Part shown: positions 1 to 63,081 of the stretch, piece after piece
Layout of the letters: every line of letters begins with the position of its first letter
Position numbering within the stretch: position 1 is the stretch's first letter
Virus record (IMG/VR): IMGVR_UViG_3300040810_000410
Span: 1 to 63,081 of that record
Length of the DNA: 63,081 nucleotides
Source: a virus
Reading direction: 5' to 3' (one strand)
Notes under the pieces: generated by a model
Database searches by the model: none
What the model saw: only the letters and a program-made list of their open reading frames with translations
What the model was told of the DNA's origin: nothing
Position numbers and translations under genes: made by a program

Positions 1-127
1 TATACTTTCTTATCTGACATGATAGTCTCCTATGTTGTTAACTTAAGTATTCATAAGGTTACTTCTTCGTGTAAGCAGAATGAAATAAACTTATGAATAC
101 CTATTGACATTCATTAAAAAGTATGCT
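1..127. repeat. Direct terminal repeat, left copy (assembly overlap)
   Basis: Bases 1-127 are identical to 62955-63081. The length, 127, equals a common maximum assembler k-mer, so this most likely marks a circular assembly graph cut at an arbitrary point and not the physical ends. Bases 1-20 are the duplicated 5' end of the leftward 47-residue gene that is complete at 62831-62974. Confidence 0.95.
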
Positions 128-132
128 ATTGT
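104..132 (+). promoter_or_regulatory. Candidate sigma70 promoter, rightward
   Basis: TTGACA (104-109), a 17-bp spacer and TATTGT (127-132), with an extended -10 TGC just before it. It points rightward, but everything to its right up to 2262 is on the minus strand, so any transcript would be antisense or a small RNA. It belongs to a set of TTGAC...TGCTA promoters in this genome. Confidence 0.5.
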
Positions 133-182
133 TAATACCTATGTTAACATGGGTTTGAATCTAAGGATTCCCTAAAGCTTAT

Positions 183-205
183 TTACTATATGTATTATAA
201 ACATT
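183..205 (-). promoter_or_regulatory. Leader element shared with the opposite arm (left copy)
   Basis: A 23-bp sequence whose exact reverse complement occurs at 3839-3861. Read on the minus strand it contains TTTATAATAC, a perfect -10 hexamer. It precedes the first gene of the main leftward arm (start at 20/62974) just as the right copy precedes the sigma-like gene at 4075. Further shared blocks follow in the same order: TTCATTCTGCTTA at 72-84 and AATACTTAAG at 41-50, both on the minus strand. Confidence 0.6.
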
Positions 206-234
206 AAGGAATACCTTAGTAATACCTATGTTAC

Positions 235-411
235 TTAGAAGTCTCTCTTATTGAATCTCTGAACCCCTCTGCTTTCCTCAACCTTGAATATCTTAGAGAA
301 TCCAAAGTCCTCAGGGTTATTCCAGATCTCCTGCTTATCAAGAGCTTCCATAGTTCTATTGCCTTTCTTATTGTTAGACAATAGTTTACCTGTGATTTCA
401 TAAGACTTCAT
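235..411 (-). CDS. Small hypothetical protein, 58 aa
   Basis: Last gene of the leftward early cluster, ending about 215 bases before the next leftward start. The product starts MKSYEITGKLLSNNKKGNRT and is charged, with no membrane segment or recognised domain. The start is set by AGGAG seven bases upstream of the ATG. It lies 8 bases after the 147-aa gene, consistent with one transcript. Function unknown; early host-takeover proteins of this size are typical here by position only. Confidence 0.6.
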   Translation of the reverse strand: MKSYEITGKLLSNNKKGNRTMEALDKQEIWNNPEDFGFSKIFKVEESRGVQRFNKRDF

Positions 412-419
412 AATAACTC

Positions 420-863
420 CTAGTGCTTAGGTGTGTTCGCTAGACGACCTGCTGCTTCCTTAAGGATGTGCTGTTGCATCACTTCGATATTCTCCGCTTC
501 AACTCCTGCTACCTGAACTAATGGTGACTCTTCCATTTGAAGTTTCATAAGGCACATACTAAATGCTTCATCATCGTGACTTACCTTCTTAATACTTGAA
601 GCCATCTCACGTAGTTCTGAGTCTAACTCTTGAGCACCTTCAGTAGCTAATAGAGAAAGGGTAGACATTTGGATCTGCTGCTTGATTTCCTCTGATGTTT
701 CATCCCCTTCAAGACCAAAGAGTACGAAAGAATCTGAAGTTACAACTAACAGAGTTTCTTTTGCATGGTAGAATTCTAAACCACCGTTGTTCGCTTCAAT
801 TAAAGCTGCTGTTGTTTGTAAGCCTAAAGTTTTAGCGATCATGTTTAAAGATTCAGTGTTCAT
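420..863 (-). CDS. Hypothetical early protein, 147 aa
   Basis: Predicted soluble, acidic, mostly helical protein with no motif I recognise. The middle (about residues 56-95) is rich in Glu, Ser and Leu, suggesting helices. It sits in a leftward cluster of small genes next to the divergent control region, the usual place for early genes. No transmembrane segment or cysteine cluster is seen. Function unknown. Confidence 0.75.
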   Translation of the reverse strand: MNTESLNMIAKTLGLQTTAALIEANNGGLEFYHAKETLLVVTSDSFVLFGLEGDETSEEIKQQIQMSTLSLLATEGAQELDSELREMASSIKKVSHDDEAFSMCLMKLQMEESPLVQVAGVEAENIEVMQQHILKEAAGRLANTPKH

Positions 864-935
864 AATGATTTCCTTTGTTTGGATTGAATAAATATCATAA
901 GTACATTCACTAAGGAATGCACCTAGTTATCTACT

Positions 936-1082
936 CTAGATAGCCGTAGAACGAAGAGAGCGCTTCACATTGGGACGATCGGTTACATGTGATACCGACA
1001 GTCCATTCATTGGATTGCACACCGCTGTGGTCTTTAAGTTGCGCTTACCTTTACGCTTGATTAATACGCTTACTGTTTTCAT
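936..1082 (-). CDS. Small basic hypothetical protein, 48 aa
   Basis: A short ORF starting MKTVSVLIKRKGKRNLKTTA, rich in Lys and Arg, so nucleic-acid binding is possible. AAGGAGA precedes the ATG at good spacing. The start overlaps the stop of the 28-aa ORF upstream (1082-1168), a pattern of translational coupling. No homologue recognised. Confidence 0.55.
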   Translation of the reverse strand: MKTVSVLIKRKGKRNLKTTAVCNPMNGLSVSHVTDRPNVKRSLRSTAI

Positions 1083-1168
1083 TAGGTGTTCTCCTTAGTT
1101 GCTTGTGCTAACTTGTAGATGGTACGTAGGTTGTAGTACCTGTTACCCTTGTATAAGAAAGTTTTCAT
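1082..1168 (-). CDS. Very small ORF, 28 aa
   Basis: Reads MKTFLYKGNRYYNLRTIYKL and ends ATKENT. AAGG lies about seven bases upstream of the ATG. Its first codons overlap the 3' end of the 66-aa membrane gene in another frame, and its stop touches the next start. The evidence is only the ribosome-binding site and tight packing, so this is tentative. Confidence 0.4.
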   Translation of the reverse strand: MKTFLYKGNRYYNLRTIYKLAQATKENT

Positions 1169-1343
1169 GTTTAACCTTGTGATATGTGTAACCAATGAAG
1201 AAACCTAACACTAGTGTAGGCACAATGAAACCTAAGAAGTATACTGCTATACTCCATAGGATAAAGATTAGTATATACCAGAAGTAGAACTTAGCTAGGT
1301 TTGTAGTCTCCCATTTCCAGTCAGTAGATCTATTTGTATTCAT
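1143..1343 (-). CDS. Small membrane protein, 66 aa
   Basis: Hydrophobic protein with two probable membrane spans: about residues 18-38 (FYFWYILIFILWSIAVYFLG) and about 40-53. A charged N-terminus precedes them and a short basic tail (YHKVKHE) follows. GGGAGG precedes the ATG. It overlaps the next upstream gene by a few codons. Small inner-membrane proteins in early phage clusters can be exclusion or host-modifying factors, but nothing here identifies a role. Confidence 0.65.
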   Translation of the reverse strand: MNTNRSTDWKWETTNLAKFYFWYILIFILWSIAVYFLGFIVPTLVLGFFIGYTYHKVKHENFLIQG

Positions 1344-1623
1344 AGTAAGCTACCTCCCAATCATTCTTAGCATCCATATGGATAATATCTAATTCTTCAA
1401 ATAACGTTGGGATATATTGATTAGTACTCATACTAACCTTAGTAAGCATCCTTTCTAAGCTATCAATATCATAAGTAAACGATATGATTATTCCAGTTTC
1501 ACCGTTAAGCATCATCAGTGTATCACTTGATTTACTACGAGCTACAAAGATCATACCAGCCTTAAACATAGACTTGACTGAAGTTAACGAATGGTTTTTA
1601 GAAGTTGTGATTTGCATTGGCAT
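1330..1623 (-). CDS. Hypothetical early protein, 97 aa
   Basis: I start this at MPMQITTSKNH because GGAG lies nine bases upstream. A longer in-frame start at 1707 would run back over another small ORF and lacks its own ribosome site. The product is soluble with alternating beta-like segments (GMIFVARS, ETGIIISFTY). Overlaps the 66-aa membrane gene by 14 bases. Not recognised. Confidence 0.65.
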   Translation of the reverse strand: MPMQITTSKNHSLTSVKSMFKAGMIFVARSKSSDTLMMLNGETGIIISFTYDIDSLERMLTKVSMSTNQYIPTLFEELDIIHMDAKNDWEVAYYEYK

Positions 1624-1624
1624 G

Positions 1625-1723
1625 TTATTTACTCCGAGCGCCCTTTGCTTGAGCACTATTTGATTTACGTTTGTTTTTCTTTTGATTACGCTTGGAGCTA
1701 GAGGCATAGATCCCCTGCTCCAT
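1625..1723 (-). CDS. Small Lys/Arg-rich ORF, 32 aa
   Basis: Starts MEQGIYASSSKRNQKKNKRK and is strongly basic to its end at GARSK. TTGGAGA lies close upstream of the ATG. An in-frame ATG at 1744 would add seven residues but has no usable spacing. Its stop lies two bases from the next start, suggesting coupling. Could bind nucleic acid; unproven. Confidence 0.45.
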   Translation of the reverse strand: MEQGIYASSSKRNQKKNKRKSNSAQAKGARSK

Positions 1724-1758
1724 GATTCTCCAAGTACCGCTCATCCCTTGGATTAGTC

Positions 1759-2262
1759 CTATGCTGCTTTCGATTTAGTAACAGCTAAGTCAACCACTTT
1801 CATTAGTTGATCCTTAGTGATACCTTCGTTCTTCATAAGGTTAGCCATTTGAGTTGCTAAACTTGCTGACTTCTTAGTCCAATCGAATTCAATCTCAACT
1901 TTGATAGACGGATGATCCAATAGAGAACCTAATGCTAAAGCAGTGAATGCCTTAACTTCCTGTCTTGCTTTAAGTTTCAACTTCTTGGTTAACTCAACAT
2001 TTGTCACCTTGAACTTAGTCTTAGCACTACCTTTGATTTGTACAGGTACAATTGACGGTAGTATCTTGCGGAATACTGTTTGTAAACGTGGTGTACGTTT
2101 CATTGCATTAAGGAAGAACTCAAGGTTATTAGGACTAAAGCTATCCTTACCAATGTATTCAGCTAGTGTTAACTCGACTTGCTCAACGACACCGCGAGCA
2201 CCAGCCTTAAAGTTAGCAATTGCATTTACTTGAGCTTGTTGACGTGCATTTAATGTAGGCAT
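1759..2262 (-). CDS. Hypothetical early protein, 167 aa
   Basis: First gene of the leftward early cluster, directly downstream of the large control region. The product is basic and helical (MPTLNARQQAQVNAIANFKA at the start; several Lys-rich helices such as LTKKLKLKARQEVKAF near residues 89-104). No membrane segments, cysteines or catalytic motif. An ORF on the opposite strand over the same bases is a shadow. Function unknown. Confidence 0.7.
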   Translation of the reverse strand: MPTLNARQQAQVNAIANFKAGARGVVEQVELTLAEYIGKDSFSPNNLEFFLNAMKRTPRLQTVFRKILPSIVPVQIKGSAKTKFKVTNVELTKKLKLKARQEVKAFTALALGSLLDHPSIKVEIEFDWTKKSASLATQMANLMKNEGITKDQLMKVVDLAVTKSKAA

Positions 2263-2832
2263 AATGTTATCCTTTTGTTTTACGTTTGGTTAATGTTTAA
2301 TGATAGATACTCTAAGGAATACCCATCAGTAAAGAGTGGTACTACATCGCGCCCCACTCAAGGCGCAATATCAAGGCTTAGTCGCTTATAGGTAGTGACT
2401 GTTGTGATTAATAATCCTGAAGCCTTACCTTTCGTTCAGCTAAGTTTATTCGTCAGAATTCCATAGGATACTTGATTAGCAAGCAGAGGATTAATAACAC
2501 GCAAGTATAACCTAAAATTGATTATCCTTGATGTTAACAGATAGAGGAGTGCTAGTTGTAGCTAGTGAATGACCTTTAAACGCCCATCTGTTTCCGAGCT
2601 GGATTCATGCAAGGTCTAGTCTCATGCTAAACCGAGAATCCTACTCATAACGAACAGGTTGCGAATGGAGAAGTGGTTACTGTTAATTCAGACGGATTCC
2701 TCGATATACGAGTGTATCCCCACCATTGGCTATGTTATCCTGCCGTCAACTGTTTTAGTGCCTAACATTGGCTGTCAATAGCTTAGAGTGCTATCGCAAG
2801 GGCGTCGTTGAACTCCCCAACTCATGCTGCAT

Positions 2833-2861
2833 ATGTTATCGACTCTGCTTGTCGTTGTCAA
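2833..2861 (-). promoter_or_regulatory. Candidate leftward promoter
   Basis: On the minus strand TTGACA (2861-2856), a 17-bp spacer and TAACAT (2838-2833), four of six matches to the -10 consensus. It points at the leftward early cluster beginning at 2262. Confidence 0.4.
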
Positions 2862-2908
2862 CCTTTTGTTTTCAGTCAGTATCAAGTGGTTAACTCTGAC
2901 CAGCTTGC

Positions 2909-2943
2909 GACAAATGATTACATAAGTTATTCATCTTGTCAAC
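2909..2943. repeat. 35-bp repeat, copy 1
   Basis: Begins GACAAATGATTACATAA and ends TTGTCAAC. A second copy at 3045-3079 differs at about four positions. Each copy ends in a TTGACA box on the minus strand, so the pair may be tandem leftward promoters or protein-binding sites. Confidence 0.75.
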
Positions 2944-3044
2944 CGTTGATTATCATCTAGCAATATCTAGCCTCTCAAGCGGTGTTATCAGTAGGTTACG
3001 TGTGTTTTAACGTCTTTATCAATGACTGGTCACCCTGACAACGT

Positions 3045-3079
3045 GACAAATGATTACATAAAGCATTCATCATGTCAAC
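3045..3079. repeat. 35-bp repeat, copy 2
   Basis: The first 17 bases are identical to copy 1 at 2909; the remainder ends ATGTCAAC. The copies are 136 bp apart in direct orientation inside the gene-free region. Confidence 0.75.
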
Positions 3080-3138
3080 TAAATGTTTACCCTAAGGTAA
3101 TCAAAGGACAATCTCGTACTGCCCCGTTGACGATTGCC

Positions 3139-3167
3139 ATTAGAACACCATTGAATTATCAAGTCAA
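3139..3167 (-). promoter_or_regulatory. Candidate leftward promoter
   Basis: On the minus strand TTGACT (3167-3162), a 17-bp spacer and TCTAAT (3144-3139). Both hexamers match five of six sigma70 consensus positions. It would drive the leftward early cluster through a long leader. Confidence 0.5.
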
Positions 3168-3267
3168 CAATTAATTTCATAAGTTTACAGTGGTCAGACC
3201 AGATACCATAGTACACCTAATACTACTAATAGTCTGACGTAGCACAGTGTAAAACCAGTGTCAACCC

Positions 3268-3338
3268 TGTGGATATGTGGATAGATTATAGGTAGTTCAC
3301 CGCTAGCCAGTGTAAACAGTGGGATGCCCTGTGGATAA
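3268..3338. other. Cluster of DnaA-box-like sites (putative origin)
   Basis: TGTGGATAT at 3268-3276, TGTGGATAG at 3276-3284 and TGTGGATAA at 3330-3338. The last is the exact complement of the consensus DnaA box TTATCCACA. The first and third are each preceded by similar text (CCAGTGT... then CCCTGTGGATA). Three sites in 71 bp in the divergent gap suggest host DnaA binding, an inference from motif and position. Confidence 0.55.
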
Positions 3339-3481
3339 CTATAGTAAACAAGTGTATACAAGTGACTGTAACATTAGTGTGGTAGTAGTGTTGACAAGGG
3401 GGATCTAGTGTGGTACTTGAGGAATCTAGTGATTAACACAAGCCTCCCCATGCTGTCAATAGTCTCCCACAAGATAACCAG

Positions 3482-3565
3482 AGGTCAGACCAGTGCCCTC
3501 TGTAAACCATATGATACACCCATGGAGGTCAGAGGTCAGACCATCGGAGGTCAGAGGTCAGACCA
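3482..3565. repeat. AGGTCAGACCA iterons
   Basis: AGGTCAGACCA occurs at 3482-3492, 3533-3543 and 3555-3565, with extra AGGTCAG half-sites at 3526 and 3548. A 20-bp unit, GGAGGTCAGAGGTCAGACCA, is repeated at 3524-3543 and 3546-3565, a 22-bp period close to two helical turns. A palindromic version TGGTCAGACCA lies at 3191-3201. Such phased repeats usually bind an initiator or regulator. Confidence 0.75.
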
Positions 3566-3765
3566 GTGGAAACCGAAGGGACAGTGGGGGTACTCTCGTT
3601 TACGTAGTCCAGCCCCATGTAAAACTAGTGATTCCAAGTGTCCACTAGTGACATTCCCCTTACCTTTCATAGGGTTAACATATGTAGAGCAGAGGGAATT
3701 AGAGGCCTTATGATGATATCGGTTAAGTCCTGCCCAGCGTTATACTAAAATATTCTAAAGAACTA

Positions 3766-3795
3766 TTGACTTTCATGGCGGTTATATGCTAGTAT
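3766..3795 (+). promoter_or_regulatory. Candidate rightward promoter
   Basis: TTGACT (3766-3771), an 18-bp spacer ending TATGC, and TAGTAT (3790-3795). The stretch from TATTGAC to TATGCTA matches the promoter at 104 in form. Confidence 0.45.
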
Positions 3796-3838
3796 AAGGT
3801 TTCCTAAGGAATACAAGGGAAACGCAAAGGAAATACCA

Positions 3839-3861
3839 AATGTTTATAATACATATAGTAA
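3839..3861 (+). promoter_or_regulatory. Leader element shared with the opposite arm (right copy)
   Basis: Exact reverse complement of 183-205, containing TATAAT. TTCATTCTGCTTA follows at 3914-3926 and AATACTTAAG at about 3999-4008, the same order as in the leftward leader. Likely a common control site for the first gene of each arm. Confidence 0.6.
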
Positions 3862-4015
3862 TTAATCATTAAGAAGTTCCCTTGGAATACTTTAGTATAC
3901 CTAATAGTTATAATTCATTCTGCTTATACCTTATGGTTACCTAGGGAGACCTTTCCTTAGGTATGCATCTTTCTGCTTTATCAGATGGTTTCCTAAGAAA
4001 TACTTAAGAAAGTTC

Positions 4016-4044
4016 TTGACAAAGTTTGCATCCTCTGCTATAGT
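4016..4044 (+). promoter_or_regulatory. Strong sigma70-type promoter for the rightward arm
   Basis: TTGACA (4016-4021), a 17-bp spacer and TATAGT (4039-4044) with an extended -10 TGC. This is the best sigma70 match in the window. It lies 30 bases upstream of the sigma-like gene at 4075, so transcription would start near 4051. Confidence 0.75.
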
Positions 4045-4074
4045 CCAGCTAATTCAACTTCAAAAGGACTTATT

Positions 4075-4623
4075 ATGCATATTTCAACTATTACCACTGC
4101 CGACATCATCCCTGAAGCAACACGAGCAATCGAACGCTACACCAAAAGACGTGATCCAAACGTCACCATGTTTAAATACGACACCCATATTACTGTAGAT
4201 GACCTGATTATGGACACAGTAGAGAAGGTAGTCAAAGCAAACCCAACGTACCTTACGAAATCTTACGTCTGGCTAGCAGCTAAATCAGTTTGTATTAACC
4301 GTACACAGAAGAAGAAGCTAGATACTGTTCCAATGTTACCTGCGTTTGAACTAGAAGACGGGGTTAGTACTCCACTAGAAGAAGAGATTCCTGCGGATAC
4401 TTACGATTACCTACAGGATCTAGCGGAATACCTTACAGATTCTCTTGATAAAGAGTCTAATGAACTAATTAAGCTACTACTTACCGGTAAGATGTACGTA
4501 GAAATAGCAGAAGATCTAGGGATTTCCCTTAGAACACTAGAGAGAAAAGTACATGAACTTAAATGGAAGATGGAATACTTGTTAACTGAAGTAGATCCTA
4601 CAGAAAATCCATTAGTATTCTAA
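4075..4623 (+). CDS. Sigma-70-family (ECF-like) transcription factor
   Basis: A 182-residue protein with the two-domain plan of small sigma factors. Residues 42-81 resemble region 2 (DDLIMDTVEKVVKANP, then YVWLAAKSVCINRTQKKK with a basic end). Residues 128-170 resemble region 4 with a helix-turn-helix (YVEIAEDLGISLRTLERKVH). Family knowledge: such proteins bind host core RNA polymerase and direct it to specific promoters. With no phage RNA polymerase here, it is the best candidate for switching to late genes. It is transcribed alone between a strong promoter and an intrinsic terminator. The start is supported by AAAGGA. It could instead be a sigma-like HTH regulator without core binding. Confidence 0.65.
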   Translation: MHISTITTADIIPEATRAIERYTKRRDPNVTMFKYDTHITVDDLIMDTVEKVVKANPTYLTKSYVWLAAKSVCINRTQKKKLDTVPMLPAFELEDGVSTPLEEEIPADTYDYLQDLAEYLTDSLDKESNELIKLLLTGKMYVEIAEDLGISLRTLERKVHELKWKMEYLLTEVDPTENPLVF

Positions 4624-4625
4624 AG

Positions 4626-4651
4626 AAGGCTGCCTTATGGCGGCTTTTTTT
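4626..4651 (+). terminator. Intrinsic terminator after the sigma-like gene
   Basis: Stem AGGCTGCC / GGCGGCTT with loop TTAT followed by seven T residues. It separates the sigma-like gene from the packaging and structural genes, so these need readthrough or a promoter in 4652-4701 not of obvious sigma70 type. Confidence 0.85.
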
Positions 4652-4701
4652 ATGTCTGGTGGTTTATACTACCTATATTTCAACCAACATAAGGAATTAT
4701 T

Positions 4702-5097
4702 ATGAATTTAACTGAGAAAGAGGAACTATTCCTAGCGTACCTAGAGAATGCTCCTTCCGTAGCTTCTGTTGCACGTCAAATGGACATTCCAACTAGTACT
4801 GCTTACCAGATGTATGGAAAACTTAAAGATGTAATCATTGATCGTGCCCGTGCTAACCTAGCCATGGGTGCACTTAAGGCTTCTAGGACTGCTCTTGAGA
4901 TGATGGATGCTGATGCTAGTACCGAGAAAGGTGAATTACGCTTATCTGCTGCTGAGAAAGTAATGGATCGTGTAGGTTTAACTAAGCATACAAACGTTGA
5001 AGTTTCTATTGAAGCTGAGAATGGTTTATTCATCCTGCCTACTAAAGTCCCTCTGGCTGCCGTAGAGGCTTCTGACGACGATTTAGCTGACGAATAA
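4702..5097 (+). CDS. terS: Terminase small subunit
   Basis: A 131-residue protein with an N-terminal helix-turn-helix (about residues 16-38, PSVASVARQMDIPTSTAYQM), a central helical part and the segment GELRLSAAEKVMDRVGLTKH (about residues 76-95) typical of phage small terminases. It recognises the packaging site and loads the large subunit. It lies directly upstream of the large subunit, the usual order. AAGGA precedes the start. The acidic C-terminus (SDDDLADE) may contact TerL. Confidence 0.8.
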   Translation: MNLTEKEELFLAYLENAPSVASVARQMDIPTSTAYQMYGKLKDVIIDRARANLAMGALKASRTALEMMDADASTEKGELRLSAAEKVMDRVGLTKHTNVEVSIEAENGLFILPTKVPLAAVEASDDDLADE

Positions 5098-5178
5098 CCC
5101 AATGGTACCACTGGTCCACTGAAGTCCTCTCTACGGGCTTCTCTGGGCCTCTAATCACTATATCCTAAAGGAGGACCC

Positions 5179-7227
5179 ATGAAGTTCTTGGATACCCTTA
5201 AAACCTTCGGGCATGATTCCCTAGGTTACCCCTCAGAGAAAACACTAAAGATGATGTATGAGTTATCCCCTAACTTAGATAAGGAAATGGAGGATGCTTT
5301 GTATGTACCTTTCAAGAGTATTAAAGCTCCCTTACATCATGAGAAGAGAGATGATGGATTATTCGTAGCCATCCCTGAGAAATACGTACCTTACCTTCAA
5401 GCTATGGTGCAGAGTCGCTATAGTAAAGCATATAGTGTAGCAGAAGCTATTACTAAATTAGAGGGACTTGGGTACAACATTAGCTCCAAAGGTCAAGTGT
5501 CTAACATTTGGAACCGAGGTGAGACTAAATTAAAACTAAAAGATAAGACCAGAAGTGCTGCTAAGGATTCCCGAGCACGTGTAGCAGAAGCTAAGAAAGA
5601 AGGGAAGGCCAATAAGAAGACAGTAACTGAGGCACGCAAGAAGCAACTTGCTGATGCACGTAAGATTGCTCAAGAGAAAAGATTAATTGCTAAGCTTAAG
5701 AAGGAAGAGGAGCTAGCGAAACGTAGGTTAGCTACAGTAGCTGCCAAGAGTGGTAAGACTGCTAAAGATGTGATGGCAGAGAAAGAGGAGACTAAGGCTG
5801 CCCAAGGTAACATTAAGCAGTCCCACGATAATCTAGAGGAAGCCAAACGTAAAGTAGAGGAAACTGGTAAGAAGGTACTGTATGCACCAACACCTAAGCA
5901 AGCTGAGTTCCATGCTGCAGATGAAGACATTGTGTTGTACGGCGGTGCTGCTGGTGGTGGTAAGTCCTATGCTATGCTTGTTGATGCACTAAGATATTGT
6001 GCTGAGGAAGACTATAGAGGCTTAATCATTCGACGTACGAGTCCTATGCTTAAAGAATTGATAGGTGTTAGTAGGTCATTGTATCCTAAGGCATTTCCTG
6101 GGGCTAAGTACAATAAAGCTGAGAATATGTGGTATTTCCCTAGTGGTGCTACGATCCAGTTTGGTTACCTAGATAAACCAGAAGACTTAGATAACTACCA
6201 AGGTTTACCGTACAGTTACATAGGATTCGATGAGATTCAACATCAAAGGTCAGACGAGGGGTTCACATACCTAATGTCTCGTCTTCGTTCTGCTAATCCT
6301 AACATCAAGTGTTACATAAGAGCCTCTGCAAACCCTGGGGGTGCACCTTGGGTTAAGGAAACATTCATTGATCCAGCAGAACCAAACACTACGTTTTACA
6401 GGAATGGTATTAGTTACCGTTTTATCCCTGCGAACCTAAGTGATAACCCTTACCTAGATACACCTCAGGAAGGGGAAGAGATGTCTCCGTACCGTAAGAT
6501 GCTTATGGCTTTACCTGAAGTTAAACGTAAGCAATTACTTGAAGGTGACTGGATGGCTGGTGAAGATAGTATGTTTGCATTCAGTCCTTTAGTTCATGTA
6601 ACAGATGAATTACCTCCGTTACACTGGGCTGTAGTGAATGGACTTGACTATGGTTATACTGACCCTGCGGCTTCCTTATGGGCAGCCATGGATCCAAATA
6701 GTAATAAGATGGTTATCTATAGTGAACTAGAGTTAATCGGAGAGGTACACGAGGAGTGGGCTAAGAAGGTCAAAGAGCACGAAGGTTACCTACCTCAAGG
6801 TGTAGACAGAGTTATTGACCATTCAGTATTTAACTCCACAGGTCACACAGGGCCTGGGGTTCGGGAGAAGATCTCTAGGTTCGGTTTGTTCCCTAAGCCT
6901 GCTGATAGGAACCGTGAGGCTGGATGGAACCAAATACATGATAGACTTATAGTTGATCCTGTGTCGGGGGAACCAAACCTCCTTGTTCATAGCTCGTGTG
7001 TTAAGCTTATCGATCAGATCTTGTCTGCCAAGCGTAACGAGAAGAAACCAGATGACATTGATGATAAACGTATTAAAACTAGAGGACGTACACATCACTG
7101 GGATTTACTCGATGTTCTCCGTTATATATGTATGGCTCGTCCTCAGAAGATGACTGTACAGGAACGTGCTATGGCTCACAAGACGGAAGCCCAAGGTTTC
7201 GCTAGGTATCGAGGCTATTTCCAATAA
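5179..7227 (+). CDS. terL: Terminase large subunit with long N-terminal extension
   Basis: ATP-driven DNA-packaging motor and nuclease. Walker A GGAAGGGKS is at residues 255-263, Walker B YIGFDEIQ near 347, and the coupling segment RASANPGGAPWVKETF follows. The C-terminal RNase H-like nuclease shows VNGLDYGYTDPAA, an acidic DHSVFN and HHWDLLDVLRY. At 682 residues it is longer than the usual 450-550 because of an extra ~240-residue N-terminus: a small folded part (to about 115) and a Lys/Glu/Ala-rich predicted coiled coil (about 120-235). AAAGGAGG fixes the start. The extension reads through with no stop, so it is a real fusion or family-specific domain. Confidence 0.93.
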   Translation: MKFLDTLKTFGHDSLGYPSEKTLKMMYELSPNLDKEMEDALYVPFKSIKAPLHHEKRDDGLFVAIPEKYVPYLQAMVQSRYSKAYSVAEAITKLEGLGYNISSKGQVSNIWNRGETKLKLKDKTRSAAKDSRARVAEAKKEGKANKKTVTEARKKQLADARKIAQEKRLIAKLKKEEELAKRRLATVAAKSGKTAKDVMAEKEETKAAQGNIKQSHDNLEEAKRKVEETGKKVLYAPTPKQAEFHAADEDIVLYGGAAGGGKSYAMLVDALRYCAEEDYRGLIIRRTSPMLKELIGVSRSLYPKAFPGAKYNKAENMWYFPSGATIQFGYLDKPEDLDNYQGLPYSYIGFDEIQHQRSDEGFTYLMSRLRSANPNIKCYIRASANPGGAPWVKETFIDPAEPNTTFYRNGISYRFIPANLSDNPYLDTPQEGEEMSPYRKMLMALPEVKRKQLLEGDWMAGEDSMFAFSPLVHVTDELPPLHWAVVNGLDYGYTDPAASLWAAMDPNSNKMVIYSELELIGEVHEEWAKKVKEHEGYLPQGVDRVIDHSVFNSTGHTGPGVREKISRFGLFPKPADRNREAGWNQIHDRLIVDPVSGEPNLLVHSSCVKLIDQILSAKRNEKKPDDIDDKRIKTRGRTHHWDLLDVLRYICMARPQKMTVQERAMAHKTEAQGFARYRGYFQ

Positions 7228-7339
7228 TCGCCCTAAGGAGGTGATTGTATCTCGCAGTCGGGGTCAACCTGCGTAATCAAAACAACATCCCTCAGCTATG
7301 CAATGTAGCACTAAGCTAATTTAATTAATAGGAGAAATC

Positions 7340-9430
7340 ATGGCTGACAATTTATTAGGTCCTTCGAAACAGAAGGAAGAGATTGAAATTATACAAGACA
7401 GTACAAAGGTAGTACCTCCAGAAGAAATGATGAAGGAACACCAAATGTCTTCACTAGCTGCTCGTATCACTCAAGCAATGACTGAAGCAGATACAGCTAG
7501 ATATACCGTTGAACAACAATGGATTAAGAACATTAAAGCATTCCGTGCACTAGATAGTACAGCATCAGGTCGTAATGGAGACGCAGGTCAATTCCGTCAA
7601 TCAGAGGAATTCAAACCTTACATCCGTACAACCACAGTTAAAACTAAAGCTGCTTACTCTCAAATCATGGAAGCATTACTACAGAACTCACGATTCCCAT
7701 TACTATTTGAACCAACACCTAAACCAGAAGGTGTACCTGAATGGGCTACTAATGACCCTAATGCTGCAGGTCCTGAGTCACAACAAGACTTTGGTATTGG
7801 TTATGAAGGCGATGGTCGTACATTAGGTGCTGGTGCTACCGAAGGTAACCTTACGTGGAAGGAAGATGATAACCTTTATGGTAACCTACAGGAAGGTCGT
7901 GATAAATCTGGTGGTCAATTCGGTCAGTTAAGCCCTGCACAACGAGCGGCTGAACAAATGACTAAGATTGTATTAGATCAGATTGAAGAATCAAATGGTT
8001 TAACAGAGTTACGTCAATCAGTATTTGAAGCATGTCTATTAGGTACTGGTATCATGAAAGGTGTATTCTCTGAAGAAAAGATTATTCATAAGTGGGAAGA
8101 AGGCCAGTACATGCCTGAGAAACGTAAGTTCCCTAAGTTATGCATGGTAAGCGATTGGGACCTTTACATTGATCCTAACGCTATGACTATTGAAGAAGCT
8201 GAATGGGTTATCGAAAGACACCGTATGACAGCTAAGCAACTGAGAGAACTTAAAGGGCGTGCTTTCTTTAGAGCTGAAGAGATCGATGAGTTAACTCGTG
8301 CTGGTCAAGGTAACTATGTACCTAAGAGCTGGGAGCATATCGTTCGTGAATCAGACACTACAGTTAACAATAGTAGACTATGGGAAGTATTTGAATACTG
8401 GGGCTACATCAGCATTCAGGAAGCTATCGAACTAGGGTTACCTCTAGATCAAGTACATAGTGATCAAGTGCATGTGAACGCTTGGATGTCAGGTGGTCGA
8501 ATCATTCGTATCATGGTGAATCCTTTGTTACCACAACGTATCCCTTACTTTGTATTCTGCTATGAAGAGAATCCTTATAGTATCTATGGTGTAGGTGTTC
8601 CTGAGACAATGGAAGACTCACAGAAGATGATTAATGGTTTCACTCGTTTAGCAGTAGATAACCTAGCGTTGTCGAGTAACTTAGTCTTCGAGGTTGATGA
8701 ATCCGTGCTTGTCGCTGGACAGGACATGGAGATATACCCAGGAAAAGTCTTTAGAAAACAAGGCGGTCAAGCTGGTGCTGGTATCAATAGTATAAAGTTC
8801 CAGAACACAGCAAATGAAAGCATGATGATGTTCCGAGAGTTTCGTCAGATAGCAGATGAATCCACAGGTATCCCTTCAGTATCACATGGTCAAACAGGTG
8901 TTACTGGTGTAGGTAGAACCTCAAGTGGTCTAAATATGATTCTGGAGAATGCGAGCCTGAACGTCAAGACTGTTATTCGAAACATAGATGACGATCTATT
9001 GAATCCTCTAGGTCAGATGTTGTTCTTCTGGAACAATCAATTTAACTACGAGAATTTACCTAAGGGTGACTACAACATTGTTGCTACAGGTATTAGATCT
9101 TACACGAAACAAGAAGTCAAAGTACAACGCTTACAAACATTACTTGGTCTTACTCAGAATCCTGCGTTGGCTCCAATGGTTAAACTTCCGTACATCATTA
9201 GAGAACTAGTGAAAGGTATGGACATGGATCCAGATGCAGTCATCAACGATATGGCTGAAGCTAAGATTTACGCTGAGATCATCGGTATGGCTGGAGGCGT
9301 AGGTGGTGGAGCCGCTCCTGTTGAAGGTAATGAAGGCCCAGCAGGTACATCAGGTAACACTAGTAACTTTGAATCCAGTGGTAATCAGGAGGGAATAAAT
9401 GGAGCAGATGCGACCAACGCAATTGCTTAG
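7340..9430 (+). CDS. Portal protein
   Basis: A 696-residue protein placed between terminase and scaffold, with the length and helical character of podovirus portals. The N-terminal third carries YIRTTTVKTKAAYSQIMEAL and a tail of Gly/Asn-rich loops; a core segment, ESTGIPSVSHGQTGVTGVGR, matches the portal tunnel-loop region of this family. Twelve copies would form the DNA-entry vertex and bind TerL and the tail adaptor. The C-terminus is low-complexity (GGVGGGAAPVEGNEGPAGTS). TAGGAGA sits before the start. A 112-base gap precedes the gene, holding only short hairpins. Confidence 0.88.
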   Translation: MADNLLGPSKQKEEIEIIQDSTKVVPPEEMMKEHQMSSLAARITQAMTEADTARYTVEQQWIKNIKAFRALDSTASGRNGDAGQFRQSEEFKPYIRTTTVKTKAAYSQIMEALLQNSRFPLLFEPTPKPEGVPEWATNDPNAAGPESQQDFGIGYEGDGRTLGAGATEGNLTWKEDDNLYGNLQEGRDKSGGQFGQLSPAQRAAEQMTKIVLDQIEESNGLTELRQSVFEACLLGTGIMKGVFSEEKIIHKWEEGQYMPEKRKFPKLCMVSDWDLYIDPNAMTIEEAEWVIERHRMTAKQLRELKGRAFFRAEEIDELTRAGQGNYVPKSWEHIVRESDTTVNNSRLWEVFEYWGYISIQEAIELGLPLDQVHSDQVHVNAWMSGGRIIRIMVNPLLPQRIPYFVFCYEENPYSIYGVGVPETMEDSQKMINGFTRLAVDNLALSSNLVFEVDESVLVAGQDMEIYPGKVFRKQGGQAGAGINSIKFQNTANESMMMFREFRQIADESTGIPSVSHGQTGVTGVGRTSSGLNMILENASLNVKTVIRNIDDDLLNPLGQMLFFWNNQFNYENLPKGDYNIVATGIRSYTKQEVKVQRLQTLLGLTQNPALAPMVKLPYIIRELVKGMDMDPDAVINDMAEAKIYAEIIGMAGGVGGGAAPVEGNEGPAGTSGNTSNFESSGNQEGINGADATNAIA

Positions 9431-9620
9431 ACCTTTGTTAACTAATCAACACTGGGACAAAATGGAAGAATACTTGGCGGGTGAAAAATCCCGTCTTGTT
9501 ATTCAACTTTGCAATTGTAAAGAAGAAGAACTTAAGTTAATCCAAGGACAAATAAAGCAAATTGATAAGCTATTAAACCTTAGGGATAACTTAAAAGCGG
9601 AAGAGAGAAGCAAACGCTAA
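9399..9620 (+). CDS. Small coiled-coil protein between portal and scaffold
   Basis: A 73-residue charged helical protein (EEYLAGEKSRLVIQLCNC, then IQGQIKQIDKLLNLRDNLKA) overlapping the 3' end of the portal gene by 32 bases in another frame. AGGAGGGAATAA precedes the ATG, so translation is likely. Position and heptad-like leucines suggest a minor assembly or capsid-associated role, but no homologue is recognised with confidence. Confidence 0.75.
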   Translation: MEQMRPTQLLRPLLTNQHWDKMEEYLAGEKSRLVIQLCNCKEEELKLIQGQIKQIDKLLNLRDNLKAEERSKR

Positions 9621-9707
9621 CCTCTCGATTTAACTATTAAACTAGAACTCTAGATAGCAAGATTCCTTTAGGATACCTCAGCTATTAGACCTAGAAGGAG
9701 AAATTTT

Positions 9708-10529
9708 ATGCCACAATCACATACACGCAGTTTACTGGGTGACCATCAGGAAAATCATAACACTCAAGAGTCTATGGTTAACCAAGGTCATAATGCAATG
9801 AATCAAGACCCCAATGCGCAAGGAGGTCCAGATACTCAAGCGTCAGTAACACCAGAGCATAACTGGGAGAAGCGTTATAAAGACTTACAATCATGGTCAT
9901 CTAAGCAATTACGCGAGAAAGACGATCGGATTAAAGTTCTAGAACAGCAAGGTGTTCCTAAGATTCAGGTGCCTAAAACACAAGAAGAGCTTGAGGCCTT
10001 CAAAGCACAGAATCCAGAGACATTCGCTGTAATCCAATCCATGGCAGCTAACTTATTCCAGCAACAAATGGGAGCGTATGATCAGAAGATCGCAGAGATG
10101 CAAGGTACGTTATCACAAACTACTGCTGAAAGAGCTATGCTACGTTTGAAAGAAGTACACCCTGACTATGAACAAATCATGAATACTGATGAGTTCCATC
10201 ACTGGGCACGTATGCAGTCAGACGAAATCCAAGGTTGGGTCTATAATAACCCTGACAATGCTGAAAAAGCAATACAAGCACTGTCTTTGTTCAAGTACAA
10301 TAGTGGTTGGGGTAAAACGGATTCACAAGAACAACCAGCGCAATCAGGTGCAGACTTAGCGGTAACAACTACTAACGCAGTCGTAGAGCCTGGGGCTGTT
10401 GATAGAAATCATCCTGCGTACCAATGGAAAGAATCGGAAATCGGTTCGTTAAAACCAGCGGAGTTTGAAAAGTGGGAAGAACATATCACACTAGCTCATC
10501 GTGAAGGTCGTATCTTGTTCGGTCAATAG
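9708..10529 (+). CDS. Scaffolding protein
   Basis: A 273-residue hydrophilic helical protein immediately before the major capsid gene. The N-terminus is Asn/Gln-rich and disordered, a central coiled coil spans about residues 52-150 (EKRYKDLQSWSSKQLREKDD onwards), and the C-terminus is charged with EKWEEHITLAHREGRI, as in scaffolds that bind coat protein. It would guide procapsid assembly and then leave. Assigned mainly from position, composition and length. Confidence 0.82.
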   Translation: MPQSHTRSLLGDHQENHNTQESMVNQGHNAMNQDPNAQGGPDTQASVTPEHNWEKRYKDLQSWSSKQLREKDDRIKVLEQQGVPKIQVPKTQEELEAFKAQNPETFAVIQSMAANLFQQQMGAYDQKIAEMQGTLSQTTAERAMLRLKEVHPDYEQIMNTDEFHHWARMQSDEIQGWVYNNPDNAEKAIQALSLFKYNSGWGKTDSQEQPAQSGADLAVTTTNAVVEPGAVDRNHPAYQWKESEIGSLKPAEFEKWEEHITLAHREGRILFGQ

Positions 10530-10560
10530 TAACTAAATAAATTAATAAACGAGGTATTTT

Positions 10561-11529
10561 ATGTCATATTTTAACGGTGCCAGTACTACTAACTTTGGTG
10601 GCAACAGCCCTACAGGTAACTTCAGTCCTACTATCTACTCACAGAAGGTTCTTAAGTTCCTACGTACAACTTCTGTAGTTGAAGCTGTAACAAACAGTGA
10701 TTACTACGGTGAGTTGGGTTCTTACGGTGATACAGTAAATATTATCTTAGAACCAACAATCACAGTTAACGCTTATACTCGTGGTGCAACAGTCACTTCA
10801 GAAGCGTTAGCGGATAACGAAATTACTCTTGAGATCTCACAAGCGAACACTTTCCAGTTCCAAGTTGATGACATCGAGAAGAAATTATCTCACGTCGAGT
10901 GGGAATCATTAGCAACTGGTTCTGCTACATACGCTGTTAAGAATGCTTATGACCGTGAGGTTCTAACGTTCATGGCTAACGGTGCTATTGCTAACCATTA
11001 CTTAGCGGACAATGCTACTGCTGATGGTACAATTGATCAAGTGGCTGACGCTGCTACAGCAATCGCTGCTCCAGTAACCTTAGGTCACGGCACGGGTGCT
11101 GAAGTTGATCCATTGAACTTACTATCGAAACTAGCGTTAGTGCTAGATGAAGCAGAGGTTCCAGAGGAAGGTCGTTACGTTATCGTATCACCACGCTTTA
11201 TGGAATTACTTGCTCGTACAGACAGTAAGTTACTTTCAACTGACTACAACCAAGGTGAAGGTGGTCTGAAGAATGGCTTGGTAATGAAAGGTAAGCTACG
11301 TGGCTTCTCTATCTACAAGACAAACAACACTCCACAGCACACTGGTGGTACAGGTGATTTAATCATCGCTGGTCATATGTCTGCGGTAGCAACGGTTCAA
11401 TCAATCGATAAGGTTGAGACAATTCGTTCTGAATCAACATTTGCTGACATCGTTCGTGGTTTACACGTGTACGGTCGTGGCATTGTACGTTCGAACTGTT
11501 TAGCAGTTGCAGCGGTACTATACGCTTAA
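10561..11529 (+). CDS. Major capsid protein
   Basis: A 322-residue protein following the scaffold, expected to have the HK97 fold. Seen: an extended N-terminus ending FSPTIYSQKVLKFLRTTSVV, a beta/E-loop-like part (YGDTVNIILEPTITVN), a long central helix (SHVEWESLATGSATYAVKNA) and a C-terminal domain ending VYGRGIVRSNCLAVAAVLYA. The gene favours a narrow set of codons, suggesting high expression, and is followed by a strong terminator. No decoration protein follows directly. Confidence 0.9.
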   Translation: MSYFNGASTTNFGGNSPTGNFSPTIYSQKVLKFLRTTSVVEAVTNSDYYGELGSYGDTVNIILEPTITVNAYTRGATVTSEALADNEITLEISQANTFQFQVDDIEKKLSHVEWESLATGSATYAVKNAYDREVLTFMANGAIANHYLADNATADGTIDQVADAATAIAAPVTLGHGTGAEVDPLNLLSKLALVLDEAEVPEEGRYVIVSPRFMELLARTDSKLLSTDYNQGEGGLKNGLVMKGKLRGFSIYKTNNTPQHTGGTGDLIIAGHMSAVATVQSIDKVETIRSESTFADIVRGLHVYGRGIVRSNCLAVAAVLYA

Positions 11530-11548
11530 TCATAACGATTAATATCCC

Positions 11549-11581
11549 AAGGGATCCGAGGTAATCTTGGGTCCCTTTTTT
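11549..11581 (+). terminator. Intrinsic terminator after the capsid gene
   Basis: Nine-pair stem AAGGGATCC / GGGTCCCTT (one T-G pair) with a run of T. It probably reduces readthrough into tail genes and raises the capsid-to-tail ratio. Confidence 0.85.
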
Positions 11582-11600
11582 ATTACCTAAGGAGCAGTGA

Positions 11601-12335
11601 ATGTACACATTTCTAGAAGTGGTCAACTTAGCTTTACGTGAAGTTAATGAGATCCCAATGACAGAACAACAACTAGCTAATGCAAGGGGTCTTCAACAGT
11701 TTGCTAAAGAAGCAACGAATAGAGCCTTCTTTGATATTAGTAATGAAAGTACTAAATGGTCTTGGCTTCAGTTAGCACGAGACACTCCTGTAGAGGAAGA
11801 GATTCGTAAGTTATCTGATGGTCAACAATGGTACGACACAGAGACTTTAACTAATGGTGTCCGTCAGGAACCTGATTGGCAGTCTTTCCTTATTACAGAC
11901 AAAGATGTAACTTCCACAGATCCTAATGTAACCTCTCAGCCAGCTACACTTGTAAGGAATTTACCTGTGATGACTTATGACCAATGGATTGCTAACTTCA
12001 GAGTTAAAGACTTTGATGGTGCTAATAAAGGTACTCCTCAGTATGTCATTAAGTATTCAGACGGTAAGTACGGCTTTACTCCTGTACCTGATGGAAACTA
12101 TTGGGTTACCTATAACGTACGTAGTTCTGCTACAAGATTTCGTTTGGGTACCGAGGTAGTTCCTATCCCTGAGGAATTCATTACGGTTCTTGTTAGTCGT
12201 ATTAAATATTACCTATGGTTATTCAGAGAGAATGACATGCAAGCTAACTTCTCCCTTGGTGAATATAGGGAAGGCTTAGTTAACATGAAGAGATCACTAT
12301 TGAGTAACAAGGAAGAACGTATGAGGGCAGTATAA
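11601..12335 (+). CDS. Tail tubular protein A-like adaptor
   Basis: A 244-residue protein after the capsid gene. The N-terminal segment FLEVVNLALREVNEIPMTEQ, followed by a helix with aromatic residues (STKWSWLQLARDTPVEEEI), and the C-terminal FITVLVSRIKYYLWLFREND resemble the gp11 (T7) / gp4-like (P22) head-to-tail adaptors. It would form a ring below the portal. The stop overlaps the next start, so translation is probably coupled. Assigned by family resemblance and position. Confidence 0.75.
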   Translation: MYTFLEVVNLALREVNEIPMTEQQLANARGLQQFAKEATNRAFFDISNESTKWSWLQLARDTPVEEEIRKLSDGQQWYDTETLTNGVRQEPDWQSFLITDKDVTSTDPNVTSQPATLVRNLPVMTYDQWIANFRVKDFDGANKGTPQYVIKYSDGKYGFTPVPDGNYWVTYNVRSSATRFRLGTEVVPIPEEFITVLVSRIKYYLWLFRENDMQANFSLGEYREGLVNMKRSLLSNKEERMRAV

Positions 12336-13942
12336 TGGCTGGTAAGATGCAACAGATATCTATCCCTTGTCGAGGTGGGTTAAACCTTAGTAGCAACAAC
12401 CATGAGCTACTAGGGAAGCCTGGGGAAGCCATTGATTTGGTTAACTTCGAGGTAAGTAAAGAGGGAGGCTACAGACGTATTAACGGTTATGAAGCCTTAA
12501 GTACAGCCGAGGTAACTGGAGCAGGTAACGTAGTCGGTGTTGTGAATTACCAAGGTTTAATTGCGTGTCGTGGAGATAACGTATATCATTCTAGTGATAA
12601 CGCAACGTGGACACAGGTTAACACAGCAGCTCGTTCAGGTAACACTCGTTACATGTTTGCTAGACATTATTATGCTTCTAAAGAATACATCTACATGACT
12701 GACGGTGTGAATGCCCCAGCAGTATTCTCTATAGATGACCAGAGTGTCTCTAGGTTTGCTGAACTAGGAGATGACTCAGGTACAGGTAATGCTTTACTTG
12801 GTGCTAAGTACTGTACCTTCTATAAAGACCAATTGATCCTAGGTGGTATGACAGATCATCCTACTAGTATCTTCTATAGTTCACTAGCGGCTACCGACTT
12901 GAATAGCCCTGAGGATGATGATAAAGAAACACCACAAGAGAACTTCAATGGTGCTACCGCAGGTTCCCTTGACTTTGGTGATATAGTCACAGGTATCAAG
13001 AGTCATCGTGAGACTCTCTATGTATTCTGTAGGACTTCTATCTTTAAAGTTGTAGGTATTGAATCAGGTCAACTACAGTCTACTCCAGTTACTAGGGATA
13101 TTGGGTGTGTTGATGGTTTCAGTATTCAAGAGATCGGTGGTGACTTGGTGTTCTTAGCACCTGATGGTTTACGTACGATTGCTAAGACTGAACGACTTGA
13201 AGATATTGAGATGGGTACCATTAGTCGTAAGATATCTCCTTTGATATCCCCTCGTGTTCGGGATGTAGAACGTTATTGGTTTGTTTCTACTGTAATCCGT
13301 GAGAAGAATCAATATAGGTTATGGTTCATAGATCCTTTGAATACTGTAGCTGCTCAACGTGGTATAACAGCAACGTTCTCCTTCATTGATGATCAACAAG
13401 GTTTCGAATGGGCTTTCAGTGAACTGGTTGGCTATGGTGTACTCTCGGTGGACAATGGTTATCACGAAGGTAAGGAAAGAATTATCCATGGTAGTCAAGA
13501 GTCAGGACACGTGTATGTACAAGAAGTAGGTAATACCTTTGCAGGTGAGTCTATTGATTACACATGTCAATTAGCCTTTAGTGACTATGGTGACATAAGT
13601 CAACGTAAGTGTGTTCACAAAGCTATACTAAGTTCTCGTGCTGAGGGTAACGTAGAAGCAGGTCTAGAGGTGAGATATGATTATAACCATAGGGATGTCT
13701 TCCAGCCAGCTGTATATCCTCTGGAACGAATGACGTTACCAGCGATCTTCGGTAAACCAGATTCAACCTTTGGTGATCCTATTGTATTCTTCGGGGCTAC
13801 TAATTTTGGTGATACAGAACTATACACGGAAGGTTCAGGTTTCGTAGTGTCCCTACGTATCCGTCCTTTGAAAACAATACAAGATGCTCCGTTTGATTTA
13901 CAGAGCTTCCAGATCGATTTAACCGCAGGAGGTAAGATCTAA
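12335..13942 (+). CDS. Tail tubular protein B / P22 gp10-like tail nozzle
   Basis: A 535-residue beta-rich protein. Its opening (ISIPCRGGLNLSSNNHELLG, then GEAIDLVNFEVSKEGGYRRI) is the typical start of the beta-propeller tail-stabilisation family (T7 gp12, P22 gp10). It would extend the short tail tube below the adaptor ring. It overlaps both neighbours at TAATG junctions, consistent with equal production of tail parts. Confidence 0.82.
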   Translation: MAGKMQQISIPCRGGLNLSSNNHELLGKPGEAIDLVNFEVSKEGGYRRINGYEALSTAEVTGAGNVVGVVNYQGLIACRGDNVYHSSDNATWTQVNTAARSGNTRYMFARHYYASKEYIYMTDGVNAPAVFSIDDQSVSRFAELGDDSGTGNALLGAKYCTFYKDQLILGGMTDHPTSIFYSSLAATDLNSPEDDDKETPQENFNGATAGSLDFGDIVTGIKSHRETLYVFCRTSIFKVVGIESGQLQSTPVTRDIGCVDGFSIQEIGGDLVFLAPDGLRTIAKTERLEDIEMGTISRKISPLISPRVRDVERYWFVSTVIREKNQYRLWFIDPLNTVAAQRGITATFSFIDDQQGFEWAFSELVGYGVLSVDNGYHEGKERIIHGSQESGHVYVQEVGNTFAGESIDYTCQLAFSDYGDISQRKCVHKAILSSRAEGNVEAGLEVRYDYNHRDVFQPAVYPLERMTLPAIFGKPDSTFGDPIVFFGATNFGDTELYTEGSGFVVSLRIRPLKTIQDAPFDLQSFQIDLTAGGKI

Positions 13943-14691
13943 TGACTGAAGTTTACATTCGTCAATCCAATTTTTCTAATGGTGATGTTATAGATGCTCC
14001 TCTGTTTAACGCAGAGTATGATCAACTAGCAGCTGTTTTCAGGGCAGCTGATGGGCATAACCATGATGGTACTGAGGGTGGTGGCGCAGCAATCCCTTTC
14101 ATTTCTGATGGAGCTGTTGATGCTACTGGTGTCTTTACCAACGTAACAGATCCCAACAACAAGGTACTAGAGTTCCGAGTGAACGGTGTGTTAGTAAGGT
14201 CTTTCTCTCAGACTGATGGAGATTCCTTGGCTGACTCACAGTTCCTTACGCATACACCAGACGGTGGTGTGCAGCAACCTCTTAATACTTACTTAGATAG
14301 TCTAGAGGTAGCCGTAGGTGATGCTGCTATTGATGTACAAAGAGCTGAGACTGCTGCTAATGAAGCACAAGCGGCTGCCATGATTGTAGGGGTTCCTATT
14401 GTAGTACAAGATGGTGATTCTTACACGATCCCTGAGGATACTGTAGTAGCTGATATTATCTCCCTAGGTAATACAACTATTAACCTACCAACTGCTTTAG
14501 GTACAGGTAGACGCTTTAGTATTCGTCAGAGCGCTACGGCTGCTGAGGGAGTTAAGTGTACTATCATGAACCCTAATTTTACTATCGTTGGTGATATACT
14601 AACATTGGCTGCAGGTGATAATCTAGAGTTATTACCTAAGGATCTAGTGGTAATGGATACAATCAACGCAACTACATTGGAGATTATATAG
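13942..14691 (+). CDS. Tail fibre-like / fibre-adaptor protein
   Basis: A 249-residue protein. The N-terminus (MTEVYIRQSNFSNGDVIDAP) and the motif GHNHDGTEGGGAAI near residues 34-48 match the tail-attachment domain of many podovirus fibres. An Ala/Glu-rich coiled coil near residues 125-150 suggests a trimer, then a beta-rich end (SYTIPEDTVVADIISLGNTT). Lies directly after the tail nozzle gene. Probably links a receptor-binding protein to the tail. Confidence 0.7.
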   Translation: MTEVYIRQSNFSNGDVIDAPLFNAEYDQLAAVFRAADGHNHDGTEGGGAAIPFISDGAVDATGVFTNVTDPNNKVLEFRVNGVLVRSFSQTDGDSLADSQFLTHTPDGGVQQPLNTYLDSLEVAVGDAAIDVQRAETAANEAQAAAMIVGVPIVVQDGDSYTIPEDTVVADIISLGNTTINLPTALGTGRRFSIRQSATAAEGVKCTIMNPNFTIVGDILTLAAGDNLELLPKDLVVMDTINATTLEII

Positions 14692-16599
14692 ATGCCTAAT
14701 TATACTTTAAGTACAGTCGAGGGTGGAAGCGCTACGCAGCTACGAGCTATTACTGTACCAAATACACATGGAACTGCTGGTAAGGTAGGTGATCCGATTT
14801 ACGTTGATCCTATCTCTGGTAACTTCCTAGATTACGATCGAAACCTTAAACCAACTTATTTGATAGACAAAGCTCACACTAGTTTCGAGTGGGGCGGTCA
14901 GACTTACCGAGGACACGCCACGATTCCTCGTGGTAATAAGTTATATGGTTTCAATATGTTATTTACTACGTCAAATACCACAAACCAAATACGCTTTGCT
15001 CAGTATGTAATGCACGAAGATAAGACTATGGAGTATGTTGACCTAGTTACTCGTACAGCTGGTGTTACTACATCACCTACTAACTTCCAATTGAACTCTC
15101 CGTTCAAGATAGATGATGATACATGGGTAGCTGTATTGTCTTCTAGTACCTCAGTACGTCTTGACTTAGTATGGTTTACTTGGGACGAAGGTAACCAACG
15201 TTTTACCGCTACGATTACTATAGGTACTATCCACGATATTCTTACTAACACTAATAAAATGAATGCCAGTTTCCTTAAGGCTCATGATGGTACTGTATTT
15301 CTTGTAGGTCAGTCATCTGCTAATAATCCTCAGTTTGTGCGTCTGGACACGGGAACGCAAGGCTTCGTTAGTGTTAGCACTCCTTTGCAAGGAACAGCAG
15401 AGACTCCTCTACTTGATTATGCTCAAGCAACATCTAATGTAACACGCATGCAAACATCAGATGGTAAATTGCTGGTACCTCTAAGTGATAGGTTAAACTA
15501 TGAGTTACTTGGTTGGGATGGTACTGTATGGGCTACTGAAGCTTTAACTATTACACATAGTACAGCAGCAACAGCAGCTACCTCGGGTAGACTTATTGTT
15601 CCCTTAGGGACAGACAAGTGGGTTTCGTTTTACGTTAATGTAACAACAGGTGTATCCGAGTGTGTATTCTTGACGTATGATCCAGCGACTACTGAGTTAA
15701 CTACAGCGTACTACAGAGAAACAGGCGTTTTAACTACTGATATTACCTTTAACTCTTCTTCACGTGCGTTTGCCTTAGGTAACAATGAGTTCATATTCCA
15801 GTCTGCTTCTAACTTTGGGGACTTCGTACACGTCACTTTTGAAGAGGGTACATATGTTACTGCTGATCGCTTTAAGGTTTATATAGGTAACTCACAGAAC
15901 CAAGGTACCATGGGTTTCCACCACCAGTACGATGAAGCTAACAAAGAAGTTATCTTTACTACTAAAGGTATTGGTGAGCCTGCTCAAACTCAGGCGGCTG
16001 TTGTAGGTATCTTTAGATTCCAAATAGGTAAGCTCTTAGAAAATCGTGCTCCTATCTTGGTAGGTTACTTAGCTGAAGACGCAGGTGCTAACTATAAGAT
16101 CAACGTAACGGAACCTGTGTATAACACGAGTAGTGCTGTAGTTGGTCAACGTTATAATAAGTATGACGTAGGTATTGATTCTACCATGATACTTAAGCAC
16201 AAAGGTAATATCTCAGCTAGAGATAAATGTATCAGTCGTATTGATTCTAGGTTAGGTACAAACACCTTAGTTCAGCAAGGCATATCAAGTGTTAACTTAG
16301 TAGTTACTAATGATAGAATTGTGGTAGTGGAATCTGAGGCAGCCTTAGGTAAAACAGATAAATGGTTTGTGGGTGCTACAGGTACTAATTCTACGTCTAA
16401 CTCATTCTTTGGTGGTCTTGTGCAAATTGATGGTTTACCTTATGGTCACTTTGAAACAGAGGCAAGTCTGCAATCTGGTCAGTCCGCTTTCACGTGGGAA
16501 ATCTTTGGTACTGAGGTATTTAATTTCCAAGCTACCATACATAGAGATGCTATTAATACACACGTCTACATTAAACAAGGAGATTCTTTAAATGTTTAG
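14692..16599 (+). CDS. Putative tail/receptor-binding protein, beta-rich
   Basis: A 635-residue protein with many short beta-like repeats containing Asp/Gly turns and aromatic strands, as in beta-propeller or beta-sandwich appendages. The opening (MPNYTLSTVEGGSATQLRAI) is hydrophilic with no signal peptide. Placed between a fibre-adaptor and a small tail gene; translation starts one base after the previous stop. I see no catalytic motif. Structural appendage by context. Confidence 0.6.
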   Translation: MPNYTLSTVEGGSATQLRAITVPNTHGTAGKVGDPIYVDPISGNFLDYDRNLKPTYLIDKAHTSFEWGGQTYRGHATIPRGNKLYGFNMLFTTSNTTNQIRFAQYVMHEDKTMEYVDLVTRTAGVTTSPTNFQLNSPFKIDDDTWVAVLSSSTSVRLDLVWFTWDEGNQRFTATITIGTIHDILTNTNKMNASFLKAHDGTVFLVGQSSANNPQFVRLDTGTQGFVSVSTPLQGTAETPLLDYAQATSNVTRMQTSDGKLLVPLSDRLNYELLGWDGTVWATEALTITHSTAATAATSGRLIVPLGTDKWVSFYVNVTTGVSECVFLTYDPATTELTTAYYRETGVLTTDITFNSSSRAFALGNNEFIFQSASNFGDFVHVTFEEGTYVTADRFKVYIGNSQNQGTMGFHHQYDEANKEVIFTTKGIGEPAQTQAAVVGIFRFQIGKLLENRAPILVGYLAEDAGANYKINVTEPVYNTSSAVVGQRYNKYDVGIDSTMILKHKGNISARDKCISRIDSRLGTNTLVQQGISSVNLVVTNDRIVVVESEAALGKTDKWFVGATGTNSTSNSFFGGLVQIDGLPYGHFETEASLQSGQSAFTWEIFGTEVFNFQATIHRDAINTHVYIKQGDSLNV

Positions 16600-16990
16600 A
16601 TCTAATGTACCCTTCGTAACTATAGATCCTACGATTGTTAAGATTGTAGTTACGTCAGCTAAAATCGATGGGGTAGAGCAGACGGATGATTATCGTCTCG
16701 TTATTCCAAAAGGAGGTGTCACTGAGTTAACTTTTGAACTCCATGATACCAATGGTAACAAACTTCCAGTTACTGATAACTTCGCTGTCCCTATTGGCAT
16801 TCTTAATGGTGCTGTAGCTGACACCTTACTATTATCCTTCGTGGATGGTGTAGGTTCACTAACGGAAACGTGGAATACTTCAGGTGAGTTTGTAATTACC
16901 AAGGAACTCTTGAATACATACATTGATAACACTCAAGTCATGTATGATTTCAGAGGTATGGTGTTCAGCGTATATCGTGTTGGAGCCTAA
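16592..16990 (+). CDS. Small tail-module protein, 132 aa
   Basis: Beta-rich protein (PTIVKIVVTSAKIDGVEQTD, ELTFELHDTNGNKLPV) without recognised motifs, overlapping the previous gene by eight bases with AAGGAG before its start. A hairpin follows its stop. Probably a fibre-associated or minor tail component, judged only from position. Confidence 0.65.
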   Translation: MFRSNVPFVTIDPTIVKIVVTSAKIDGVEQTDDYRLVIPKGGVTELTFELHDTNGNKLPVTDNFAVPIGILNGAVADTLLLSFVDGVGSLTETWNTSGEFVITKELLNTYIDNTQVMYDFRGMVFSVYRVGA

Positions 16991-16995
16991 ACTGT

Positions 16996-17017
16996 GGGAG
17001 CCTAAGTGCTCCCTTTG
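16996..17017 (+). terminator. Hairpin / weak terminator
   Basis: Perfect stem GGGAGC / GCTCCC with loop CTAAGT, followed by TTTG. The same GGGAGC/GCTCCC stem occurs on the minus strand at 49374. The poor T run suggests attenuation or transcript processing. Confidence 0.5.
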
Positions 17018-17035
17018 TTACGTTAGAGGTAAATA

Positions 17036-17302
17036 ATGTTTGATAAGTTTAAAGCTTACTTTTGGAAAAACTTAGTTGCTGTAGATCAGTTAGCTAATAC
17101 TATCCTCGGAGGTAGTCCCGATGAAACCATAAGTTCTCGCTTGGGAAAAGGGGAACGACGGGGTTGTAAAGTGTGTTGGTTCTTTTGTCGTATACTTGAT
17201 ATATTCGAGAAAGACCACTGTGCACTGAGCATAGAGGAAGACGAAAGTGAAAATACATGGGGAGGCTCAAGTGGCAGAAGCAACAATTCAAAAAACCGAT
17301 AG
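17036..17302 (+). CDS. Conserved small phage protein, 88 aa
   Basis: Opens MFDKFKAYFWKNLVAVDQLA and continues NTILGGSPDETISSRLGKG, then CKVCWFFCRILDIFEKDHC. This pattern belongs to a widespread small phage family found near lysis or tail genes whose function is not established. Several Cys and aromatic residues; perhaps a membrane-peripheral helix at the N-terminus. The 3' end overlaps the next gene by 32 bases if that gene starts at 17271. Confidence 0.75.
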   Translation: MFDKFKAYFWKNLVAVDQLANTILGGSPDETISSRLGKGERRGCKVCWFFCRILDIFEKDHCALSIEEDESENTWGGSSGRSNNSKNR

Positions 17303-18878
17303 GTCTACTATTGATCTGACAGCGAATGATGCTGTTAATGAGTTCAAACAAATAGGAGGCCCTGTCGAACAACTAGGTGGAGAAGGAGGTACCTTCCGTG
17401 GTTATGGAAACACAGGTCAGAATAAGTACACACCACCTAGCTCAATAGATAAATACGATGGTCCCTTAGTATCACCTACGGGAATTAATAAAGATACAGG
17501 TACATATAATAAACCTATCAGTGCCCCTAAACCTGATGGCACTAAAGATGTCTTTACGGATACTGGGGAATTCGATGGTCCTTTCATTCACCCTGAGCCA
17601 CCTGATGTAGGTAGTGAAGGTGGAGGTAATGGAGGTGCTCCAGATGTCCCTGTTGTTCCACCTACGGACGGTGCTGACTTAGAACCTCCTAGTGCTGGAG
17701 ATCAGATGAGTGCTCGTGCTCAGATCGAGAAGATGCTTAAGGATCCTACGAGTTACCTTACAGACCGTGATCTACTACAACAGTTTACTAATGTTGACAT
17801 CTTTAAGCGAGATGAAAGTGGTAATATCGTTAGAGATGATGATGGTAATCCTATCTTAGATGACACACAGTTTACTGATCCTAATAAGTTTAACTTAGGT
17901 CAGATTGGTGACTTAGATGCAACTACTATTAATATCCCTGATCCTATTAAAGCTAGTGCTGATGTGAAAGCCTCAGATTACACAGCGTCTCTCGTTGACC
18001 CTGAAAGCTTAACAAAGGCTGTCGATGAGTTAGCTAAAGTAGAACCTATGAAAGCTGCTTCAATGGCTGAGCATATGGATAAACTACTTGAAGGTATGGA
18101 AGACGGTAACATCCCATTGTGGGCTAAACCAGCGGTTGCTAAGGTAGAACAACAGTTAGCTGCTCGTGGTATCTCAGCGTCATCCATCGGTAGAGATTCG
18201 TTATTCAATGCTATCATTCAGTCAGCTATGCCTATAGCTCAACAGGATGCTACATTCGAGCAAGAGAAATACAAGACAGAGTATAATGCTAAAGTACAAG
18301 CTGTATTGTCTGATGTTAACATGGAGTTCGCTGCTAAGCAATTCAATGCACAATCTCAGAACCAAGCTAAACAATTCTCTGCTCAAATGAAAACACAAGT
18401 TGACCTACAGAATGCTGCTCGTAAAGATGCAATGTTACAGTTCAACACACAAGTTCAAATGCAAGGTGAACAGTTCAATGCTACACAGGTTAACGCAATG
18501 ACTCAACTAGAGGCTCAATTGCAAACCCAGCGTGACCAGTTTAACTCTCAAATGTCTGCACAGATTGAGCAGTCAAATGTAAACTGGAGACGTCAGGTTA
18601 ACCAGATTAATACTGCAGGTGTCAATGCGGTGAATCAAGCTAACGTACAGAATGCATTTAACTTAAGCAACCAAGCGTTAACATTCTTATGGCAGGAAAT
18701 GCGTGATAATGCTCAGTGGGAATTCCAAGCGAGTCAAGCGGACTTAGATAGGAAAGCTCAGATTGAAGCATCGTTACTTGCTAATGAGACAGCCCTTGGT
18801 GGTGAAATCGGGAAGACGATTGAGAGTATCGTTAATGGTTCTAAATTCCTAGGAAGTTTCCTAGATAGCTGGAAGTAA
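17271..18878 (+). CDS. Internal virion protein with 11-residue repeats
   Basis: I start at GTG 17271 because GGGGAGG lies just upstream; an in-frame GTG at 17247 has no ribosome site. The 535-residue product has a Pro/Gly/Asp-rich, probably disordered N-terminal third, a middle helical part, and from about residue 357 a long Gln/Asn/Ala-rich helix. In that helix QFNAQ-like segments recur every 11 residues for about 13 units (18339-18767). This architecture, together with following genes, fits podovirus ejection proteins that form a channel through the envelope. No enzymatic motif seen. Confidence 0.7.
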   Translation: MAEATIQKTDRSTIDLTANDAVNEFKQIGGPVEQLGGEGGTFRGYGNTGQNKYTPPSSIDKYDGPLVSPTGINKDTGTYNKPISAPKPDGTKDVFTDTGEFDGPFIHPEPPDVGSEGGGNGGAPDVPVVPPTDGADLEPPSAGDQMSARAQIEKMLKDPTSYLTDRDLLQQFTNVDIFKRDESGNIVRDDDGNPILDDTQFTDPNKFNLGQIGDLDATTINIPDPIKASADVKASDYTASLVDPESLTKAVDELAKVEPMKAASMAEHMDKLLEGMEDGNIPLWAKPAVAKVEQQLAARGISASSIGRDSLFNAIIQSAMPIAQQDATFEQEKYKTEYNAKVQAVLSDVNMEFAAKQFNAQSQNQAKQFSAQMKTQVDLQNAARKDAMLQFNTQVQMQGEQFNATQVNAMTQLEAQLQTQRDQFNSQMSAQIEQSNVNWRRQVNQINTAGVNAVNQANVQNAFNLSNQALTFLWQEMRDNAQWEFQASQADLDRKAQIEASLLANETALGGEIGKTIESIVNGSKFLGSFLDSWK

Positions 18879-18883
18879 ATATT

Positions 18884-20122
18884 ATGGGATTATTCAGTTC
18901 AATAAAGAAAGGCTTATCTAAGGCTTGGAAAGGCGTTAAGAAAGCTGTTAAAGGTGTGGCTAAGGGAGTTAAGAAAGTAGCTAAAGGTATCGTTACTTCA
19001 CTTCCTGGAGGTCAGAAACTATGGAAAGCTGGTGGTAAACTTGGTAAGAAAGTCATGGGAGCCATCGGTAAATTCACGTCCAAACTCGGACCCATTGGAA
19101 CGATGGCTTTATCCTTCGTACTTGCTCCAGTGATGGGTCCTGCGATTGGAGCAATGTGGGGAAGCTTTGGTGCGGGTGCTGCTAGTATGGCTGCTTCAGC
19201 TAATGCTTTCGTATCAACATTAGGTTCCGTTGGTTCAGGTATCTTTGCTGCTGGTAACTTCGTTGGGGGTACATTAGGTGCCTTAGGTAATGCGATTACT
19301 GAAGGTGCATCGAATGTATTGGCTGGTAACTTCTCGGGTGCTGCTCAAGCATTCGCAAGTAATGTGACTAATGCATTCACAGGTAAAGCTGGTATGGCTG
19401 CAGTTCACACGGGTTCTATCATGGCTAACACTACTGCTGCTGCAGACCTAGCGGGTCAAGTAGGTGGCTCAGGTGCTGCTGGGCAGATCAATACGTTAAC
19501 TGAGACTGCTAATGCAAGCCTACAGAGTTTACAAGGTATGGGTCAAGTTGGTGCTGATGCGATTGCTGCTATGGATCCTCAAGCTTTAGCTAGGGCTAGC
19601 AATGAAGCCTTCACTGTACAACAAAGCGTACAAGATCAAATGGCTGCTAAGGCTGCCTCAAGTCCAGTACTAGAGGGTGTTGTTACAGATCCTATGGCTA
19701 AGTTCAACCCTGCTGCTAAATTCGGTCCTGCTCCTATGAGTGGTATGGAAGCTGGTGCAGCTCCTACGTTTGGTGAAGCATTACAAATGACTACTGCTGC
19801 TGGTCCTGTGAATGCTAACATCGCACGTAATACTATTGCTAATGTTACCGCAGGTAATACAACCTTCCAAGCGTTGAATCAAACTGCTGTATCTGATGGT
19901 GCTAGTAAGGCTATGCAGAACTATGATGCAGTCAAGGGTTTACTAGGCGGAGACGCAGGTGACGGTGGTTTCCAACCTTATGTACCACAATTAACAAAAG
20001 CACAACCAATATCAGCTGTTTCAGGCGCAAGCGGTCAAGGTTCCGCAGGTTTCTCACTATTAAGTGGAGTCCAAGGTCTTGAGGAATCTCTACGTAGATC
20101 ACAGCAACTGATGTTTAGCTAA
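18884..20122 (+). CDS. Internal/ejection protein with membrane-active N-terminus
   Basis: A 412-residue protein. Residues 1-45 are a lysine/glycine amphipathic segment (FSSIKKGLSKAWKGVKKAVK and on), resembling cationic membrane-binding peptides. Residues about 60-150 are very hydrophobic and Gly/Ala-rich (MALSFVLAPVMGPAIGAMWG). The rest is Ala/Gln-rich and low in charge. Such composition suggests insertion into or disruption of membranes during DNA ejection. Sits between two other internal-protein genes. Confidence 0.65.
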   Translation: MGLFSSIKKGLSKAWKGVKKAVKGVAKGVKKVAKGIVTSLPGGQKLWKAGGKLGKKVMGAIGKFTSKLGPIGTMALSFVLAPVMGPAIGAMWGSFGAGAASMAASANAFVSTLGSVGSGIFAAGNFVGGTLGALGNAITEGASNVLAGNFSGAAQAFASNVTNAFTGKAGMAAVHTGSIMANTTAAADLAGQVGGSGAAGQINTLTETANASLQSLQGMGQVGADAIAAMDPQALARASNEAFTVQQSVQDQMAAKAASSPVLEGVVTDPMAKFNPAAKFGPAPMSGMEAGAAPTFGEALQMTTAAGPVNANIARNTIANVTAGNTTFQALNQTAVSDGASKAMQNYDAVKGLLGGDAGDGGFQPYVPQLTKAQPISAVSGASGQGSAGFSLLSGVQGLEESLRRSQQLMFS

Positions 20123-20132
20123 GGAGAAATAA

Positions 20133-20771
20133 ATGAGCGTAATGCAAGTACTACAAGAAACAGCAGGTCAAGGTAATAGTATGCCTAAGTTCTCTAAGGA
20201 GACTTCTGCTAGTAAGGAACAAATGCAAGACGCTGAGACTATGATGATGACTGCTCCGATTCCTGGGCAGTCTCTCACTCAGGATCCGCAAAGTAGATTA
20301 CCTTATGAACAACCACCTAAGTTTTCCGATGTACAAGAGTTCATCGATGAGACCTTCATGCGTTTTACAGATGAAGAAGGTTTACCTAACTTACTAGATG
20401 CAATGAGACATGGGTTACCTGTGGAACACGTTGCAGAGAAATACCTGATGAGAGCTTTCAAGGACGGTGATATTACTCCTGATATGCTTTTGTTATGTAT
20501 CGAACCAACAATCTATATGCTTATCTCTTTAGCAACTTATGCTAACATTGATCCAGTGTTATATCCAGAGGATGACATGGTTGATGAAGATGAGCGTACT
20601 TCAACTGACTTGTATAAGCAAGCTACTCAAGAATTACTTAAGAGTGAAGATCCTGAGGCTGACGATGGTCGCCTAACAGTACAGGATTTAAATGCTCCAG
20701 CAGTAATGCCTAAGAGTTTATTAGCTCGTGCTGAACAAGCTGTAAACCAAGGAGGTCAGAATGGGCTTTAG
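20133..20771 (+). CDS. Hypothetical virion-module protein, 212 aa
   Basis: An acidic protein with a central hydrophobic helix (PDMLLLCIEPTIYMLISLAT, about residues 119-138) and an acidic stretch (PEDDMVDEDERTSTD). Ends by overlapping the next start by 11 bases. AAGGAGA precedes the ATG. Position among ejection-protein genes suggests a minor internal component or chaperone for one; no family recognised. Confidence 0.65.
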   Translation: MSVMQVLQETAGQGNSMPKFSKETSASKEQMQDAETMMMTAPIPGQSLTQDPQSRLPYEQPPKFSDVQEFIDETFMRFTDEEGLPNLLDAMRHGLPVEHVAEKYLMRAFKDGDITPDMLLLCIEPTIYMLISLATYANIDPVLYPEDDMVDEDERTSTDLYKQATQELLKSEDPEADDGRLTVQDLNAPAVMPKSLLARAEQAVNQGGQNGL

Positions 20772-22650
20772 AGCACGCGCGTTACTGGGAGGTGTCGCTA
20801 GAGGTTTCTTCCAAGCAAACAATGAAAGACGTTCCCGTATGGAACAACGTATGCAAGCCTTAGCTGACAATAAAGCACTAAGGGATCGTGAGCATGCTAA
20901 GAGTGAATATGATCGTACAATGAAAGCAGCTTCACAAGAGCAAGCACAGATTCAAGCTTTACGTTCAGCAGGTCACCTTGATGATAAAGACCAGTATACT
21001 GATACTTACTGGCGTGATACGACTATGGATCTTTGGGATAAGAAAGCGTATGCTAAGCAAGAAGATTTCATTAATGTATACAAGCAAGGTAGAGCTGCAG
21101 GATTCCAACGTCAATTCAAGAATCCAAATGAAATCGCTGGTCAACTAAGAGGTATCTATGATGCTATTGACCAACGTCAAGTAGAGGAATCAGGTAAGTC
21201 AGCTTTAACTGGTTTTGATCAAATGTTAGGTAGAGGTTTCGTGAAGGAACAAGCCCCTGATGAACCAGAGACTCCTATCCCTTCTTTAGATGCTACAGTG
21301 CCTAGTGCTCCTGTGGAAACTCTAGAAGACAAAGGTAAGTTCTTTGAAGCTGCTCAACCAGAACCTAAGTCTATTCAACAAGTAATTAAAGATGACACAG
21401 GTAATAACTTCGCTGTGTTTGCTAATGATAAAGGTGAGATGACTAAGGTTAACTTAACGGTTAACTCAGGTGTCCCTTCGACTCCACGAGGTAATCGTAA
21501 GACTGAGAAGGTTCGTCTATTTGATAGAGACAAAGGTTTCTACTTTGATGAAGCAGTCAACAGAGACATTGATACTGGTGAGGTCTTTGTTAACGGTGAG
21601 TGGAGTAAGCCTAGCCTTAACATTGCTACTATGCCAGCTGATGTTAAACTACAGAAACTAGAGTACACTGATCCTGACTCAGGTGATGAAATGTCTGCTC
21701 AAGCTTATCCTACAGTTGGTTCTGCTACAGGTCCTAATGTTGTCCGTATGCCTGATGGTACTACTTGGGCTATCACTGGTCAACCTGTGTTACTACGAGG
21801 TAAGCGTGATGTGCATGATACAAGTCGCGGTAAGATTCCTGAGACAACTAAAGAGAACCTTAAGTTATTCGGTCAGCAACGTAAGACAGCTTCTTTAGCT
21901 AACTTAATGTTGAGGCAAGACTTCATTAGTTCTCCTACGCAATGGGCTGCAGGTAACATGAGTGTCATGACTGACATGCTAGGTGCTACCTTCGGTATGG
22001 TTGGTGAGAATAGACCTAAGGATCTAGACGCTATTGCTAAGTATATTAACTCAGAGATTCAGGATTCAGAGGAACTTAGGAACTCAATCGGTTACTTAGA
22101 TGCTGCTGCGGTACGCTCTGGTGAACGTGCGGCTCTAGAGAACTTCCTTGTATATGCACTAGCTAGATCTCAGTATGGTGGTGGTAAACTTACAGTACAA
22201 GCTGTTGAGCAAGCAGAGGATGTGGTTAAGCCTGTCTTCCGTGGTTCAGAGTTTAACCGTGGTTCACTACAGACTATCATAGCTAGATCTTCTGACTCGA
22301 TGGCTCTAATCGCTGGTGCAGATATCACCTTAGCTTTAGGACAAGGTTCCGTTAGTAAAATATGGGACTACTACCCTCGTGTTAAACAGAAGGTTGACCA
22401 AGGGTTAACACCTGTTCCTGAGACTGTTGATGGTGATTTAGTGGTTTCTGATATTAAGAGATTAGAGAAAACGAATAAGGCAGCTTATGATGCTACTGTG
22501 AGAAACATGGTAGATCGTTTGGGTGCTAACTGGGAAGAAGCCCTTAAGAAACCTATCCGTTACGATAGTAGGTACGATACGATTGTCATGCCTATGTATC
22601 TTAAGAATGAGGACGGTAGTTATACCTTTGGTGTCTTCCCTGCTAAATAA
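20761..22650 (+). CDS. Internal virion protein, 629 aa
   Basis: Large, charged, mostly helical protein. The N-terminus is Arg-rich (MGFRARALLGGVARGFFQAN, NERRSRMEQRMQALADNKAL) and a central domain mixes beta segments with Asp/Gly turns. No peptidase or transglycosylase motif visible. Starts inside the previous gene with CAAGGAGG as the ribosome site. By size and order it corresponds to the middle ejection protein (like T7 gp15), an inference from context. Confidence 0.65.
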   Translation: MGFRARALLGGVARGFFQANNERRSRMEQRMQALADNKALRDREHAKSEYDRTMKAASQEQAQIQALRSAGHLDDKDQYTDTYWRDTTMDLWDKKAYAKQEDFINVYKQGRAAGFQRQFKNPNEIAGQLRGIYDAIDQRQVEESGKSALTGFDQMLGRGFVKEQAPDEPETPIPSLDATVPSAPVETLEDKGKFFEAAQPEPKSIQQVIKDDTGNNFAVFANDKGEMTKVNLTVNSGVPSTPRGNRKTEKVRLFDRDKGFYFDEAVNRDIDTGEVFVNGEWSKPSLNIATMPADVKLQKLEYTDPDSGDEMSAQAYPTVGSATGPNVVRMPDGTTWAITGQPVLLRGKRDVHDTSRGKIPETTKENLKLFGQQRKTASLANLMLRQDFISSPTQWAAGNMSVMTDMLGATFGMVGENRPKDLDAIAKYINSEIQDSEELRNSIGYLDAAAVRSGERAALENFLVYALARSQYGGGKLTVQAVEQAEDVVKPVFRGSEFNRGSLQTIIARSSDSMALIAGADITLALGQGSVSKIWDYYPRVKQKVDQGLTPVPETVDGDLVVSDIKRLEKTNKAAYDATVRNMVDRLGANWEEALKKPIRYDSRYDTIVMPMYLKNEDGSYTFGVFPAK

Positions 22651-22661
22651 GAGGATTTACA

Positions 22662-25600
22662 ATGGCTAATATTATGAATGGGAAATCATCACTACTTAAT
22701 ACTGGTGTTAACCTAATGGATAACCGTCAGGTTTCCCCTACTACAAACTTATTAGGTAAAGCTAAGCCTATCGCTAGTGTTGCTCCTAATGAGGATGAAA
22801 ACTTAGAGGCTGTAGCAAATACTCAAGTATCAACGGAGGTTCCCCAAGGGGAGCCTTTAGTTGCTTCTGAGGAACCAAATGTTACAATGCCTACACAGGA
22901 ACAACCAATGATTGACACTGGTGTTACTGGTGGTGTACCAAGTGCCCCTAAGGAACCTGAAGCTTTATCAACTACGTTAACTGAGAGTGATCTAGAGGAG
23001 GACACAGTTAACGATCCTTTCCGAGATTCCCTACGTATTGAAGCTCCATTACCTGTGTCTACTTCTGCTTTCGATGATGCTGTAACTTCAGATTCATACA
23101 AGAGTGAAGAACAGACTACTTGGGAAACCGTTAAGGAAAACACAATGACATCCCTAGATGTATCGGATAAGATATCTAGATTTATATTCAAGGGTGCTGC
23201 TGGTGCTGCTGACTTAGCTACATTTCCTGGGTGGGCTTTAGGTCACTACACAATGGGTGGTCAGAAGTTTCCTTTCTCAAGTTTACTAGAGGATAGGTAT
23301 CCTGAGGCTAACTATGTACCTGAAGATGATCCAGATTCGTATGCTGATGATGTCTTACGAATGACACAGACAGGTGCTGAGTTTATATCTGGTGGTGGTG
23401 TTACCAATGTTGGTGCTAAACTGGCTACTAAAGGTGCTTACAAGCTTAGTGCTAAGGTTGATATGAAGTTAGCTGCTTGGAGTGGCTTTGGTTACCAAGG
23501 TGCTCTAGAGATGGGTGCTGATGATACTACTGCGTTGTTGGCTGCTTTCCTAGCCCCAAGTACTCCTGAGGCTTACAAGGCTTTCACTAAGTATGGACTA
23601 AAGGCTGCATACAATACTACTGTTAAACCTTCAGTGTATGTACTAGATAAAGTTACCTCGGTACTTCCTTTGTCTGGTATGATTAAGAACACTGCTAAGT
23701 CTACGGTAAACGATTGGGCACAGTTAAGGAAACAAGAGTTATCTGCTGACCCTGAGATGTGGACACAATCGGTATGGCATCGTAAAGCTAGAGAGATGGT
23801 TCTAAAGACTCCTGATAAAGTACGTTCACTAGAGGAGCAGAAGCAAGAGATTGATTCATTGAAACGCTGGATTCACCAAGCTATCCCTGAGTCTCCTGAG
23901 ATGAAGGAACACGTGGATCGCATGAAAGCACTACAGGATAAGATCAATGCTGACCTTCCTGAAGATAAACAAATGGCTTTCACTCTTGAACAAATCTACA
24001 ATCCAATCCTTAAGAAGAACGGTGAGATGGATGGTATGAAGGAAGTCATGGCTACTCTTAGGTTAACTAATGGTGCTGCTTATGATAAACAATTAAGACA
24101 GAATCATAAGGCTATGTTTGAATACTTGAATAACCATAAGGGTACACTGGATCCTGAGGAAACTAAAGCATTCACTAGCTTCTTTGATAACCATTTAGAA
24201 GAGATTACTAAGTATCAAGAGAATATCTTTGATGTCGCTAGTAAGGAACACCTTCTGAATAACAAAGGTCCCAAAGGTTATGAGTTTACTGATCAACCTA
24301 TGTCTGAGGAATTACGACCAGCATTAGATGAGATCAGAGGTCTTATGCAGAAGTCATACAGTGCTATGCTAGAGAAGTTACCTAAGGACATTGAACTTGA
24401 TACTACTCCACTTAAGGATAACATTAATGAGGTGTTTGAATCCCTAGGTGTCTTTAGTGATCCTAAAGCAATGCCTACGTACCTTAGAGATGTAATGAAA
24501 GCTCTAGTTAAGAACGTAGATGAGGCTGGTGATGATGCGTATACTGGATTGAAGAACGAAGCTTCACAAGTAGGTATTGACCTGAACAAGATTAACCGTG
24601 AGTTACGTGAGTTATCTGCTGCACACAAGAAAGCAATTGATTCCTTTGATGCAGAGGATACTGAAGGTCTTAAGGCTCTTAAGGAAACTCAAGCTGATGA
24701 ACTATTGGAAGCCCAAGGTCGTCACTCGGATTTACTACAGAGACAGAAAGAACTAGACATTGCTAAACGTGATGTTAAACAAGAGGCAGCTAGTGAGTTA
24801 GATTCTTTACCTGAGCCTAACTTAGTTAACGTAGGTGACATTAGAGAAGGTCTTAAAGTTGTTAATGCTAAGATGCGTAAAGCTTTCCAAGCGAAAGACA
24901 TGGATCAATATTTGATTCTTGAGAAGGTTAAGGAAGGTCTTACGAAATCTATGGACGGTCTTGAAGAAGTGGATCCTGATGCTTATAACTTATTCCGTGT
25001 AACTAACAGTCACTACACTAGATTCTCTAAGGTTGACTTTGATGAATCAGTTGCAATGAAGATTACTGAGAGAGGTGATCATCTGTTTAAACTAACTAGT
25101 GATGACTCTGTTAATTTACTTTGGGACAACGCAGGTACTGAGGACATTCAAAGATTCCTGCGTAACTTCGATGGTTCACGCGAGGGTCTAGAAAGTTACT
25201 TAGCTAACCTAGATGTTCCTGAGGGTGATGTTAAAGCTATCGATGCGTATTCTAAGGCTGCTGAGAGGGGCGTAGAGGCGTTAAAAGACATTGTCTATAC
25301 CTCACTAGCTAAGAAGATACATAAGGTCGATATGGACCTTGAGGTTGATCCTGCGGCACGTATGGAGAAGATCAAGAAGATCGTTATTGACTTCCAAGAT
25401 AAACATAAGAGTAAGCTGGATCAAATCCCAGGCCTCGAAGGAATTGCGGATGATATGACTAGCACTGTTCATAAGCTAAGTAAATATCGTCAAGCGGTTC
25501 AACAATTGGAAGATCGTAAGAAAATGGGGATCCTGCGTGATGTCGTAGGCCCAGGAAAACAAGCGTTAGACATTATGAGTGACCGTAAGACAGCAGAAGA

Positions 25601-26369
25601 GTTATATGATTTCCTTACTAATAAACTTGCGAAGGTTGAAGTTGGTGAAGGTAATCTAATGGTAGCTGAAGCGGAGGCTAACGCAATTCGTAAGTTTATC
25701 ACCCGTGGTATAGTGAATGAGTTTACTAAGAACGGTAATATAGACTACGAAGGTTTAGACAGAGCTTTAGCTGTAGGTTCAGGATCACGTAATAACTTAT
25801 CGTTAGTCCTAGGTGAATCTGAGATTATCAAATTAGATAGCTTCAGAATACTAGGGAGAGCAATGGCTGAAGGTAACACTAAGTTTACTGAAGTCTTAAC
25901 GAACGATGCAACCCTAAGGAAACTAGAGAACTTTGGTTTACCGCTGGGACGTATCGGTAGTTTGTTACAACGTCGTGCTATCTTTACTCCTTCTGGAGGT
26001 TACATAGCTGGTGCTGTCGCATCGAAAGCCTTGGATTCTATGGGGAACCAACAGACCTCTAGAGCTATGCAGCTTTTGGTTGAGCGCCCATTTGATGCTC
26101 TTAACTTAGATATGATTCTAATGCAGGAAATGCGTAAGCTACCTGAACAGAAACGTAATCAGCTTAAGAGAGTCATGGAAGGTACTACTTCACACATGAG
26201 AGAGTTAGCCGCATGGTTACCTCAGCAAATGTCGAAACACGTTCAAGCTCACGCAGCTTACCTAGGTTTCGAGATGTCTCAGACTGAAGCAGTTACCATG
26301 ATAGAAGAGGTTCTTTACAATGACCCACGTCATCCAGAAGAACAAAAAGAGGAAGCCAACCAAGAGTAG
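22662..26369 (+). CDS. Large internal virion (ejection) protein, 1235 aa
   Basis: The longest gene in the window. The N-terminal ~130 residues are Pro/Glu/Thr-rich and probably disordered. A Gly/Ala-rich, weakly hydrophobic region spans about 165-310 (IFKGAAGAADLATFPGWALG). A long helical, coiled-coil-rich body follows (about 390-1000) and Arg/Lys-rich helices near the end. The layout fits the largest podovirus ejection protein (as T7 gp16), but I do not find a lytic transglycosylase motif, so a murein-degrading role is unsupported. A hairpin follows the stop. Confidence 0.72.
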   Translation: MANIMNGKSSLLNTGVNLMDNRQVSPTTNLLGKAKPIASVAPNEDENLEAVANTQVSTEVPQGEPLVASEEPNVTMPTQEQPMIDTGVTGGVPSAPKEPEALSTTLTESDLEEDTVNDPFRDSLRIEAPLPVSTSAFDDAVTSDSYKSEEQTTWETVKENTMTSLDVSDKISRFIFKGAAGAADLATFPGWALGHYTMGGQKFPFSSLLEDRYPEANYVPEDDPDSYADDVLRMTQTGAEFISGGGVTNVGAKLATKGAYKLSAKVDMKLAAWSGFGYQGALEMGADDTTALLAAFLAPSTPEAYKAFTKYGLKAAYNTTVKPSVYVLDKVTSVLPLSGMIKNTAKSTVNDWAQLRKQELSADPEMWTQSVWHRKAREMVLKTPDKVRSLEEQKQEIDSLKRWIHQAIPESPEMKEHVDRMKALQDKINADLPEDKQMAFTLEQIYNPILKKNGEMDGMKEVMATLRLTNGAAYDKQLRQNHKAMFEYLNNHKGTLDPEETKAFTSFFDNHLEEITKYQENIFDVASKEHLLNNKGPKGYEFTDQPMSEELRPALDEIRGLMQKSYSAMLEKLPKDIELDTTPLKDNINEVFESLGVFSDPKAMPTYLRDVMKALVKNVDEAGDDAYTGLKNEASQVGIDLNKINRELRELSAAHKKAIDSFDAEDTEGLKALKETQADELLEAQGRHSDLLQRQKELDIAKRDVKQEAASELDSLPEPNLVNVGDIREGLKVVNAKMRKAFQAKDMDQYLILEKVKEGLTKSMDGLEEVDPDAYNLFRVTNSHYTRFSKVDFDESVAMKITERGDHLFKLTSDDSVNLLWDNAGTEDIQRFLRNFDGSREGLESYLANLDVPEGDVKAIDAYSKAAERGVEALKDIVYTSLAKKIHKVDMDLEVDPAARMEKIKKIVIDFQDKHKSKLDQIPGLEGIADDMTSTVHKLSKYRQAVQQLEDRKKMGILRDVVGPGKQALDIMSDRKTAEELYDFLTNKLAKVEVGEGNLMVAEAEANAIRKFITRGIVNEFTKNGNIDYEGLDRALAVGSGSRNNLSLVLGESEIIKLDSFRILGRAMAEGNTKFTEVLTNDATLRKLENFGLPLGRIGSLLQRRAIFTPSGGYIAGAVASKALDSMGNQQTSRAMQLLVERPFDALNLDMILMQEMRKLPEQKRNQLKRVMEGTTSHMRELAAWLPQQMSKHVQAHAAYLGFEMSQTEAVTMIEEVLYNDPRHPEEQKEEANQE

Positions 26370-26375
26370 GCAAGC

Positions 26376-26393
26376 GGGACCTTCGGGTCCCTT
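26376..26393 (+). terminator. TTCG-loop hairpin
   Basis: Perfect six-pair stem GGGACC / GGTCCC closed by TTCG, with no long T run. A stable hairpin between ejection and appendage genes that may attenuate transcription or protect an mRNA end. Confidence 0.5.
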
Positions 26394-26411
26394 CACTATA
26401 GGAGTAAAAAT

Positions 26412-26696
26412 ATGGAACTAGGGACTATATCAGCAATCATCGCGGCTAGCGTTGCGTTGACAACTGCAGTAGGAGGTATACTATTAAAGGCTTTCGTTAA
26501 CCCTGTTAAAACAAAAACGGAGGCAAACAGTATGACAACGAAAGATCATGAGGACCGTCTTCGACACTTAGAGAGTCAAGCATCCCAACACAGTATTCAT
26601 CTAGAGAACCTTATGAAAGCTGTAGATAAACTGGTGGATAAAATAGACGTTCTTGTATCATATCAACGTCAATCACACGATCATCATAATGACTAG
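26412..26696 (+). CDS. Small membrane-anchored coiled-coil protein, 94 aa
   Basis: One N-terminal membrane segment (ISAIIAASVALTTAVGGILL, residues 6-25), then a charged helix with heptad spacing (HEDRLRHLESQASQHSIHLE ...) and a His-rich end (QSHDHHND). TAGGAG precedes the ATG. This plan is seen in phage lysis accessories (holin-like or spanin-like) and in small structural proteins. No lipobox and no second span, so its role stays open. Confidence 0.65.
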   Translation: MELGTISAIIAASVALTTAVGGILLKAFVNPVKTKTEANSMTTKDHEDRLRHLESQASQHSIHLENLMKAVDKLVDKIDVLVSYQRQSHDHHND

Positions 26697-26705
26697 GAGA
26701 ATATA

Positions 26706-26957
26706 ATGTCAGGATTAATAACCGTACCAACTCAACAAATTCTTATCCCTGTGTTTGCACCAGTGGCTATTCTAGAGAATGTCACTCAGTTAACCCCAGG
26801 TAATTACGTAGCTTTTAGATGTGCTACTGATGTTAACTACCGATTAAACGGAACAGGTACTTACGTAACTATACCAGCGGGTACCATCATGGGTATCGCT
26901 AAAAACATAACTTCAATTGATTTCCAAGCGAGTGTAGCTGCTATTGAGGTAATGTAA
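26706..26957 (+). CDS. Small beta-rich virion protein, 83 aa
   Basis: Compact beta protein (MSGLITVPTQQILIPVFAPV; NYVAFRCATDVNYRLNGTGT) without charge clusters or membrane spans. CTAGGAGAA precedes the ATG. Located directly before receptor/depolymerase genes, so a decoration or appendage subunit is plausible. Confidence 0.6.
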   Translation: MSGLITVPTQQILIPVFAPVAILENVTQLTPGNYVAFRCATDVNYRLNGTGTYVTIPAGTIMGIAKNITSIDFQASVAAIEVM

Positions 26958-26958
26958 T

Positions 26959-28431
26959 ATGTTGTACCTTGGATTAAACATGTATCATAGCCTCGCGTTT
27001 GCGCGGGGTGCTCCTACTGCTGTTGAGGTAGTAGAGACCTTCAGGTACTTCTCTGATTTAGATGCTGCTTCACTAAGTCATTATACCTTAGAAAACGAAG
27101 TTCTTCTTTCAGGGGATTTTGACATCCAACTTACTGCACAAACAACTTCAACTAGTGATATTATAGCATTATCTGGAGGTACTGGAGGCACTGGATTGGA
27201 ACTCTATAAAAACTCCAGTGGTATCTTGAGTGTTTACTATGGAGGTGTTTCTTTAGGAGGAGGAGGTTCTTTAGATGTAGGTGATGGCTTATTACACGCT
27301 ATTGAACTACAACGTAGAGGTACTAATGTTGATGTGATTGTCGATGGTAATACTTTGGGAAGCGTTACTATATCAGGCTCTTGTCGTGTTAAAACACTAG
27401 GACGCAGAGATGGTGGAGCTTTTTACTGGACAGGTGTTCTATCTGATTTCTTAATTAGGGATCTTACTTTACCAGTAGGTCAGCAGGAAACTGAGTTTTC
27501 TTTAGGTAATGACACTACTTCTAACATAGAAGAATCAGCTGATGTTACTTACGGTACTGAGTTAGTTACTAATAATACCTTCACGGATACATCTGATTGG
27601 TTAAGCCCGAGAAGTAATAGTACGTTAACTGTAGTAGGTGATGCTATAAGATCTACCTCTAACAGCACAGGTACCTTCGGTATTTCAACTCCTCTTGGTG
27701 TTTTATCTTCAGGAGTTCCTTATAAAGTACAAGTAACTATTAGACATAATTCCTCTGGTAACTTTAGATTCAGACTAGATGACACCTTCTCTTTATCTGC
27801 TGCTTTGTATGAGGAAGCTAACATAGTTAGTGGTACTACTTTGGAATTTATATTTACAGGCACAGGGGCTAACACTTGGTTAGGTATGATTAACACAGGA
27901 CATGCTTCTGGTGACTGGGTTGAAATTGTGGAAGGAGTTACGGTCACTGAGTTACTTACTGGTAATTTAGTTAATTATGTAAGTATTCCATCTAGAGTAG
28001 AATATGTACAGCAAGGGAACGATTGGATTGGTACCACGGAACTATGGGATCATAATAATGTTGTCGGGCTGACAGGTGACTGGTTGTCTACTCAAGAACA
28101 AGTGTATGAGCTTAATGGGGCTGCTGGTACTCTTCTTAAACCTTCCAGTGCTTCTATTGTAGAATACATTAGAACTACTTTTAATTACACAGCAACGGCT
28201 GGCGCCTTGAGAGTAGGTGACTCAGGTATTCAGACAATCGGAACATCAGGCTTCTATAGTATAGATGGATACGATGTTACTTCTTTTGGTTTCAAAGGTA
28301 ATAGTGGTTCTGTCATTGGTACTTTATCTAGTGTGTCGGTGAAACGTCTACTAAAGGGGGTTTCCCTGCCTAATACACAAGGTGGGGTGTTCGGAACTTT
28401 AACTTATTTTAATACATTGGAGGCTATATAA
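26959..28431 (+). CDS. Putative adhesin with LamG/carbohydrate-binding domains
   Basis: A 490-residue beta-rich protein. Residues about 30-180 look like a concanavalin/LamG jelly roll (FDIQLTAQTTSTSDIIALSG, ELYKNSSGILSVYYGG, DGLLHAIELQRRGTNVDVIV). Residues about 195-320 look like a second carbohydrate-binding module (ELVTNNTFTDTSDWLSPRSN ... FRFRLDDTFSLSA). It would bind surface glycans. Ends on the ATG of the depolymerase-like gene. No enzymatic residues identified. Confidence 0.65.
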   Translation: MLYLGLNMYHSLAFARGAPTAVEVVETFRYFSDLDAASLSHYTLENEVLLSGDFDIQLTAQTTSTSDIIALSGGTGGTGLELYKNSSGILSVYYGGVSLGGGGSLDVGDGLLHAIELQRRGTNVDVIVDGNTLGSVTISGSCRVKTLGRRDGGAFYWTGVLSDFLIRDLTLPVGQQETEFSLGNDTTSNIEESADVTYGTELVTNNTFTDTSDWLSPRSNSTLTVVGDAIRSTSNSTGTFGISTPLGVLSSGVPYKVQVTIRHNSSGNFRFRLDDTFSLSAALYEEANIVSGTTLEFIFTGTGANTWLGMINTGHASGDWVEIVEGVTVTELLTGNLVNYVSIPSRVEYVQQGNDWIGTTELWDHNNVVGLTGDWLSTQEQVYELNGAAGTLLKPSSASIVEYIRTTFNYTATAGALRVGDSGIQTIGTSGFYSIDGYDVTSFGFKGNSGSVIGTLSSVSVKRLLKGVSLPNTQGGVFGTLTYFNTLEAI

Positions 28432-30242
28432 TGACTATAGTTCTACAGAACACATCTGATACGATAAACACTGTTACGTCCGAGGCTAACTCTTCGGACC
28501 CTAACGGTCAAAAAAGAGGTCAGATCGATAGGGTTCTTTGTACCGCTCATCCTACACAGAATACAACAGTAGGTATTGAGTTAGTACAGTTCAGTTTACC
28601 CTTCACGCGTAAAGAAGTCCTATCAATTAAAGATTTGAAAGCCTTTGCTTCTGATGGTACTACTGAGATAAAGATTAATGTAAAAGAAGGGTTACGTTGG
28701 TTTAACTGGGATGATTCTCCTACGGATTCCCTTCGTAGCGCTATAGTTACAGTAGAATTAACTTTTGCAGACACAACAACCCCTGTTACTTTTTATATTG
28801 CATGGGGTGAGGGCGAACCTACATTAACTTTACCTGATCAGCCTAATCAACTTAATTGGGTAGACTACAGGACTTCAGGTAAACAATATGTCAACTTACC
28901 TTTGATTCCTGATGTTAGAGAACCTCAGTACGACTTTGATGCTACAGGTTATGGTTACCCTACGGAGAATATCTTAGAGCCTCGTACTTGGGTTACATTA
29001 CCTTCGGAATATTTAAGGTACTCCGAGGTATTCACTCCTTATTCTGAGTATAGCACTCGTTTAGATTCTGAGTTAACCTTGTGTAAACAATTCTTAGACA
29101 AAGGTTTTGAGTCTATGTATAACTATAATGGTGCTCACATACGAGAAGGCTTTGCTGCTCCATTCATGATGGACACAAACTCATTTAGAGAACAGGACCA
29201 AACAACAGGTAAGGCTTCGGAGGGTTCTGGTTATGCTACTTGGTTATTTGATAGAGCTTCTGTGTTTGCACACAAGTACGTAATGTCTGGTAACATTAAT
29301 GACTTAATCATAGCTCATCGTAATATGTACTATTATGCAACTAAGTTAGTTAACGGTGTATACACACCTAAGTCTAATGCGTTAGGTCAGAATGATGAGA
29401 AGTATATTTATTCAAGACCTATAGTCACTGATAACTTACTAGTAGGTACTACGGAGCACATGTACAAGATAGCTCAATTAGATGCTCCTTGGGAAACATT
29501 TGATCATATCTATAGAGTGGTTGATACTAACGCCTCTCACCAATTTTGGACTGAGAGACACGCGGCTTACAAGATGGCTCACTACCTAGCTAAGTGGGAA
29601 TACACAGGTTCTCAGGAAGCTAAGCAGGATGTACTATCAGTATTTAATGAACTATACCGTATGCAACAAACACCTGATAACTCTTGGGTTAAGGATGGTT
29701 CCTTCCGTCATACTGTTGGTTCTCATGAGGGCTTTGGTGGTTACTCGCCTTGTGGTAGTCCTTGGATGTCTAACTTAGTACTTGGTGTTGTTGTCACTTA
29801 TTACGAACACTCTAAAGATACTAGAGCTTTAACTATGATGTACGATTTGTATCGTTACTTGATAGATAATGCTACTTATGAGGCTAGATCTTTAGTGGAA
29901 TATCAACCAGACGATACGTACCCTCGGTACTTATTTGGTGTCAACGGTTACACTAGTGAAGCTAACTCTGAGTCCGATGCACAGCATGCTTTTGATGTTC
30001 TTCATATTTGTGCTCGTGGTTTGTGGGCTGCAGAAATCTTAGGTCATGACACTAGTGCTGACTTGGCTACTATTAGAGCGTTAAAACATTCAGCTTACAA
30101 TGTGTTTTCCCAATATATTAGGGAAGGACAAGATACTTTAGATGCTGGATATACTACGTATCGTGTAGAGCCTATTAGGAAAGGTAATTGGTGGTGGGGA
30201 TCTCAGAACTTCGCTATCTTTAGATTACTGGAGGATTTATAA
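28431..30242 (+). CDS. Putative polysaccharide lyase/hydrolase (depolymerase)
   Basis: A 603-residue protein. The first ~135 residues resemble the N-terminal beta domain of exo-acting rhamnogalacturonan lyases of the PcRGLX/YetA type: VGIELVQFSLPFTRKEVLSI followed by a WFNWDDSPTDSLRSAIVTVE segment. The remaining part is helical with repeated Trp/Tyr/His, as in alpha/alpha-toroid glycan enzymes (HQFWTERHAAYKMAHYLAKW, YYEHSKDTRALTMMYDLYRY). It probably degrades host exopolysaccharide or capsule during adsorption. Linkage specificity cannot be read from sequence. Confidence 0.6.
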   Translation: MTIVLQNTSDTINTVTSEANSSDPNGQKRGQIDRVLCTAHPTQNTTVGIELVQFSLPFTRKEVLSIKDLKAFASDGTTEIKINVKEGLRWFNWDDSPTDSLRSAIVTVELTFADTTTPVTFYIAWGEGEPTLTLPDQPNQLNWVDYRTSGKQYVNLPLIPDVREPQYDFDATGYGYPTENILEPRTWVTLPSEYLRYSEVFTPYSEYSTRLDSELTLCKQFLDKGFESMYNYNGAHIREGFAAPFMMDTNSFREQDQTTGKASEGSGYATWLFDRASVFAHKYVMSGNINDLIIAHRNMYYYATKLVNGVYTPKSNALGQNDEKYIYSRPIVTDNLLVGTTEHMYKIAQLDAPWETFDHIYRVVDTNASHQFWTERHAAYKMAHYLAKWEYTGSQEAKQDVLSVFNELYRMQQTPDNSWVKDGSFRHTVGSHEGFGGYSPCGSPWMSNLVLGVVVTYYEHSKDTRALTMMYDLYRYLIDNATYEARSLVEYQPDDTYPRYLFGVNGYTSEANSESDAQHAFDVLHICARGLWAAEILGHDTSADLATIRALKHSAYNVFSQYIREGQDTLDAGYTTYRVEPIRKGNWWWGSQNFAIFRLLEDL

Positions 30243-30244
30243 TA

Positions 30245-32200
30245 ATGGTTTTTAATATTGACTTCACAGGGTTATCTGCGTTACCAGCAGGTTTCACCTG
30301 TACACAACCAGTTACTTTTGATGCTGATGGTGTTACGATTCCAGCAGGTGCTGAGTTGCGTTATACAGACCCTTCAGGTAATGCTTCGTTAGCTACAGAT
30401 ATTAGACTAACAGGTAAGCGTGCTGACGGTACTACTGACATGACATTGTATATTATAATGTTAAATAATACAGCTAAACACTTGAACATAGCTTACAAGG
30501 CAGCACGTTATGCTAAAATCACAGCTTACGAAGGTAACGGAGAGGGTTCAACAACCGCCAAGAGTATAATCAGTGGTACTTCTACCTTGAACTGGTCTGA
30601 TGGTGGAGCTTCAGGTGGACAAGAGGTTGACCTTAGAGCTGTGTTTGACGGTGATAATCTTAAAACATATGCTAATCTGTCTTCAATAGCACCTGTGTTA
30701 CATCATGACCATACTTTTGGTGCTGGGTTAGCTCCTGTAACTGCTAGTGATGAGATGAAGATCATTGTAGCTTCTACTGCTTTCAAAATTAAAACTCTAG
30801 AATCCTTTCAGTATGTTGAGAGTATTTCTCAGGATACTGTTAGTCTAGGTGATAGTGTTACATTGACAGGTAACTTCCCTGCGACACAAACGGCTTCTGA
30901 AGTTGTTACACTTGAAAGAGAAGGCGTTGTTGTTGATATTACTTCTTCAGTAACCTCTTGGAGTGCTAACGCTATTACTGTCACTATTAATCCTACTCAG
31001 TTTCCATATGGATCTTGTGATATTAAAGTGGTTGATGGTAGCGGTGGCTCAGGTAAAGCTAGCATGACTCTTAATCCTGTAGCAGGTAAAGGTTATATAG
31101 ACGTTGTAGATCCTATAGTAGACCAAGCAGGCATCCTTAGTTTATTCGATAGTTCTACTGGAACTGTTATAGATACTGGAAGTCAGGTAGAGTACGATAT
31201 TATTACAGATTTAGTCATTAGACCAGACGGTACTTACTCTTACACAGGTGCATTGAATTCCCTAGGTATTAACTATCGTGTTTTCTCTATGACCTCTGAT
31301 GACTGGAGTAACTCTGTAACTAAAACTGTAACTATAAATAGACTTACGTTAACCAACGTATCTAATGATTCTATAGTTGTAGGTACTAGTGACGCAACGT
31401 TAACTTTTGATACTAATGTAGGCTCAGGTAATATCTATTATGTATTATCTAAGTCTCCTGTGAGACCTACCAACGCACAGATGGAAGCTGGTGTAGATAG
31501 TGATGGTGTAGCTGGTGTACGTGCAGGTACTATAACAGTCTCTCAAACAACAGGTTTACAGGTAAATGTTACTAATTTACAACAGGGTTCTTACACACTT
31601 TACGCTTTACAAAAAGATGTAGCAGGAGCTTACTCAAGTATCCTTTGGGAAACTTTTTATGTAACTGGTATTCCTGTGGTACCTGTGATTAGTGCTCAAC
31701 CTACAAGCGGTACTATTCAGGAAAGTAGATCAACTAGTGTACATACGTTCTTAGTAGCTGCTACTCCGTTAACTTCTATACAGTGGCAACGGAAGAATAG
31801 TGGAGGTAGCTGGGAAGATATCATTGGTGAGAATACTACATCCCTGTATGTCACTGGTACGGATACAGGTAACACACTAGCGAATTCTCCTGTAACAATA
31901 CGTGCTTTATTAGAAGGTGAGGGTTTAGCTACTACGTATACTAATGAAGTCACTTTAACTATTAATGAAGCGCCTTTCATGGAAATCAATGTACCTAATC
32001 TAAGAGATGGTGTTGTAAGAGTTGTACTTCTTGATACAAATGGTAGAACCAAATTCGTTGATGAAGATATTACTGTGACGAATGGTATTGCTAAAGTCTA
32101 TGTTAACTTAGGCAGTGGTCAAGGGTACATTGGACAACTTTATTACACAGATGGACAAGGGCGTAAGGTAGGTACTGGACTAGAGGGGGTAACTCAGTAA
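30245..32200 (+). CDS. Multidomain Ig/TIG-like appendage protein
   Basis: A 651-residue beta protein. Residues about 1-185 look like a LamG-type jelly roll; about 190-285 resemble an IPT/TIG domain (QDTVSLGDSVTLTGNFPATQ); then Ig-like modules including one with PVISAQPTSGTIQESRSTSV and IQWQRKNSGGSWEDIIGENT near residues 480-530. Such Ig-like arrays on phage appendages give weak binding to cell-surface sugars. Follows the depolymerase gene by two bases. Confidence 0.65.
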   Translation: MVFNIDFTGLSALPAGFTCTQPVTFDADGVTIPAGAELRYTDPSGNASLATDIRLTGKRADGTTDMTLYIIMLNNTAKHLNIAYKAARYAKITAYEGNGEGSTTAKSIISGTSTLNWSDGGASGGQEVDLRAVFDGDNLKTYANLSSIAPVLHHDHTFGAGLAPVTASDEMKIIVASTAFKIKTLESFQYVESISQDTVSLGDSVTLTGNFPATQTASEVVTLEREGVVVDITSSVTSWSANAITVTINPTQFPYGSCDIKVVDGSGGSGKASMTLNPVAGKGYIDVVDPIVDQAGILSLFDSSTGTVIDTGSQVEYDIITDLVIRPDGTYSYTGALNSLGINYRVFSMTSDDWSNSVTKTVTINRLTLTNVSNDSIVVGTSDATLTFDTNVGSGNIYYVLSKSPVRPTNAQMEAGVDSDGVAGVRAGTITVSQTTGLQVNVTNLQQGSYTLYALQKDVAGAYSSILWETFYVTGIPVVPVISAQPTSGTIQESRSTSVHTFLVAATPLTSIQWQRKNSGGSWEDIIGENTTSLYVTGTDTGNTLANSPVTIRALLEGEGLATTYTNEVTLTINEAPFMEINVPNLRDGVVRVVLLDTNGRTKFVDEDITVTNGIAKVYVNLGSGQGYIGQLYYTDGQGRKVGTGLEGVTQ

Positions 32201-32637
32201 TGCTTAATACATTGTTAGAATTCCTAGGTCGTCCTTTGACGGCTTGGGTTGAAGGAAGAGAGTCACGTAAGTACATGAAGGAAGAAGGGAAGCTGGAGAT
32301 CACGAAAGCGGAAGTAGAACTTAAGGTAGCAAGGCACCGAGCTGAAGCCAAGAGATTACTAATGAATGATGCAGTAGATGCAGACTATGATAAGCAAGCT
32401 CAACTAGAGAAGCGATATACGTTAGCTGATGAACTGTTAACAATCTGTGTAATACTATTAGTAGCTGCTCACTTTATCTTCCCTGCGTCACTTGCGGCTG
32501 GTTGGGCTGCTATGGGGTACACTAGTGCCCCTTGGTGGTTAGAGTTTATAATCGTTGGTATATTCGTTAGTGTCTTTGGCCTCATGCGTTTATTCCGTGC
32601 GATGAATCCATTTAGTAAGAAAGGAGATAAGCAATGA
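32200..32637 (+). CDS. Holin candidate (two membrane spans)
   Basis: A 145-residue protein. The N-terminal half is a charged helix (ESRKYMKEEGKLEITKAEVE). Two hydrophobic segments follow: LLTICVILLVAAHFIFPASL (about 79-98) and WWLEFIIVGIFVSVFGLMRL (about 112-131), then a basic tail NPFSKKGDKQ. This is a usual plan for phage holins of the HP1/3TM type. The lysozyme-like gene lies across the convergent terminator at 35404, so lysis genes are split between arms if both calls are right. Confidence 0.6.
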   Translation: MLNTLLEFLGRPLTAWVEGRESRKYMKEEGKLEITKAEVELKVARHRAEAKRLLMNDAVDADYDKQAQLEKRYTLADELLTICVILLVAAHFIFPASLAAGWAAMGYTSAPWWLEFIIVGIFVSVFGLMRLFRAMNPFSKKGDKQ

Positions 32638-33992
32638 CAGTAAAGATATACCCAGCGGAAGGCTTTGGGGCACACTTTAGGAGTGTGGTAGCCCTGAGAG
32701 ACGACGTTGATGACATACGTAACATAGCAGAAACCGCTTCAGGTGGAGGCATCGCAGAGGCTCCTAGTGACGGGAACACGTACGCTAGAAAGAATGGTGA
32801 CTGGGAAAGTTTTGAAGCAGGTGCTGGGTTACCTTCAGGTTGGTCGTACACTAAGTACAACGTAGACTCACTTGACCTAGAGTATAATAATGAACTCGTA
32901 GCACGTTTTAATAGAGAGGAGACTTGGTTTCCTACGTCTATACGTACAGGAGTTGGTTCTCTACACTTGGGTTCTCTGCACTCTATGGGTTCTGCAGGTG
33001 AAAACGTTACGTGGGTTAATGAAGACTCATCGATTTGTTGGTTCCCTTCGTGGTCAGGTTTGCCCAAGAATGGAGGTCCTCAGATCCCAATGACTTCAAG
33101 AGTTCACGCTGAGGACTTACTAACAGTTGAACCTGTAGGTGCTTTAGGTTCTGCTGATGTACCCTTCGAGAACTCAACGTTTACTTCAGTAAGTGATGCC
33201 GCCTTCTTTAAATTAACCGTTAGGGCAGGTGAGGATTATAGTGGTTTCTTAACCATGTCCGTTATTAAAAGTACAGGTAAAGAGGTAGCATCTTTTAGTA
33301 CCCTAGTAGACGCTAGCGAAGGAGATGACATTACCCTTGAATTCTCTTACCCACTGTGGATGCTACAAGGTCAGGTTTTTAATACCACTGTAACGAAGGG
33401 AGACGGTACTCCTTTCATTGTGAAAGCTGAAGTATCTGGAGTTAATCCTTGGAGAAGAGCTTTCTATAAAACATTTGTTGATCATGAAGTTCTACACAGA
33501 GGCAACCCTAGTCAATTATCAGCGACTATTAACGGGCTCACGGGAGACGAGCGTATTCCTTGGGGTGCACTAAAAGATGTACCTGAGGCTTCTGCGAGTA
33601 CCGCTGGGGTTATTAAGGTAGGCTCTACGTTAACTGTAGACGAGGAAGGTAAACTACAAAGTAATGTGTCAGGGGCTATTAAGGTAGCTGTTGCCGATGA
33701 GACTGCTATGCTGGCATTGCCTCCTAAAACTAATGAAATGTATATTGTAACTAGAACAGACGAGAACAGATTGTACTACTTGAGTGCTAACAAGAACCCT
33801 AGTACGCTCAGTGAATGGGAAGCAGGTGCTCTCACGACTGATACGGTTGTTAGTTTCAATGGTAGAGACGGGGCTATCGTTGCGAAAGAAGGTGACTATA
33901 CGCTGGAACAGTGCCCTACTGTGGATTTAACTAGTGGCACTAATTATCGTTTAGTTATAGATGATGGTGTGCTATATATGGAGGAGGTATAA
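32634..33992 (+). CDS. Tail fibre protein, 452 aa
   Basis: Modular fibre-like protein: a short N-terminal coiled coil (VVALRDDVDDIRNIAETASG), the common fibre motif APSDGNTYARKNGDWESF near residue 43, a beta-rich body, and a C-terminal VVSFNGRDGAIVAKEGDYTL segment of the kind repeated in many tail fibres. Overlaps the holin candidate and the next gene at ATG/stop junctions. Confidence 0.7.
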   Translation: MTVKIYPAEGFGAHFRSVVALRDDVDDIRNIAETASGGGIAEAPSDGNTYARKNGDWESFEAGAGLPSGWSYTKYNVDSLDLEYNNELVARFNREETWFPTSIRTGVGSLHLGSLHSMGSAGENVTWVNEDSSICWFPSWSGLPKNGGPQIPMTSRVHAEDLLTVEPVGALGSADVPFENSTFTSVSDAAFFKLTVRAGEDYSGFLTMSVIKSTGKEVASFSTLVDASEGDDITLEFSYPLWMLQGQVFNTTVTKGDGTPFIVKAEVSGVNPWRRAFYKTFVDHEVLHRGNPSQLSATINGLTGDERIPWGALKDVPEASASTAGVIKVGSTLTVDEEGKLQSNVSGAIKVAVADETAMLALPPKTNEMYIVTRTDENRLYYLSANKNPSTLSEWEAGALTTDTVVSFNGRDGAIVAKEGDYTLEQCPTVDLTSGTNYRLVIDDGVLYMEEV

Positions 33993-34984
33993 TGGCTAGA
34001 ATAAGAGTAGCTACAATACAAGACGTAGAAACAATTAATACTACGGTGAATGATTTGGATAACCAAGTTAACGCGACAGATACTGGACTCTCTTCTAAAG
34101 TTAATGCGTTGGATAACCAAGTAAATGAAGAGAACTCGGGGCTGGTAGCTCGTGTTACTGAACTAGAGCAAGGAGGTGTGGGTATTACTAAGATACGTAC
34201 GCATTCACCTAGTGGTATCTACGAGAGCGGTGAGGTGGTAACTAGGCAGGGTGTTCTGTATAGAGCTAATGCAGCTATGGATGGAACGAGTGTTTCTATT
34301 GCGTTTACTGTCGGTACCTCAGGCCAGACGTGGACACCGTTAGATGGTAAAGATTATAGATCCCCTTTATACTTTTCTTCAGCAGCAGCTAGTCATTTAG
34401 CTACTCAGTTAATATCAAACGGTGGGGGCTTTGTTATAAATCAACAAGATTCCAGAGATGACGGTCAGACTATGGCCTTAGGTTTTGATGCGGATGCTAA
34501 GAGGTTAAAACTAGGCATTCAAGGAATTGCCGAGCAAGCTGCATTAACTAGCGTTGATGTAATGACATATGGTGACACACAAGAGGTGTATAAAGCTAAA
34601 GATGAATACCCACTTGATGAAGTGTTTTGTCTAGGTGTTATCCGTGTTAACGAGGATAACTCTGTAGAAACTTTTGGCTTCAAGTATGCAACCCCGACTA
34701 TAGCTAATGAGCAGTCAGTAACCTCTGCTAGTAACATGGATTACCTCAAGTTTGACATTAGTAACTACATGCCTAGTGGTATGACTATTGAGGCTATATG
34801 GACAGAAATAGCACAGACGGAGAGGGATAACCTGGCTTCTATTAACAGCTTTACCACTACTGACGGAGCATCAACTGAGATACGCGTGTATTCTGTGGAT
34901 AATAGCGATTGGTCAGGAGATAACGTAATGGGTTATGATGCTCAAGACATGTACATTAAAGTTATGTGTGTAGCGAGTGCGTAA
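33992..34984 (+). CDS. Tail fibre / receptor-binding protein, 330 aa
   Basis: Last gene of the rightward arm. The N-terminal 45 residues contain a duplicated coiled-coil unit (NDLDNQVNATDTGLSSKV then NALDNQVNEENSGLVARV), a typical trimerisation stalk. A carbohydrate-binding-like segment follows (SGIYESGEVVTRQGVLYRAN, TSGQTWTPL) and then a distal beta domain. Stop is three bases before the convergent terminator. Confidence 0.68.
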   Translation: MARIRVATIQDVETINTTVNDLDNQVNATDTGLSSKVNALDNQVNEENSGLVARVTELEQGGVGITKIRTHSPSGIYESGEVVTRQGVLYRANAAMDGTSVSIAFTVGTSGQTWTPLDGKDYRSPLYFSSAAASHLATQLISNGGGFVINQQDSRDDGQTMALGFDADAKRLKLGIQGIAEQAALTSVDVMTYGDTQEVYKAKDEYPLDEVFCLGVIRVNEDNSVETFGFKYATPTIANEQSVTSASNMDYLKFDISNYMPSGMTIEAIWTEIAQTERDNLASINSFTTTDGASTEIRVYSVDNSDWSGDNVMGYDAQDMYIKVMCVASA

Positions 34985-34986
34985 TT

Positions 34987-35030
34987 AAGAAAGCCCCTTG
35001 GTATACATATGTACCTTGGGGCTTTCTTTG
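34987..35030. terminator. Bidirectional terminator where the two arms converge
   Basis: An 11-bp perfect inverted repeat (AAGAAAGCCCC at 34987-34997, GGGGCTTTCTT at 35018-35028) with a partly paired 20-base centre. T-rich sequence lies on both outer sides. It separates the last rightward gene from the last leftward gene by under 50 bases. Confidence 0.85.
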
Positions 35031-35033
35031 TTT

Positions 35034-35345
35034 CTACTTCTTGGTAGCAGAGGATTTAGGCTTCTTAGGTGCCTTAGATTTAACCTCTGTTTCCTTAGGT
35101 TTAACCTCTGTTTCCTTAGGTTTAACCTCTGTTTCCTTAGGTTTAACCTCTGTTTCCTTAGGTTTAACCTCTGTTTCCTTAGGTTTACTTGGGGCTTTCC
35201 TAGGTTTCTTAGGAGCTTCCTTAATAGTTAATACTAAAAAGTAATGTCCATTAGAAATACTAAGGGAACCTACTTGTTCAATATCTAGTTTATTTGCTTC
35301 TGATTCTAAAGAAGCTACGTTTTTAGCTGAAAGGATCTTTAACAT
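35034..35345 (-). CDS. Repeat protein with KPKETEV heptads, 103 aa
   Basis: I start at MLKILSAKNVASLESEANKL because AGGAGA lies four bases upstream; a longer start at 35363 has none. The first ~45 residues look folded (GSLSISNGHYFLVLTIKE). The C-terminal half is a Lys/Pro/Glu tail made of five perfect KPKETEV-type heptads followed by a basic end (SKAPKKPKSSATKK). It has its own upstream promoter candidate and abuts the convergent terminator. The tail is probably disordered and may bind DNA or RNA. Not recognised as a known family. Confidence 0.75.
   Translation of the reverse strand: MLKILSAKNVASLESEANKLDIEQVGSLSISNGHYFLVLTIKEAPKKPRKAPSKPKETEVKPKETEVKPKETEVKPKETEVKPKETEVKSKAPKKPKSSATKK
35079..35183. 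repeat. Five perfect 21-bp tandem repeats
   Basis: Unit TTTAACCTCTGTTTCCTTAG plus one G, five exact copies (105 bp) inside the coding sequence of the 103-residue protein. Each encodes one seven-residue step. Perfect identity at silent positions suggests recent expansion by slippage. Confidence 0.95.
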
Positions 35346-35371
35346 TTTATCTCCTGTTAACATGTGTGTTT

Positions 35372-35401
35372 AGGGTAGCATATTTTACATACTAAAGTCA
35401 A
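35372..35401 (-). promoter_or_regulatory. Candidate promoter of the repeat-protein gene
   Basis: On the minus strand TTGACT (35401-35396), an 18-bp spacer ending TATGC, and TACCCT (35377-35372). The -10 is weak, but the TATTGACTTT...TATGCTA frame matches the promoters at 104 and 3766. Confidence 0.35.
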
Positions 35402-35403
35402 TA

Positions 35404-35889
35404 CTAAATAGCATAATTTCTATAGTCTGCTAGATATTTTTCCTTAGTAGCCTTACCAAGGTGTGTATTGTAGTGTTCTTTAGCATACTCTGCTAGTCCT
35501 TCGATATCCACAGGTAACCCTTCAGGTACTCTGTAGTAATGTAAGCGAGCCATGATGATCTGTAACTTAAGGTTCCAAGCTAATTCATCTGCTGCTTCTG
35601 ATGTAGCACTTCCCATTGGAGCCATAGCAATTACTGCTTTATCCAGTAAGGGTCTATAGTCTAGGAAGTTCTCAGAGATATCGTTGTAAGTCTCAGGTTC
35701 CATCTGGAAGATACCTAAGGCTGGGCCATTGATCTGCCTGATGTATGTCCCTAGTTTACTCTCGTGGGCTGCTGTCATCATAAGTAACTCTACTGCTTCA
35801 TCACTATAAGGTACTGTGCCCTCAGTTAACTGATCGAAATGCTGTAGTGTTTCTACGATTAACTCACGTAACTGATGTTTATCTATCAT
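35404..35889 (-). CDS. Lysozyme-like protein (candidate endolysin)
   Basis: I start at MIDKHQLRELIVETLQHFDQ (35889), where AGGAGA precedes the ATG; the longer ORF runs into the end of nrdA. The 161-residue product has the features of a small lysozyme-like/SLT fold: AAHESKLGTYIRQ with a probable catalytic Glu in HES, then GPALGIFQMEPETYNDI, the usual G-x-FQ element. No signal peptide or membrane span, so it would need a holin. It could instead be a virion-associated murein enzyme. Confidence 0.65.
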   Translation of the reverse strand: MIDKHQLRELIVETLQHFDQLTEGTVPYSDEAVELLMMTAAHESKLGTYIRQINGPALGIFQMEPETYNDISENFLDYRPLLDKAVIAMAPMGSATSEAADELAWNLKLQIIMARLHYYRVPEGLPVDIEGLAEYAKEHYNTHLGKATKEKYLADYRNYAI

Positions 35890-35924
35890 GAATATTTCTC
35901 CTAAGGCTGGTGGGGAATACAAGA

Positions 35925-35944
35925 GGATAGCCAAAAGGCTACCC
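35925..35944 (-). other. Hairpin overlapping the nrdA stop
   Basis: On the minus strand GGGTAGCC / GGCTATCC around a TTTT loop (one G-T pair). It includes the nrdA stop codon and lies before the lysozyme-like gene, so it may reduce expression of the latter or mark a processing site. Confidence 0.5.
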
Positions 35945-37630
35945 CTCACAAACTGTACACTCCCCTTTCGAAGCAGCGACACCAGCTTTAGAACGCATGT
36001 AGTATAACGCTTTAATACGTTCATCTTTAAATGCCTCCTTATGGACTGCTGAGATAACTTCCTCAGATTCATCTGCGTCGAAGAATAAGTTTAACGACTG
36101 CCATTGATCTATGTGTTGTCCTCGTTGACCTGCGAGTCTGATAAGTACTCTTTGATCAATTTCATAAGCTGTAAGGAACACACGTTTCTCGTGCTCAGTA
36201 AGCCAATCAAGGTGTTGTACTGATCCATTGTTATCGATGATGCTCTTGACGAGTTCGTCTGTCCACCCAACTCTTTCCTTAGCCAATGCAAGGAACACAG
36301 GATTGACACGATAGATTTCCCCTGCTGCCGATGGTTGGTTCCATACATTCGCAACGACTGGTTCGATCCCTTGAGATACTCCTCCACAAAGCAACGCTGA
36401 ACTTGTGTTAGGTGCAATCGCGAGTAAGTGAGTATTGCGTCTTCCAAGTCCTCTACAGTACTCAGGTTCTCCAAGTGTTTCCGCGAGATACTTTGTTGCA
36501 CGTTCAGCCTCCTTTCTTATGTAAGCGAAGATTTCTTCGTTGAGCAATGCTGCATCAAGCGAGTCCATAGGGATCGACTTTGACTGGAGTAACGTGTGGA
36601 ACCCAAGCGTTCCCAGCCCCAAAGGCCTCCCACGTTCTGTTCCTCGTACTGCTTTTTCAAGCCCTGGGATATCTCTCGCCAATCTAATGAACTCTGAGGC
36701 GATGCAATCAAGTAAGACGATTGAGTTGAATACTGTGTCTGTGTCTCTCCACTCGTCCCACCTAGACAGATTGAGTGACGAGAGTACACAGGTGTAGGTC
36801 TCATGTTCGTCACTATGGAGCATGATCTCGGTACAGAGGTTGCTAGCTTTACAGGATAGTCCATGTATTTTGTAAGATTGAGGATTAGCTCTGTTAATCT
36901 TATCAACGAAGTAGAAGTATCCCTTTCCAGTGATCGCTTTGACTTTAAGTGCTCGTTGGTATCGTTCAATTGCGTCAAGATCCCCACGGTCAAGACGATC
37001 AACGAAGGAATCCGTGATAATCCATCCGACGTTAAGGTCGTCCCCCTCGTGCAGTAGCTTATCCGCAAGTTCAAAAAAGTCTCCATGAGTGATTTCCACA
37101 TAACCTGCCCAAGCACCTCTGCGACTGGTTCCTTGTGCAACATCTCGCATATCTTGGACGAATCCCTCAAAAACTGGGACAACACCAGACGCAGTTCCTC
37201 CTGCTGAGATAGGCTCACCTCGGTGTCTAATGTCTCCCATGTAAGCTGAAGTTCCGAAGCCGTTCTTAGTAAGCAGAGCAGTTTCTCTTCGATTTGTATA
37301 GAACTCATCAATTGAATCTCCTACGTATTGACCAGAGCATGACACTGGTAAACCTTTGTTAGTCCCTGTGTTTGAAACCATAGGGGTTGAACCTGCTAAG
37401 TCACCCGACCACAGTAAGTTAAAGAATACTGTCTCCCAGTGTTCACTATCAGGCATGTGCTTTGAGAGAACCTTAGCGATCCTCTCGAATGTATCTCGTA
37501 TACCTGTGGCTTCATGCAAGTACTTAGCTTTGAATAGCTGCCACGAGGGCGTAGTGAACCACGAGGGGATTGCTCCTAGTGCTTGTAGTTCCTTACGCTC
37601 TTTACTTAATTTCTGATAAATTGTTTCCAT
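35939..37630 (-). CDS. nrdA: Ribonucleotide reductase class I, large subunit, without ATP cone
   Basis: Reduces ribonucleoside diphosphates to deoxyribonucleotides with NrdB. Conserved elements: redox Cys in PVSCSGQYVGD (near residue 100), NLCTEI carrying the thiyl Cys and active-site Asn/Glu, second redox Cys in YTCVLSSLNLS, the radical-transfer tyrosines in ALYYMRSK, and a C-terminal CTVCEG pair that takes electrons from glutaredoxin. At 563 residues it lacks the N-terminal ATP-cone of cellular enzymes, so dATP inhibition through that site is not expected. Start METIYQKL chosen for GGAGAACCG. Followed upstream by nrdB and grx, a full operon. Confidence 0.93.
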   Translation of the reverse strand: METIYQKLSKERKELQALGAIPSWFTTPSWQLFKAKYLHEATGIRDTFERIAKVLSKHMPDSEHWETVFFNLLWSGDLAGSTPMVSNTGTNKGLPVSCSGQYVGDSIDEFYTNRRETALLTKNGFGTSAYMGDIRHRGEPISAGGTASGVVPVFEGFVQDMRDVAQGTSRRGAWAGYVEITHGDFFELADKLLHEGDDLNVGWIITDSFVDRLDRGDLDAIERYQRALKVKAITGKGYFYFVDKINRANPQSYKIHGLSCKASNLCTEIMLHSDEHETYTCVLSSLNLSRWDEWRDTDTVFNSIVLLDCIASEFIRLARDIPGLEKAVRGTERGRPLGLGTLGFHTLLQSKSIPMDSLDAALLNEEIFAYIRKEAERATKYLAETLGEPEYCRGLGRRNTHLLAIAPNTSSALLCGGVSQGIEPVVANVWNQPSAAGEIYRVNPVFLALAKERVGWTDELVKSIIDNNGSVQHLDWLTEHEKRVFLTAYEIDQRVLIRLAGQRGQHIDQWQSLNLFFDADESEEVISAVHKEAFKDERIKALYYMRSKAGVAASKGECTVCEG

Positions 37631-37638
37631 CGGTTCTC

Positions 37639-38628
37639 CTACCAAATAAATTTCTTCTCATTCCAATCACGGTTATACTCGTTGCCAACACCAACAAAGA
37701 AGTCATGCAACTGTACTGCGTTGATACCATCGTAAAACCAATCTTTAATCGGGTTGTTGCTTTCGTCAAACCTAGGTAAATCTAAGCCTACCTTACCTAC
37801 TTCTAATTGATCTAAGCACAGGTTGATACGATGGTTTACGAAAGCCTTAAGAGACGCTACAGTGATACCTTCAACGTCATCATTAGGTAACATACGCTCA
37901 ATGATAGCATGTTCGTGTGCTTGTATAGTGTTCACTGCATCAAGGATAGCCTTGCGTTGTTCTAAGGTATAACGTCCTTGCTGGTTCGCTAGTACACGTG
38001 TCTTCGTTAGCAATGCTCCTGCTTCGCTATGTAAGTTCTCATCTCGTACACTAAACTTTACACCAGCACATACGTTCTTCAACAGGTTCTTGCCTGCTGA
38101 TTGGAAGTGCAGAAGGAAAGCAAAGCTTGAATACAGGATAGCACCCTCCACGATAGAGAATACCGCATGAGATACCACAGGGTCAGGGTGATCAATCATC
38201 TGCCCTATGAACTTCATTCGTGCACTCAGGACTGTATCTTGCTTGTATTCATTATAGAAATCCTCGGTATCTAAGTTTAACGCAGCATTCAGGTTATTGT
38301 AGAACGGAGCATGTACTGCGTCCTCAATGAAAGCAAAGGTCATAGCCATGCGTTCAATACAAGCGGGAGCCTGATACTCGTCAATCACTCGACGTCCCCA
38401 GTAACTAGTGGAAGCTAACTTCTCATACAAGGTGAATAGCTTCAGTAAGTAAGTCACAGCAAAGCTAGCGGGTGCTGGCATGTTCACTCGGATATCTTGG
38501 ATGTCCTTAGACACATCGATTTCCTTAGGAGTCCATGCGATATCTTGTTGCTTCTCTGCTGCCTCAAGTGCCCAAGGGTACAGCACTACGTACCCTTCGG
38601 TTTTCTTCATTCCATCAATCTTTTGCAT
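37639..38628 (-). CDS. nrdB: Ribonucleotide reductase class I, small (radical) subunit
   Basis: A 329-residue R2 protein. Metal-site elements: E161, E197 and H200 (RDENLHSE), H106, and Y110 at the usual spacing from H106 for the radical Tyr. By eye, the position of E. coli D84 is Glu here (E69 in TLYEKLAS) and that of E115 is Asp (D103 in EDAVHAPFY), unless E102 takes that role. The helix WTPKEIDVSKD near residue 32 is the usual N-terminal element. It makes the radical used by NrdA. Overlaps grx at a TAATG junction. Confidence 0.9.
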   Translation of the reverse strand: MQKIDGMKKTEGYVVLYPWALEAAEKQQDIAWTPKEIDVSKDIQDIRVNMPAPASFAVTYLLKLFTLYEKLASTSYWGRRVIDEYQAPACIERMAMTFAFIEDAVHAPFYNNLNAALNLDTEDFYNEYKQDTVLSARMKFIGQMIDHPDPVVSHAVFSIVEGAILYSSFAFLLHFQSAGKNLLKNVCAGVKFSVRDENLHSEAGALLTKTRVLANQQGRYTLEQRKAILDAVNTIQAHEHAIIERMLPNDDVEGITVASLKAFVNHRINLCLDQLEVGKVGLDLPRFDESNNPIKDWFYDGINAVQLHDFFVGVGNEYNRDWNEKKFIW

Positions 38629-38876
38629 TACATAAGTTCCTTCATTAACTCTTGGAAGCCACCAATGTGACGCTCCTCGATATCCGTAGGGCTATCCTCG
38701 CCTCGTACAAAGATCTGAGGTACCGCACGTACACCTTTCTTTACAAAGTTTTCTTGGAAGTACAGAGAGCTAGAAGCATCCATGTAAGTGTAAGGTAAAC
38801 CTTTTAGGTCTAATAATTTCTTAGCTTGCTCACAGTAAGTACAATTAGGGCTTCCATAAATAGTATATTCAATCAT
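38628..38876 (-). CDS. grx: Glutaredoxin
   Basis: An 82-residue thioredoxin-fold protein with the active site CTYC near residues 12-15 (YGSPNCTYCEQAKKLLD), the cis-Pro segment RAVPQIFVRG, and HIGGFQEL for glutathione contact. It delivers electrons to the C-terminal cysteines of NrdA. Placed between thyX and nrdB with one-base spacing, in the nucleotide-synthesis operon. Confidence 0.93.
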   Translation of the reverse strand: MIEYTIYGSPNCTYCEQAKKLLDLKGLPYTYMDASSSLYFQENFVKKGVRAVPQIFVRGEDSPTDIEERHIGGFQELMKELM

Positions 38877-38877
38877 A

Positions 38878-39516
38878 TTATTCTCCCATTAATTCTTTCC
38901 ATGCTACTGGGTATAACTCACGAATCTGAGCGTCTACCATAGTAGCCAGTTGTTGGATCTCAAGTTGTGCATGAGGATCCATTCGTTGTCTACAGAACCT
39001 AGCGAATGCTGCTATAGATCCTGTCCAGTACCAGTTCACCATGACACCCTGAGGTAATACAAAGCGAGCCTGTTCTTCTGCTACTCCTTGTTTCAAGAGT
39101 TCTTCATAAGCTTTTACCGCAGCTTTAACTGAGTTCCCGTAAGTAGCTAAAGCATTCAACTTATCGTAACCCTTAAGGTCTCCACCAGATCCTTGTTTCT
39201 TGTTGTCTACTTGAGATCTAAAGGTAGGATAGAAGATCTCTGGTGTATAACTAACGTAACGTCTGGACTCTTCGTTCTCCACGAATCCCACCTTATGTTT
39301 AAAACACTGCGTTCTAATTGGAATCGGGGCGGTGATACGTAAGGTGATTGCTGTGTGTGCAAAAGGAGTCCAGTGGTTATGCTTAGCAAGATAGCGTATA
39401 AGTTTAGCATCTTGTTCCTCCGTTCTATTTTCATCATCTTGATTAGCGAAGGAGACACGAGCTGCCTTCACAATTGACTGGTCATTACCCATGTGATCAA
39501 TGTATTCTACTTTCAT
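38878..39516 (-). CDS. thyX: Flavin-dependent thymidylate synthase
   Basis: Converts dUMP to dTMP using FAD, NADPH and methylene-tetrahydrofolate. The ThyX signature is present in slightly altered form: FKHKVGFVENEESRRYVSY, where Lys replaces the usual Arg residues of RHR. Also KAARVSFANQ near the N-terminus, HWTPFAH, and a C-terminal AFARFCRQRMDPHAQLEIQ typical of the family. The 212-residue length is normal. Part of the dNTP-supply operon with nrdAB and grx. Confidence 0.93.
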   Translation of the reverse strand: MKVEYIDHMGNDQSIVKAARVSFANQDDENRTEEQDAKLIRYLAKHNHWTPFAHTAITLRITAPIPIRTQCFKHKVGFVENEESRRYVSYTPEIFYPTFRSQVDNKKQGSGGDLKGYDKLNALATYGNSVKAAVKAYEELLKQGVAEEQARFVLPQGVMVNWYWTGSIAAFARFCRQRMDPHAQLEIQQLATMVDAQIRELYPVAWKELMGE

Positions 39517-39675
39517 TTACTTCTCCTGACACTTCTCTCGCCAGCGTTCTGCTGATGATTTCCACTCATCTCTAGATGCTTTCATGTACTTATATTTTTC
39601 CCATGCTTCCGCTATACCTATGTATATCGCTACGGCTCCTGCGAACCCTAGACCAAATAAGAATCCTTCAATCAT
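39517..39675 (-). CDS. Small membrane protein, 52 aa
   Basis: One N-terminal membrane span (GFLFGLGFAGAVAIYIGIAE, residues 4-23) followed by a Trp/Lys-rich amphipathic tail (EWKSSAERWREKCQEK). GGAG lies before the ATG, and the start overlaps the stop of the MazG-like gene while its stop abuts thyX, so it is well embedded in the operon. Function unknown. Confidence 0.65.
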   Translation of the reverse strand: MIEGFLFGLGFAGAVAIYIGIAEAWEKYKYMKASRDEWKSSAERWREKCQEK

Positions 39676-40061
39676 ATCACTGCTCCATGTTTAACTAATA
39701 TTGACTTGAGTTCAGGTTCACTAAAGTTAGGACCTTTAAGTACCTTACCGTCTTCCCTAAAGATAGGCTCACCATCTTCCCCTAGTTTACTCATGTTAGA
39801 ACGTTGAACTTCCCTTAACAAGGCATCAATTGGGAAACCTAGGGTAACCGCTTGTTGGGCTGTAACGTAGAGGATATCAGCCAGTGCGTCAGCTATTTCA
39901 ACTATGTCTCTATTATCAATTGCTTCCTTGAGTTCCTCACGTTCCTCGTCAATCAAAGTTAATAAACGAACAGCCTCTTCTCTATTGGGTAACCTAGGTT
40001 TACTTGAGGTTGATACTTTGTACGTATGATTAAACTGTCTAACTTGTGCTTCTAAACTCAT
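39672..40061 (-). CDS. MazG-like nucleotide pyrophosphohydrolase
   Basis: A 129-residue all-alpha NTP-pyrophosphohydrolase. Metal-binding pattern EEREEL near residue 40 and ADALADILYVTAQQAVTLG near residues 58-76 (the EXXD element). Such phage enzymes hydrolyse (d)NTPs or lower ppGpp. It overlaps the next upstream gene by four bases and lies in the nucleotide operon, so a role in shaping the dNTP pool is likely. The exact substrate is not predictable. Confidence 0.85.
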   Translation of the reverse strand: MSLEAQVRQFNHTYKVSTSSKPRLPNREEAVRLLTLIDEEREELKEAIDNRDIVEIADALADILYVTAQQAVTLGFPIDALLREVQRSNMSKLGEDGEPIFREDGKVLKGPNFSEPELKSILVKHGAVI

Positions 40062-40399
40062 GCAGATATCTCCTTCATGAAATCCTCAGGGTTCTCATTG
40101 TAAAAATGAATAAGGAATGTAATGTTACATCCGATGTGGTAAATATGAGGTAGACCGCTATCGCTATCTATTTCCTCACCAGACTGTAGTGCTGCTAAGT
40201 GTCGAAGCAATGCACCTTGGTATCTTGCGACAGCCTCAGGTAATTTCTTCCAACCGTGTGCTGCATACTTCTGTGCACCAAAGGTTAACACCTTAGAGAT
40301 ACTCTCTGCAACAGGTAATGGAAACAATTGCATCATTGGTTTCTCACCGTCAAACTTAGCTGCTCCTGCTGCTAAATCATCAATTACTTTATCGGTCAT
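40058..40399 (-). CDS. dATP/dGTP diphosphohydrolase-like protein (DUF5664 type)
   Basis: A 113-residue protein with the pattern KVLTFGAQKYAAHGWKKL, then YQGALLRHLAALQSGEEIDS and SGLPHIYHIGCNITFLIH. This matches a phage family annotated as dATP/dGTP diphosphohydrolase N-terminal domain, related to MazG enzymes. Directly next to the MazG-like gene. Some relatives serve altered-base phages, but no other base-modification gene is seen here. Confidence 0.75.
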   Translation of the reverse strand: MTDKVIDDLAAGAAKFDGEKPMMQLFPLPVAESISKVLTFGAQKYAAHGWKKLPEAVARYQGALLRHLAALQSGEEIDSDSGLPHIYHIGCNITFLIHFYNENPEDFMKEISA

Positions 40400-40848
40400 G
40401 CGTCCTCCTTAAAGAACTTAGGGAACAACTTCTTAATGCGTCGTTTCCATTGGTTATCTGTTATTTTCTCTAGGCGTATCATAATGTATTCATCACCACG
40501 TGACACCTTATCTTTCAATGCTTCAATCTCAAAGATCTGCCTGTCATCGAAACCCATGGCTAACTGCATGGAATCTAACAGAGGTTTGAAAGCATTATCT
40601 AAATCACTTAAACTACTTGAGTAACCTACAACAAGTGACAACTTAAACTTATCCGTGTCTTTAAAGTCGTACTTATGATCCCCAAGTAAACTAAAGATGT
40701 CAGACTTGAACTCACGATATTCCTTCGTATCCTTCTTGAACTTAGCGTAATGCATCTTATTGGCCGAGAAGGGTTTCTGGTTCAGTCTGACTTCAAGTAC
40801 TATCTTACCCAAGGTTATGTACTGCCTTAACTTGATCAACAGTAACAT
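40396..40848 (-). CDS. RusA-like Holliday junction resolvase
   Basis: A 150-residue protein with the RusA pattern: PFSANKMHYAKFKKDTKEYR near the N-terminus, the acidic core SDLDNAFKPLLDSMQ, and GFDDRQIFEIEALK, giving the Asp triad that binds metal. RusA enzymes cut four-way DNA junctions, useful for resolving replication or recombination intermediates before packaging. Overlaps the upstream gene by 44 bases; AAGGA precedes the ATG used, although an internal TTG is possible. Confidence 0.82.
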   Translation of the reverse strand: MLLLIKLRQYITLGKIVLEVRLNQKPFSANKMHYAKFKKDTKEYREFKSDIFSLLGDHKYDFKDTDKFKLSLVVGYSSSLSDLDNAFKPLLDSMQLAMGFDDRQIFEIEALKDKVSRGDEYIMIRLEKITDNQWKRRIKKLFPKFFKEDA

Positions 40849-41071
40849 GTGGGTTTTCCTTAACCATCTTACGTAACTGCTTGTAACATAAACCTAAGTG
40901 AATCGTACCTGTCTCTTGGTTCTTATAGTGAGTCTTGCGACCCAACTGAGCCATCACAGATTCAGTTGTAATACTGTTGGCTTGCTCAGGGTCTACCAAA
41001 GACTTTAATAGTTCTTTCATTAATTGAATAGTCTGGTGTTTAATTAATTGTTTCTTACTTAGCTTTTGCAT
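40805..41071 (-). CDS. Hypothetical protein, 88 aa
   Basis: Basic helical protein opening MQKLSKKQLIKHQTIQLMKE, with TAAGGAGA before the ATG. Ten bases after the exonuclease gene and overlapping the RusA gene, thus within the DNA-metabolism operon. No motif recognised; possibly DNA-binding from its charge. Confidence 0.65.
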   Translation of the reverse strand: MQKLSKKQLIKHQTIQLMKELLKSLVDPEQANSITTESVMAQLGRKTHYKNQETGTIHLGLCYKQLRKMVKENPHVTVDQVKAVHNLG

Positions 41072-41081
41072 AAGTTTCTCC

Positions 41082-41948
41082 TTAGAATTCTAATGCTACA
41101 GGGAAGACATCAAACTCATCTAGTTCGACATCAGCCTTCTTAACTTTAACTGGGTTGTAATGAATCTTAAGATCACTCGGGGCTTCTAACAGCATAAAGA
41201 TTAGTTGATAAGTCTCGTGGAATCTATAGTCACCATAGTCTGGATCGTCTTCTTCCTCGTACATATCCTGATATAGTTCATAGATTACCTTAGCGTAATC
41301 CTCAGGATCATTCTCATCAAGTATTTTCTTAGCTCTAGCTTCACCAAACTGATGACAAGGGATCGCTCGTTTCTTAGGATCACTTGGTTTATTAGCATGG
41401 GATAGCCCAGGAATGTTATCAGTAGCCATGTCCCCTAGGATCATTTGTTTCCAAAGATTCCTGTGGGCTTTCTCTGGTGTGATAACCATGAGTTCCTTAG
41501 TATTCATATTGTAATGGTGTCCAGCGTACTGCCAGAGGTCTTTATCTTTAGTAGCGATGATCGTCTTGACCTTAGGGTTATCCTTGAAATGTTCACTCGC
41601 TATAGTTAAAGCATCATCTGCTTCCACTCCCACCATCATTTGAAATCCAAAGTGCTTCTGAAGATAGTCTCGTATCTCATCGTAGAACCGAGGTTTCTCA
41701 GCGTTTGTCTTTCGTTGTCCTTTGTAAGGTAACGTAGTTGCTACCTTTAATCTGAAGTTGCTTTTACCATCCGTAAGGAATCCTAGGTGATGGGTTGCTT
41801 TTGAACCCACTAGGATCTTACGAACGATTGTATTGACTATCTTACTGACTTGGTACCAATTTGGGTACTCCCCTTGTTTCTCCTTAGCTTCTACACAGTA
41901 GGCAGCTTCGTAAACAATAAGGTCTCCGTCAATAAGAACTAAATCCAT
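41082..41948 (-). CDS. 5'-3' exonuclease (flap nuclease family, T7 gp6-like)
   Basis: A 288-residue PIN/FEN-type nuclease. Metal-binding motifs in order: LIDGDLIVYEA (residues 5-15), GVEADDALTIAS, IIATKDKDLWQY and LGDMATDNIPGL, followed by a helix-hairpin-helix-like region QFGEARAKKIL. It would remove RNA primers and, as in T7, degrade host DNA and aid recombination. Lies between polymerase/ligase and RusA genes. Confidence 0.92.
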   Translation of the reverse strand: MDLVLIDGDLIVYEAAYCVEAKEKQGEYPNWYQVSKIVNTIVRKILVGSKATHHLGFLTDGKSNFRLKVATTLPYKGQRKTNAEKPRFYDEIRDYLQKHFGFQMMVGVEADDALTIASEHFKDNPKVKTIIATKDKDLWQYAGHHYNMNTKELMVITPEKAHRNLWKQMILGDMATDNIPGLSHANKPSDPKKRAIPCHQFGEARAKKILDENDPEDYAKVIYELYQDMYEEEDDPDYGDYRFHETYQLIFMLLEAPSDLKIHYNPVKVKKADVELDEFDVFPVALEF

Positions 41949-42163
41949 TAAGCATCCTTATGAATATTTCTATCCAGAACACTCATGATTTTATCAGCAC
42001 CAGCTTCCATCTTCTCTAGTTTACTAGGACGATTCATTCGCTTAGTAGCACTTCGGTTTCTTGCGTAGAACTTCTTGTCACGTCGATGTTGCTCAATAAT
42101 AGGTGCAGCCATTTGACGTGCTAGTGTTTCTACTTCTGGACTTGTTGCTTCGGTCTCAATCAT
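41948..42163 (-). CDS. Hypothetical protein, 71 aa
   Basis: Charged protein with a basic middle (EQHRRDKKFYARNRSATKRM). Overlaps neighbours on both sides by one base, with ACAGGAGAA before its start, so it is translated with the nuclease genes. No family recognised. Confidence 0.65.
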   Translation of the reverse strand: MIETEATSPEVETLARQMAAPIIEQHRRDKKFYARNRSATKRMNRPSKLEKMEAGADKIMSVLDRNIHKDA

Positions 42164-42648
42164 TAGGTATTCTCCTGTTCTATTTGTTCAACAAAATTAG
42201 CTACTGCCCTTAGTTCAGCAGAGGTAGCATCTTGTTTAATTCGATTTGCTTTCATTGAGATAACTTTGACGTTACCCTTGGTATAACCTAAGTAAGGTAT
42301 TAGTCTGTCTAGGGATGGACTATTGTCTGTCATACCCTCTGTTGAAGGTATCAAAGGAATCTTAAGTATAGGACAAAGGTTTGGAATCTGAATGTCTTCA
42401 TAATGAATATTAAACATTAGTCCTTTCTCTTTGGCTCTAGACTTAGCAGCACTTAGCATACGCTTCATGGCTAGTTCCTTTGCATCTCTAGGATTCGTAG
42501 GATCACGAACGGTCTCAGGTAACGCTGGGAGATTTCTATTCCTCTCGCATACCTTACACTCGCCTCGTGGTCTGTTATTATCATTCCTTACCCTGAAGTT
42601 GTCAAGTGTTTTCTTTTGTCCACACTTAATACATTTCTTCTTGTTCAT
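42163..42648 (-). CDS. HNH-like endonuclease with zinc ribbon
   Basis: A 161-residue protein. The N-terminus has two CxxC pairs (CIKCGQKKTLDNF and CKVCERNRNL) forming a zinc ribbon. The C-terminal part SPSLDRLIPYLGYTKGNVKV, then ISMKANRIKQDA, is the HNH/endonuclease VII-like element common in phage homing-type endonucleases. Wedged between ligase and small genes with a four-base overlap (ATGA). Could be a free-standing homing nuclease or a functional resolvase. Confidence 0.75.
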   Translation of the reverse strand: MNKKKCIKCGQKKTLDNFRVRNDNNRPRGECKVCERNRNLPALPETVRDPTNPRDAKELAMKRMLSAAKSRAKEKGLMFNIHYEDIQIPNLCPILKIPLIPSTEGMTDNSPSLDRLIPYLGYTKGNVKVISMKANRIKQDATSAELRAVANFVEQIEQENT

Positions 42649-43355
42649 ACGGACTCCTCTGTTTTGTCGTCACGGAGGTGTAAGTAACGAGGGTGTCTAA
42701 ACTTACCGCCACTAGTCATCTCCATGTACTCTACTTCAATAAGGTACTTTTGGTATCCTTCGGTGAAGAACTCAGGTCGTGCATCATATCTAACCTGCCA
42801 CTTCTCTCGTTCCAGATCAGAAAACCCTGTCCCAATCTTACCGTATTTCGTAAGAAGTGCTCCCATCTTTCCCTTGTGTTTCCCTGTACCTGTTTGAAAT
42901 CCAATGACATAGACATCAGCTGTCTCCTTAGGTTTCACTCGCAACCACTTGTCACCTTGACGAAGGATTAAACCCTCGTCTCCCTTGGTGACTTGTTGTT
43001 GCAATAGCTTGTTGATTTCTTCGGCTGTCGGGTCGAGTACCTTTGGTAGCACAAGACGAGGATCCAAGGGATCCAAGCTATATACTTTATCCAAGGGTAC
43101 TGGCGAACCATTGACCGAAGAACGTACCAAGCCCATACTCGTCGACCAATCCGTGTCGAAGATTTCTGCGTCTGTGATTTCATTGGGTACTCCTTCTAAG
43201 TTATATAAAGGTTTACCATTACGAGAAATAGGATTACCATCAGAATCTCTAAGCATACGAGCACCGTCAATCTTCCGTGAGACTTCCCAAGTCCCTTTAA
43301 GGTCATTCCCTTTCCAGCTTGTTGGTTTGATTTCATTATAGTTACCTCTAGGCAT
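42645..43355 (-). CDS. ATP-dependent DNA ligase
   Basis: Seals nicks with ATP. Nucleotidyl-transfer motif I KIDGAR (in EVSRKIDGARM), the segment TDAEIFDTDW, motif IV DEGLILR and motif V WLRVKPKETADVYVIG are present; a short OB-fold C-terminus follows. At 236 residues it is shorter than T7 ligase (359), a compact form. I start at MPRGNYNE (43355), whose ATG overlaps the polymerase stop with GGAG nearby, in preference to 43373. Confidence 0.88.
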   Translation of the reverse strand: MPRGNYNEIKPTSWKGNDLKGTWEVSRKIDGARMLRDSDGNPISRNGKPLYNLEGVPNEITDAEIFDTDWSTSMGLVRSSVNGSPVPLDKVYSLDPLDPRLVLPKVLDPTAEEINKLLQQQVTKGDEGLILRQGDKWLRVKPKETADVYVIGFQTGTGKHKGKMGALLTKYGKIGTGFSDLEREKWQVRYDARPEFFTEGYQKYLIEVEYMEMTSGGKFRHPRYLHLRDDKTEESV

Positions 43356-45295
43356 TAATGTGTCTCCAGCCATGTGCTCCCGTCCATCGCTTCGCCCTCA
43401 AGTAAACACTTGGAGCCTAGCTCTGCGGAGATTGTTAAGAACGCTTGCTCACATATCTCTTTGAATCGAGGTACGTGTGCTTCTAGGACTTCAAATTGTC
43501 CTTCATCATGTACATTAGCTGACGGTGCCCAATCGAGACCTTCAGCATCTGCGTGTCTAGCTACTTCAATTAACCAGTACTTCATTACGATAGCTCCCAT
43601 ACCTTGAAGCAGAGTATTAAGGGCACTATGAGGACTCCTAACACGTAGTATACGTCCATCGAATCCTTTAAGCCAGCCTCTATCCTTAGCAGCCTTTAGT
43701 ACTCCCTCACGTAGTCTCTTGAGTGCTGGTAAGCTGTTTAAGAACTTAACCTTAAGAGCCTTACCTTCCTTAGCACCACCACCGACAATCTCACCAATCT
43801 TAGCATCACCTGCTCCATAAAGGAAACCATAGATGAAAGTCTTAGCGTTGTTCCTCGTAGGTAAACCAGCAGCCATTTGATTAGCTGTGTGGATATCACC
43901 TTCAAGGAGGGTCTTGGTGTACTCATCGTCACCCATGTAATGAGCAAGTGTACGTAGTTCGAGTCCCGAGGCATCACAGCCTACAAGTCTATATCCTTTA
44001 CGAACGGTAAACAAACTACGACACCTGTCACCATAAGGACTGTGTGCTGAAGGAACCTGAGCAACATTAGGACTACTGTGAGTCATCCTGTTACTGTTGG
44101 CACCCATGGAATTCACGTAACCGTGGATCCTATAAACCCCTTGATCCTCATGCCATATAGCTTTAGCAATCCAATCTTTAACCATTGCTTCCCTCTTCTG
44201 TATAAGGAAGTATTCAGCTAATGGTTTAGCTTCTGGAATACCCGCGTCAGCCGCAAGTTGTAACGCAGCATCGTCAATGATGTAGTTACCTTTGTCAGTC
44301 TTAGATAATCCTTTGTAACCAGCACGTAATAACCTCTCAGCTATCTGTGCTCGGGAACCTAAGGAAAACTCAGGCCATTCTATGAGACTAAAGCTGCCAC
44401 TTGTATACTCTCGTGCAGGGATGAGTTCCCCTACGTCTACATCTCTATACTCAGGTGCTGGAACAGAGGTTTCCCAATCAGGAAGTTTCTTAAGTCCAAC
44501 GGAAGAGACCGTACCATCCTTCTTAACACGAGGTTGTACAACTCTGATGAACTTAGGGATTGGTTTGAATGTTTCATGTACTTCATCCTCAAGTTCAATA
44601 ACTCGTTCCACTAGTTCCGCATGTAACTTCTCAGCACCTACCATATCAAAGACAAACCCATGTTGCATCTGTCGTTGAATAAGGGTTGCTGTATTCATCT
44701 CACACATGATACTTTGGAAACTAAAGTTCTTCAAAAGAAATGTTAACTTGTGCCAAGCGTCTACGTTGACTCTAACATCCTGATCACAGTAAGACTGCAT
44801 CATTTGTGTAACCACTGAACCATTCCATCCTGCGTCAAACTTAAAGGTCCTGCCCTTAGCTTCTGCATCCTGCTTCTGCAAGAGAAGCTCCTCGTTATAA
44901 TGAGGTTGTTCAGGGTCAAACACAGGATAGTACTCAGTCTTCTTATTACCTAATCGTTGACCCCATGCATCTAGGGAATGTCCACCTTCGATATCAGGAT
45001 AGTACATTCTGGATAACCAAAGGGTATCAATGATTAGAACGTGTGGCTTGGGTTCCCAATTGAAATGCTTCTTGAGCATAGGTAAGTCAAAGCCTATTAT
45101 GTTATGACCAACAAGGACATCAAAGGTATCAAGGACTGCAAGATACTTACGTAACTCATAGTCCTCAGATTTCCATTCGTGTCTTGTGGCAGCATCAATG
45201 ATAGTCATACAGTGCATCGTAGTCATATCATTTAAGAAGCCATCGGTCTCAGCATCAAACACGCCTACCGATAGCCCTTCGATTTCCTTCCACAT
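43355..45295 (-). CDS. Family A DNA polymerase (T7 gp5-like)
   Basis: Replicative polymerase, 646 residues. The 3'-5' exonuclease domain has VFDAETDG (residues 12-19) and VGHNIIGFDLPML. Polymerase motif A is VGCDASGLELRTLAHYMGD (about 436-454), motif B RNNAKTFIYGFLYGAG (about 480-495, Tyr at the sugar-selecting position as in T7), and motif C VHDEGQFEV (about 595). No 5' nuclease domain; that activity is the separate gene at 41082. T7 polymerase uses host thioredoxin as clamp; the thumb insertion cannot be judged by eye. Confidence 0.95.
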   Translation of the reverse strand: MWKEIEGLSVGVFDAETDGFLNDMTTMHCMTIIDAATRHEWKSEDYELRKYLAVLDTFDVLVGHNIIGFDLPMLKKHFNWEPKPHVLIIDTLWLSRMYYPDIEGGHSLDAWGQRLGNKKTEYYPVFDPEQPHYNEELLLQKQDAEAKGRTFKFDAGWNGSVVTQMMQSYCDQDVRVNVDAWHKLTFLLKNFSFQSIMCEMNTATLIQRQMQHGFVFDMVGAEKLHAELVERVIELEDEVHETFKPIPKFIRVVQPRVKKDGTVSSVGLKKLPDWETSVPAPEYRDVDVGELIPAREYTSGSFSLIEWPEFSLGSRAQIAERLLRAGYKGLSKTDKGNYIIDDAALQLAADAGIPEAKPLAEYFLIQKREAMVKDWIAKAIWHEDQGVYRIHGYVNSMGANSNRMTHSSPNVAQVPSAHSPYGDRCRSLFTVRKGYRLVGCDASGLELRTLAHYMGDDEYTKTLLEGDIHTANQMAAGLPTRNNAKTFIYGFLYGAGDAKIGEIVGGGAKEGKALKVKFLNSLPALKRLREGVLKAAKDRGWLKGFDGRILRVRSPHSALNTLLQGMGAIVMKYWLIEVARHADAEGLDWAPSANVHDEGQFEVLEAHVPRFKEICEQAFLTISAELGSKCLLEGEAMDGSTWLETH

Positions 45296-45304
45296 ATGTT
45301 TCTC

Positions 45305-46987
45305 CTAGAACCCTAATGGTTCATCTTCAAACTCATTATTGTCCTCAAAGAAAGTCTCAGGGTCAATAACTGTCATCCTACCAGTTTCATCGTCAAAGTA
45401 TGCATAATCACAAGGACCTGTTCGACCCGAGAATCTGCATTTAAGTACATGGAAGCTAGTAGTATTTCGTTCTTTATCTGTTTCAGCATACTTGTTCCTC
45501 GCTATAGCTATGGTTGTCATGGCAATCTGCTTCAGTGAACCTGAGCCTTTCAAATCATCTTCAGTAGGGATACGTCCCTCTTCGAATGACTTACCACCGC
45601 CACCAGTTTTCCTAAGATGAGATACAACTACAACACAGATGTTCAAACGCTTCACCATCTTAAGTAAACGGTTCATGAACTTATCCATACTCAGGTTCTC
45701 ACTACCAGCAGCACAATCGGATACTGCGATGGTAACGTGGTCTAGGAAGAATAACTTACAGTTTTCTACTGTAGCCGCATACTCAATCTTATCAAGCAGG
45801 GATTCATCTTCTACGGAACCTTCGTGATCCAAGGTGAAGTAACGCTTATCACCAAACAGTTCATCATGGATACGCTTCTCTTCTTCCTCTGGAATATTCA
45901 CGTCAGGTAGCATGATACGTTTGTTAGCATGGAGAGCCATAAGACCACCCACGTTATCTCCCGTGTCTTCCTCTAGTGAAATGTCCATTAGATTCCAATC
46001 AGTTTTCTTCATAGCTACAGTCAGTAGGTTATACTTCCATTCCCTCAAGACCTGTGTCTTACCAGAGCCAGTCCCTGCGGTGACAAGGACAATCTCTCCA
46101 AGTCTGATTCCGTAGGTCTTCTGGTTAAGTTCTGTGTACTGGGGATCAAACGGGATACTCTCCACGTCCTTCTTCGCTTTAAATTTTTCCCATGTGTCTG
46201 CGCCATTGATAATACCTCCAAGTGTATACTGTCGTGCTCTCCAGAATTCATCGACATACTTAGAACCTTTGTTAGCCTTGAGGTAATCACAAGCATCCTT
46301 ACCCTCAGTTAACTCTAGTACCTTAGCACGCCCAGGGAATAGAGGACCTACTTCTTCAACGCCCTTCCTACCATGTTCGTCTGCATCAAAGTTCAAAGTA
46401 ATACTATCGAACTCCTTTAACTGATCGAAGCAACGCTTAGCTTCCTTCTTGGCACTGTTGATACCATTGAAGATACTGAAGTGAGGATACTTGGAGCCTG
46501 TCATACGATAAGCAGCCATTGCATCATACTCTCCCTCAGTTATCGTTACGCTTCTACCTGTCTTAGGAAAGACTTGCATACCGAACAACATAGCTTGACT
46601 CATGTCACCATGGATCTTGAACATCTTCTCGGGATAATACCTTTCCTTTACTGCAACTAGGTTGCCCTGTGCATCGAACGCTGGAAACAAATGACTACCT
46701 TTAGCAGTCGTCTTAACACCAAACTTCTTGCAGGTGTCTACATCAATCCGTCGATCAGCAATAGCTTTATAATCGGCTTCATGATAGAAATCAAAATCGA
46801 AACTCATTGGTTCTCCTCTCGGTCTACGGGAAGGTTCGTACTTCCCTCCTTTCTCTGTGTTATCGTGTCCACCACACTTGTGACAGAACTTACCACCATC
46901 CTCGTACCTAACCATAGCATCGGACGAGCCACAAGACCCATCCGTTGCTGTACAAGGTAAACGATACTCTACAATCTTACCGCTCAT
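45305..46987 (-). CDS. Bifunctional primase-helicase (T7 gp4-like)
   Basis: A 560-residue fused protein. Zinc-binding domain with C12, C19, C35 and C38 (FCHKCGG), TOPRIM core TEGEYDAMAAY (about 149-159) and NFDADEHGRKG, then a RecA-type hexameric helicase with Walker A TAGTGSGKTQ (about 304-310), Walker B CKLFFLDHVT, and HLRKTGGGGKSFEEGRIPTE plus GSGSLKQIA. The C-terminus is acidic and ends in Phe (NNEFEDEPLGF), like the T7 gp4 tail that contacts polymerase. Translated just before the polymerase. Confidence 0.95.
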   Translation of the reverse strand: MSGKIVEYRLPCTATDGSCGSSDAMVRYEDGGKFCHKCGGHDNTEKGGKYEPSRRPRGEPMSFDFDFYHEADYKAIADRRIDVDTCKKFGVKTTAKGSHLFPAFDAQGNLVAVKERYYPEKMFKIHGDMSQAMLFGMQVFPKTGRSVTITEGEYDAMAAYRMTGSKYPHFSIFNGINSAKKEAKRCFDQLKEFDSITLNFDADEHGRKGVEEVGPLFPGRAKVLELTEGKDACDYLKANKGSKYVDEFWRARQYTLGGIINGADTWEKFKAKKDVESIPFDPQYTELNQKTYGIRLGEIVLVTAGTGSGKTQVLREWKYNLLTVAMKKTDWNLMDISLEEDTGDNVGGLMALHANKRIMLPDVNIPEEEEKRIHDELFGDKRYFTLDHEGSVEDESLLDKIEYAATVENCKLFFLDHVTIAVSDCAAGSENLSMDKFMNRLLKMVKRLNICVVVVSHLRKTGGGGKSFEEGRIPTEDDLKGSGSLKQIAMTTIAIARNKYAETDKERNTTSFHVLKCRFSGRTGPCDYAYFDDETGRMTVIDPETFFEDNNEFEDEPLGF

Positions 46988-46996
46988 TTGTTACTC

Positions 46997-48355
46997 CTAA
47001 ATAGAAGCTCGCTCCTTAACGATTCCCCAAGGATCACGCTCACGGATTCTGTCATCACCGTGGTAATAACAAACCCAGTTCTCACGTTCAACCATGGCAT
47101 TCAATACGTACTCTTCCTCGCGGTACTCAAAGCCACCAAAGGCAGTCACTAGACCACGCTTCGAAGTCTTACCACCAGCAATAGGATCCTTATACACGTC
47201 AATCCATTCACCGTTAATACGAGCTGCACTACATTTCATAGCCCAACCTAAGGTATCACGATCGATCTTCTGAAGAAGACCACCGCCCATACCGAAAGCA
47301 ATATTGTCGATTGATAATTTAGAATCAACCATACGTTGCATTATACGCACAATTGAATCTTCGTCAACCCCATCACCTTGGATTACTCGAATGTGATCAG
47401 GTAGAACTTTGAAACCTTTCTCATTGGTACGGTGTCCAAATAGTTTCATTAGTTCCTGAATGACTTGTACTGGAGTTGTCACTGGGTCACCTGAGTCTGG
47501 ACGTATAACAAGAGTGCCACCTACTTCTAATAGCAGAGGTTCTAGTTCCTTCCACATCTTTAGTGCTTCCCAAATGTTATACGAGTCGGATACACAAGCA
47601 AAGATCTTACCTTCACCACCGTTCTTTCTAATGAAAGTCTCGTACATCTTCTGCTCATTCTCACGACCCCATGAGGTTACTGTGGAATGTTCAGTAGCAG
47701 GGATACTAAAGCCAGCCATGACACCACGGTAGTTATCTCGTACATACTTGATAGCCTCTAGTGTATCAGTACCCATGAATTGAGTTAAGTGACCAGCACC
47801 ACCAGCAGCCGCTGACTCTCCAGAGGAAACACCACGTGCTCCAAAGTCATGCAGTTTGAACGGAAGTGTGCTCATGTCAGCACCAGTAATCTCCATGAAC
47901 TCAGCGATGCGAGTCTTAACATAGCGACTACGAGAGGCTACAGTACTAGGGTACCATACCATTCGTAGGAATAACGTCTCGAAGAAGGATGTTAACCAAG
48001 GATACTTAGGGTCAGTGTTGACTATTGATGCCACAGGGGTAGACGGTTCGACTACTGTTCCCTCTGGTACACCACAGACTCGCACAGGGAAACCCTTGCC
48101 ATGGTAATCTTCTAGTAAATCCCACCATTCATCATTGAAAGGTACACCGTGTTCCTCAGCAATCTCTTGTAACTCTGCGATGTTAAACGCAAATACATTA
48201 CCAGAAATCAGCTCTACGAAGTCATGAATACCTAGGACTACCACAGGATAGTTACCTTTTCTCGCTTCAATATAACTGTAGATATGCTCAGTTCCTTCTG
48301 GATACTGTTTGTAATGTGATACTTTGTAGCTATCTGCCATTAATAAAGGGTTCAT
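46997..48355 (-). CDS. Nicotinamide phosphoribosyltransferase (NAMPT)
   Basis: Joins nicotinamide and PRPP to form NMN. At 452 residues it has normal length. Catalytic His in ATEHSTVTSWG (about residue 223), the Arg/Asp of VIRPDSGDP (about 283), DFGARGVSS for substrate binding, and IAFGMGGGLLQKI near the phosphate site. It overlaps the NadM-Nudix gene by four bases, forming a two-gene NAD+ salvage unit within the replication operon. Known phage NAMPT/NMNAT pairs rebuild NAD+ after depletion by host defences. Confidence 0.93.
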   Translation of the reverse strand: MNPLLMADSYKVSHYKQYPEGTEHIYSYIEARKGNYPVVVLGIHDFVELISGNVFAFNIAELQEIAEEHGVPFNDEWWDLLEDYHGKGFPVRVCGVPEGTVVEPSTPVASIVNTDPKYPWLTSFFETLFLRMVWYPSTVASRSRYVKTRIAEFMEITGADMSTLPFKLHDFGARGVSSGESAAAGGAGHLTQFMGTDTLEAIKYVRDNYRGVMAGFSIPATEHSTVTSWGRENEQKMYETFIRKNGGEGKIFACVSDSYNIWEALKMWKELEPLLLEVGGTLVIRPDSGDPVTTPVQVIQELMKLFGHRTNEKGFKVLPDHIRVIQGDGVDEDSIVRIMQRMVDSKLSIDNIAFGMGGGLLQKIDRDTLGWAMKCSAARINGEWIDVYKDPIAGGKTSKRGLVTAFGGFEYREEEYVLNAMVERENWVCYYHGDDRIRERDPWGIVKERASI

Positions 48356-49350
48356 TCTTTTGCTCCTCCTGCTATCGAAAGCAGTCGTTGTGTTATTAAG
48401 TTATGGTTAAAGAATAGTAGAGTCTTCTCGTGTAATACATCGGTCAGGTCTACCCACTCTAACGATTCTGTCTCTTCACCATCAGGGTTCAACTCAAGTT
48501 CTTCCTCAGGGTGAATTACAAATAAATAGTTGACACCTAAGGTACGTGTACCTATGTCATCTATGTTCTCTTCAATTGCTCTAGTGATACACTTGGCTCT
48601 ACCAGTAGCAAGTAAAGAAGCTAAGTCCACATCAGATTCCTCTAACACTTCTCTCATGCAGCCATCTAATGTAGTCTCAGTATTCTGGAGGTAACCACCT
48701 AGTAAACCTAACTGACCTTTACCTCGGAAACCTTTTCGTTTACCTACGAGAAGTTTATCACCTTGTACTATCACAGCAAAGCTTACAGGTTCCATAGGAT
48801 TACCAAATGGGTGACCCTCTTCCTTCGCTTTCATACTTTCCATAGTTCCATGGTACTCGTCGATTAAACGTACGACATCATGGTGTTCCTCAAGGTACTT
48901 CTGAATACCATCAGGTAATAATGATTCCACTGTCCATAGGGAATTAGTATACCAAGCATGACGAATCTGAGTAGCAGAGATATTAACATCATCTAGTACT
49001 TTCACTGGGTAAACTAAGTGCTCACGATACCACTGCTCATCCTTAGGATTAGTATATAGTGTTACGTTAGCTGGATTCTCTTCAATGTTATTAACCAAAG
49101 CAATCACGTTGCTTTCCCATTCGTCATCTGTAGGGCAGTCTTTCATAGGCACAATAATTAAACCTTCGAACCTATCTCTGATAAACTGAATGCGTTCTTC
49201 AGCAGTGAAAGGGTTCTTGAAGTCTGGTAACTTGTTAATGCTACCTACGACTACAATAGTCTTATCATTCTCTTCTAGTGAACGCTCGATTAAACTTACG
49301 TGTCCATTGTGTAACGGCTGGAACCTACCGATAATTAAACCTACTTTCAT
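48352..49350 (-). CDS. nadM: Bifunctional NMN adenylyltransferase / Nudix hydrolase
   Basis: The N-terminal domain makes NAD+ from NMN and ATP: GRFQPLHNGH (residues 8-17) and ISATQIRHAW, the nucleotidyltransferase signatures. The C-terminal Nudix domain has a full box: GGYLQNTETTLDGCMREV followed by LEESD. The Nudix part of cellular homologues cleaves ADP-ribose. At 332 residues it is the usual length. Forms a pair with NAMPT. Confidence 0.93.
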   Translation of the reverse strand: MKVGLIIGRFQPLHNGHVSLIERSLEENDKTIVVVGSINKLPDFKNPFTAEERIQFIRDRFEGLIIVPMKDCPTDDEWESNVIALVNNIEENPANVTLYTNPKDEQWYREHLVYPVKVLDDVNISATQIRHAWYTNSLWTVESLLPDGIQKYLEEHHDVVRLIDEYHGTMESMKAKEEGHPFGNPMEPVSFAVIVQGDKLLVGKRKGFRGKGQLGLLGGYLQNTETTLDGCMREVLEESDVDLASLLATGRAKCITRAIEENIDDIGTRTLGVNYLFVIHPEEELELNPDGEETESLEWVDLTDVLHEKTLLFFNHNLITQRLLSIAGGAKE

Positions 49351-49373
49351 GTGTTCTCCTCTAGAAACAACAA

Positions 49374-49393
49374 AGGGAGCACAAAGGCTCCCT
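49374..49393 (-). terminator. Hairpin after the SSB gene
   Basis: Perfect seven-pair stem AGGGAGC / GCTCCCT with loop CTTTGT on the minus strand, followed by TTTG. Same stem sequence as the hairpin at 16996. Possibly a partial terminator or processing site between SSB and the NAD+ genes. Confidence 0.5.
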
Positions 49394-49399
49394 ACGTTC

Positions 49400-49828
49400 T
49401 TAATAATCTATATCTTCATCTGCACCAAACTCATCTAGTTCATCCTCGAATTCCATAGAACCCTTAGATTCCAGACGTAATACCTGTACTGCGTTTAAGT
49501 CAGCAGAGATACCTTCTTGTTTCGTTGGTGACTTCCAATTACGTAACTTGTATTGTACTGACACAGTAGAACCACGACCTAACTCACCCTCTAACGGATA
49601 GTCTTCGCTCGGTACTGTACCTACAATACGTGGACGGAACTTACTCTTGAATGTTGCTTGGTATTGAGTCTTACCATCGTATTCTTTAGTCTTGACTTTA
49701 ATACCTGCGGCTTCTGCATCAGCAGCCTGCTCTTCTGTTAAACCTACTACAATTTGATACTTCTGTGAGAAATCATCGATGTTTAACACGTTGCTGAATA
49801 ATACTGATACTTTCTTTAATACTGCCAT
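49400..49828 (-). CDS. Single-stranded DNA-binding protein (gp2.5-like)
   Basis: I start at MAVLKKVSVLFSNVLNI (49828), preceded by AGAGG; the longer start lacks spacing. The 142-residue protein has an OB-like beta pattern (QYQATFKSKFRPRIVGTVPS, STVSVQYKLRNWKS) and an acidic tail ending in an aromatic residue (EDELDEFGADEDIDY), the hallmark of T7 gp2.5-type SSBs. Such tails contact polymerase and helicase. Position next to the replication genes agrees. Confidence 0.78.
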   Translation of the reverse strand: MAVLKKVSVLFSNVLNIDDFSQKYQIVVGLTEEQAADAEAAGIKVKTKEYDGKTQYQATFKSKFRPRIVGTVPSEDYPLEGELGRGSTVSVQYKLRNWKSPTKQEGISADLNAVQVLRLESKGSMEFEDELDEFGADEDIDY

Positions 49829-49893
49829 AATATACCTCTTGTTTTTCATTCATAATCTGACTTGTTCTCCCGTCGTTGTTGATAGTTAATTAC

Positions 49894-50118
49894 CTACTTA
49901 AATATAGGTTGTCCATTTGACATCAAGGATAGTAATTCCAATTTGTCTAAAGTTACTAACTGTTTTTTATAATGGGTAGTTAGTTCATCCCAATCGTCAA
50001 TAAGGCAGAGTTGTAAATGTTTAACCTCTTCCTTAGTTAACTTTAGTTGATACTTTGCTTCTTCTTTATAGTGAATCCAAAGTAATTGTAATGCATGGTT
50101 ACTGCTAAAAGGTTCCAT
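49894..50118 (-). CDS. Hypothetical protein, 74 aa
   Basis: Start MEPFSSNHALQLLWIHYKEE chosen for GGAG six bases upstream, and it lies just downstream of a good promoter candidate (50179-50151). Helical and charged, ending LLSLMSNGQPIFK. First gene of a possible separate transcript with SSB and the NAD+ genes. Function unknown. Confidence 0.68.
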   Translation of the reverse strand: MEPFSSNHALQLLWIHYKEEAKYQLKLTKEEVKHLQLCLIDDWDELTTHYKKQLVTLDKLELLSLMSNGQPIFK

Positions 50119-50150
50119 AGTTAACTCCGTTTGATTACTCAAGTAAACTT

Positions 50151-50179
50151 AGAATAGCATGGAACCTTTCTGCTGTCAA
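50151..50179 (-). promoter_or_regulatory. Sigma70-type promoter inside the leftward arm
   Basis: On the minus strand TTGACA (50179-50174), a 17-bp spacer ending ATGC, and TATTCT (50156-50151) with extended -10 TGC. It would drive the genes at 50118 and below (74-aa protein, SSB, NAD+ genes, replisome). Confidence 0.65.
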
Positions 50180-50343
50180 CCTTTTTTTCTACGCTCTAAG
50201 TCATCAAAAGCTTCCTTGAAAAGCTTCTCTTCTTCTAAGTGACGTAATCTAATCCGTTCTCTGTCCTTCTTATCACTGTACATACTATAGAAAAGGACAC
50301 CGAATGCTACGATGATTAGTAGCGGAAACAATAGTTCAATCAT
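50176..50343 (-). CDS. Small membrane protein, 55 aa
   Basis: One N-terminal membrane span (MIELLFPLLIIVAFGVLFYS), then a highly charged helix (RERIRLRHLEEEKLFKEAFD). AGGAGG precedes the ATG, which overlaps the previous stop as ATGA. Its stop overlaps the promoter at 50179. Function unknown; the plan resembles other small anchored proteins in this genome (39517, 61452). Confidence 0.68.
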   Translation of the reverse strand: MIELLFPLLIIVAFGVLFYSMYSDKKDRERIRLRHLEEEKLFKEAFDDLERRKKG

Positions 50344-51047
50344 AAGACCTCCTGATGTATCACAAAACCACTCTCGTCTTTCTTAGCATCACCCTTGGCT
50401 GTTAACCCTACGATAACCCCAGTTGGATCTAGGAATCTCAAGTCAGTCTTGTCCCCATCGATAACCTCACGTCCGTGATACGTATCCCATAATTTATCGA
50501 ACACTACCGCTACATTAAAACCTCTTGCTAACATCCTGAACATAGTTTCGGGTTTCTCGTGTTCACTACGGGAAAATGTAAGATGATAGTTAGAGGATAT
50601 TCTACGTGTCGAGGGATCCCACTTAGTATAATCATAGAACTGTATCTCAGGATACAACGTCATGTCTAAGTAGCGTTCCCACATGATATCACTAGTACCA
50701 TTGAGCCGAACTGCTGGACGCTTTCCACGGAGCCTTGCGTACCGACTAAAGTCCAATAGTTCCTTATGTAGTTGTTCTAGGAAAGACTTACGATCCTCTA
50801 CAAACCAGTCAGCTTTTTGTATACGGGCGGATTGAACGTTCGAGAACCGTCCTCTCCCTGCTGTATACAGGCATGCTGCTGCACATCCAGTGGACGCTTT
50901 AGGACAGAGGTTAACCCCTTTCGTGTTACTCTTGTGTGGAGCCATGTATAAGATTGCTGTGAGGTATTCACTGGATCGGTCTCCTTTGACTGTCTTAGCG
51001 TTTGTCCCGACTGACAAGAGCCGCTTGGGTCTGTTAATTTCATTCAT
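50340..51047 (-). CDS. GP88-like conserved phage protein, 235 aa
   Basis: Carries LCPKASTGCAAACLYTAGRG near residues 47-66, followed by KADWFVEDRKSFLEQLHKEL and a segment VRLNGTSDIMWERYLDMTLY. This pattern matches a phage protein family I know as gene product 88 (from mycobacteriophages), whose function is not established. The spaced cysteines suggest metal or Fe-S binding. Leftward arm between rIIB and SSB genes. Family call moderate. Confidence 0.65.
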   Translation of the reverse strand: MNEINRPKRLLSVGTNAKTVKGDRSSEYLTAILYMAPHKSNTKGVNLCPKASTGCAAACLYTAGRGRFSNVQSARIQKADWFVEDRKSFLEQLHKELLDFSRYARLRGKRPAVRLNGTSDIMWERYLDMTLYPEIQFYDYTKWDPSTRRISSNYHLTFSRSEHEKPETMFRMLARGFNVAVVFDKLWDTYHGREVIDGDKTDLRFLDPTGVIVGLTAKGDAKKDESGFVIHQEVL

Positions 51048-51069
51048 GCGTTCTCCTTTTGTTTAAAGT

Positions 51070-51089
51070 AGGACACCCGAAGGTGCCCT
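51070..51089 (-). other. Hairpin, AGGGCACC / GGTGTCCT with TTCG loop
   Basis: A stable eight-pair hairpin (one G-T) closed by TTCG on the minus strand, after rIIB and before the GP88-like gene. Close relatives occur at 55781 and 59812. No T run, so transcript processing or stabilisation is more likely than termination. Confidence 0.55.
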
Positions 51090-51099
51090 AGGTTTAAGC

Positions 51100-52158
51100 T
51101 TAAGATTCGTCTGTAACGAACTGGATGTACCAATCGTTTACATCGCTAATCGTGACGTACTTCTCCCACTCACCATCGTGACCACGACGAGCAAAGACTA
51201 AGTTGTCATGCTTTTCTTGGTACTCAAGGAAGTAGAACTCACCTCGGTAGCACTTATTGTTAGACTTACGTTCAAGGATGTAAGGCTTGTCACGATCTAC
51301 AGGGAAGTCCTTAGCTGTTGCTATGAACGTATGTAAACCAAACCCTTCTTTATGCCATACTCGTACATCAAAGTGATTACCAATCTGTGGTACGTACTTA
51401 GGTTCTTCAAAGGTAACAGTATTCTTCTTACCTGTTGCTACGAAACCAGCGTCCACTAGTTTCTTGTCGTTACGTTTAACTTCCTCAAGAATCTCGTAGC
51501 GACACGCTCGACCTTTCTCATTGTTGTAATCGCTAGGGATAGCTACTACATCACGAGGGTTAATCTTAAGTACTACCATACGACCACCACGACCAAAGCC
51601 CTTAGCATAGTTATGAGCAGCAAAGTGAAGACCAGCGCTACATGTACGGTCTTTATCTTCATCCACAGCATTACGTGGCATCTCAACGACAGCACCAACA
51701 GAGTTATCCATCGTTCCTGTATGGTGGTCAGTGAAGTCCTGACGTACACTCTTGTATGCTAAGAAGTGACCGTCCTCTGTGATAGGTAACTTAGAAGCCT
51801 CAAGGAAATCATACAGTTCATCAACTGCACGCTTACTTGGGTTCTCCATTAGGTTCTCAAGGAACGCTAACAACGGTTTAGCATCGAAGCCTTCTTTAGC
51901 CATCGTAATGATACGACGAGACAGAGAAGACTTCACTAGTTGACCATCATAGTAAACTTCACTATCTTTTAGTTCAGCCTTAGAGCCATCTAAAGCTTGT
52001 GTTATTACTGTCTTCAAATCAATAATACGAGTGGCTTCTTCCAATTTACCAGCTTTAGTTAACTCAACGATCTGTTGGAACGCTGGATGACTATTGTGTG
52101 CTGTATGAAACTTACCTCCTGATTGAAATGAGATAGTTGTACCTGTGTAAATAAACAT
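51100..52158 (-). CDS. rIIB-like protein
   Basis: A 352-residue homologue of T4 rIIB. The diagnostic part is TEDGHFLAYKSVRQDFTDHH, then TGTMDNSVGAVVEMPRNAVD and CSAGLHFAAHNYAKGF (about residues 125-190). rII proteins protect against exclusion by lambda Rex in T4 and are widespread, with no clear biochemical role. It lies directly downstream of rIIA, as in T4. Confidence 0.82.
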   Translation of the reverse strand: MFIYTGTTISFQSGGKFHTAHNSHPAFQQIVELTKAGKLEEATRIIDLKTVITQALDGSKAELKDSEVYYDGQLVKSSLSRRIITMAKEGFDAKPLLAFLENLMENPSKRAVDELYDFLEASKLPITEDGHFLAYKSVRQDFTDHHTGTMDNSVGAVVEMPRNAVDEDKDRTCSAGLHFAAHNYAKGFGRGGRMVVLKINPRDVVAIPSDYNNEKGRACRYEILEEVKRNDKKLVDAGFVATGKKNTVTFEEPKYVPQIGNHFDVRVWHKEGFGLHTFIATAKDFPVDRDKPYILERKSNNKCYRGEFYFLEYQEKHDNLVFARRGHDGEWEKYVTISDVNDWYIQFVTDES

Positions 52159-52167
52159 ATAGTTCTC

Positions 52168-54225
52168 CTAATGATTTTCTGTGATTAATTTAACAAATGT
52201 GTCTATGTTCTCTTGGTTACTTTGTTTATTCCAAGAGGACGTAATCTGACGTACTAGCCTATGTATCGGCTCGTATTTTTCCTTCAGCTTCTTAACCTTC
52301 GGGTTCAACGTTGGTGTATACTCAAGAGCTTTCTTCATGATGATCCTGTGTAACCTATCGGTGTCCAAATCATCATGGAGCGTAGTCTGCTTAAGAATGT
52401 AAGAAGCATAACGAACGTACGCAGCGATACTCTTGTCCCGTAGAACAGGGAGAATCGAGCGTTCTAACTTGTTGACTCGGTGCATACTAGAGAGTAACTG
52501 TCTACGATTCCTCTGTTCCTTATGTATTTTTATGATGTCTGGTATGAAGGATTTCAAGACATCATCTGTAAGTATCTCCATGCCTTTACCCAACTTAGCG
52601 ATAGTCTTAGCACGAATAAAGTACAGAGGTTTATCGAGGAAGTGCATTAAGCCTGATCTAAGCAGTACTCTTATTTGTAGGTCAGTCTTTATCTGCGCAC
52701 CATGTATCTCTAAGTAATAACCGTCCGTAGGGATATCAGTCTGCTCCTCCATGTGATAACGGAGAGTACCCTCCTCAGGTATATTGTTGCTATCTTTAAC
52801 ACGAAACACCTGATTAGGTTCAGACCTATTTTTATCTTTAGGAGTCGGAGGTGCTTTAGGTTTAGGCACAGGTTTACCCAAGATACTAGAAAGTAGGGCT
52901 GGTTTTACATTGAGTTCTTCTTCGCAGTCCTTAATAGCCTGTGACACCCTATCATCATAAGTTGCTTTAGGTGCCGGTGGGACATGAACAATTACCACCT
53001 TACTTAGATCGTGTGCTGAGTGATTCTCGTTAATAAATTGAGAGAAACCTATGCCTAAATCCATCACGTAGAACTTAAGAGTACCATCAATGACACCACG
53101 CATCTGCGCTCCAGTTGATCTATAGACATTAGCGTAACGTCTCTGGACAGTCCTTAAAGGTAATCCAGCTACGCTTCTGATGTAACCATTGCGCCATACA
53201 TTCCAAGGAACTTTTTCCTTATTCCACGTAAGCACTGTGTAATCATTAATCAAGCTACCATTGGCATCATAAATAACCTTACGTGCCTCGAAGCTTGTAG
53301 TACACTTGTCTAATTGATTCTGCAAACCTTGTACGTATTCCCTACGTATGCGGTGTAGCACTTCAGTGATGTACTTCTTAGTTCTCGGAGTCATCTCCAA
53401 GTGTTCCCTTGATGGAGGGATATCTACACTCCCAATCGGTACTTTAATGGTTAATCCTTTGTTGAATATAGAACGTAAAGAATAATCAAACTCACCTGAG
53501 TCTAACTTGTACGCCACGTTGCCCATCACAACGAAATTCTTGGATCTCCAATCGTCGTTAGTAGTGTAGAAGTAATCCTGTGTCTCCCAACCATCAGGTA
53601 GTTTCTTGAAGGTAACAGTACCCTCACCACCAGTGATCTTAGGTTTCACAGGGAAGTAGCGCAACTGAATTGGAACCTGTTTAGTGAACTCTGGTACATC
53701 ACCCTCGTCAAACGAGAAGGATACACGTAAGCCACTAGACTCCTTTGATTCCTCTTCAGCTACTTTAGTAACCTGCGGTTCCCCTTTGTCCTTGAAACAC
53801 AACCACGTGGTCTTAATCCCTCCGTGGAAATTCTCGACCATGAAGGTATCAGTCATTGTGAATGGGGTCTTACTGCCCAAACCAAAGCCACCTATGAGGT
53901 CATTAGTTTCTTCCTTGGTACTCGCACCAACATTCGTGTAGATGTGCTCAAACTTATCGTGGGGAATCCCTGTCCCGTAGTCACGAATAGCAAAAGTCTT
54001 GTCTAACCACGAAGGCAGATGTAAGTCAAAGGGCGTGTCAGCCTTCCCTGCTTCTACGTGAGCATCCCATGCATTCGCAGATAGCTCCCTGATGACAGCC
54101 GCTGGTTTATTTGTGTACATCTTACTGATCAAGATATCGTACATCTTAGCATTCATTTCGAATCCAAAGGCGTTCGCTTCTACTCCCTGTACTTGAGCAG
54201 ATTGATGTATATTCTGTATTTCCAT
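52168..54225 (-). CDS. rIIA-like GHKL ATPase
   Basis: A 685-residue protein with a GHKL ATP-binding domain at the N-terminus: RELSANAWDAHVEAG (motif I), AIRDYGTGIPHDKFEHIY (motif II) and GGFGLGSKTPF (motif III), within about residues 43-120. The remainder is a beta/alpha transducer and helical C-terminus without recognised motif. Matches T4 rIIA in size and fold class. Paired with rIIB nine bases downstream. Confidence 0.85.
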   Translation of the reverse strand: MEIQNIHQSAQVQGVEANAFGFEMNAKMYDILISKMYTNKPAAVIRELSANAWDAHVEAGKADTPFDLHLPSWLDKTFAIRDYGTGIPHDKFEHIYTNVGASTKEETNDLIGGFGLGSKTPFTMTDTFMVENFHGGIKTTWLCFKDKGEPQVTKVAEEESKESSGLRVSFSFDEGDVPEFTKQVPIQLRYFPVKPKITGGEGTVTFKKLPDGWETQDYFYTTNDDWRSKNFVVMGNVAYKLDSGEFDYSLRSIFNKGLTIKVPIGSVDIPPSREHLEMTPRTKKYITEVLHRIRREYVQGLQNQLDKCTTSFEARKVIYDANGSLINDYTVLTWNKEKVPWNVWRNGYIRSVAGLPLRTVQRRYANVYRSTGAQMRGVIDGTLKFYVMDLGIGFSQFINENHSAHDLSKVVIVHVPPAPKATYDDRVSQAIKDCEEELNVKPALLSSILGKPVPKPKAPPTPKDKNRSEPNQVFRVKDSNNIPEEGTLRYHMEEQTDIPTDGYYLEIHGAQIKTDLQIRVLLRSGLMHFLDKPLYFIRAKTIAKLGKGMEILTDDVLKSFIPDIIKIHKEQRNRRQLLSSMHRVNKLERSILPVLRDKSIAAYVRYASYILKQTTLHDDLDTDRLHRIIMKKALEYTPTLNPKVKKLKEKYEPIHRLVRQITSSWNKQSNQENIDTFVKLITENH

Positions 54226-54240
54226 TTGTTATCCTCTTGT

Positions 54241-54501
54241 TTACCAGTTGTCCGCAGTTATCTCCTCACTAGAGTCAACTACAGTTGAAATTGTTAAGAT
54301 CTCTACCTTACGTACATTAGTATTTCGGGCAGCCATACTCGCAGCATATTCCTTAGTGTTACGCTGGCAGATACTAAGGGTCTTGTAACCATTAGAACCT
54401 GCTCGTGATGAACGTTCTACTAAAAATGTTACTTCCTCACCGCTAACAGGGCATTCACACGTAATTCTACCTACGTAGCCATCTTTGCTAAGTACTTCCA
54501 T
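54241..54501 (-). CDS. Hypothetical protein, 86 aa
   Basis: Small protein with three cysteines (ITCECPVSGEEVTF; LSICQRN) that could bind metal. GAGGAAATT precedes the ATG. Its start overlaps the 3' end of the HNH gene by 31 bases. Not recognised. Confidence 0.65.
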   Translation of the reverse strand: MEVLSKDGYVGRITCECPVSGEEVTFLVERSSRAGSNGYKTLSICQRNTKEYAASMAARNTNVRKVEILTISTVVDSSEEITADNW

Positions 54502-55007
54502 AATTTCCTCGCTTTACTTACGAACCCACCTGAATACTTACGGATCTTCTCCATGTGAAGGTACCAATCCACAGTATTCCAGTCGCTCTTCATTTGATTA
54601 CACTTACGACAACATGGTTCTACATTGTCTGCTTGATATGGTTTTGCTGAGTCGATTCTGTCGAGTCCTATGGTTTCAATAGTGTCACCACAATGTACGC
54701 AAGGCTTCTGCCAGTGCTTCATGAACTCATCTCTCGTCAATTTAAACTCGTAGCCACGCTCACTAGCACTTCTCTTGTACTTAGCGTAACGTGCTTCTGG
54801 TTTCCTAGCATACTTACGTTGAGCTGCAAGGTATGAATCACCATGAGTTTTCCTGTGTTCCCTTTGACACCCACGACAACGAGAGCGTTTACCATCTTTC
54901 TTTGACTTATCGTTGGTGAAATGGGAACGGAGTAACACTTGATTACATGCGGAACAACACTTGTGTGTCTTGGGATCATGAGGTATCTCCACATTTGACT
55001 TAGGCAT
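54471..55007 (-). CDS. HNH endonuclease
   Basis: A 178-residue nuclease. N-terminal zinc ribbon (CCSACNQVLLRSHF; CRGCQREH), a basic linker, then the HNH core PCVHCGDTIETIGLDRIDSA and QADNVEPCCRKCNQMKSDW. Likely a free-standing homing endonuclease. I start at the ATG at 55007 with GGGAG upstream, not the GTG before it. Overlaps both neighbouring genes, so it seems fixed in the operon. Confidence 0.85.
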   Translation of the reverse strand: MPKSNVEIPHDPKTHKCCSACNQVLLRSHFTNDKSKKDGKRSRCRGCQREHRKTHGDSYLAAQRKYARKPEARYAKYKRSASERGYEFKLTRDEFMKHWQKPCVHCGDTIETIGLDRIDSAKPYQADNVEPCCRKCNQMKSDWNTVDWYLHMEKIRKYSGGFVSKARKLWKYLAKMAT

Positions 55008-55272
55008 CACAGTCTCCCATGATTATCGCAGCATCCCTGTAGATACTTACACCATTGTCAAATATCACACGATCCGCAGTTATCTTATCGACTCCCCATT
55101 CCAAGTCAGGTCTACTCTTTGGAAAACCTATGCAAGTCTCAGGGTAATAACTAGGTTGTGCTAGTTCTACCTTTGGAGTAAACACAAGACTGTGCGCTGA
55201 GTTACCTATGAACACAGCCAACGCTATAATAAAGAGGAAACCTAGTACTTGGTTCTTATATAGTCTATCCAT
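55000..55272 (-). CDS. Membrane-anchored small protein, 90 aa
   Basis: Start MDRLYKNQVLGFLFIIALAV (55272). The N-terminus is an uncleaved signal anchor (VLGFLFIIALAVFIGNSA, about residues 9-26), followed by a periplasmic-type domain with two Cys (PETCIGFPKSRP; MGDCDA) that may form a disulfide. Overlaps the macrodomain gene by eight bases. Role unknown; envelope location predicted. Confidence 0.65.
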   Translation of the reverse strand: MDRLYKNQVLGFLFIIALAVFIGNSAHSLVFTPKVELAQPSYYPETCIGFPKSRPDLEWGVDKITADRVIFDNGVSIYRDAAIIMGDCDA

Positions 55273-55741
55273 AGACCACCACCTTAACGTTGACATCAGG
55301 AAGGTGCTTAACCATCTGTGTCATTACGTAACCCCAATCACCACCACCGATACCACAGCCAATCATTGGAAACCAAATAGTTTCACCAACGTACTGTTCG
55401 TTAATCAACTTCAGTGCCGCAGGGAATATGCTTGGTATAAAGTCAGCACCTGTTTGATACTGAGTATAAATGTTTAAGCATTCAAATGAATCGATAGGTT
55501 TCAATGCACCATTAATGCGAGCCTGAGTTACCTGTGCTGTACTAAAGTCACCTAGCTTCTTCACTGCACCCTTTGGTGACCAGCGTTGGTCTGCTAGTGG
55601 AATCTGAGGAAACTTACTAGCTAACGCACCAGCTATCCCTGAACCCATAGTATGGAAACAGTTACAACCATGAGCTATTATCTTAGCTTCACCGCTTAAT
55701 GCTAAGGCAATCAAGTCACCTTTAATTATTTCAAAAGACAT
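55265..55741 (-). CDS. Macrodomain protein (ADP-ribose binding)
   Basis: A 158-residue single macrodomain. Ligand-binding segments: IKGDLIALA (residues 5-13), IIAHGCNCFHTMGSGIAGAL (about 21-40) with the Gly-rich loop, and the phosphate loop PMIGCGIGGGDWG. Family enzymes bind ADP-ribose and may remove it from proteins or nucleic acids, or dephosphorylate ADP-ribose-1''-phosphate. In this genome it could act with the NAD+ pathway or counter ADP-ribosylating defences (inference). Confidence 0.88.
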   Translation of the reverse strand: MSFEIIKGDLIALALSGEAKIIAHGCNCFHTMGSGIAGALASKFPQIPLADQRWSPKGAVKKLGDFSTAQVTQARINGALKPIDSFECLNIYTQYQTGADFIPSIFPAALKLINEQYVGETIWFPMIGCGIGGGDWGYVMTQMVKHLPDVNVKVVVYG

Positions 55742-55780
55742 AATGTTCTCCTATTGTTTTTCCGCTTGTAATATTAGGAT

Positions 55781-55801
55781 AGGACACCACACGGATGCCC
55801 T
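55781..55801 (-). other. Hairpin of the AGGGCA / TGTCCT family
   Basis: On the minus strand AGGGCATCC / GGTGTCCT with one bulged base. Located between the stop of the 132-aa gene and the start of the macrodomain gene, the same arrangement as at 51070. Confidence 0.5.
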
Positions 55802-55811
55802 AGGTCTAATG

Positions 55812-56210
55812 CTACAATGAAGCGATACGAGCCTTAATCTCTGCTTCAGACAAAGCTAATCGACCTTCTTTCTGCTTAGTCGCTAGTAACTCTAGAAGCT
55901 CAGCTTTCTCAGCAGCTTTAGCAGCAGCCTCAAGTTTAAGAGAGTTCTCCGCTTGTTTAGCCGCAATGATGTACTTAAGAATTTCTAAGCGAGTTTCTGC
56001 TGCTGTATTCTTACGTACTGTAGTCTCAACGAATGATACTGTTGGTGTAGCTTCGTTATCGTTGAAAGCAGCCACAGCTAACTCATCTAGGTTTACCTTA
56101 CCTGTCTTAGAGGTCAATGGTAAATCCCATAGTTGTTCCACTGTTAACTGACCCTTTGATGAAGGGAATCGTAGCTTCTCTCGTGAAGCCTTAATGAATA
56201 ATTGTTCCAT
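55812..56210 (-). CDS. Hypothetical coiled-coil protein, 132 aa
   Basis: Residues 1-40 look like a small folded domain (LRFPSSKGQLTVEQLWDLPL), and the C-terminal half is a long Ala/Glu/Lys helix (KLEAAAKAAEKAELLELLAT). I have seen similar architectures among phage hypothetical proteins beside AAA genes, with no function known. TAGGAGAA precedes the ATG. Same operon as the large DUF2135-like gene. Confidence 0.7.
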   Translation of the reverse strand: MEQLFIKASREKLRFPSSKGQLTVEQLWDLPLTSKTGKVNLDELAVAAFNDNEATPTVSFVETTVRKNTAAETRLEILKYIIAAKQAENSLKLEAAAKAAEKAELLELLATKQKEGRLALSEAEIKARIASL

Positions 56211-56219
56211 GTTGTTCTC

Positions 56220-56336
56220 CTATAAAATAAAGAATCCAAAGATACCCATAGTAATACCTAAGGCTGTCCAACCAAGTACCCAGCTGGCTGAAACTGAGGG
56301 ATACTGAGGAATCTCAGCACCCTTGAAAGGTTTCAT
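56220..56336 (-). CDS. Very small membrane protein, 38 aa
   Basis: Reads MKPFKGAEIPQYPSVSASWV followed by one hydrophobic span LGWTALGITMGIFGFFIL ending at the C-terminus. The ribosome site is weak (GGG ten bases upstream). Fits exactly between two genes of the operon, which argues that it is real. Function unknown. Confidence 0.5.
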   Translation of the reverse strand: MKPFKGAEIPQYPSVSASWVLGWTALGITMGIFGFFIL

Positions 56337-56347
56337 CTGGCGACCCA

Positions 56348-58372
56348 CTAGAAGCTCACCTGATATAAGCGACCATCAACCTTAAGGTACACATTGTTTC
56401 TCACTGTTTCAGAGAAGCCAATACCATTAAGCTGTCCTTCAATAGGCTGAGCTTTCATACGATTACCTAAGACCTCAAATACCTTACGGTTCTCGTGTAA
56501 CTCTGCTGAAAGGAATTCATTGTAGAATCCACGTACTGCATCAGGATTAACAAAGTTATCCAAGATAAAGAATGTATGCTTGTTACCTGTGCTGTTACCA
56601 TCCCAATGGTTAGGACTATGCATTACAGTCTGAACACGATGGAACTTCTGAGTAGATAGACCCCATGTATTACGAGAGCTATCAGTACGATCCATGCTGT
56701 CAGCAGAGAATTCCACTTGGTTGTTACGGTCAACCTTGAAGCGGCATATTTGCTTAGTTCTAGCATTACCTAAGGCACCACGATGGAAGAACGAGAAGAT
56801 CTTACCGTCGATCTCAATCTCCACAGTGAAGCCTTCAGTTGATTGACCACGTCTGCTGTATTGGTTAACCTTAACAGTAATCCATTGGTTCCTAGGGATA
56901 TCTCTGTCTTCATGGTAACAAATGTTCTCCACTGGATCCTTATCGTTCATACGCTCACTGTTCATGTCAACATCAAGCATAGGTAAACCACGCTTACTTC
57001 TACGGCTACCAAAGAAGATATGACCATTCTGAGGACAGTTAATATGAAGATCTAAGTCGTCACTGTTATCCCAAGCAAGAGAGATACGCATAGCACCATC
57101 GATCTTACCACCAGCTTTCTTAACTTTCTCTGCGATACCATCGGTTACATCACCTTTGTATGTCCAGCTAAAGTTATTATCCCACTTGAAAATACTAGGT
57201 GCATCAGCATCCACTGGTGCTACTAAAGTCATAGCGTTAGTATCAGCTAAGCGGTTCTCAAGTAGAAGTTCCACTGCCTTAGCACTAGGTAATACCTTAG
57301 TCATGAAGTCATTGATACCGATAGCTGTAGCCTTAGTCAAGTCAACGTTGGTATCCTTAGCGGCATCCTTAAGATCACCAAAGATACCACCCATTGCAGC
57401 CTCTGCACCAGCATCAGCCCACAGTACGTTGTTCACTGTGATATCTGTGATTAACGCTGGACGTCTAGGAAGAGACTCTTCGATACCAAGTTCCTTCACC
57501 TTATTCTCAGCAGCCTCAATCATACCTTTGGTAATTACCTTGCTACTACGCTTGTAGTTATGTGGTGCTACCTTAGCTTCGAATGAGTTGACTGCTTGCT
57601 CTAAGTCCATGCCTGAACTAATGTCCTTAACTAGAGTACCAATCACAGTACTACGTAGGGTCGCCAGAGAGCCAAGCTGACGAGACTTAGTCCATAACCA
57701 AAGTGATGCATCATCCATTGAATTATACTCTGTTAGAACGTCTCTCATTAGCTCTAAGGTAGACTTGTGTTCTGTTCCACGATACAGATTGTTATCATTA
57801 ACTAAGTCAAGCACAGTATTCACTGCATCTAATGTTAGTTGTTCACAAGATAACTTCAGGGATGCATAGTGATTTCCTGCTCTACCAACGATATGTCGTC
57901 TACGGTCACCATTAGTTTCCACATGTAACGCTGGGTTCAGTTCAAGGTAGAAGTGTTCCCAAACATGGGTATTACCATCATCCATTATCTCAACATTTGA
58001 ATCCGTACCTACCTTCTCCGTGTCTGACAGGAAGATACTACGGATACCAGCATTTTTAACTAAAGCACTCATGGTAGCCGCTAGATCATCATAGTAAGTA
58101 CCTGTGTTGATCTCATCCCAAATAGATACCAATTGACCATCCTTGATAGCTACGATGTTACCTACCTTACGAATGAAAGCCTTACAACATTGACAGTCAT
58201 GCTCCCCTCGTTCTCTATAGATTTCATTGTGACCTAAAGCAGTAAGCTTCATAATGTAGACGTCCCATAGTTCATCCTTCGTTGCATTACTAGCAAACAA
58301 AGGTAACGTCTTGATAGCTTCATAAGCTTGCTGTACTGCTGCTTTTAATACTGTGAATTGTACTGTGCTCAT
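56348..58372 (-). CDS. Large phage protein with DUF2135-like domain, partner of the P-loop ATPase
   Basis: A 674-residue protein. The first part contains HDCQCCKAFIRKVGNIVAI (about residues 57-75), a possible metal site. A region near residues 432-470 reads WDNSDDLDLHINCPQNGHIF then DVDMN, resembling DUF2135 (YfaP-type) beta domains. The end is beta-rich. It lies ten bases downstream of the ATPase gene, so the two are probably co-expressed partners, as in other phages with this pair. No enzymatic activity predicted. Confidence 0.65.
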   Translation of the reverse strand: MSTVQFTVLKAAVQQAYEAIKTLPLFASNATKDELWDVYIMKLTALGHNEIYRERGEHDCQCCKAFIRKVGNIVAIKDGQLVSIWDEINTGTYYDDLAATMSALVKNAGIRSIFLSDTEKVGTDSNVEIMDDGNTHVWEHFYLELNPALHVETNGDRRRHIVGRAGNHYASLKLSCEQLTLDAVNTVLDLVNDNNLYRGTEHKSTLELMRDVLTEYNSMDDASLWLWTKSRQLGSLATLRSTVIGTLVKDISSGMDLEQAVNSFEAKVAPHNYKRSSKVITKGMIEAAENKVKELGIEESLPRRPALITDITVNNVLWADAGAEAAMGGIFGDLKDAAKDTNVDLTKATAIGINDFMTKVLPSAKAVELLLENRLADTNAMTLVAPVDADAPSIFKWDNNFSWTYKGDVTDGIAEKVKKAGGKIDGAMRISLAWDNSDDLDLHINCPQNGHIFFGSRRSKRGLPMLDVDMNSERMNDKDPVENICYHEDRDIPRNQWITVKVNQYSRRGQSTEGFTVEIEIDGKIFSFFHRGALGNARTKQICRFKVDRNNQVEFSADSMDRTDSSRNTWGLSTQKFHRVQTVMHSPNHWDGNSTGNKHTFFILDNFVNPDAVRGFYNEFLSAELHENRKVFEVLGNRMKAQPIEGQLNGIGFSETVRNNVYLKVDGRLYQVSF

Positions 58373-58382
58373 TGGTTTCCCC

Positions 58383-59627
58383 TTATAAAGTGCTGTTCCA
58401 TTTAGTTGTCTGATTAGTAACAGAAGTTTCTACAATTTCGATTACTACTTGAACATCATCTGAATTCTTGTAAGCATGTTTGTTACCACGGATAGCTATT
58501 AAGTCATTATTGTTAAACATTAGGGTTCTCGTAACGTACGGTGCATCCTTATCTTCTAGCGCCTTATAAGCTGTCCATGACATGTGTTCTTCAGCACCAT
58601 CCTCGTAAAACGCATCTTCATCTTCATCTTTATACTCTTTACCTATTAATGGGTTAGGGTACTTAACTGTGATACTCACGATATTATTTATCATTGAACC
58701 TAACTCGTTAACTAATTGGTAGGGTTTTCCACCATCCTCAGTATTCGGGATGAGCTGATCTACTCGTACCATGGTCTTAACTTCAGGACGTAATGTAGGT
58801 ACGTTAAGGATTGCAGTGATTTCTTCAAGAGACTCATCTGGATACTCTGCCCATTCTTTGATAATCTCATTCATCACATCGAAGCTTACACCGTAACGCT
58901 TAGAGTAAACAATACAAGAAGCCTCTTGATCTTCTGTTAAACCATGAGCCTTACATAACTGTTGTACTACTTGTTGCTCAACACCATCGTAGATGTACAT
59001 GTATCTCATACGGCCTGGGCGGTCTGTAAGGAAATCACTTAGCATGTAGTGAGAGTTATCAATTAGTACGATCAAGCGTTTACGATTGTTTGTACCTTGG
59101 AAGAAGTTAAGCATTTCATCTTGACGATCAGCAGCAATTGCAAGACGATTATGTCTTGAGTCACCTTCATCATCAGAACCTTTTAGTTTACTGATGTGCT
59201 TAAGGAATTCATCAAAGATGATAGTACATTCTTGAATACTGTTAAGGAACTCAAGGTACTTAGGATCTGTACAGAATGAATCAGATACATCGATCACTGG
59301 TTTACCTTGGGCAATAGTTTGGTGGGCTAGTACAGCAGACAATAGAGATTTACCTGCACCTTTCTTACCGAATAGACCTACACCTAAAGCCTGAGGACTA
59401 TTAGAGTAAGCTTTCATGATACGTTCTGAACGTGCTTCAGCAGAACCGAAGATCGTCGCTGGTAATTCCACTTGGTCTGTCTCTTTCTCTAAGTAGAAAC
59501 CGATCATTGGATTAAAGGCTACCTTGTAGTAACCAGCAGGTACTGTATCAACTACTGAGCCTTCTTGGTGAATGAATGGGAATACATTAGCACCAGAGAT
59601 ACGGTATTTAGTTGAAGTGTTAGACAT
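58383..59627 (-). CDS. P-loop (AAA-type) ATPase
   Basis: I start at MSNTSTKYRISGANVFPFIH (59627), preceded by GAGGAAAA; a longer ORF runs back into the tRNA-like element. The 414-residue protein has a small N-terminal beta domain, Walker A FGKKGAGKSLL (about residues 85-95), Walker B TIIFDEFLKH, and a likely sensor segment RKRLIVLIDNSH, then DRPGRMRYMYIYDG. An acidic C-terminal part contains a DEDEDAFYEDGAEEH stretch. Probably a remodelling ATPase acting with the 674-residue protein downstream. The unusual tRNA-like element occupies its leader. Confidence 0.8.
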   Translation of the reverse strand: MSNTSTKYRISGANVFPFIHQEGSVVDTVPAGYYKVAFNPMIGFYLEKETDQVELPATIFGSAEARSERIMKAYSNSPQALGVGLFGKKGAGKSLLSAVLAHQTIAQGKPVIDVSDSFCTDPKYLEFLNSIQECTIIFDEFLKHISKLKGSDDEGDSRHNRLAIAADRQDEMLNFFQGTNNRKRLIVLIDNSHYMLSDFLTDRPGRMRYMYIYDGVEQQVVQQLCKAHGLTEDQEASCIVYSKRYGVSFDVMNEIIKEWAEYPDESLEEITAILNVPTLRPEVKTMVRVDQLIPNTEDGGKPYQLVNELGSMINNIVSITVKYPNPLIGKEYKDEDEDAFYEDGAEEHMSWTAYKALEDKDAPYVTRTLMFNNNDLIAIRGNKHAYKNSDDVQVVIEIVETSVTNQTTKWNSTL

Positions 59628-59666
59628 ATTGTTTTCCTCTTGTTTACGTTTGTTTAAATAAATTGA

Positions 59667-59792
59667 TCGTCGGGGCTGGATTGTAACCAGCGTCCTCCCC
59701 AATGTTTAATGGTTAGCCCCGAGGGAATCGAACCGCTCGTCACAACCATTGGGCTAAAGGTGGGGCGCTCTGTCATGCTGAGCTACCCGACG
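59667..59792 (-). tRNA. tRNA-like cloverleaf interrupted by a second tRNA-like minihelix
   Basis: Minus-strand fold: acceptor CGTCGGG/CCCGACG, T8-A9, D stem GCTC/GAGC, anticodon stem CCCCA/TGGGG, variable AGGAC and T stem GCTGG/CCAGC. All 21 pairs are Watson-Crick, and size without the insert is 74 nt. The anticodon loop is 59 nt (59702-59760) where 7 are expected, with no U33, so no anticodon can be named. The D loop (AGCATGACA) lacks GG and the T loop is TTACAAT, both atypical. The insert (59710-59756) pairs TAGCCC with GGGCTA, holds a T arm with canonical TTCGATT loop and one bulged C, and encodes A-CCA. The outer element lacks an encoded CCA. It may be regulatory, a processing substrate or a decayed nested tRNA. 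Confidence 0.7.
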
Positions 59793-59811
59793 TTAATCTT
59801 TCTGCTTAAGA

Positions 59812-59835
59812 TAGGGCACCATCAGAGATACCCTA
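59812..59835 (-). other. Hairpin of the TAGGG / CCCTA family
   Basis: On the minus strand TAGGGTATC then GATGGTGCCCTA with two unpaired G. It follows the stop of the gene at 59859 and precedes the tRNA-like element, matching the placement of the hairpins at 51070 and 55781. Confidence 0.45.
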
Positions 59836-59858
59836 GATTTAAAAAGAAAGGAAGTTAA

Positions 59859-60095
59859 TTACTTAACGCATTCATCATACATCCAAATGCCACCGTTGTC
59901 AACACATTTCTTTTCCAAAGTTTCCTGTTGTTCCTTTGGAAGTTCTTTGTGTTGCTCAGGTGTGATCTTTGTATTTACTAGAACGCATTCAGCTTTATCA
60001 ATTGGATCACTTGAAGAAGGATCGCATGTTAAAACTCGAGGAACCTGTATCTCAATCTTAGGTTCTTCTGGAGGTAAACACAGGATATACCCCAA
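59859..60095 (-). CDS. Cys-containing periplasmic-type protein, start uncertain (possible frameshift product)
   Basis: The reading frame has no ATG near its start; only TTG at 60095. The product contains LCLPPEEPKIEIQVPRVLTC, a KITPEQHKELPKEQQETLEK helix and CVDNGGIWMYDECVK, with four conserved-looking Cys. It overlaps a membrane ORF (60058-60180) in another frame. Removing one G from the GGGG at 60090-60093 would fuse the two into a sensible 106-residue protein with two membrane spans and a Cys-rich domain. It may be a sequencing indel, programmed slip or true separate gene. Confidence 0.5.
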   Translation of the reverse strand: MGYILCLPPEEPKIEIQVPRVLTCDPSSSDPIDKAECVLVNTKITPEQHKELPKEQQETLEKKCVDNGGIWMYDECVK

Positions 60096-60180
60096 GTATT
60101 AGTAATGCCCCTACTATAGGATCATAGTCAAAGGCAGCCCAACAGCAGTATAAGACTACTATTATGAATACAGATTCCAT
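60058..60180 (-). CDS. Small membrane protein, 40 aa (5' part of a possible fusion)
   Basis: Reads MESVFIIVVLYCCWAAFDYD then PIVGALLILGVYPVFTSRRT, with two hydrophobic segments. GGAGTAACTT precedes the ATG, a good ribosome site. It ends inside the Cys-rich frame. An Rz/Rz1-like overlapping pair is conceivable, but no clear lipobox is present. Confidence 0.55.
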   Translation of the reverse strand: MESVFIIVVLYCCWAAFDYDPIVGALLILGVYPVFTSRRT

Positions 60181-60190
60181 AAGTTACTCC

Positions 60191-61459
60191 TTACTTGCTA
60201 ACTGTTTTAGCGTTGCTTAGTGTACCAAGTTTATCCATTACGCCTAGTTGCAACAATGAATTCATTGCGTCAGTGTTACCACCAGCACCACCACCTAAGA
60301 TAGTCAGTTGGCTAGGCATGTTCATGTTCTCTACAGCACGAGAGTTAACAGTAGCAATATGCTCTTTCATCTCGAACTCACGGAACAACTTACCAGCTTC
60401 TTGCTTCTTATCAATAGCGTATGCTTCAGCGTCAGCTAGTGTAGTGATTACCTTAGCTTCTTCAATAGCAGCCAATGCTTCCTGAGCTTTCTGCTTAGTA
60501 GCTTCTTCAGCAGCCGCAGTTAACTCGATAGCTGTTTCTTTCTGCTTAGTCGCAGCGATTACCGCTAGTTGCTTATCACGCTTAGCTTCTTCAATCTGAC
60601 GAGCCGCAGCAGCTTTGGTTTTGTATTCCATTTGTGCTACGTTCTTCTTACCTTCAGCAATTACTTGTTGCTCAGCGTAGTATGCTTTGTTCGCATTAGC
60701 TTTAGCAGTAATGATTGCCATCTCAGCATCACGCTTGTCACTGATTTGTTTCAATGTTTTCGGTTCAAAGTCCCAAGCTTTCAAGTCAAACTGTGTTACC
60801 GCTAGATTCCAGCGATCAATGATAGAATCAGCAGTCTTAGGTTGACCATCTGTACCCAAGACAATCTCAGGTACATCACGGTTCTGATACTCAGGCTTAC
60901 CTTCTTTATCAACACCAACTTGTACACGCTTTGATACTAACTTGGTTTCATACAGACCGTTATTAGCTTGGTACGTTGCGTTACTAATGAACTCTGAGCG
61001 TTTAGTAGCGTAAGCTTCTTCAGATTTCAACAGACCAGCCGTAAGGTTTAATACCTTAGGGAACTCTTGGTTAAGTAACTTAGTACGTGCACCTTCCTCT
61101 GAACGGAAACGATTGTGGAACTTAAGCATTGAGTCTTCATCAGTAGGTAACGCTACGTTAACCATACCACAGACTACACCTTCACCACCATCTTGGTAAC
61201 GCACTCGAACACCGTCGTTCTGTGCAAAGCTACATACATTGTCTTCACCAGCACCGAAATCCTTCGAGATAAAGTCAGGATACGTAGTTGTCTTACCGAA
61301 CATAGGGAAGTATAACCCAGGCTCGAACTTAACACTCATGCTACCGTTAGGCTTCTGAATGACTGTACGGTAACCAGCATCATTAATACCTACGTTCAAA
61401 GCTACTACTGTAAGACCAACGATACCTGCGATAGCACTAATAATTAAAGATTTATTCAT
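60191..61459 (-). CDS. SPFH/band-7 (prohibitin-like) protein
   Basis: A 422-residue protein with an N-terminal membrane anchor (SLIISAIAGIVGLTVVALNV, residues 4-23), a band-7 domain (VSVKFEPGL-like strand SMSVKFEPGLYFPMFGKTTT, DGVRVRYQDGGEGVVCGMV) and a long Ala/Glu/Lys coiled coil (about 240-375). SPFH proteins form large membrane-bound ring or cage assemblies; in phages the role is unclear, with links to membrane protection or superinfection exclusion. Followed by small membrane genes and near the ATPase, suggesting an envelope-associated module. Confidence 0.85.
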   Translation of the reverse strand: MNKSLIISAIAGIVGLTVVALNVGINDAGYRTVIQKPNGSMSVKFEPGLYFPMFGKTTTYPDFISKDFGAGEDNVCSFAQNDGVRVRYQDGGEGVVCGMVNVALPTDEDSMLKFHNRFRSEEGARTKLLNQEFPKVLNLTAGLLKSEEAYATKRSEFISNATYQANNGLYETKLVSKRVQVGVDKEGKPEYQNRDVPEIVLGTDGQPKTADSIIDRWNLAVTQFDLKAWDFEPKTLKQISDKRDAEMAIITAKANANKAYYAEQQVIAEGKKNVAQMEYKTKAAAARQIEEAKRDKQLAVIAATKQKETAIELTAAAEEATKQKAQEALAAIEEAKVITTLADAEAYAIDKKQEAGKLFREFEMKEHIATVNSRAVENMNMPSQLTILGGGAGGNTDAMNSLLQLGVMDKLGTLSNAKTVSK

Positions 61460-61658
61460 CTGTTGTTTTCTCCGTTGTTGTTAAAGTTTTCAAAAGGTGA
61501 TCAGAATCAGCGTCAATCTCTGATATCTTAACCTCGTTGCGGATGTCACGATTACGTTGGATCGCATCATTCAGTTTCTTGTCTCGTCTTGCTGAGCGAT
61601 ACATTAGTACACCAGCGACGATCAAGATGATTAAAATAAAGAATGCAAATACACTCAT
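61452..61658 (-). CDS. Small membrane protein, 68 aa
   Basis: N-terminal span (VFAFFILIILIVAGVLMYRS, residues 3-22) and a charged cytoplasmic-type tail (RRDKKLNDAIQRNRDIRNEV). Overlaps the SPFH gene start by eight bases, so it is translationally coupled and may be a partner of that protein. TAGGAG precedes the ATG. Confidence 0.7.
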   Translation of the reverse strand: MSVFAFFILIILIVAGVLMYRSARRDKKLNDAIQRNRDIRNEVKISEIDADSDHLLKTLTTTEKTTDE

Positions 61659-61668
61659 GTTATTACTC

Positions 61669-61914
61669 CTAGCCGTGAACCATTACAGAACGACGAGAGA
61701 ATGCTACAGCTCGAAAAGGCGAAAAATGTCCTTCATCAAATTGTTTCTCCCAGTAATTCACGTGCTGTCTTGTGATTTTATGTGAAGTTAAGAAGGACTT
61801 AATAGTACCTTTAGCAGCACCTTCCCTTCTAAACTGTTGTACAGCTCTAACGACACTCATTTTAAAAGTTACGTCGAATTGTCGTCTATTCCACGTCTTG
61901 TTTAGCGTTCCCAT
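61669..61914 (-). CDS. Putative HTH DNA-binding protein, 81 aa
   Basis: Basic protein with a likely helix-turn-helix: FDVTFKMSVVRAVQQFRREG then TIKSFLTSHKITRQHVNYWE, resembling the N-terminal HTH of transposase or repressor families. CGGAGG precedes the ATG. Overlaps the next gene by 29 bases. Regulator function is inferred from fold only; no transposase domain is present. Confidence 0.6.
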   Translation of the reverse strand: MGTLNKTWNRRQFDVTFKMSVVRAVQQFRREGAAKGTIKSFLTSHKITRQHVNYWEKQFDEGHFSPFRAVAFSRRSVMVHG

Positions 61915-62131
61915 TTGTTGTCCCTCCGAACAGTTTGTTGATGTTATCTATTGCAGTAGAGGCAGCATCAGCTTCCATTTGTGCAGCTAGACGTTGGCGC
62001 TCTTTAGCTTGGATAGCAATGGTTGCTTTCTTAACACGAGCGGTTTGTGCCTTGAGAATTTCTCTGAATTCCCTTGTAAAACGGTCTCTTACACTAGCAA
62101 CCGTCTTGATCCCGAATAATTTACCTAACAT
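61886..62131 (-). CDS. Hypothetical coiled-coil protein, 81 aa
   Basis: Helical, basic then acidic: FTREFREILKAQTARVKKAT and KERQRLAAQMEADAASTAID, ending in a Gly/Asn tail. ACAGGAGA precedes the ATG. Early part of the leftward arm. No family recognised. Confidence 0.65.
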   Translation of the reverse strand: MLGKLFGIKTVASVRDRFTREFREILKAQTARVKKATIAIQAKERQRLAAQMEADAASTAIDNINKLFGGTTNGNAKQDVE

Positions 62132-62175
62132 GATGTGGTCTCCTGTCGTTGTCTTAGGGTATCTGCCTATTTGAT

Positions 62176-62844
62176 CTACATAGCAGTAGTGAAGAGTGTG
62201 TCCATTAGTTCCACAAGATCACCAATCTCTTTCTTCAATCGTTCGATCTCAGCCTTAACATGAGCTGACTTATCAACACCAAGTTTCTCTAAGCCATCAA
62301 TACGAGAATTAAGCTTTTCAATTAAGGCATAGAAATCCTCAGGTGTCATTGTGCTTGCATCACGACCATTAACTAGTGTGACGTTGCTGATTAAATCATT
62401 AGAGTACTTAGGTAGTACTGTGTTTTCTTGTGTTGAATTCACGATTGTTTCTCCTTCTGGTTCACCAAGAGGTTTAAGTGGTGTCCCTTGGCATAAGTTA
62501 GTTTCTGTTTCAGACCTAAGGTACGTCATTACTCTCCGTCCCATATCAGTCGTATTGTAAGTTTCAAGGAATGCTTGCTTAACTACATTAGTTAACCGAG
62601 GGTAGTGAGCAGCAAGGGGTGCAGTAATGCTATCCCATATCACACTAGCCATTATGTTCTTTGTTCGGTCGGATACACTCCTAGGATGTCTACTTATTTC
62701 TCTTTTAACAGCAAGGTAAGCTTCTTCGTAACTAGAGGTGTTTTTAAAGTGAGCCGTAATAATCCTATGATATACATCGTGCTTATAGATTAGCTCTTCC
62801 TTACCTCGTTCAACACCCGCTGAGTAAAGTTTAAGCATGCTCAT
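62176..62844 (-). CDS. Hypothetical protein, 222 aa
   Basis: I start at MSMLKLYSAGVERGKEELIY (62844), where AAAGG lies eight bases upstream; the longer frame would read back through the 47-residue gene. Mostly helical with a C-terminal coiled coil (YALIEKLNSRIDGLEKLGVD, HVKAEIERLKKEIGDLVELM). No membrane span or catalytic motif. Second gene of the leftward arm. Confidence 0.7.
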   Translation of the reverse strand: MSMLKLYSAGVERGKEELIYKHDVYHRIITAHFKNTSSYEEAYLAVKREISRHPRSVSDRTKNIMASVIWDSITAPLAAHYPRLTNVVKQAFLETYNTTDMGRRVMTYLRSETETNLCQGTPLKPLGEPEGETIVNSTQENTVLPKYSNDLISNVTLVNGRDASTMTPEDFYALIEKLNSRIDGLEKLGVDKSAHVKAEIERLKKEIGDLVELMDTLFTTAM

Positions 62845-62974
62845 TACTACGACCTTTGTTCGGGTGATCCTTAGGTCGCAACGCATCATTGAAACCATGT
62901 GACTGGAACACGTTGATGAATGCTTGGCTTGACTTACGTGGTAGCAGTGCTGTGTATACTTTCTTATCTGACAT
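62831..62974 (-). CDS. Small hypothetical protein, 47 aa, first gene of the leftward arm
   Basis: Reads MSDKKVYTALLPRKSSQAFI and ends DHPNKGRSNEHA. GGAGACTATC precedes the ATG. Its 5' end and leader lie in the terminal overlap, and its promoter region continues at the start of the window (20-234). The stop overlaps the next gene by 14 bases. It follows the leader that mirrors the one before the sigma-like gene, so it is probably expressed early. Confidence 0.7.
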   Translation of the reverse strand: MSDKKVYTALLPRKSSQAFINVFQSHGFNDALRPKDHPNKGRSNEHA

Positions 62975-63081
62975 GATAGTCTCCTATGTTGTTAACTTAA
63001 GTATTCATAAGGTTACTTCTTCGTGTAAGCAGAATGAAATAAACTTATGAATACCTATTGACATTCATTAAAAAGTATGCT
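62955..63081. repeat. Direct terminal repeat, right copy (assembly overlap)
   Basis: Identical to 1-127. Joining the copies gives a circle in which the 47-residue gene is intact and its leader is continuous with bases 21-234. Confidence 0.95.

Follow-up and report, generated by a model that had tools for sequence, protein, structure and literature searches.

A tRNA-like element with a mini-tRNA in its anticodon loop, probably degenerate, in the ATPase leader of a phage genome

The locus and its genomic surroundings

The window analysed here is the whole 63,081-base stretch of phage record IMGVR_UViG_3300040810_000410. It carries a 127-base direct repeat at its ends, which suggests that the record is probably complete. 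The best matches of the terminase are Pseudoalteromonas phage Slicky01, Vibrio phage CHOED and related phages, with 37-49% identity over the covered part, and the phages related by terminase are bacterial viruses. On the minus strand, a tRNA-like element is flanked by a 78-aa reading frame and an ATPase gene (phrog_2376). The start codon of the ATPase is 39 nt downstream of the element, which places the element inside the ATPase leader. The coordinates of the element, its parts and its neighbors are given in Table 1. A hairpin, AGGGTATC-TCTGAT-GGTGCCCT (8 pairs including G-U; 59813-59834, minus strand), is present between the promoter-like site and the element, and a gene for a macro-domain protein (PF01661) is located a few genes downstream, at 55265-55741.

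Table 1. Features of the tRNA-like element and its surroundings, in 5' to 3' order along the minus strand
Feature	Position	Strand	Basis or remark
Promoter-like TTGACA-17-TATGAT, upstream of the element	59874..59902	(-)	11/12 consensus positions; match to consensus only
Whole tRNA-like element (outer cloverleaf and insert)	59667..59792	(-)	ARAGORN -i20,150 call, same coordinates
Outer acceptor, 5' strand CGTCGGG	59786..59792	(-)	7/7 pairs with 59668-59674
Outer D arm GCTC-AGCATGACA-GAGC	59767..59783	(-)	4/4 pairs, pair probability 0.85; D loop without GG
Outer anticodon stem, 5' strand CCCCA	59761..59765	(-)	pairs with TGGGG 59697-59701
Inner mini-tRNA, acceptor base 1 (TAGCCCA) to ACCA	59710..59756	(-)	0/20,000 loop shuffles; layout as in L178, L209, L473
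Alternative hairpin AATGGTT/AACCATT	59708..59750	(-)	pair probability 0.68-0.98; excludes inner acceptor stem
Inner linker ATGGTTGTGAC, replaces D and anticodon arms; contains GG	59739..59749	(-)	compare AAAGGAATCA (L209), AAGGGTATG (L178)
Inner T arm GAGCGG-TTCGATT-CCCTC	59721..59738	(-)	bulged C needed for stem pairing
Outer anticodon stem, 3' strand TGGGG	59697..59701	(-)	partner of CCCCA 59761..59765
Outer T arm GCTGG-TTACAAT-CCAGC	59675..59691	(-)	T loop without C56 and R57
Outer acceptor, 3' strand CCCGACG	59668..59674	(-)	followed by A at 59667 and TCA; CCA not encoded
ATPase gene (phrog_2376), downstream of the element	58383..59627	(-)	leader contains the element

In its normal mode, ARAGORN identified no ordinary tRNA in the 63-kb phage genome. 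Ordinary tRNAs are present in several relatives; in the closest of them, G001, a Pro-Asn-Gln-His array lies upstream of the capsid gene. The terminase-portal gap of the studied phage (7228-7339) contains CTCAGCTATGCAATGTAGCAC, and in G001 (L136) CTCAGCTATGCAATGTAGCAC comes after the tRNA-His of the four-tRNA array. A four-tRNA array like that of G001 may have been lost from the terminase-portal gap of the studied phage.

When introns of 20-150 nt are permitted, ARAGORN calls a single gene in the 63 kb, c[59667,59792], and it made no call in intron mode on 60 dinucleotide shuffles of the entire stretch. The inner architecture, consisting of a T loop, a T stem, an acceptor and N-CCA at the correct spacing, was not recovered once when the 59-nt loop was shuffled 20,000 times. 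Taken together, these controls indicate that both the outer and the inner structures are beyond chance. An Rfam scan of the element returned no family at gathering score, and the tRNA model itself scored 12.9 bits, below its cut-off of 29. A group I intron was ruled out, as there was no Rfam match.

Anatomy of the outer cloverleaf and the inner mini-tRNA

A first-pass annotation of this DNA described four fully complementary outer stems of 7, 4, 5 and 5 pairs around a 59-nt anticodon loop, and all of its coordinates and pairings are correct. The outer stems are Watson-Crick throughout (21/21 pairs), and the 59 nt of the anticodon loop include the insert. The outer tRNA lacks the GG of the D loop, C56 and R57 of the T loop, U33 and an encoded CCA, its 3' end being A-TCA. 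The outer anticodon stem has a predicted pair probability of only about 0.2 in a folding model that is blind to tRNA tertiary contacts. Exact excision of the insert leaves CCTT joined to TTAAACAT, a residual loop of 12 nt with C at position 33 in place of a 7-nt loop with U33, and ARAGORN calls no tRNA in the excision product.

Within the outer anticodon loop, only CCTT precedes the inner unit. The description of TAGCCC and GGGCTA enclosing a T arm with a TTCGATT loop, followed by A-CCA, is also accurate. The first-pass annotation overlooked the bulged C in the inner T stem, the mismatch at position 7-66 and the missing GG, C56, R57, U33 and CCA of the outer unit. The mismatch lies at the base of the inner acceptor and leaves it with 6/7 pairs. 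With this acceptor and the bulged T stem, the element is not listed by a strict detector that demands an unbroken inner acceptor and T stem. The folding model, which lacks tRNA tertiary contacts, assigns a probability of 0.68-0.98 to the AATGGTT/AACCATT hairpin versus 0.008 to the inner acceptor.

Searches for the element in related phages

No relative carrying the element was found through the ATPase, a 422-aa protein or a 25-base stretch of the inner unit, and a blastn search of phages with the ATPase region had no matches. A DNA search of 33 related records produced two short matches: the first falls on an ordinary tRNA-Asn, in its 5' half, and the second inside a coding-like stretch.

Interrupted and nested tRNAs in other phages

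Interruption of phage tRNAs by other tRNA-like sequences has a published precedent. Lak megaphages have tRNA introns, and one intron in a tRNA-Thr possibly itself encodes a tRNA (Devoto et al. 2019, PMC6784885). The same paper termed these introns enigmatic, and it refutes the earlier view that such phage tRNAs were undescribed. We found tRNAs with a tRNA-like intron again in Lak-A1. No account of how a bacterial host would remove Lak tRNA introns was found. Lak and the studied element have in common a phage tRNA whose anticodon loop is interrupted by a possible tRNA (PMC6784885). In Lak inserts, however, the inner unit comes after an extra hairpin and an A-rich stretch, no CCA is encoded, and the insert adjoins the anticodon, whereas the studied insert is a mini-tRNA with CCA in a degenerate outer tRNA.

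KVP40-like Vibrio phages also have tRNAs with an insert of 40-50 nt in the anticodon arm (tRNA-Pseudo-3, -4 and -5). The 3' half of the studied element finds its best match, although a weak one, in the 3' end of Pseudo-3 (86% over 36 nt, E 0.03). In contrast to the studied insert, those of KVP40-like phages form a hairpin with a TGAYAA-type loop and contain no mini-tRNA. In the clusters of KVP40, V09 and phi-Grn1 (L149, L147 and L148), inserts of about 40-50 nt occur in pseudo or oddly named tRNA genes, and they have this hairpin in common together with a TTCTGCA-like motif. Judged by eye, removal of the insert from Pseudo-3 would yield a tRNA-Asn(GUU). The published descriptions of KVP40-type clusters that we found list pseudo-forms only.

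Closer counterparts were obtained by scanning viral contigs for a T arm, a CCA and another T arm in close succession and then applying a structural filter to the fetched sequences. The viral and genome contig scans supply examples, not a frequency, and the counts are lower bounds among the matches listed. Many loose matches of the structural filter were discarded as ordinary neighboring tRNAs. Among the viral matches listed, at least three unrelated tRNA arrays contain a CCA-ending mini-tRNA in an anticodon loop: L209 (Gln), L178 (Ile) and L473 (Pro). The nested gene of L209 is identical in the overlapping contig L510. The sample of genome contigs gave no nested case among the matches listed and is unsafe as a contrast to the viral contigs.

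In L209, L178 and L473, the inner unit begins precisely at acceptor base 1 and ends with CCA; cutting it out at these borders gives back a 7-nt loop that has U33, in a tRNA that is called by ARAGORN. The resulting loops are CTTTGGA in tRNA-Gln(UUG), CTTATAA in tRNA-Ile(UAU) and TTTGGGA in tRNA-Pro(UGG), respectively. Normal-mode ARAGORN detected no second gene of the same isotype in the fetched stretch (Gln in L209, Ile in L178, Pro in L473). The short linkers of L209 (AAAGGAATCA) and L178 (AAGGGTATG) contain GG, and the linker of L473 is longer, at 32 nt. The arrays of L209 and L473 harbor genes for HNH and other homing endonucleases among the tRNA genes, which could bear on the spread of inserts. 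A further tRNA-like call in L209, at 9712-9808, is 97 nt long and has an odd anticodon and a predicted insert of 22 nt.

The studied element resembles these three genes in having an acceptor stem, a linker, a T arm and N-CCA inside an anticodon loop. It differs from them in that their exact excision yields the 7-nt loop with U33 and that they reside in tRNA arrays, whereas the studied copy stands alone. Members of this class have a layout in common and no demonstrable sequence homology. A covariance model was abandoned because the aligner misregistered the anticodon stems of L209 and L178.

Three more contigs among the matches listed, L509, L169 and L127, hold a tRNA inside the anticodon loop of another, as the studied element does, but their inner unit is a complete cloverleaf. 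When the inner unit is cut out exactly, 8 nt remain in L509 and 10 nt in L169. Like the studied outer unit, the outer unit of L127 lacks the D-loop GG and the T-loop C56. The nested tRNA of L127 adjoins a relative of the phrog_1735 gene of the studied phage.

A candidate route for insert removal

In intact members, the borders of the insert correspond to the positions at which a tRNA is processed by RNase P and by 3' enzymes. Cleavage at the 5' end of the inner unit and after its CCA would free the mini-tRNA. The outer halves would stay together through their stems and would then be joined by an RNA ligase. Excision at tRNA-processing sites followed by ligation would fit genes of the L209, L178 and L473 type, with the enzymes and the ligation step being what we infer. 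The first-pass annotation had proposed that host RNase P could cut in the anticodon loop. The proposal is reasonable for the intact members, given that the inner units of L209, L178 and L473 start at acceptor base 1 and end with CCA and that taking them out leaves a normal loop.

Ligation is a different matter. No RNA ligase (PF09511, PF09414 or RtcB) was found in the contigs of L209, L178 and L473, which are short fragments, and the ligation step is therefore unsupported there. RNA-ligase families or RtcB are present in the phages behind L509, L127, L192, L225, Lak-A1, KVP40 and LR756511. In the complete-looking genome of the studied phage, PF09511, PF09414 and RtcB were all without a match, and only a DNA-ligase-like protein is encoded. 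An excision-ligation route is unlikely in the studied phage.

Interpretation of the element

The element has the layout of a nested tRNA but lacks the defining features of an intact one, and thus we do not file it as a member of the class. We consider it probable that this is a tRNA-derived nested element, a degenerate and non-decoding relative of the class, most likely a relic and possibly still folded and cut in the ATPase leader. The evidence for degeneracy comprises C at position 33, the 12-nt residual loop, the D loop AGCATGACA, the T loop TTACAAT, the bulged inner T stem and the Rfam score. The studied copy probably no longer reads codons. Decay of a nested tRNA had been among the original suggestions, and the loops, the excision product and the Rfam score agree with it, but the intact 21 outer pairs do not. 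Such pairing is unexpected for neutral decay at the level seen in the loops and hints that the fold may still be in use. Any role of the element in the studied phage is one that we infer.

A more specific account is tentative. Under it, phages would have a class of tRNAs with mini-tRNA introns, which the tRNA end-processing enzymes of the host would cut out at the RNase P site and behind the CCA, with an RNA ligase joining the outer halves; the studied relative would have lost splicing and been kept as a processed leader RNA. It is also possible, if doubtful, that the element is a working processing or regulatory part of the ATPase leader. Cleavage of the tRNA-like ends by host RNase P and 3' nucleases would separate or expose the ATPase messenger, and decoding would be irrelevant. 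Retention of the outer pairs with loss of the loop contacts is consistent with such a role, as is the position of the element close to the ATPase start codon and behind the promoter-like site. However, that site is a match to the consensus only, conservation in relatives is lacking, as none was found with the element, and folding disfavors the inner acceptor and gives little weight to the outer anticodon stem. An interrupted tRNA that still functions, its insert being spliced out during infection in the manner envisaged for L178, L209 and L473, would account for the similar layout, and the residual loop includes CTTTTAA, which resembles a Lys(UUU) loop. This appears improbable given the long residual loop without U33 that ARAGORN does not recognize, the loss of the D- and T-loop contacts and the absence of all three RNA-ligase families from a genome that looks complete.

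The alternative pairings of the insert had been read as a possible fold switch. The complementarities are correct, the mini-tRNA and the AATGGTT/AACCATT hairpin are mutually exclusive, and the hairpin is predicted to dominate. Nevertheless, a perfect helix of at least 7 bp arises in 5.75% of 20,000 loop shuffles, and the linker TGG is in any event the complement of CCA. Because a 7-bp helix is this common by chance and the folding model is blind to tertiary contacts, a regulated switch is unsupported, and we regard a two-state RNA as very unlikely. Phages respond to anticodon nucleases by deploying tRNAs and repair enzymes, and this general strategy is what speaks for a decoy that absorbs host anticodon nucleases. 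The element, however, offers no recognizable anticodon loop for cutting, and nothing in the data supports this part of the first-pass annotation. Of these readings we rate the decoy as the least probable.

Implications for phage tRNA introns

Phage tRNAs with a tRNA-like intron were already known from Lak (2019), and the CCA-ending mini-tRNA inserts of L209, L178 and L473 were found here. The coincidence of insert borders with tRNA-processing sites, together with the normal tRNA that removal leaves behind, points to a candidate route for the removal of phage tRNA introns, in which RNase P and 3' enzymes would act first and ligation would follow. The studied copy may illustrate the appearance of a mini-tRNA-interrupted gene after loss of function.
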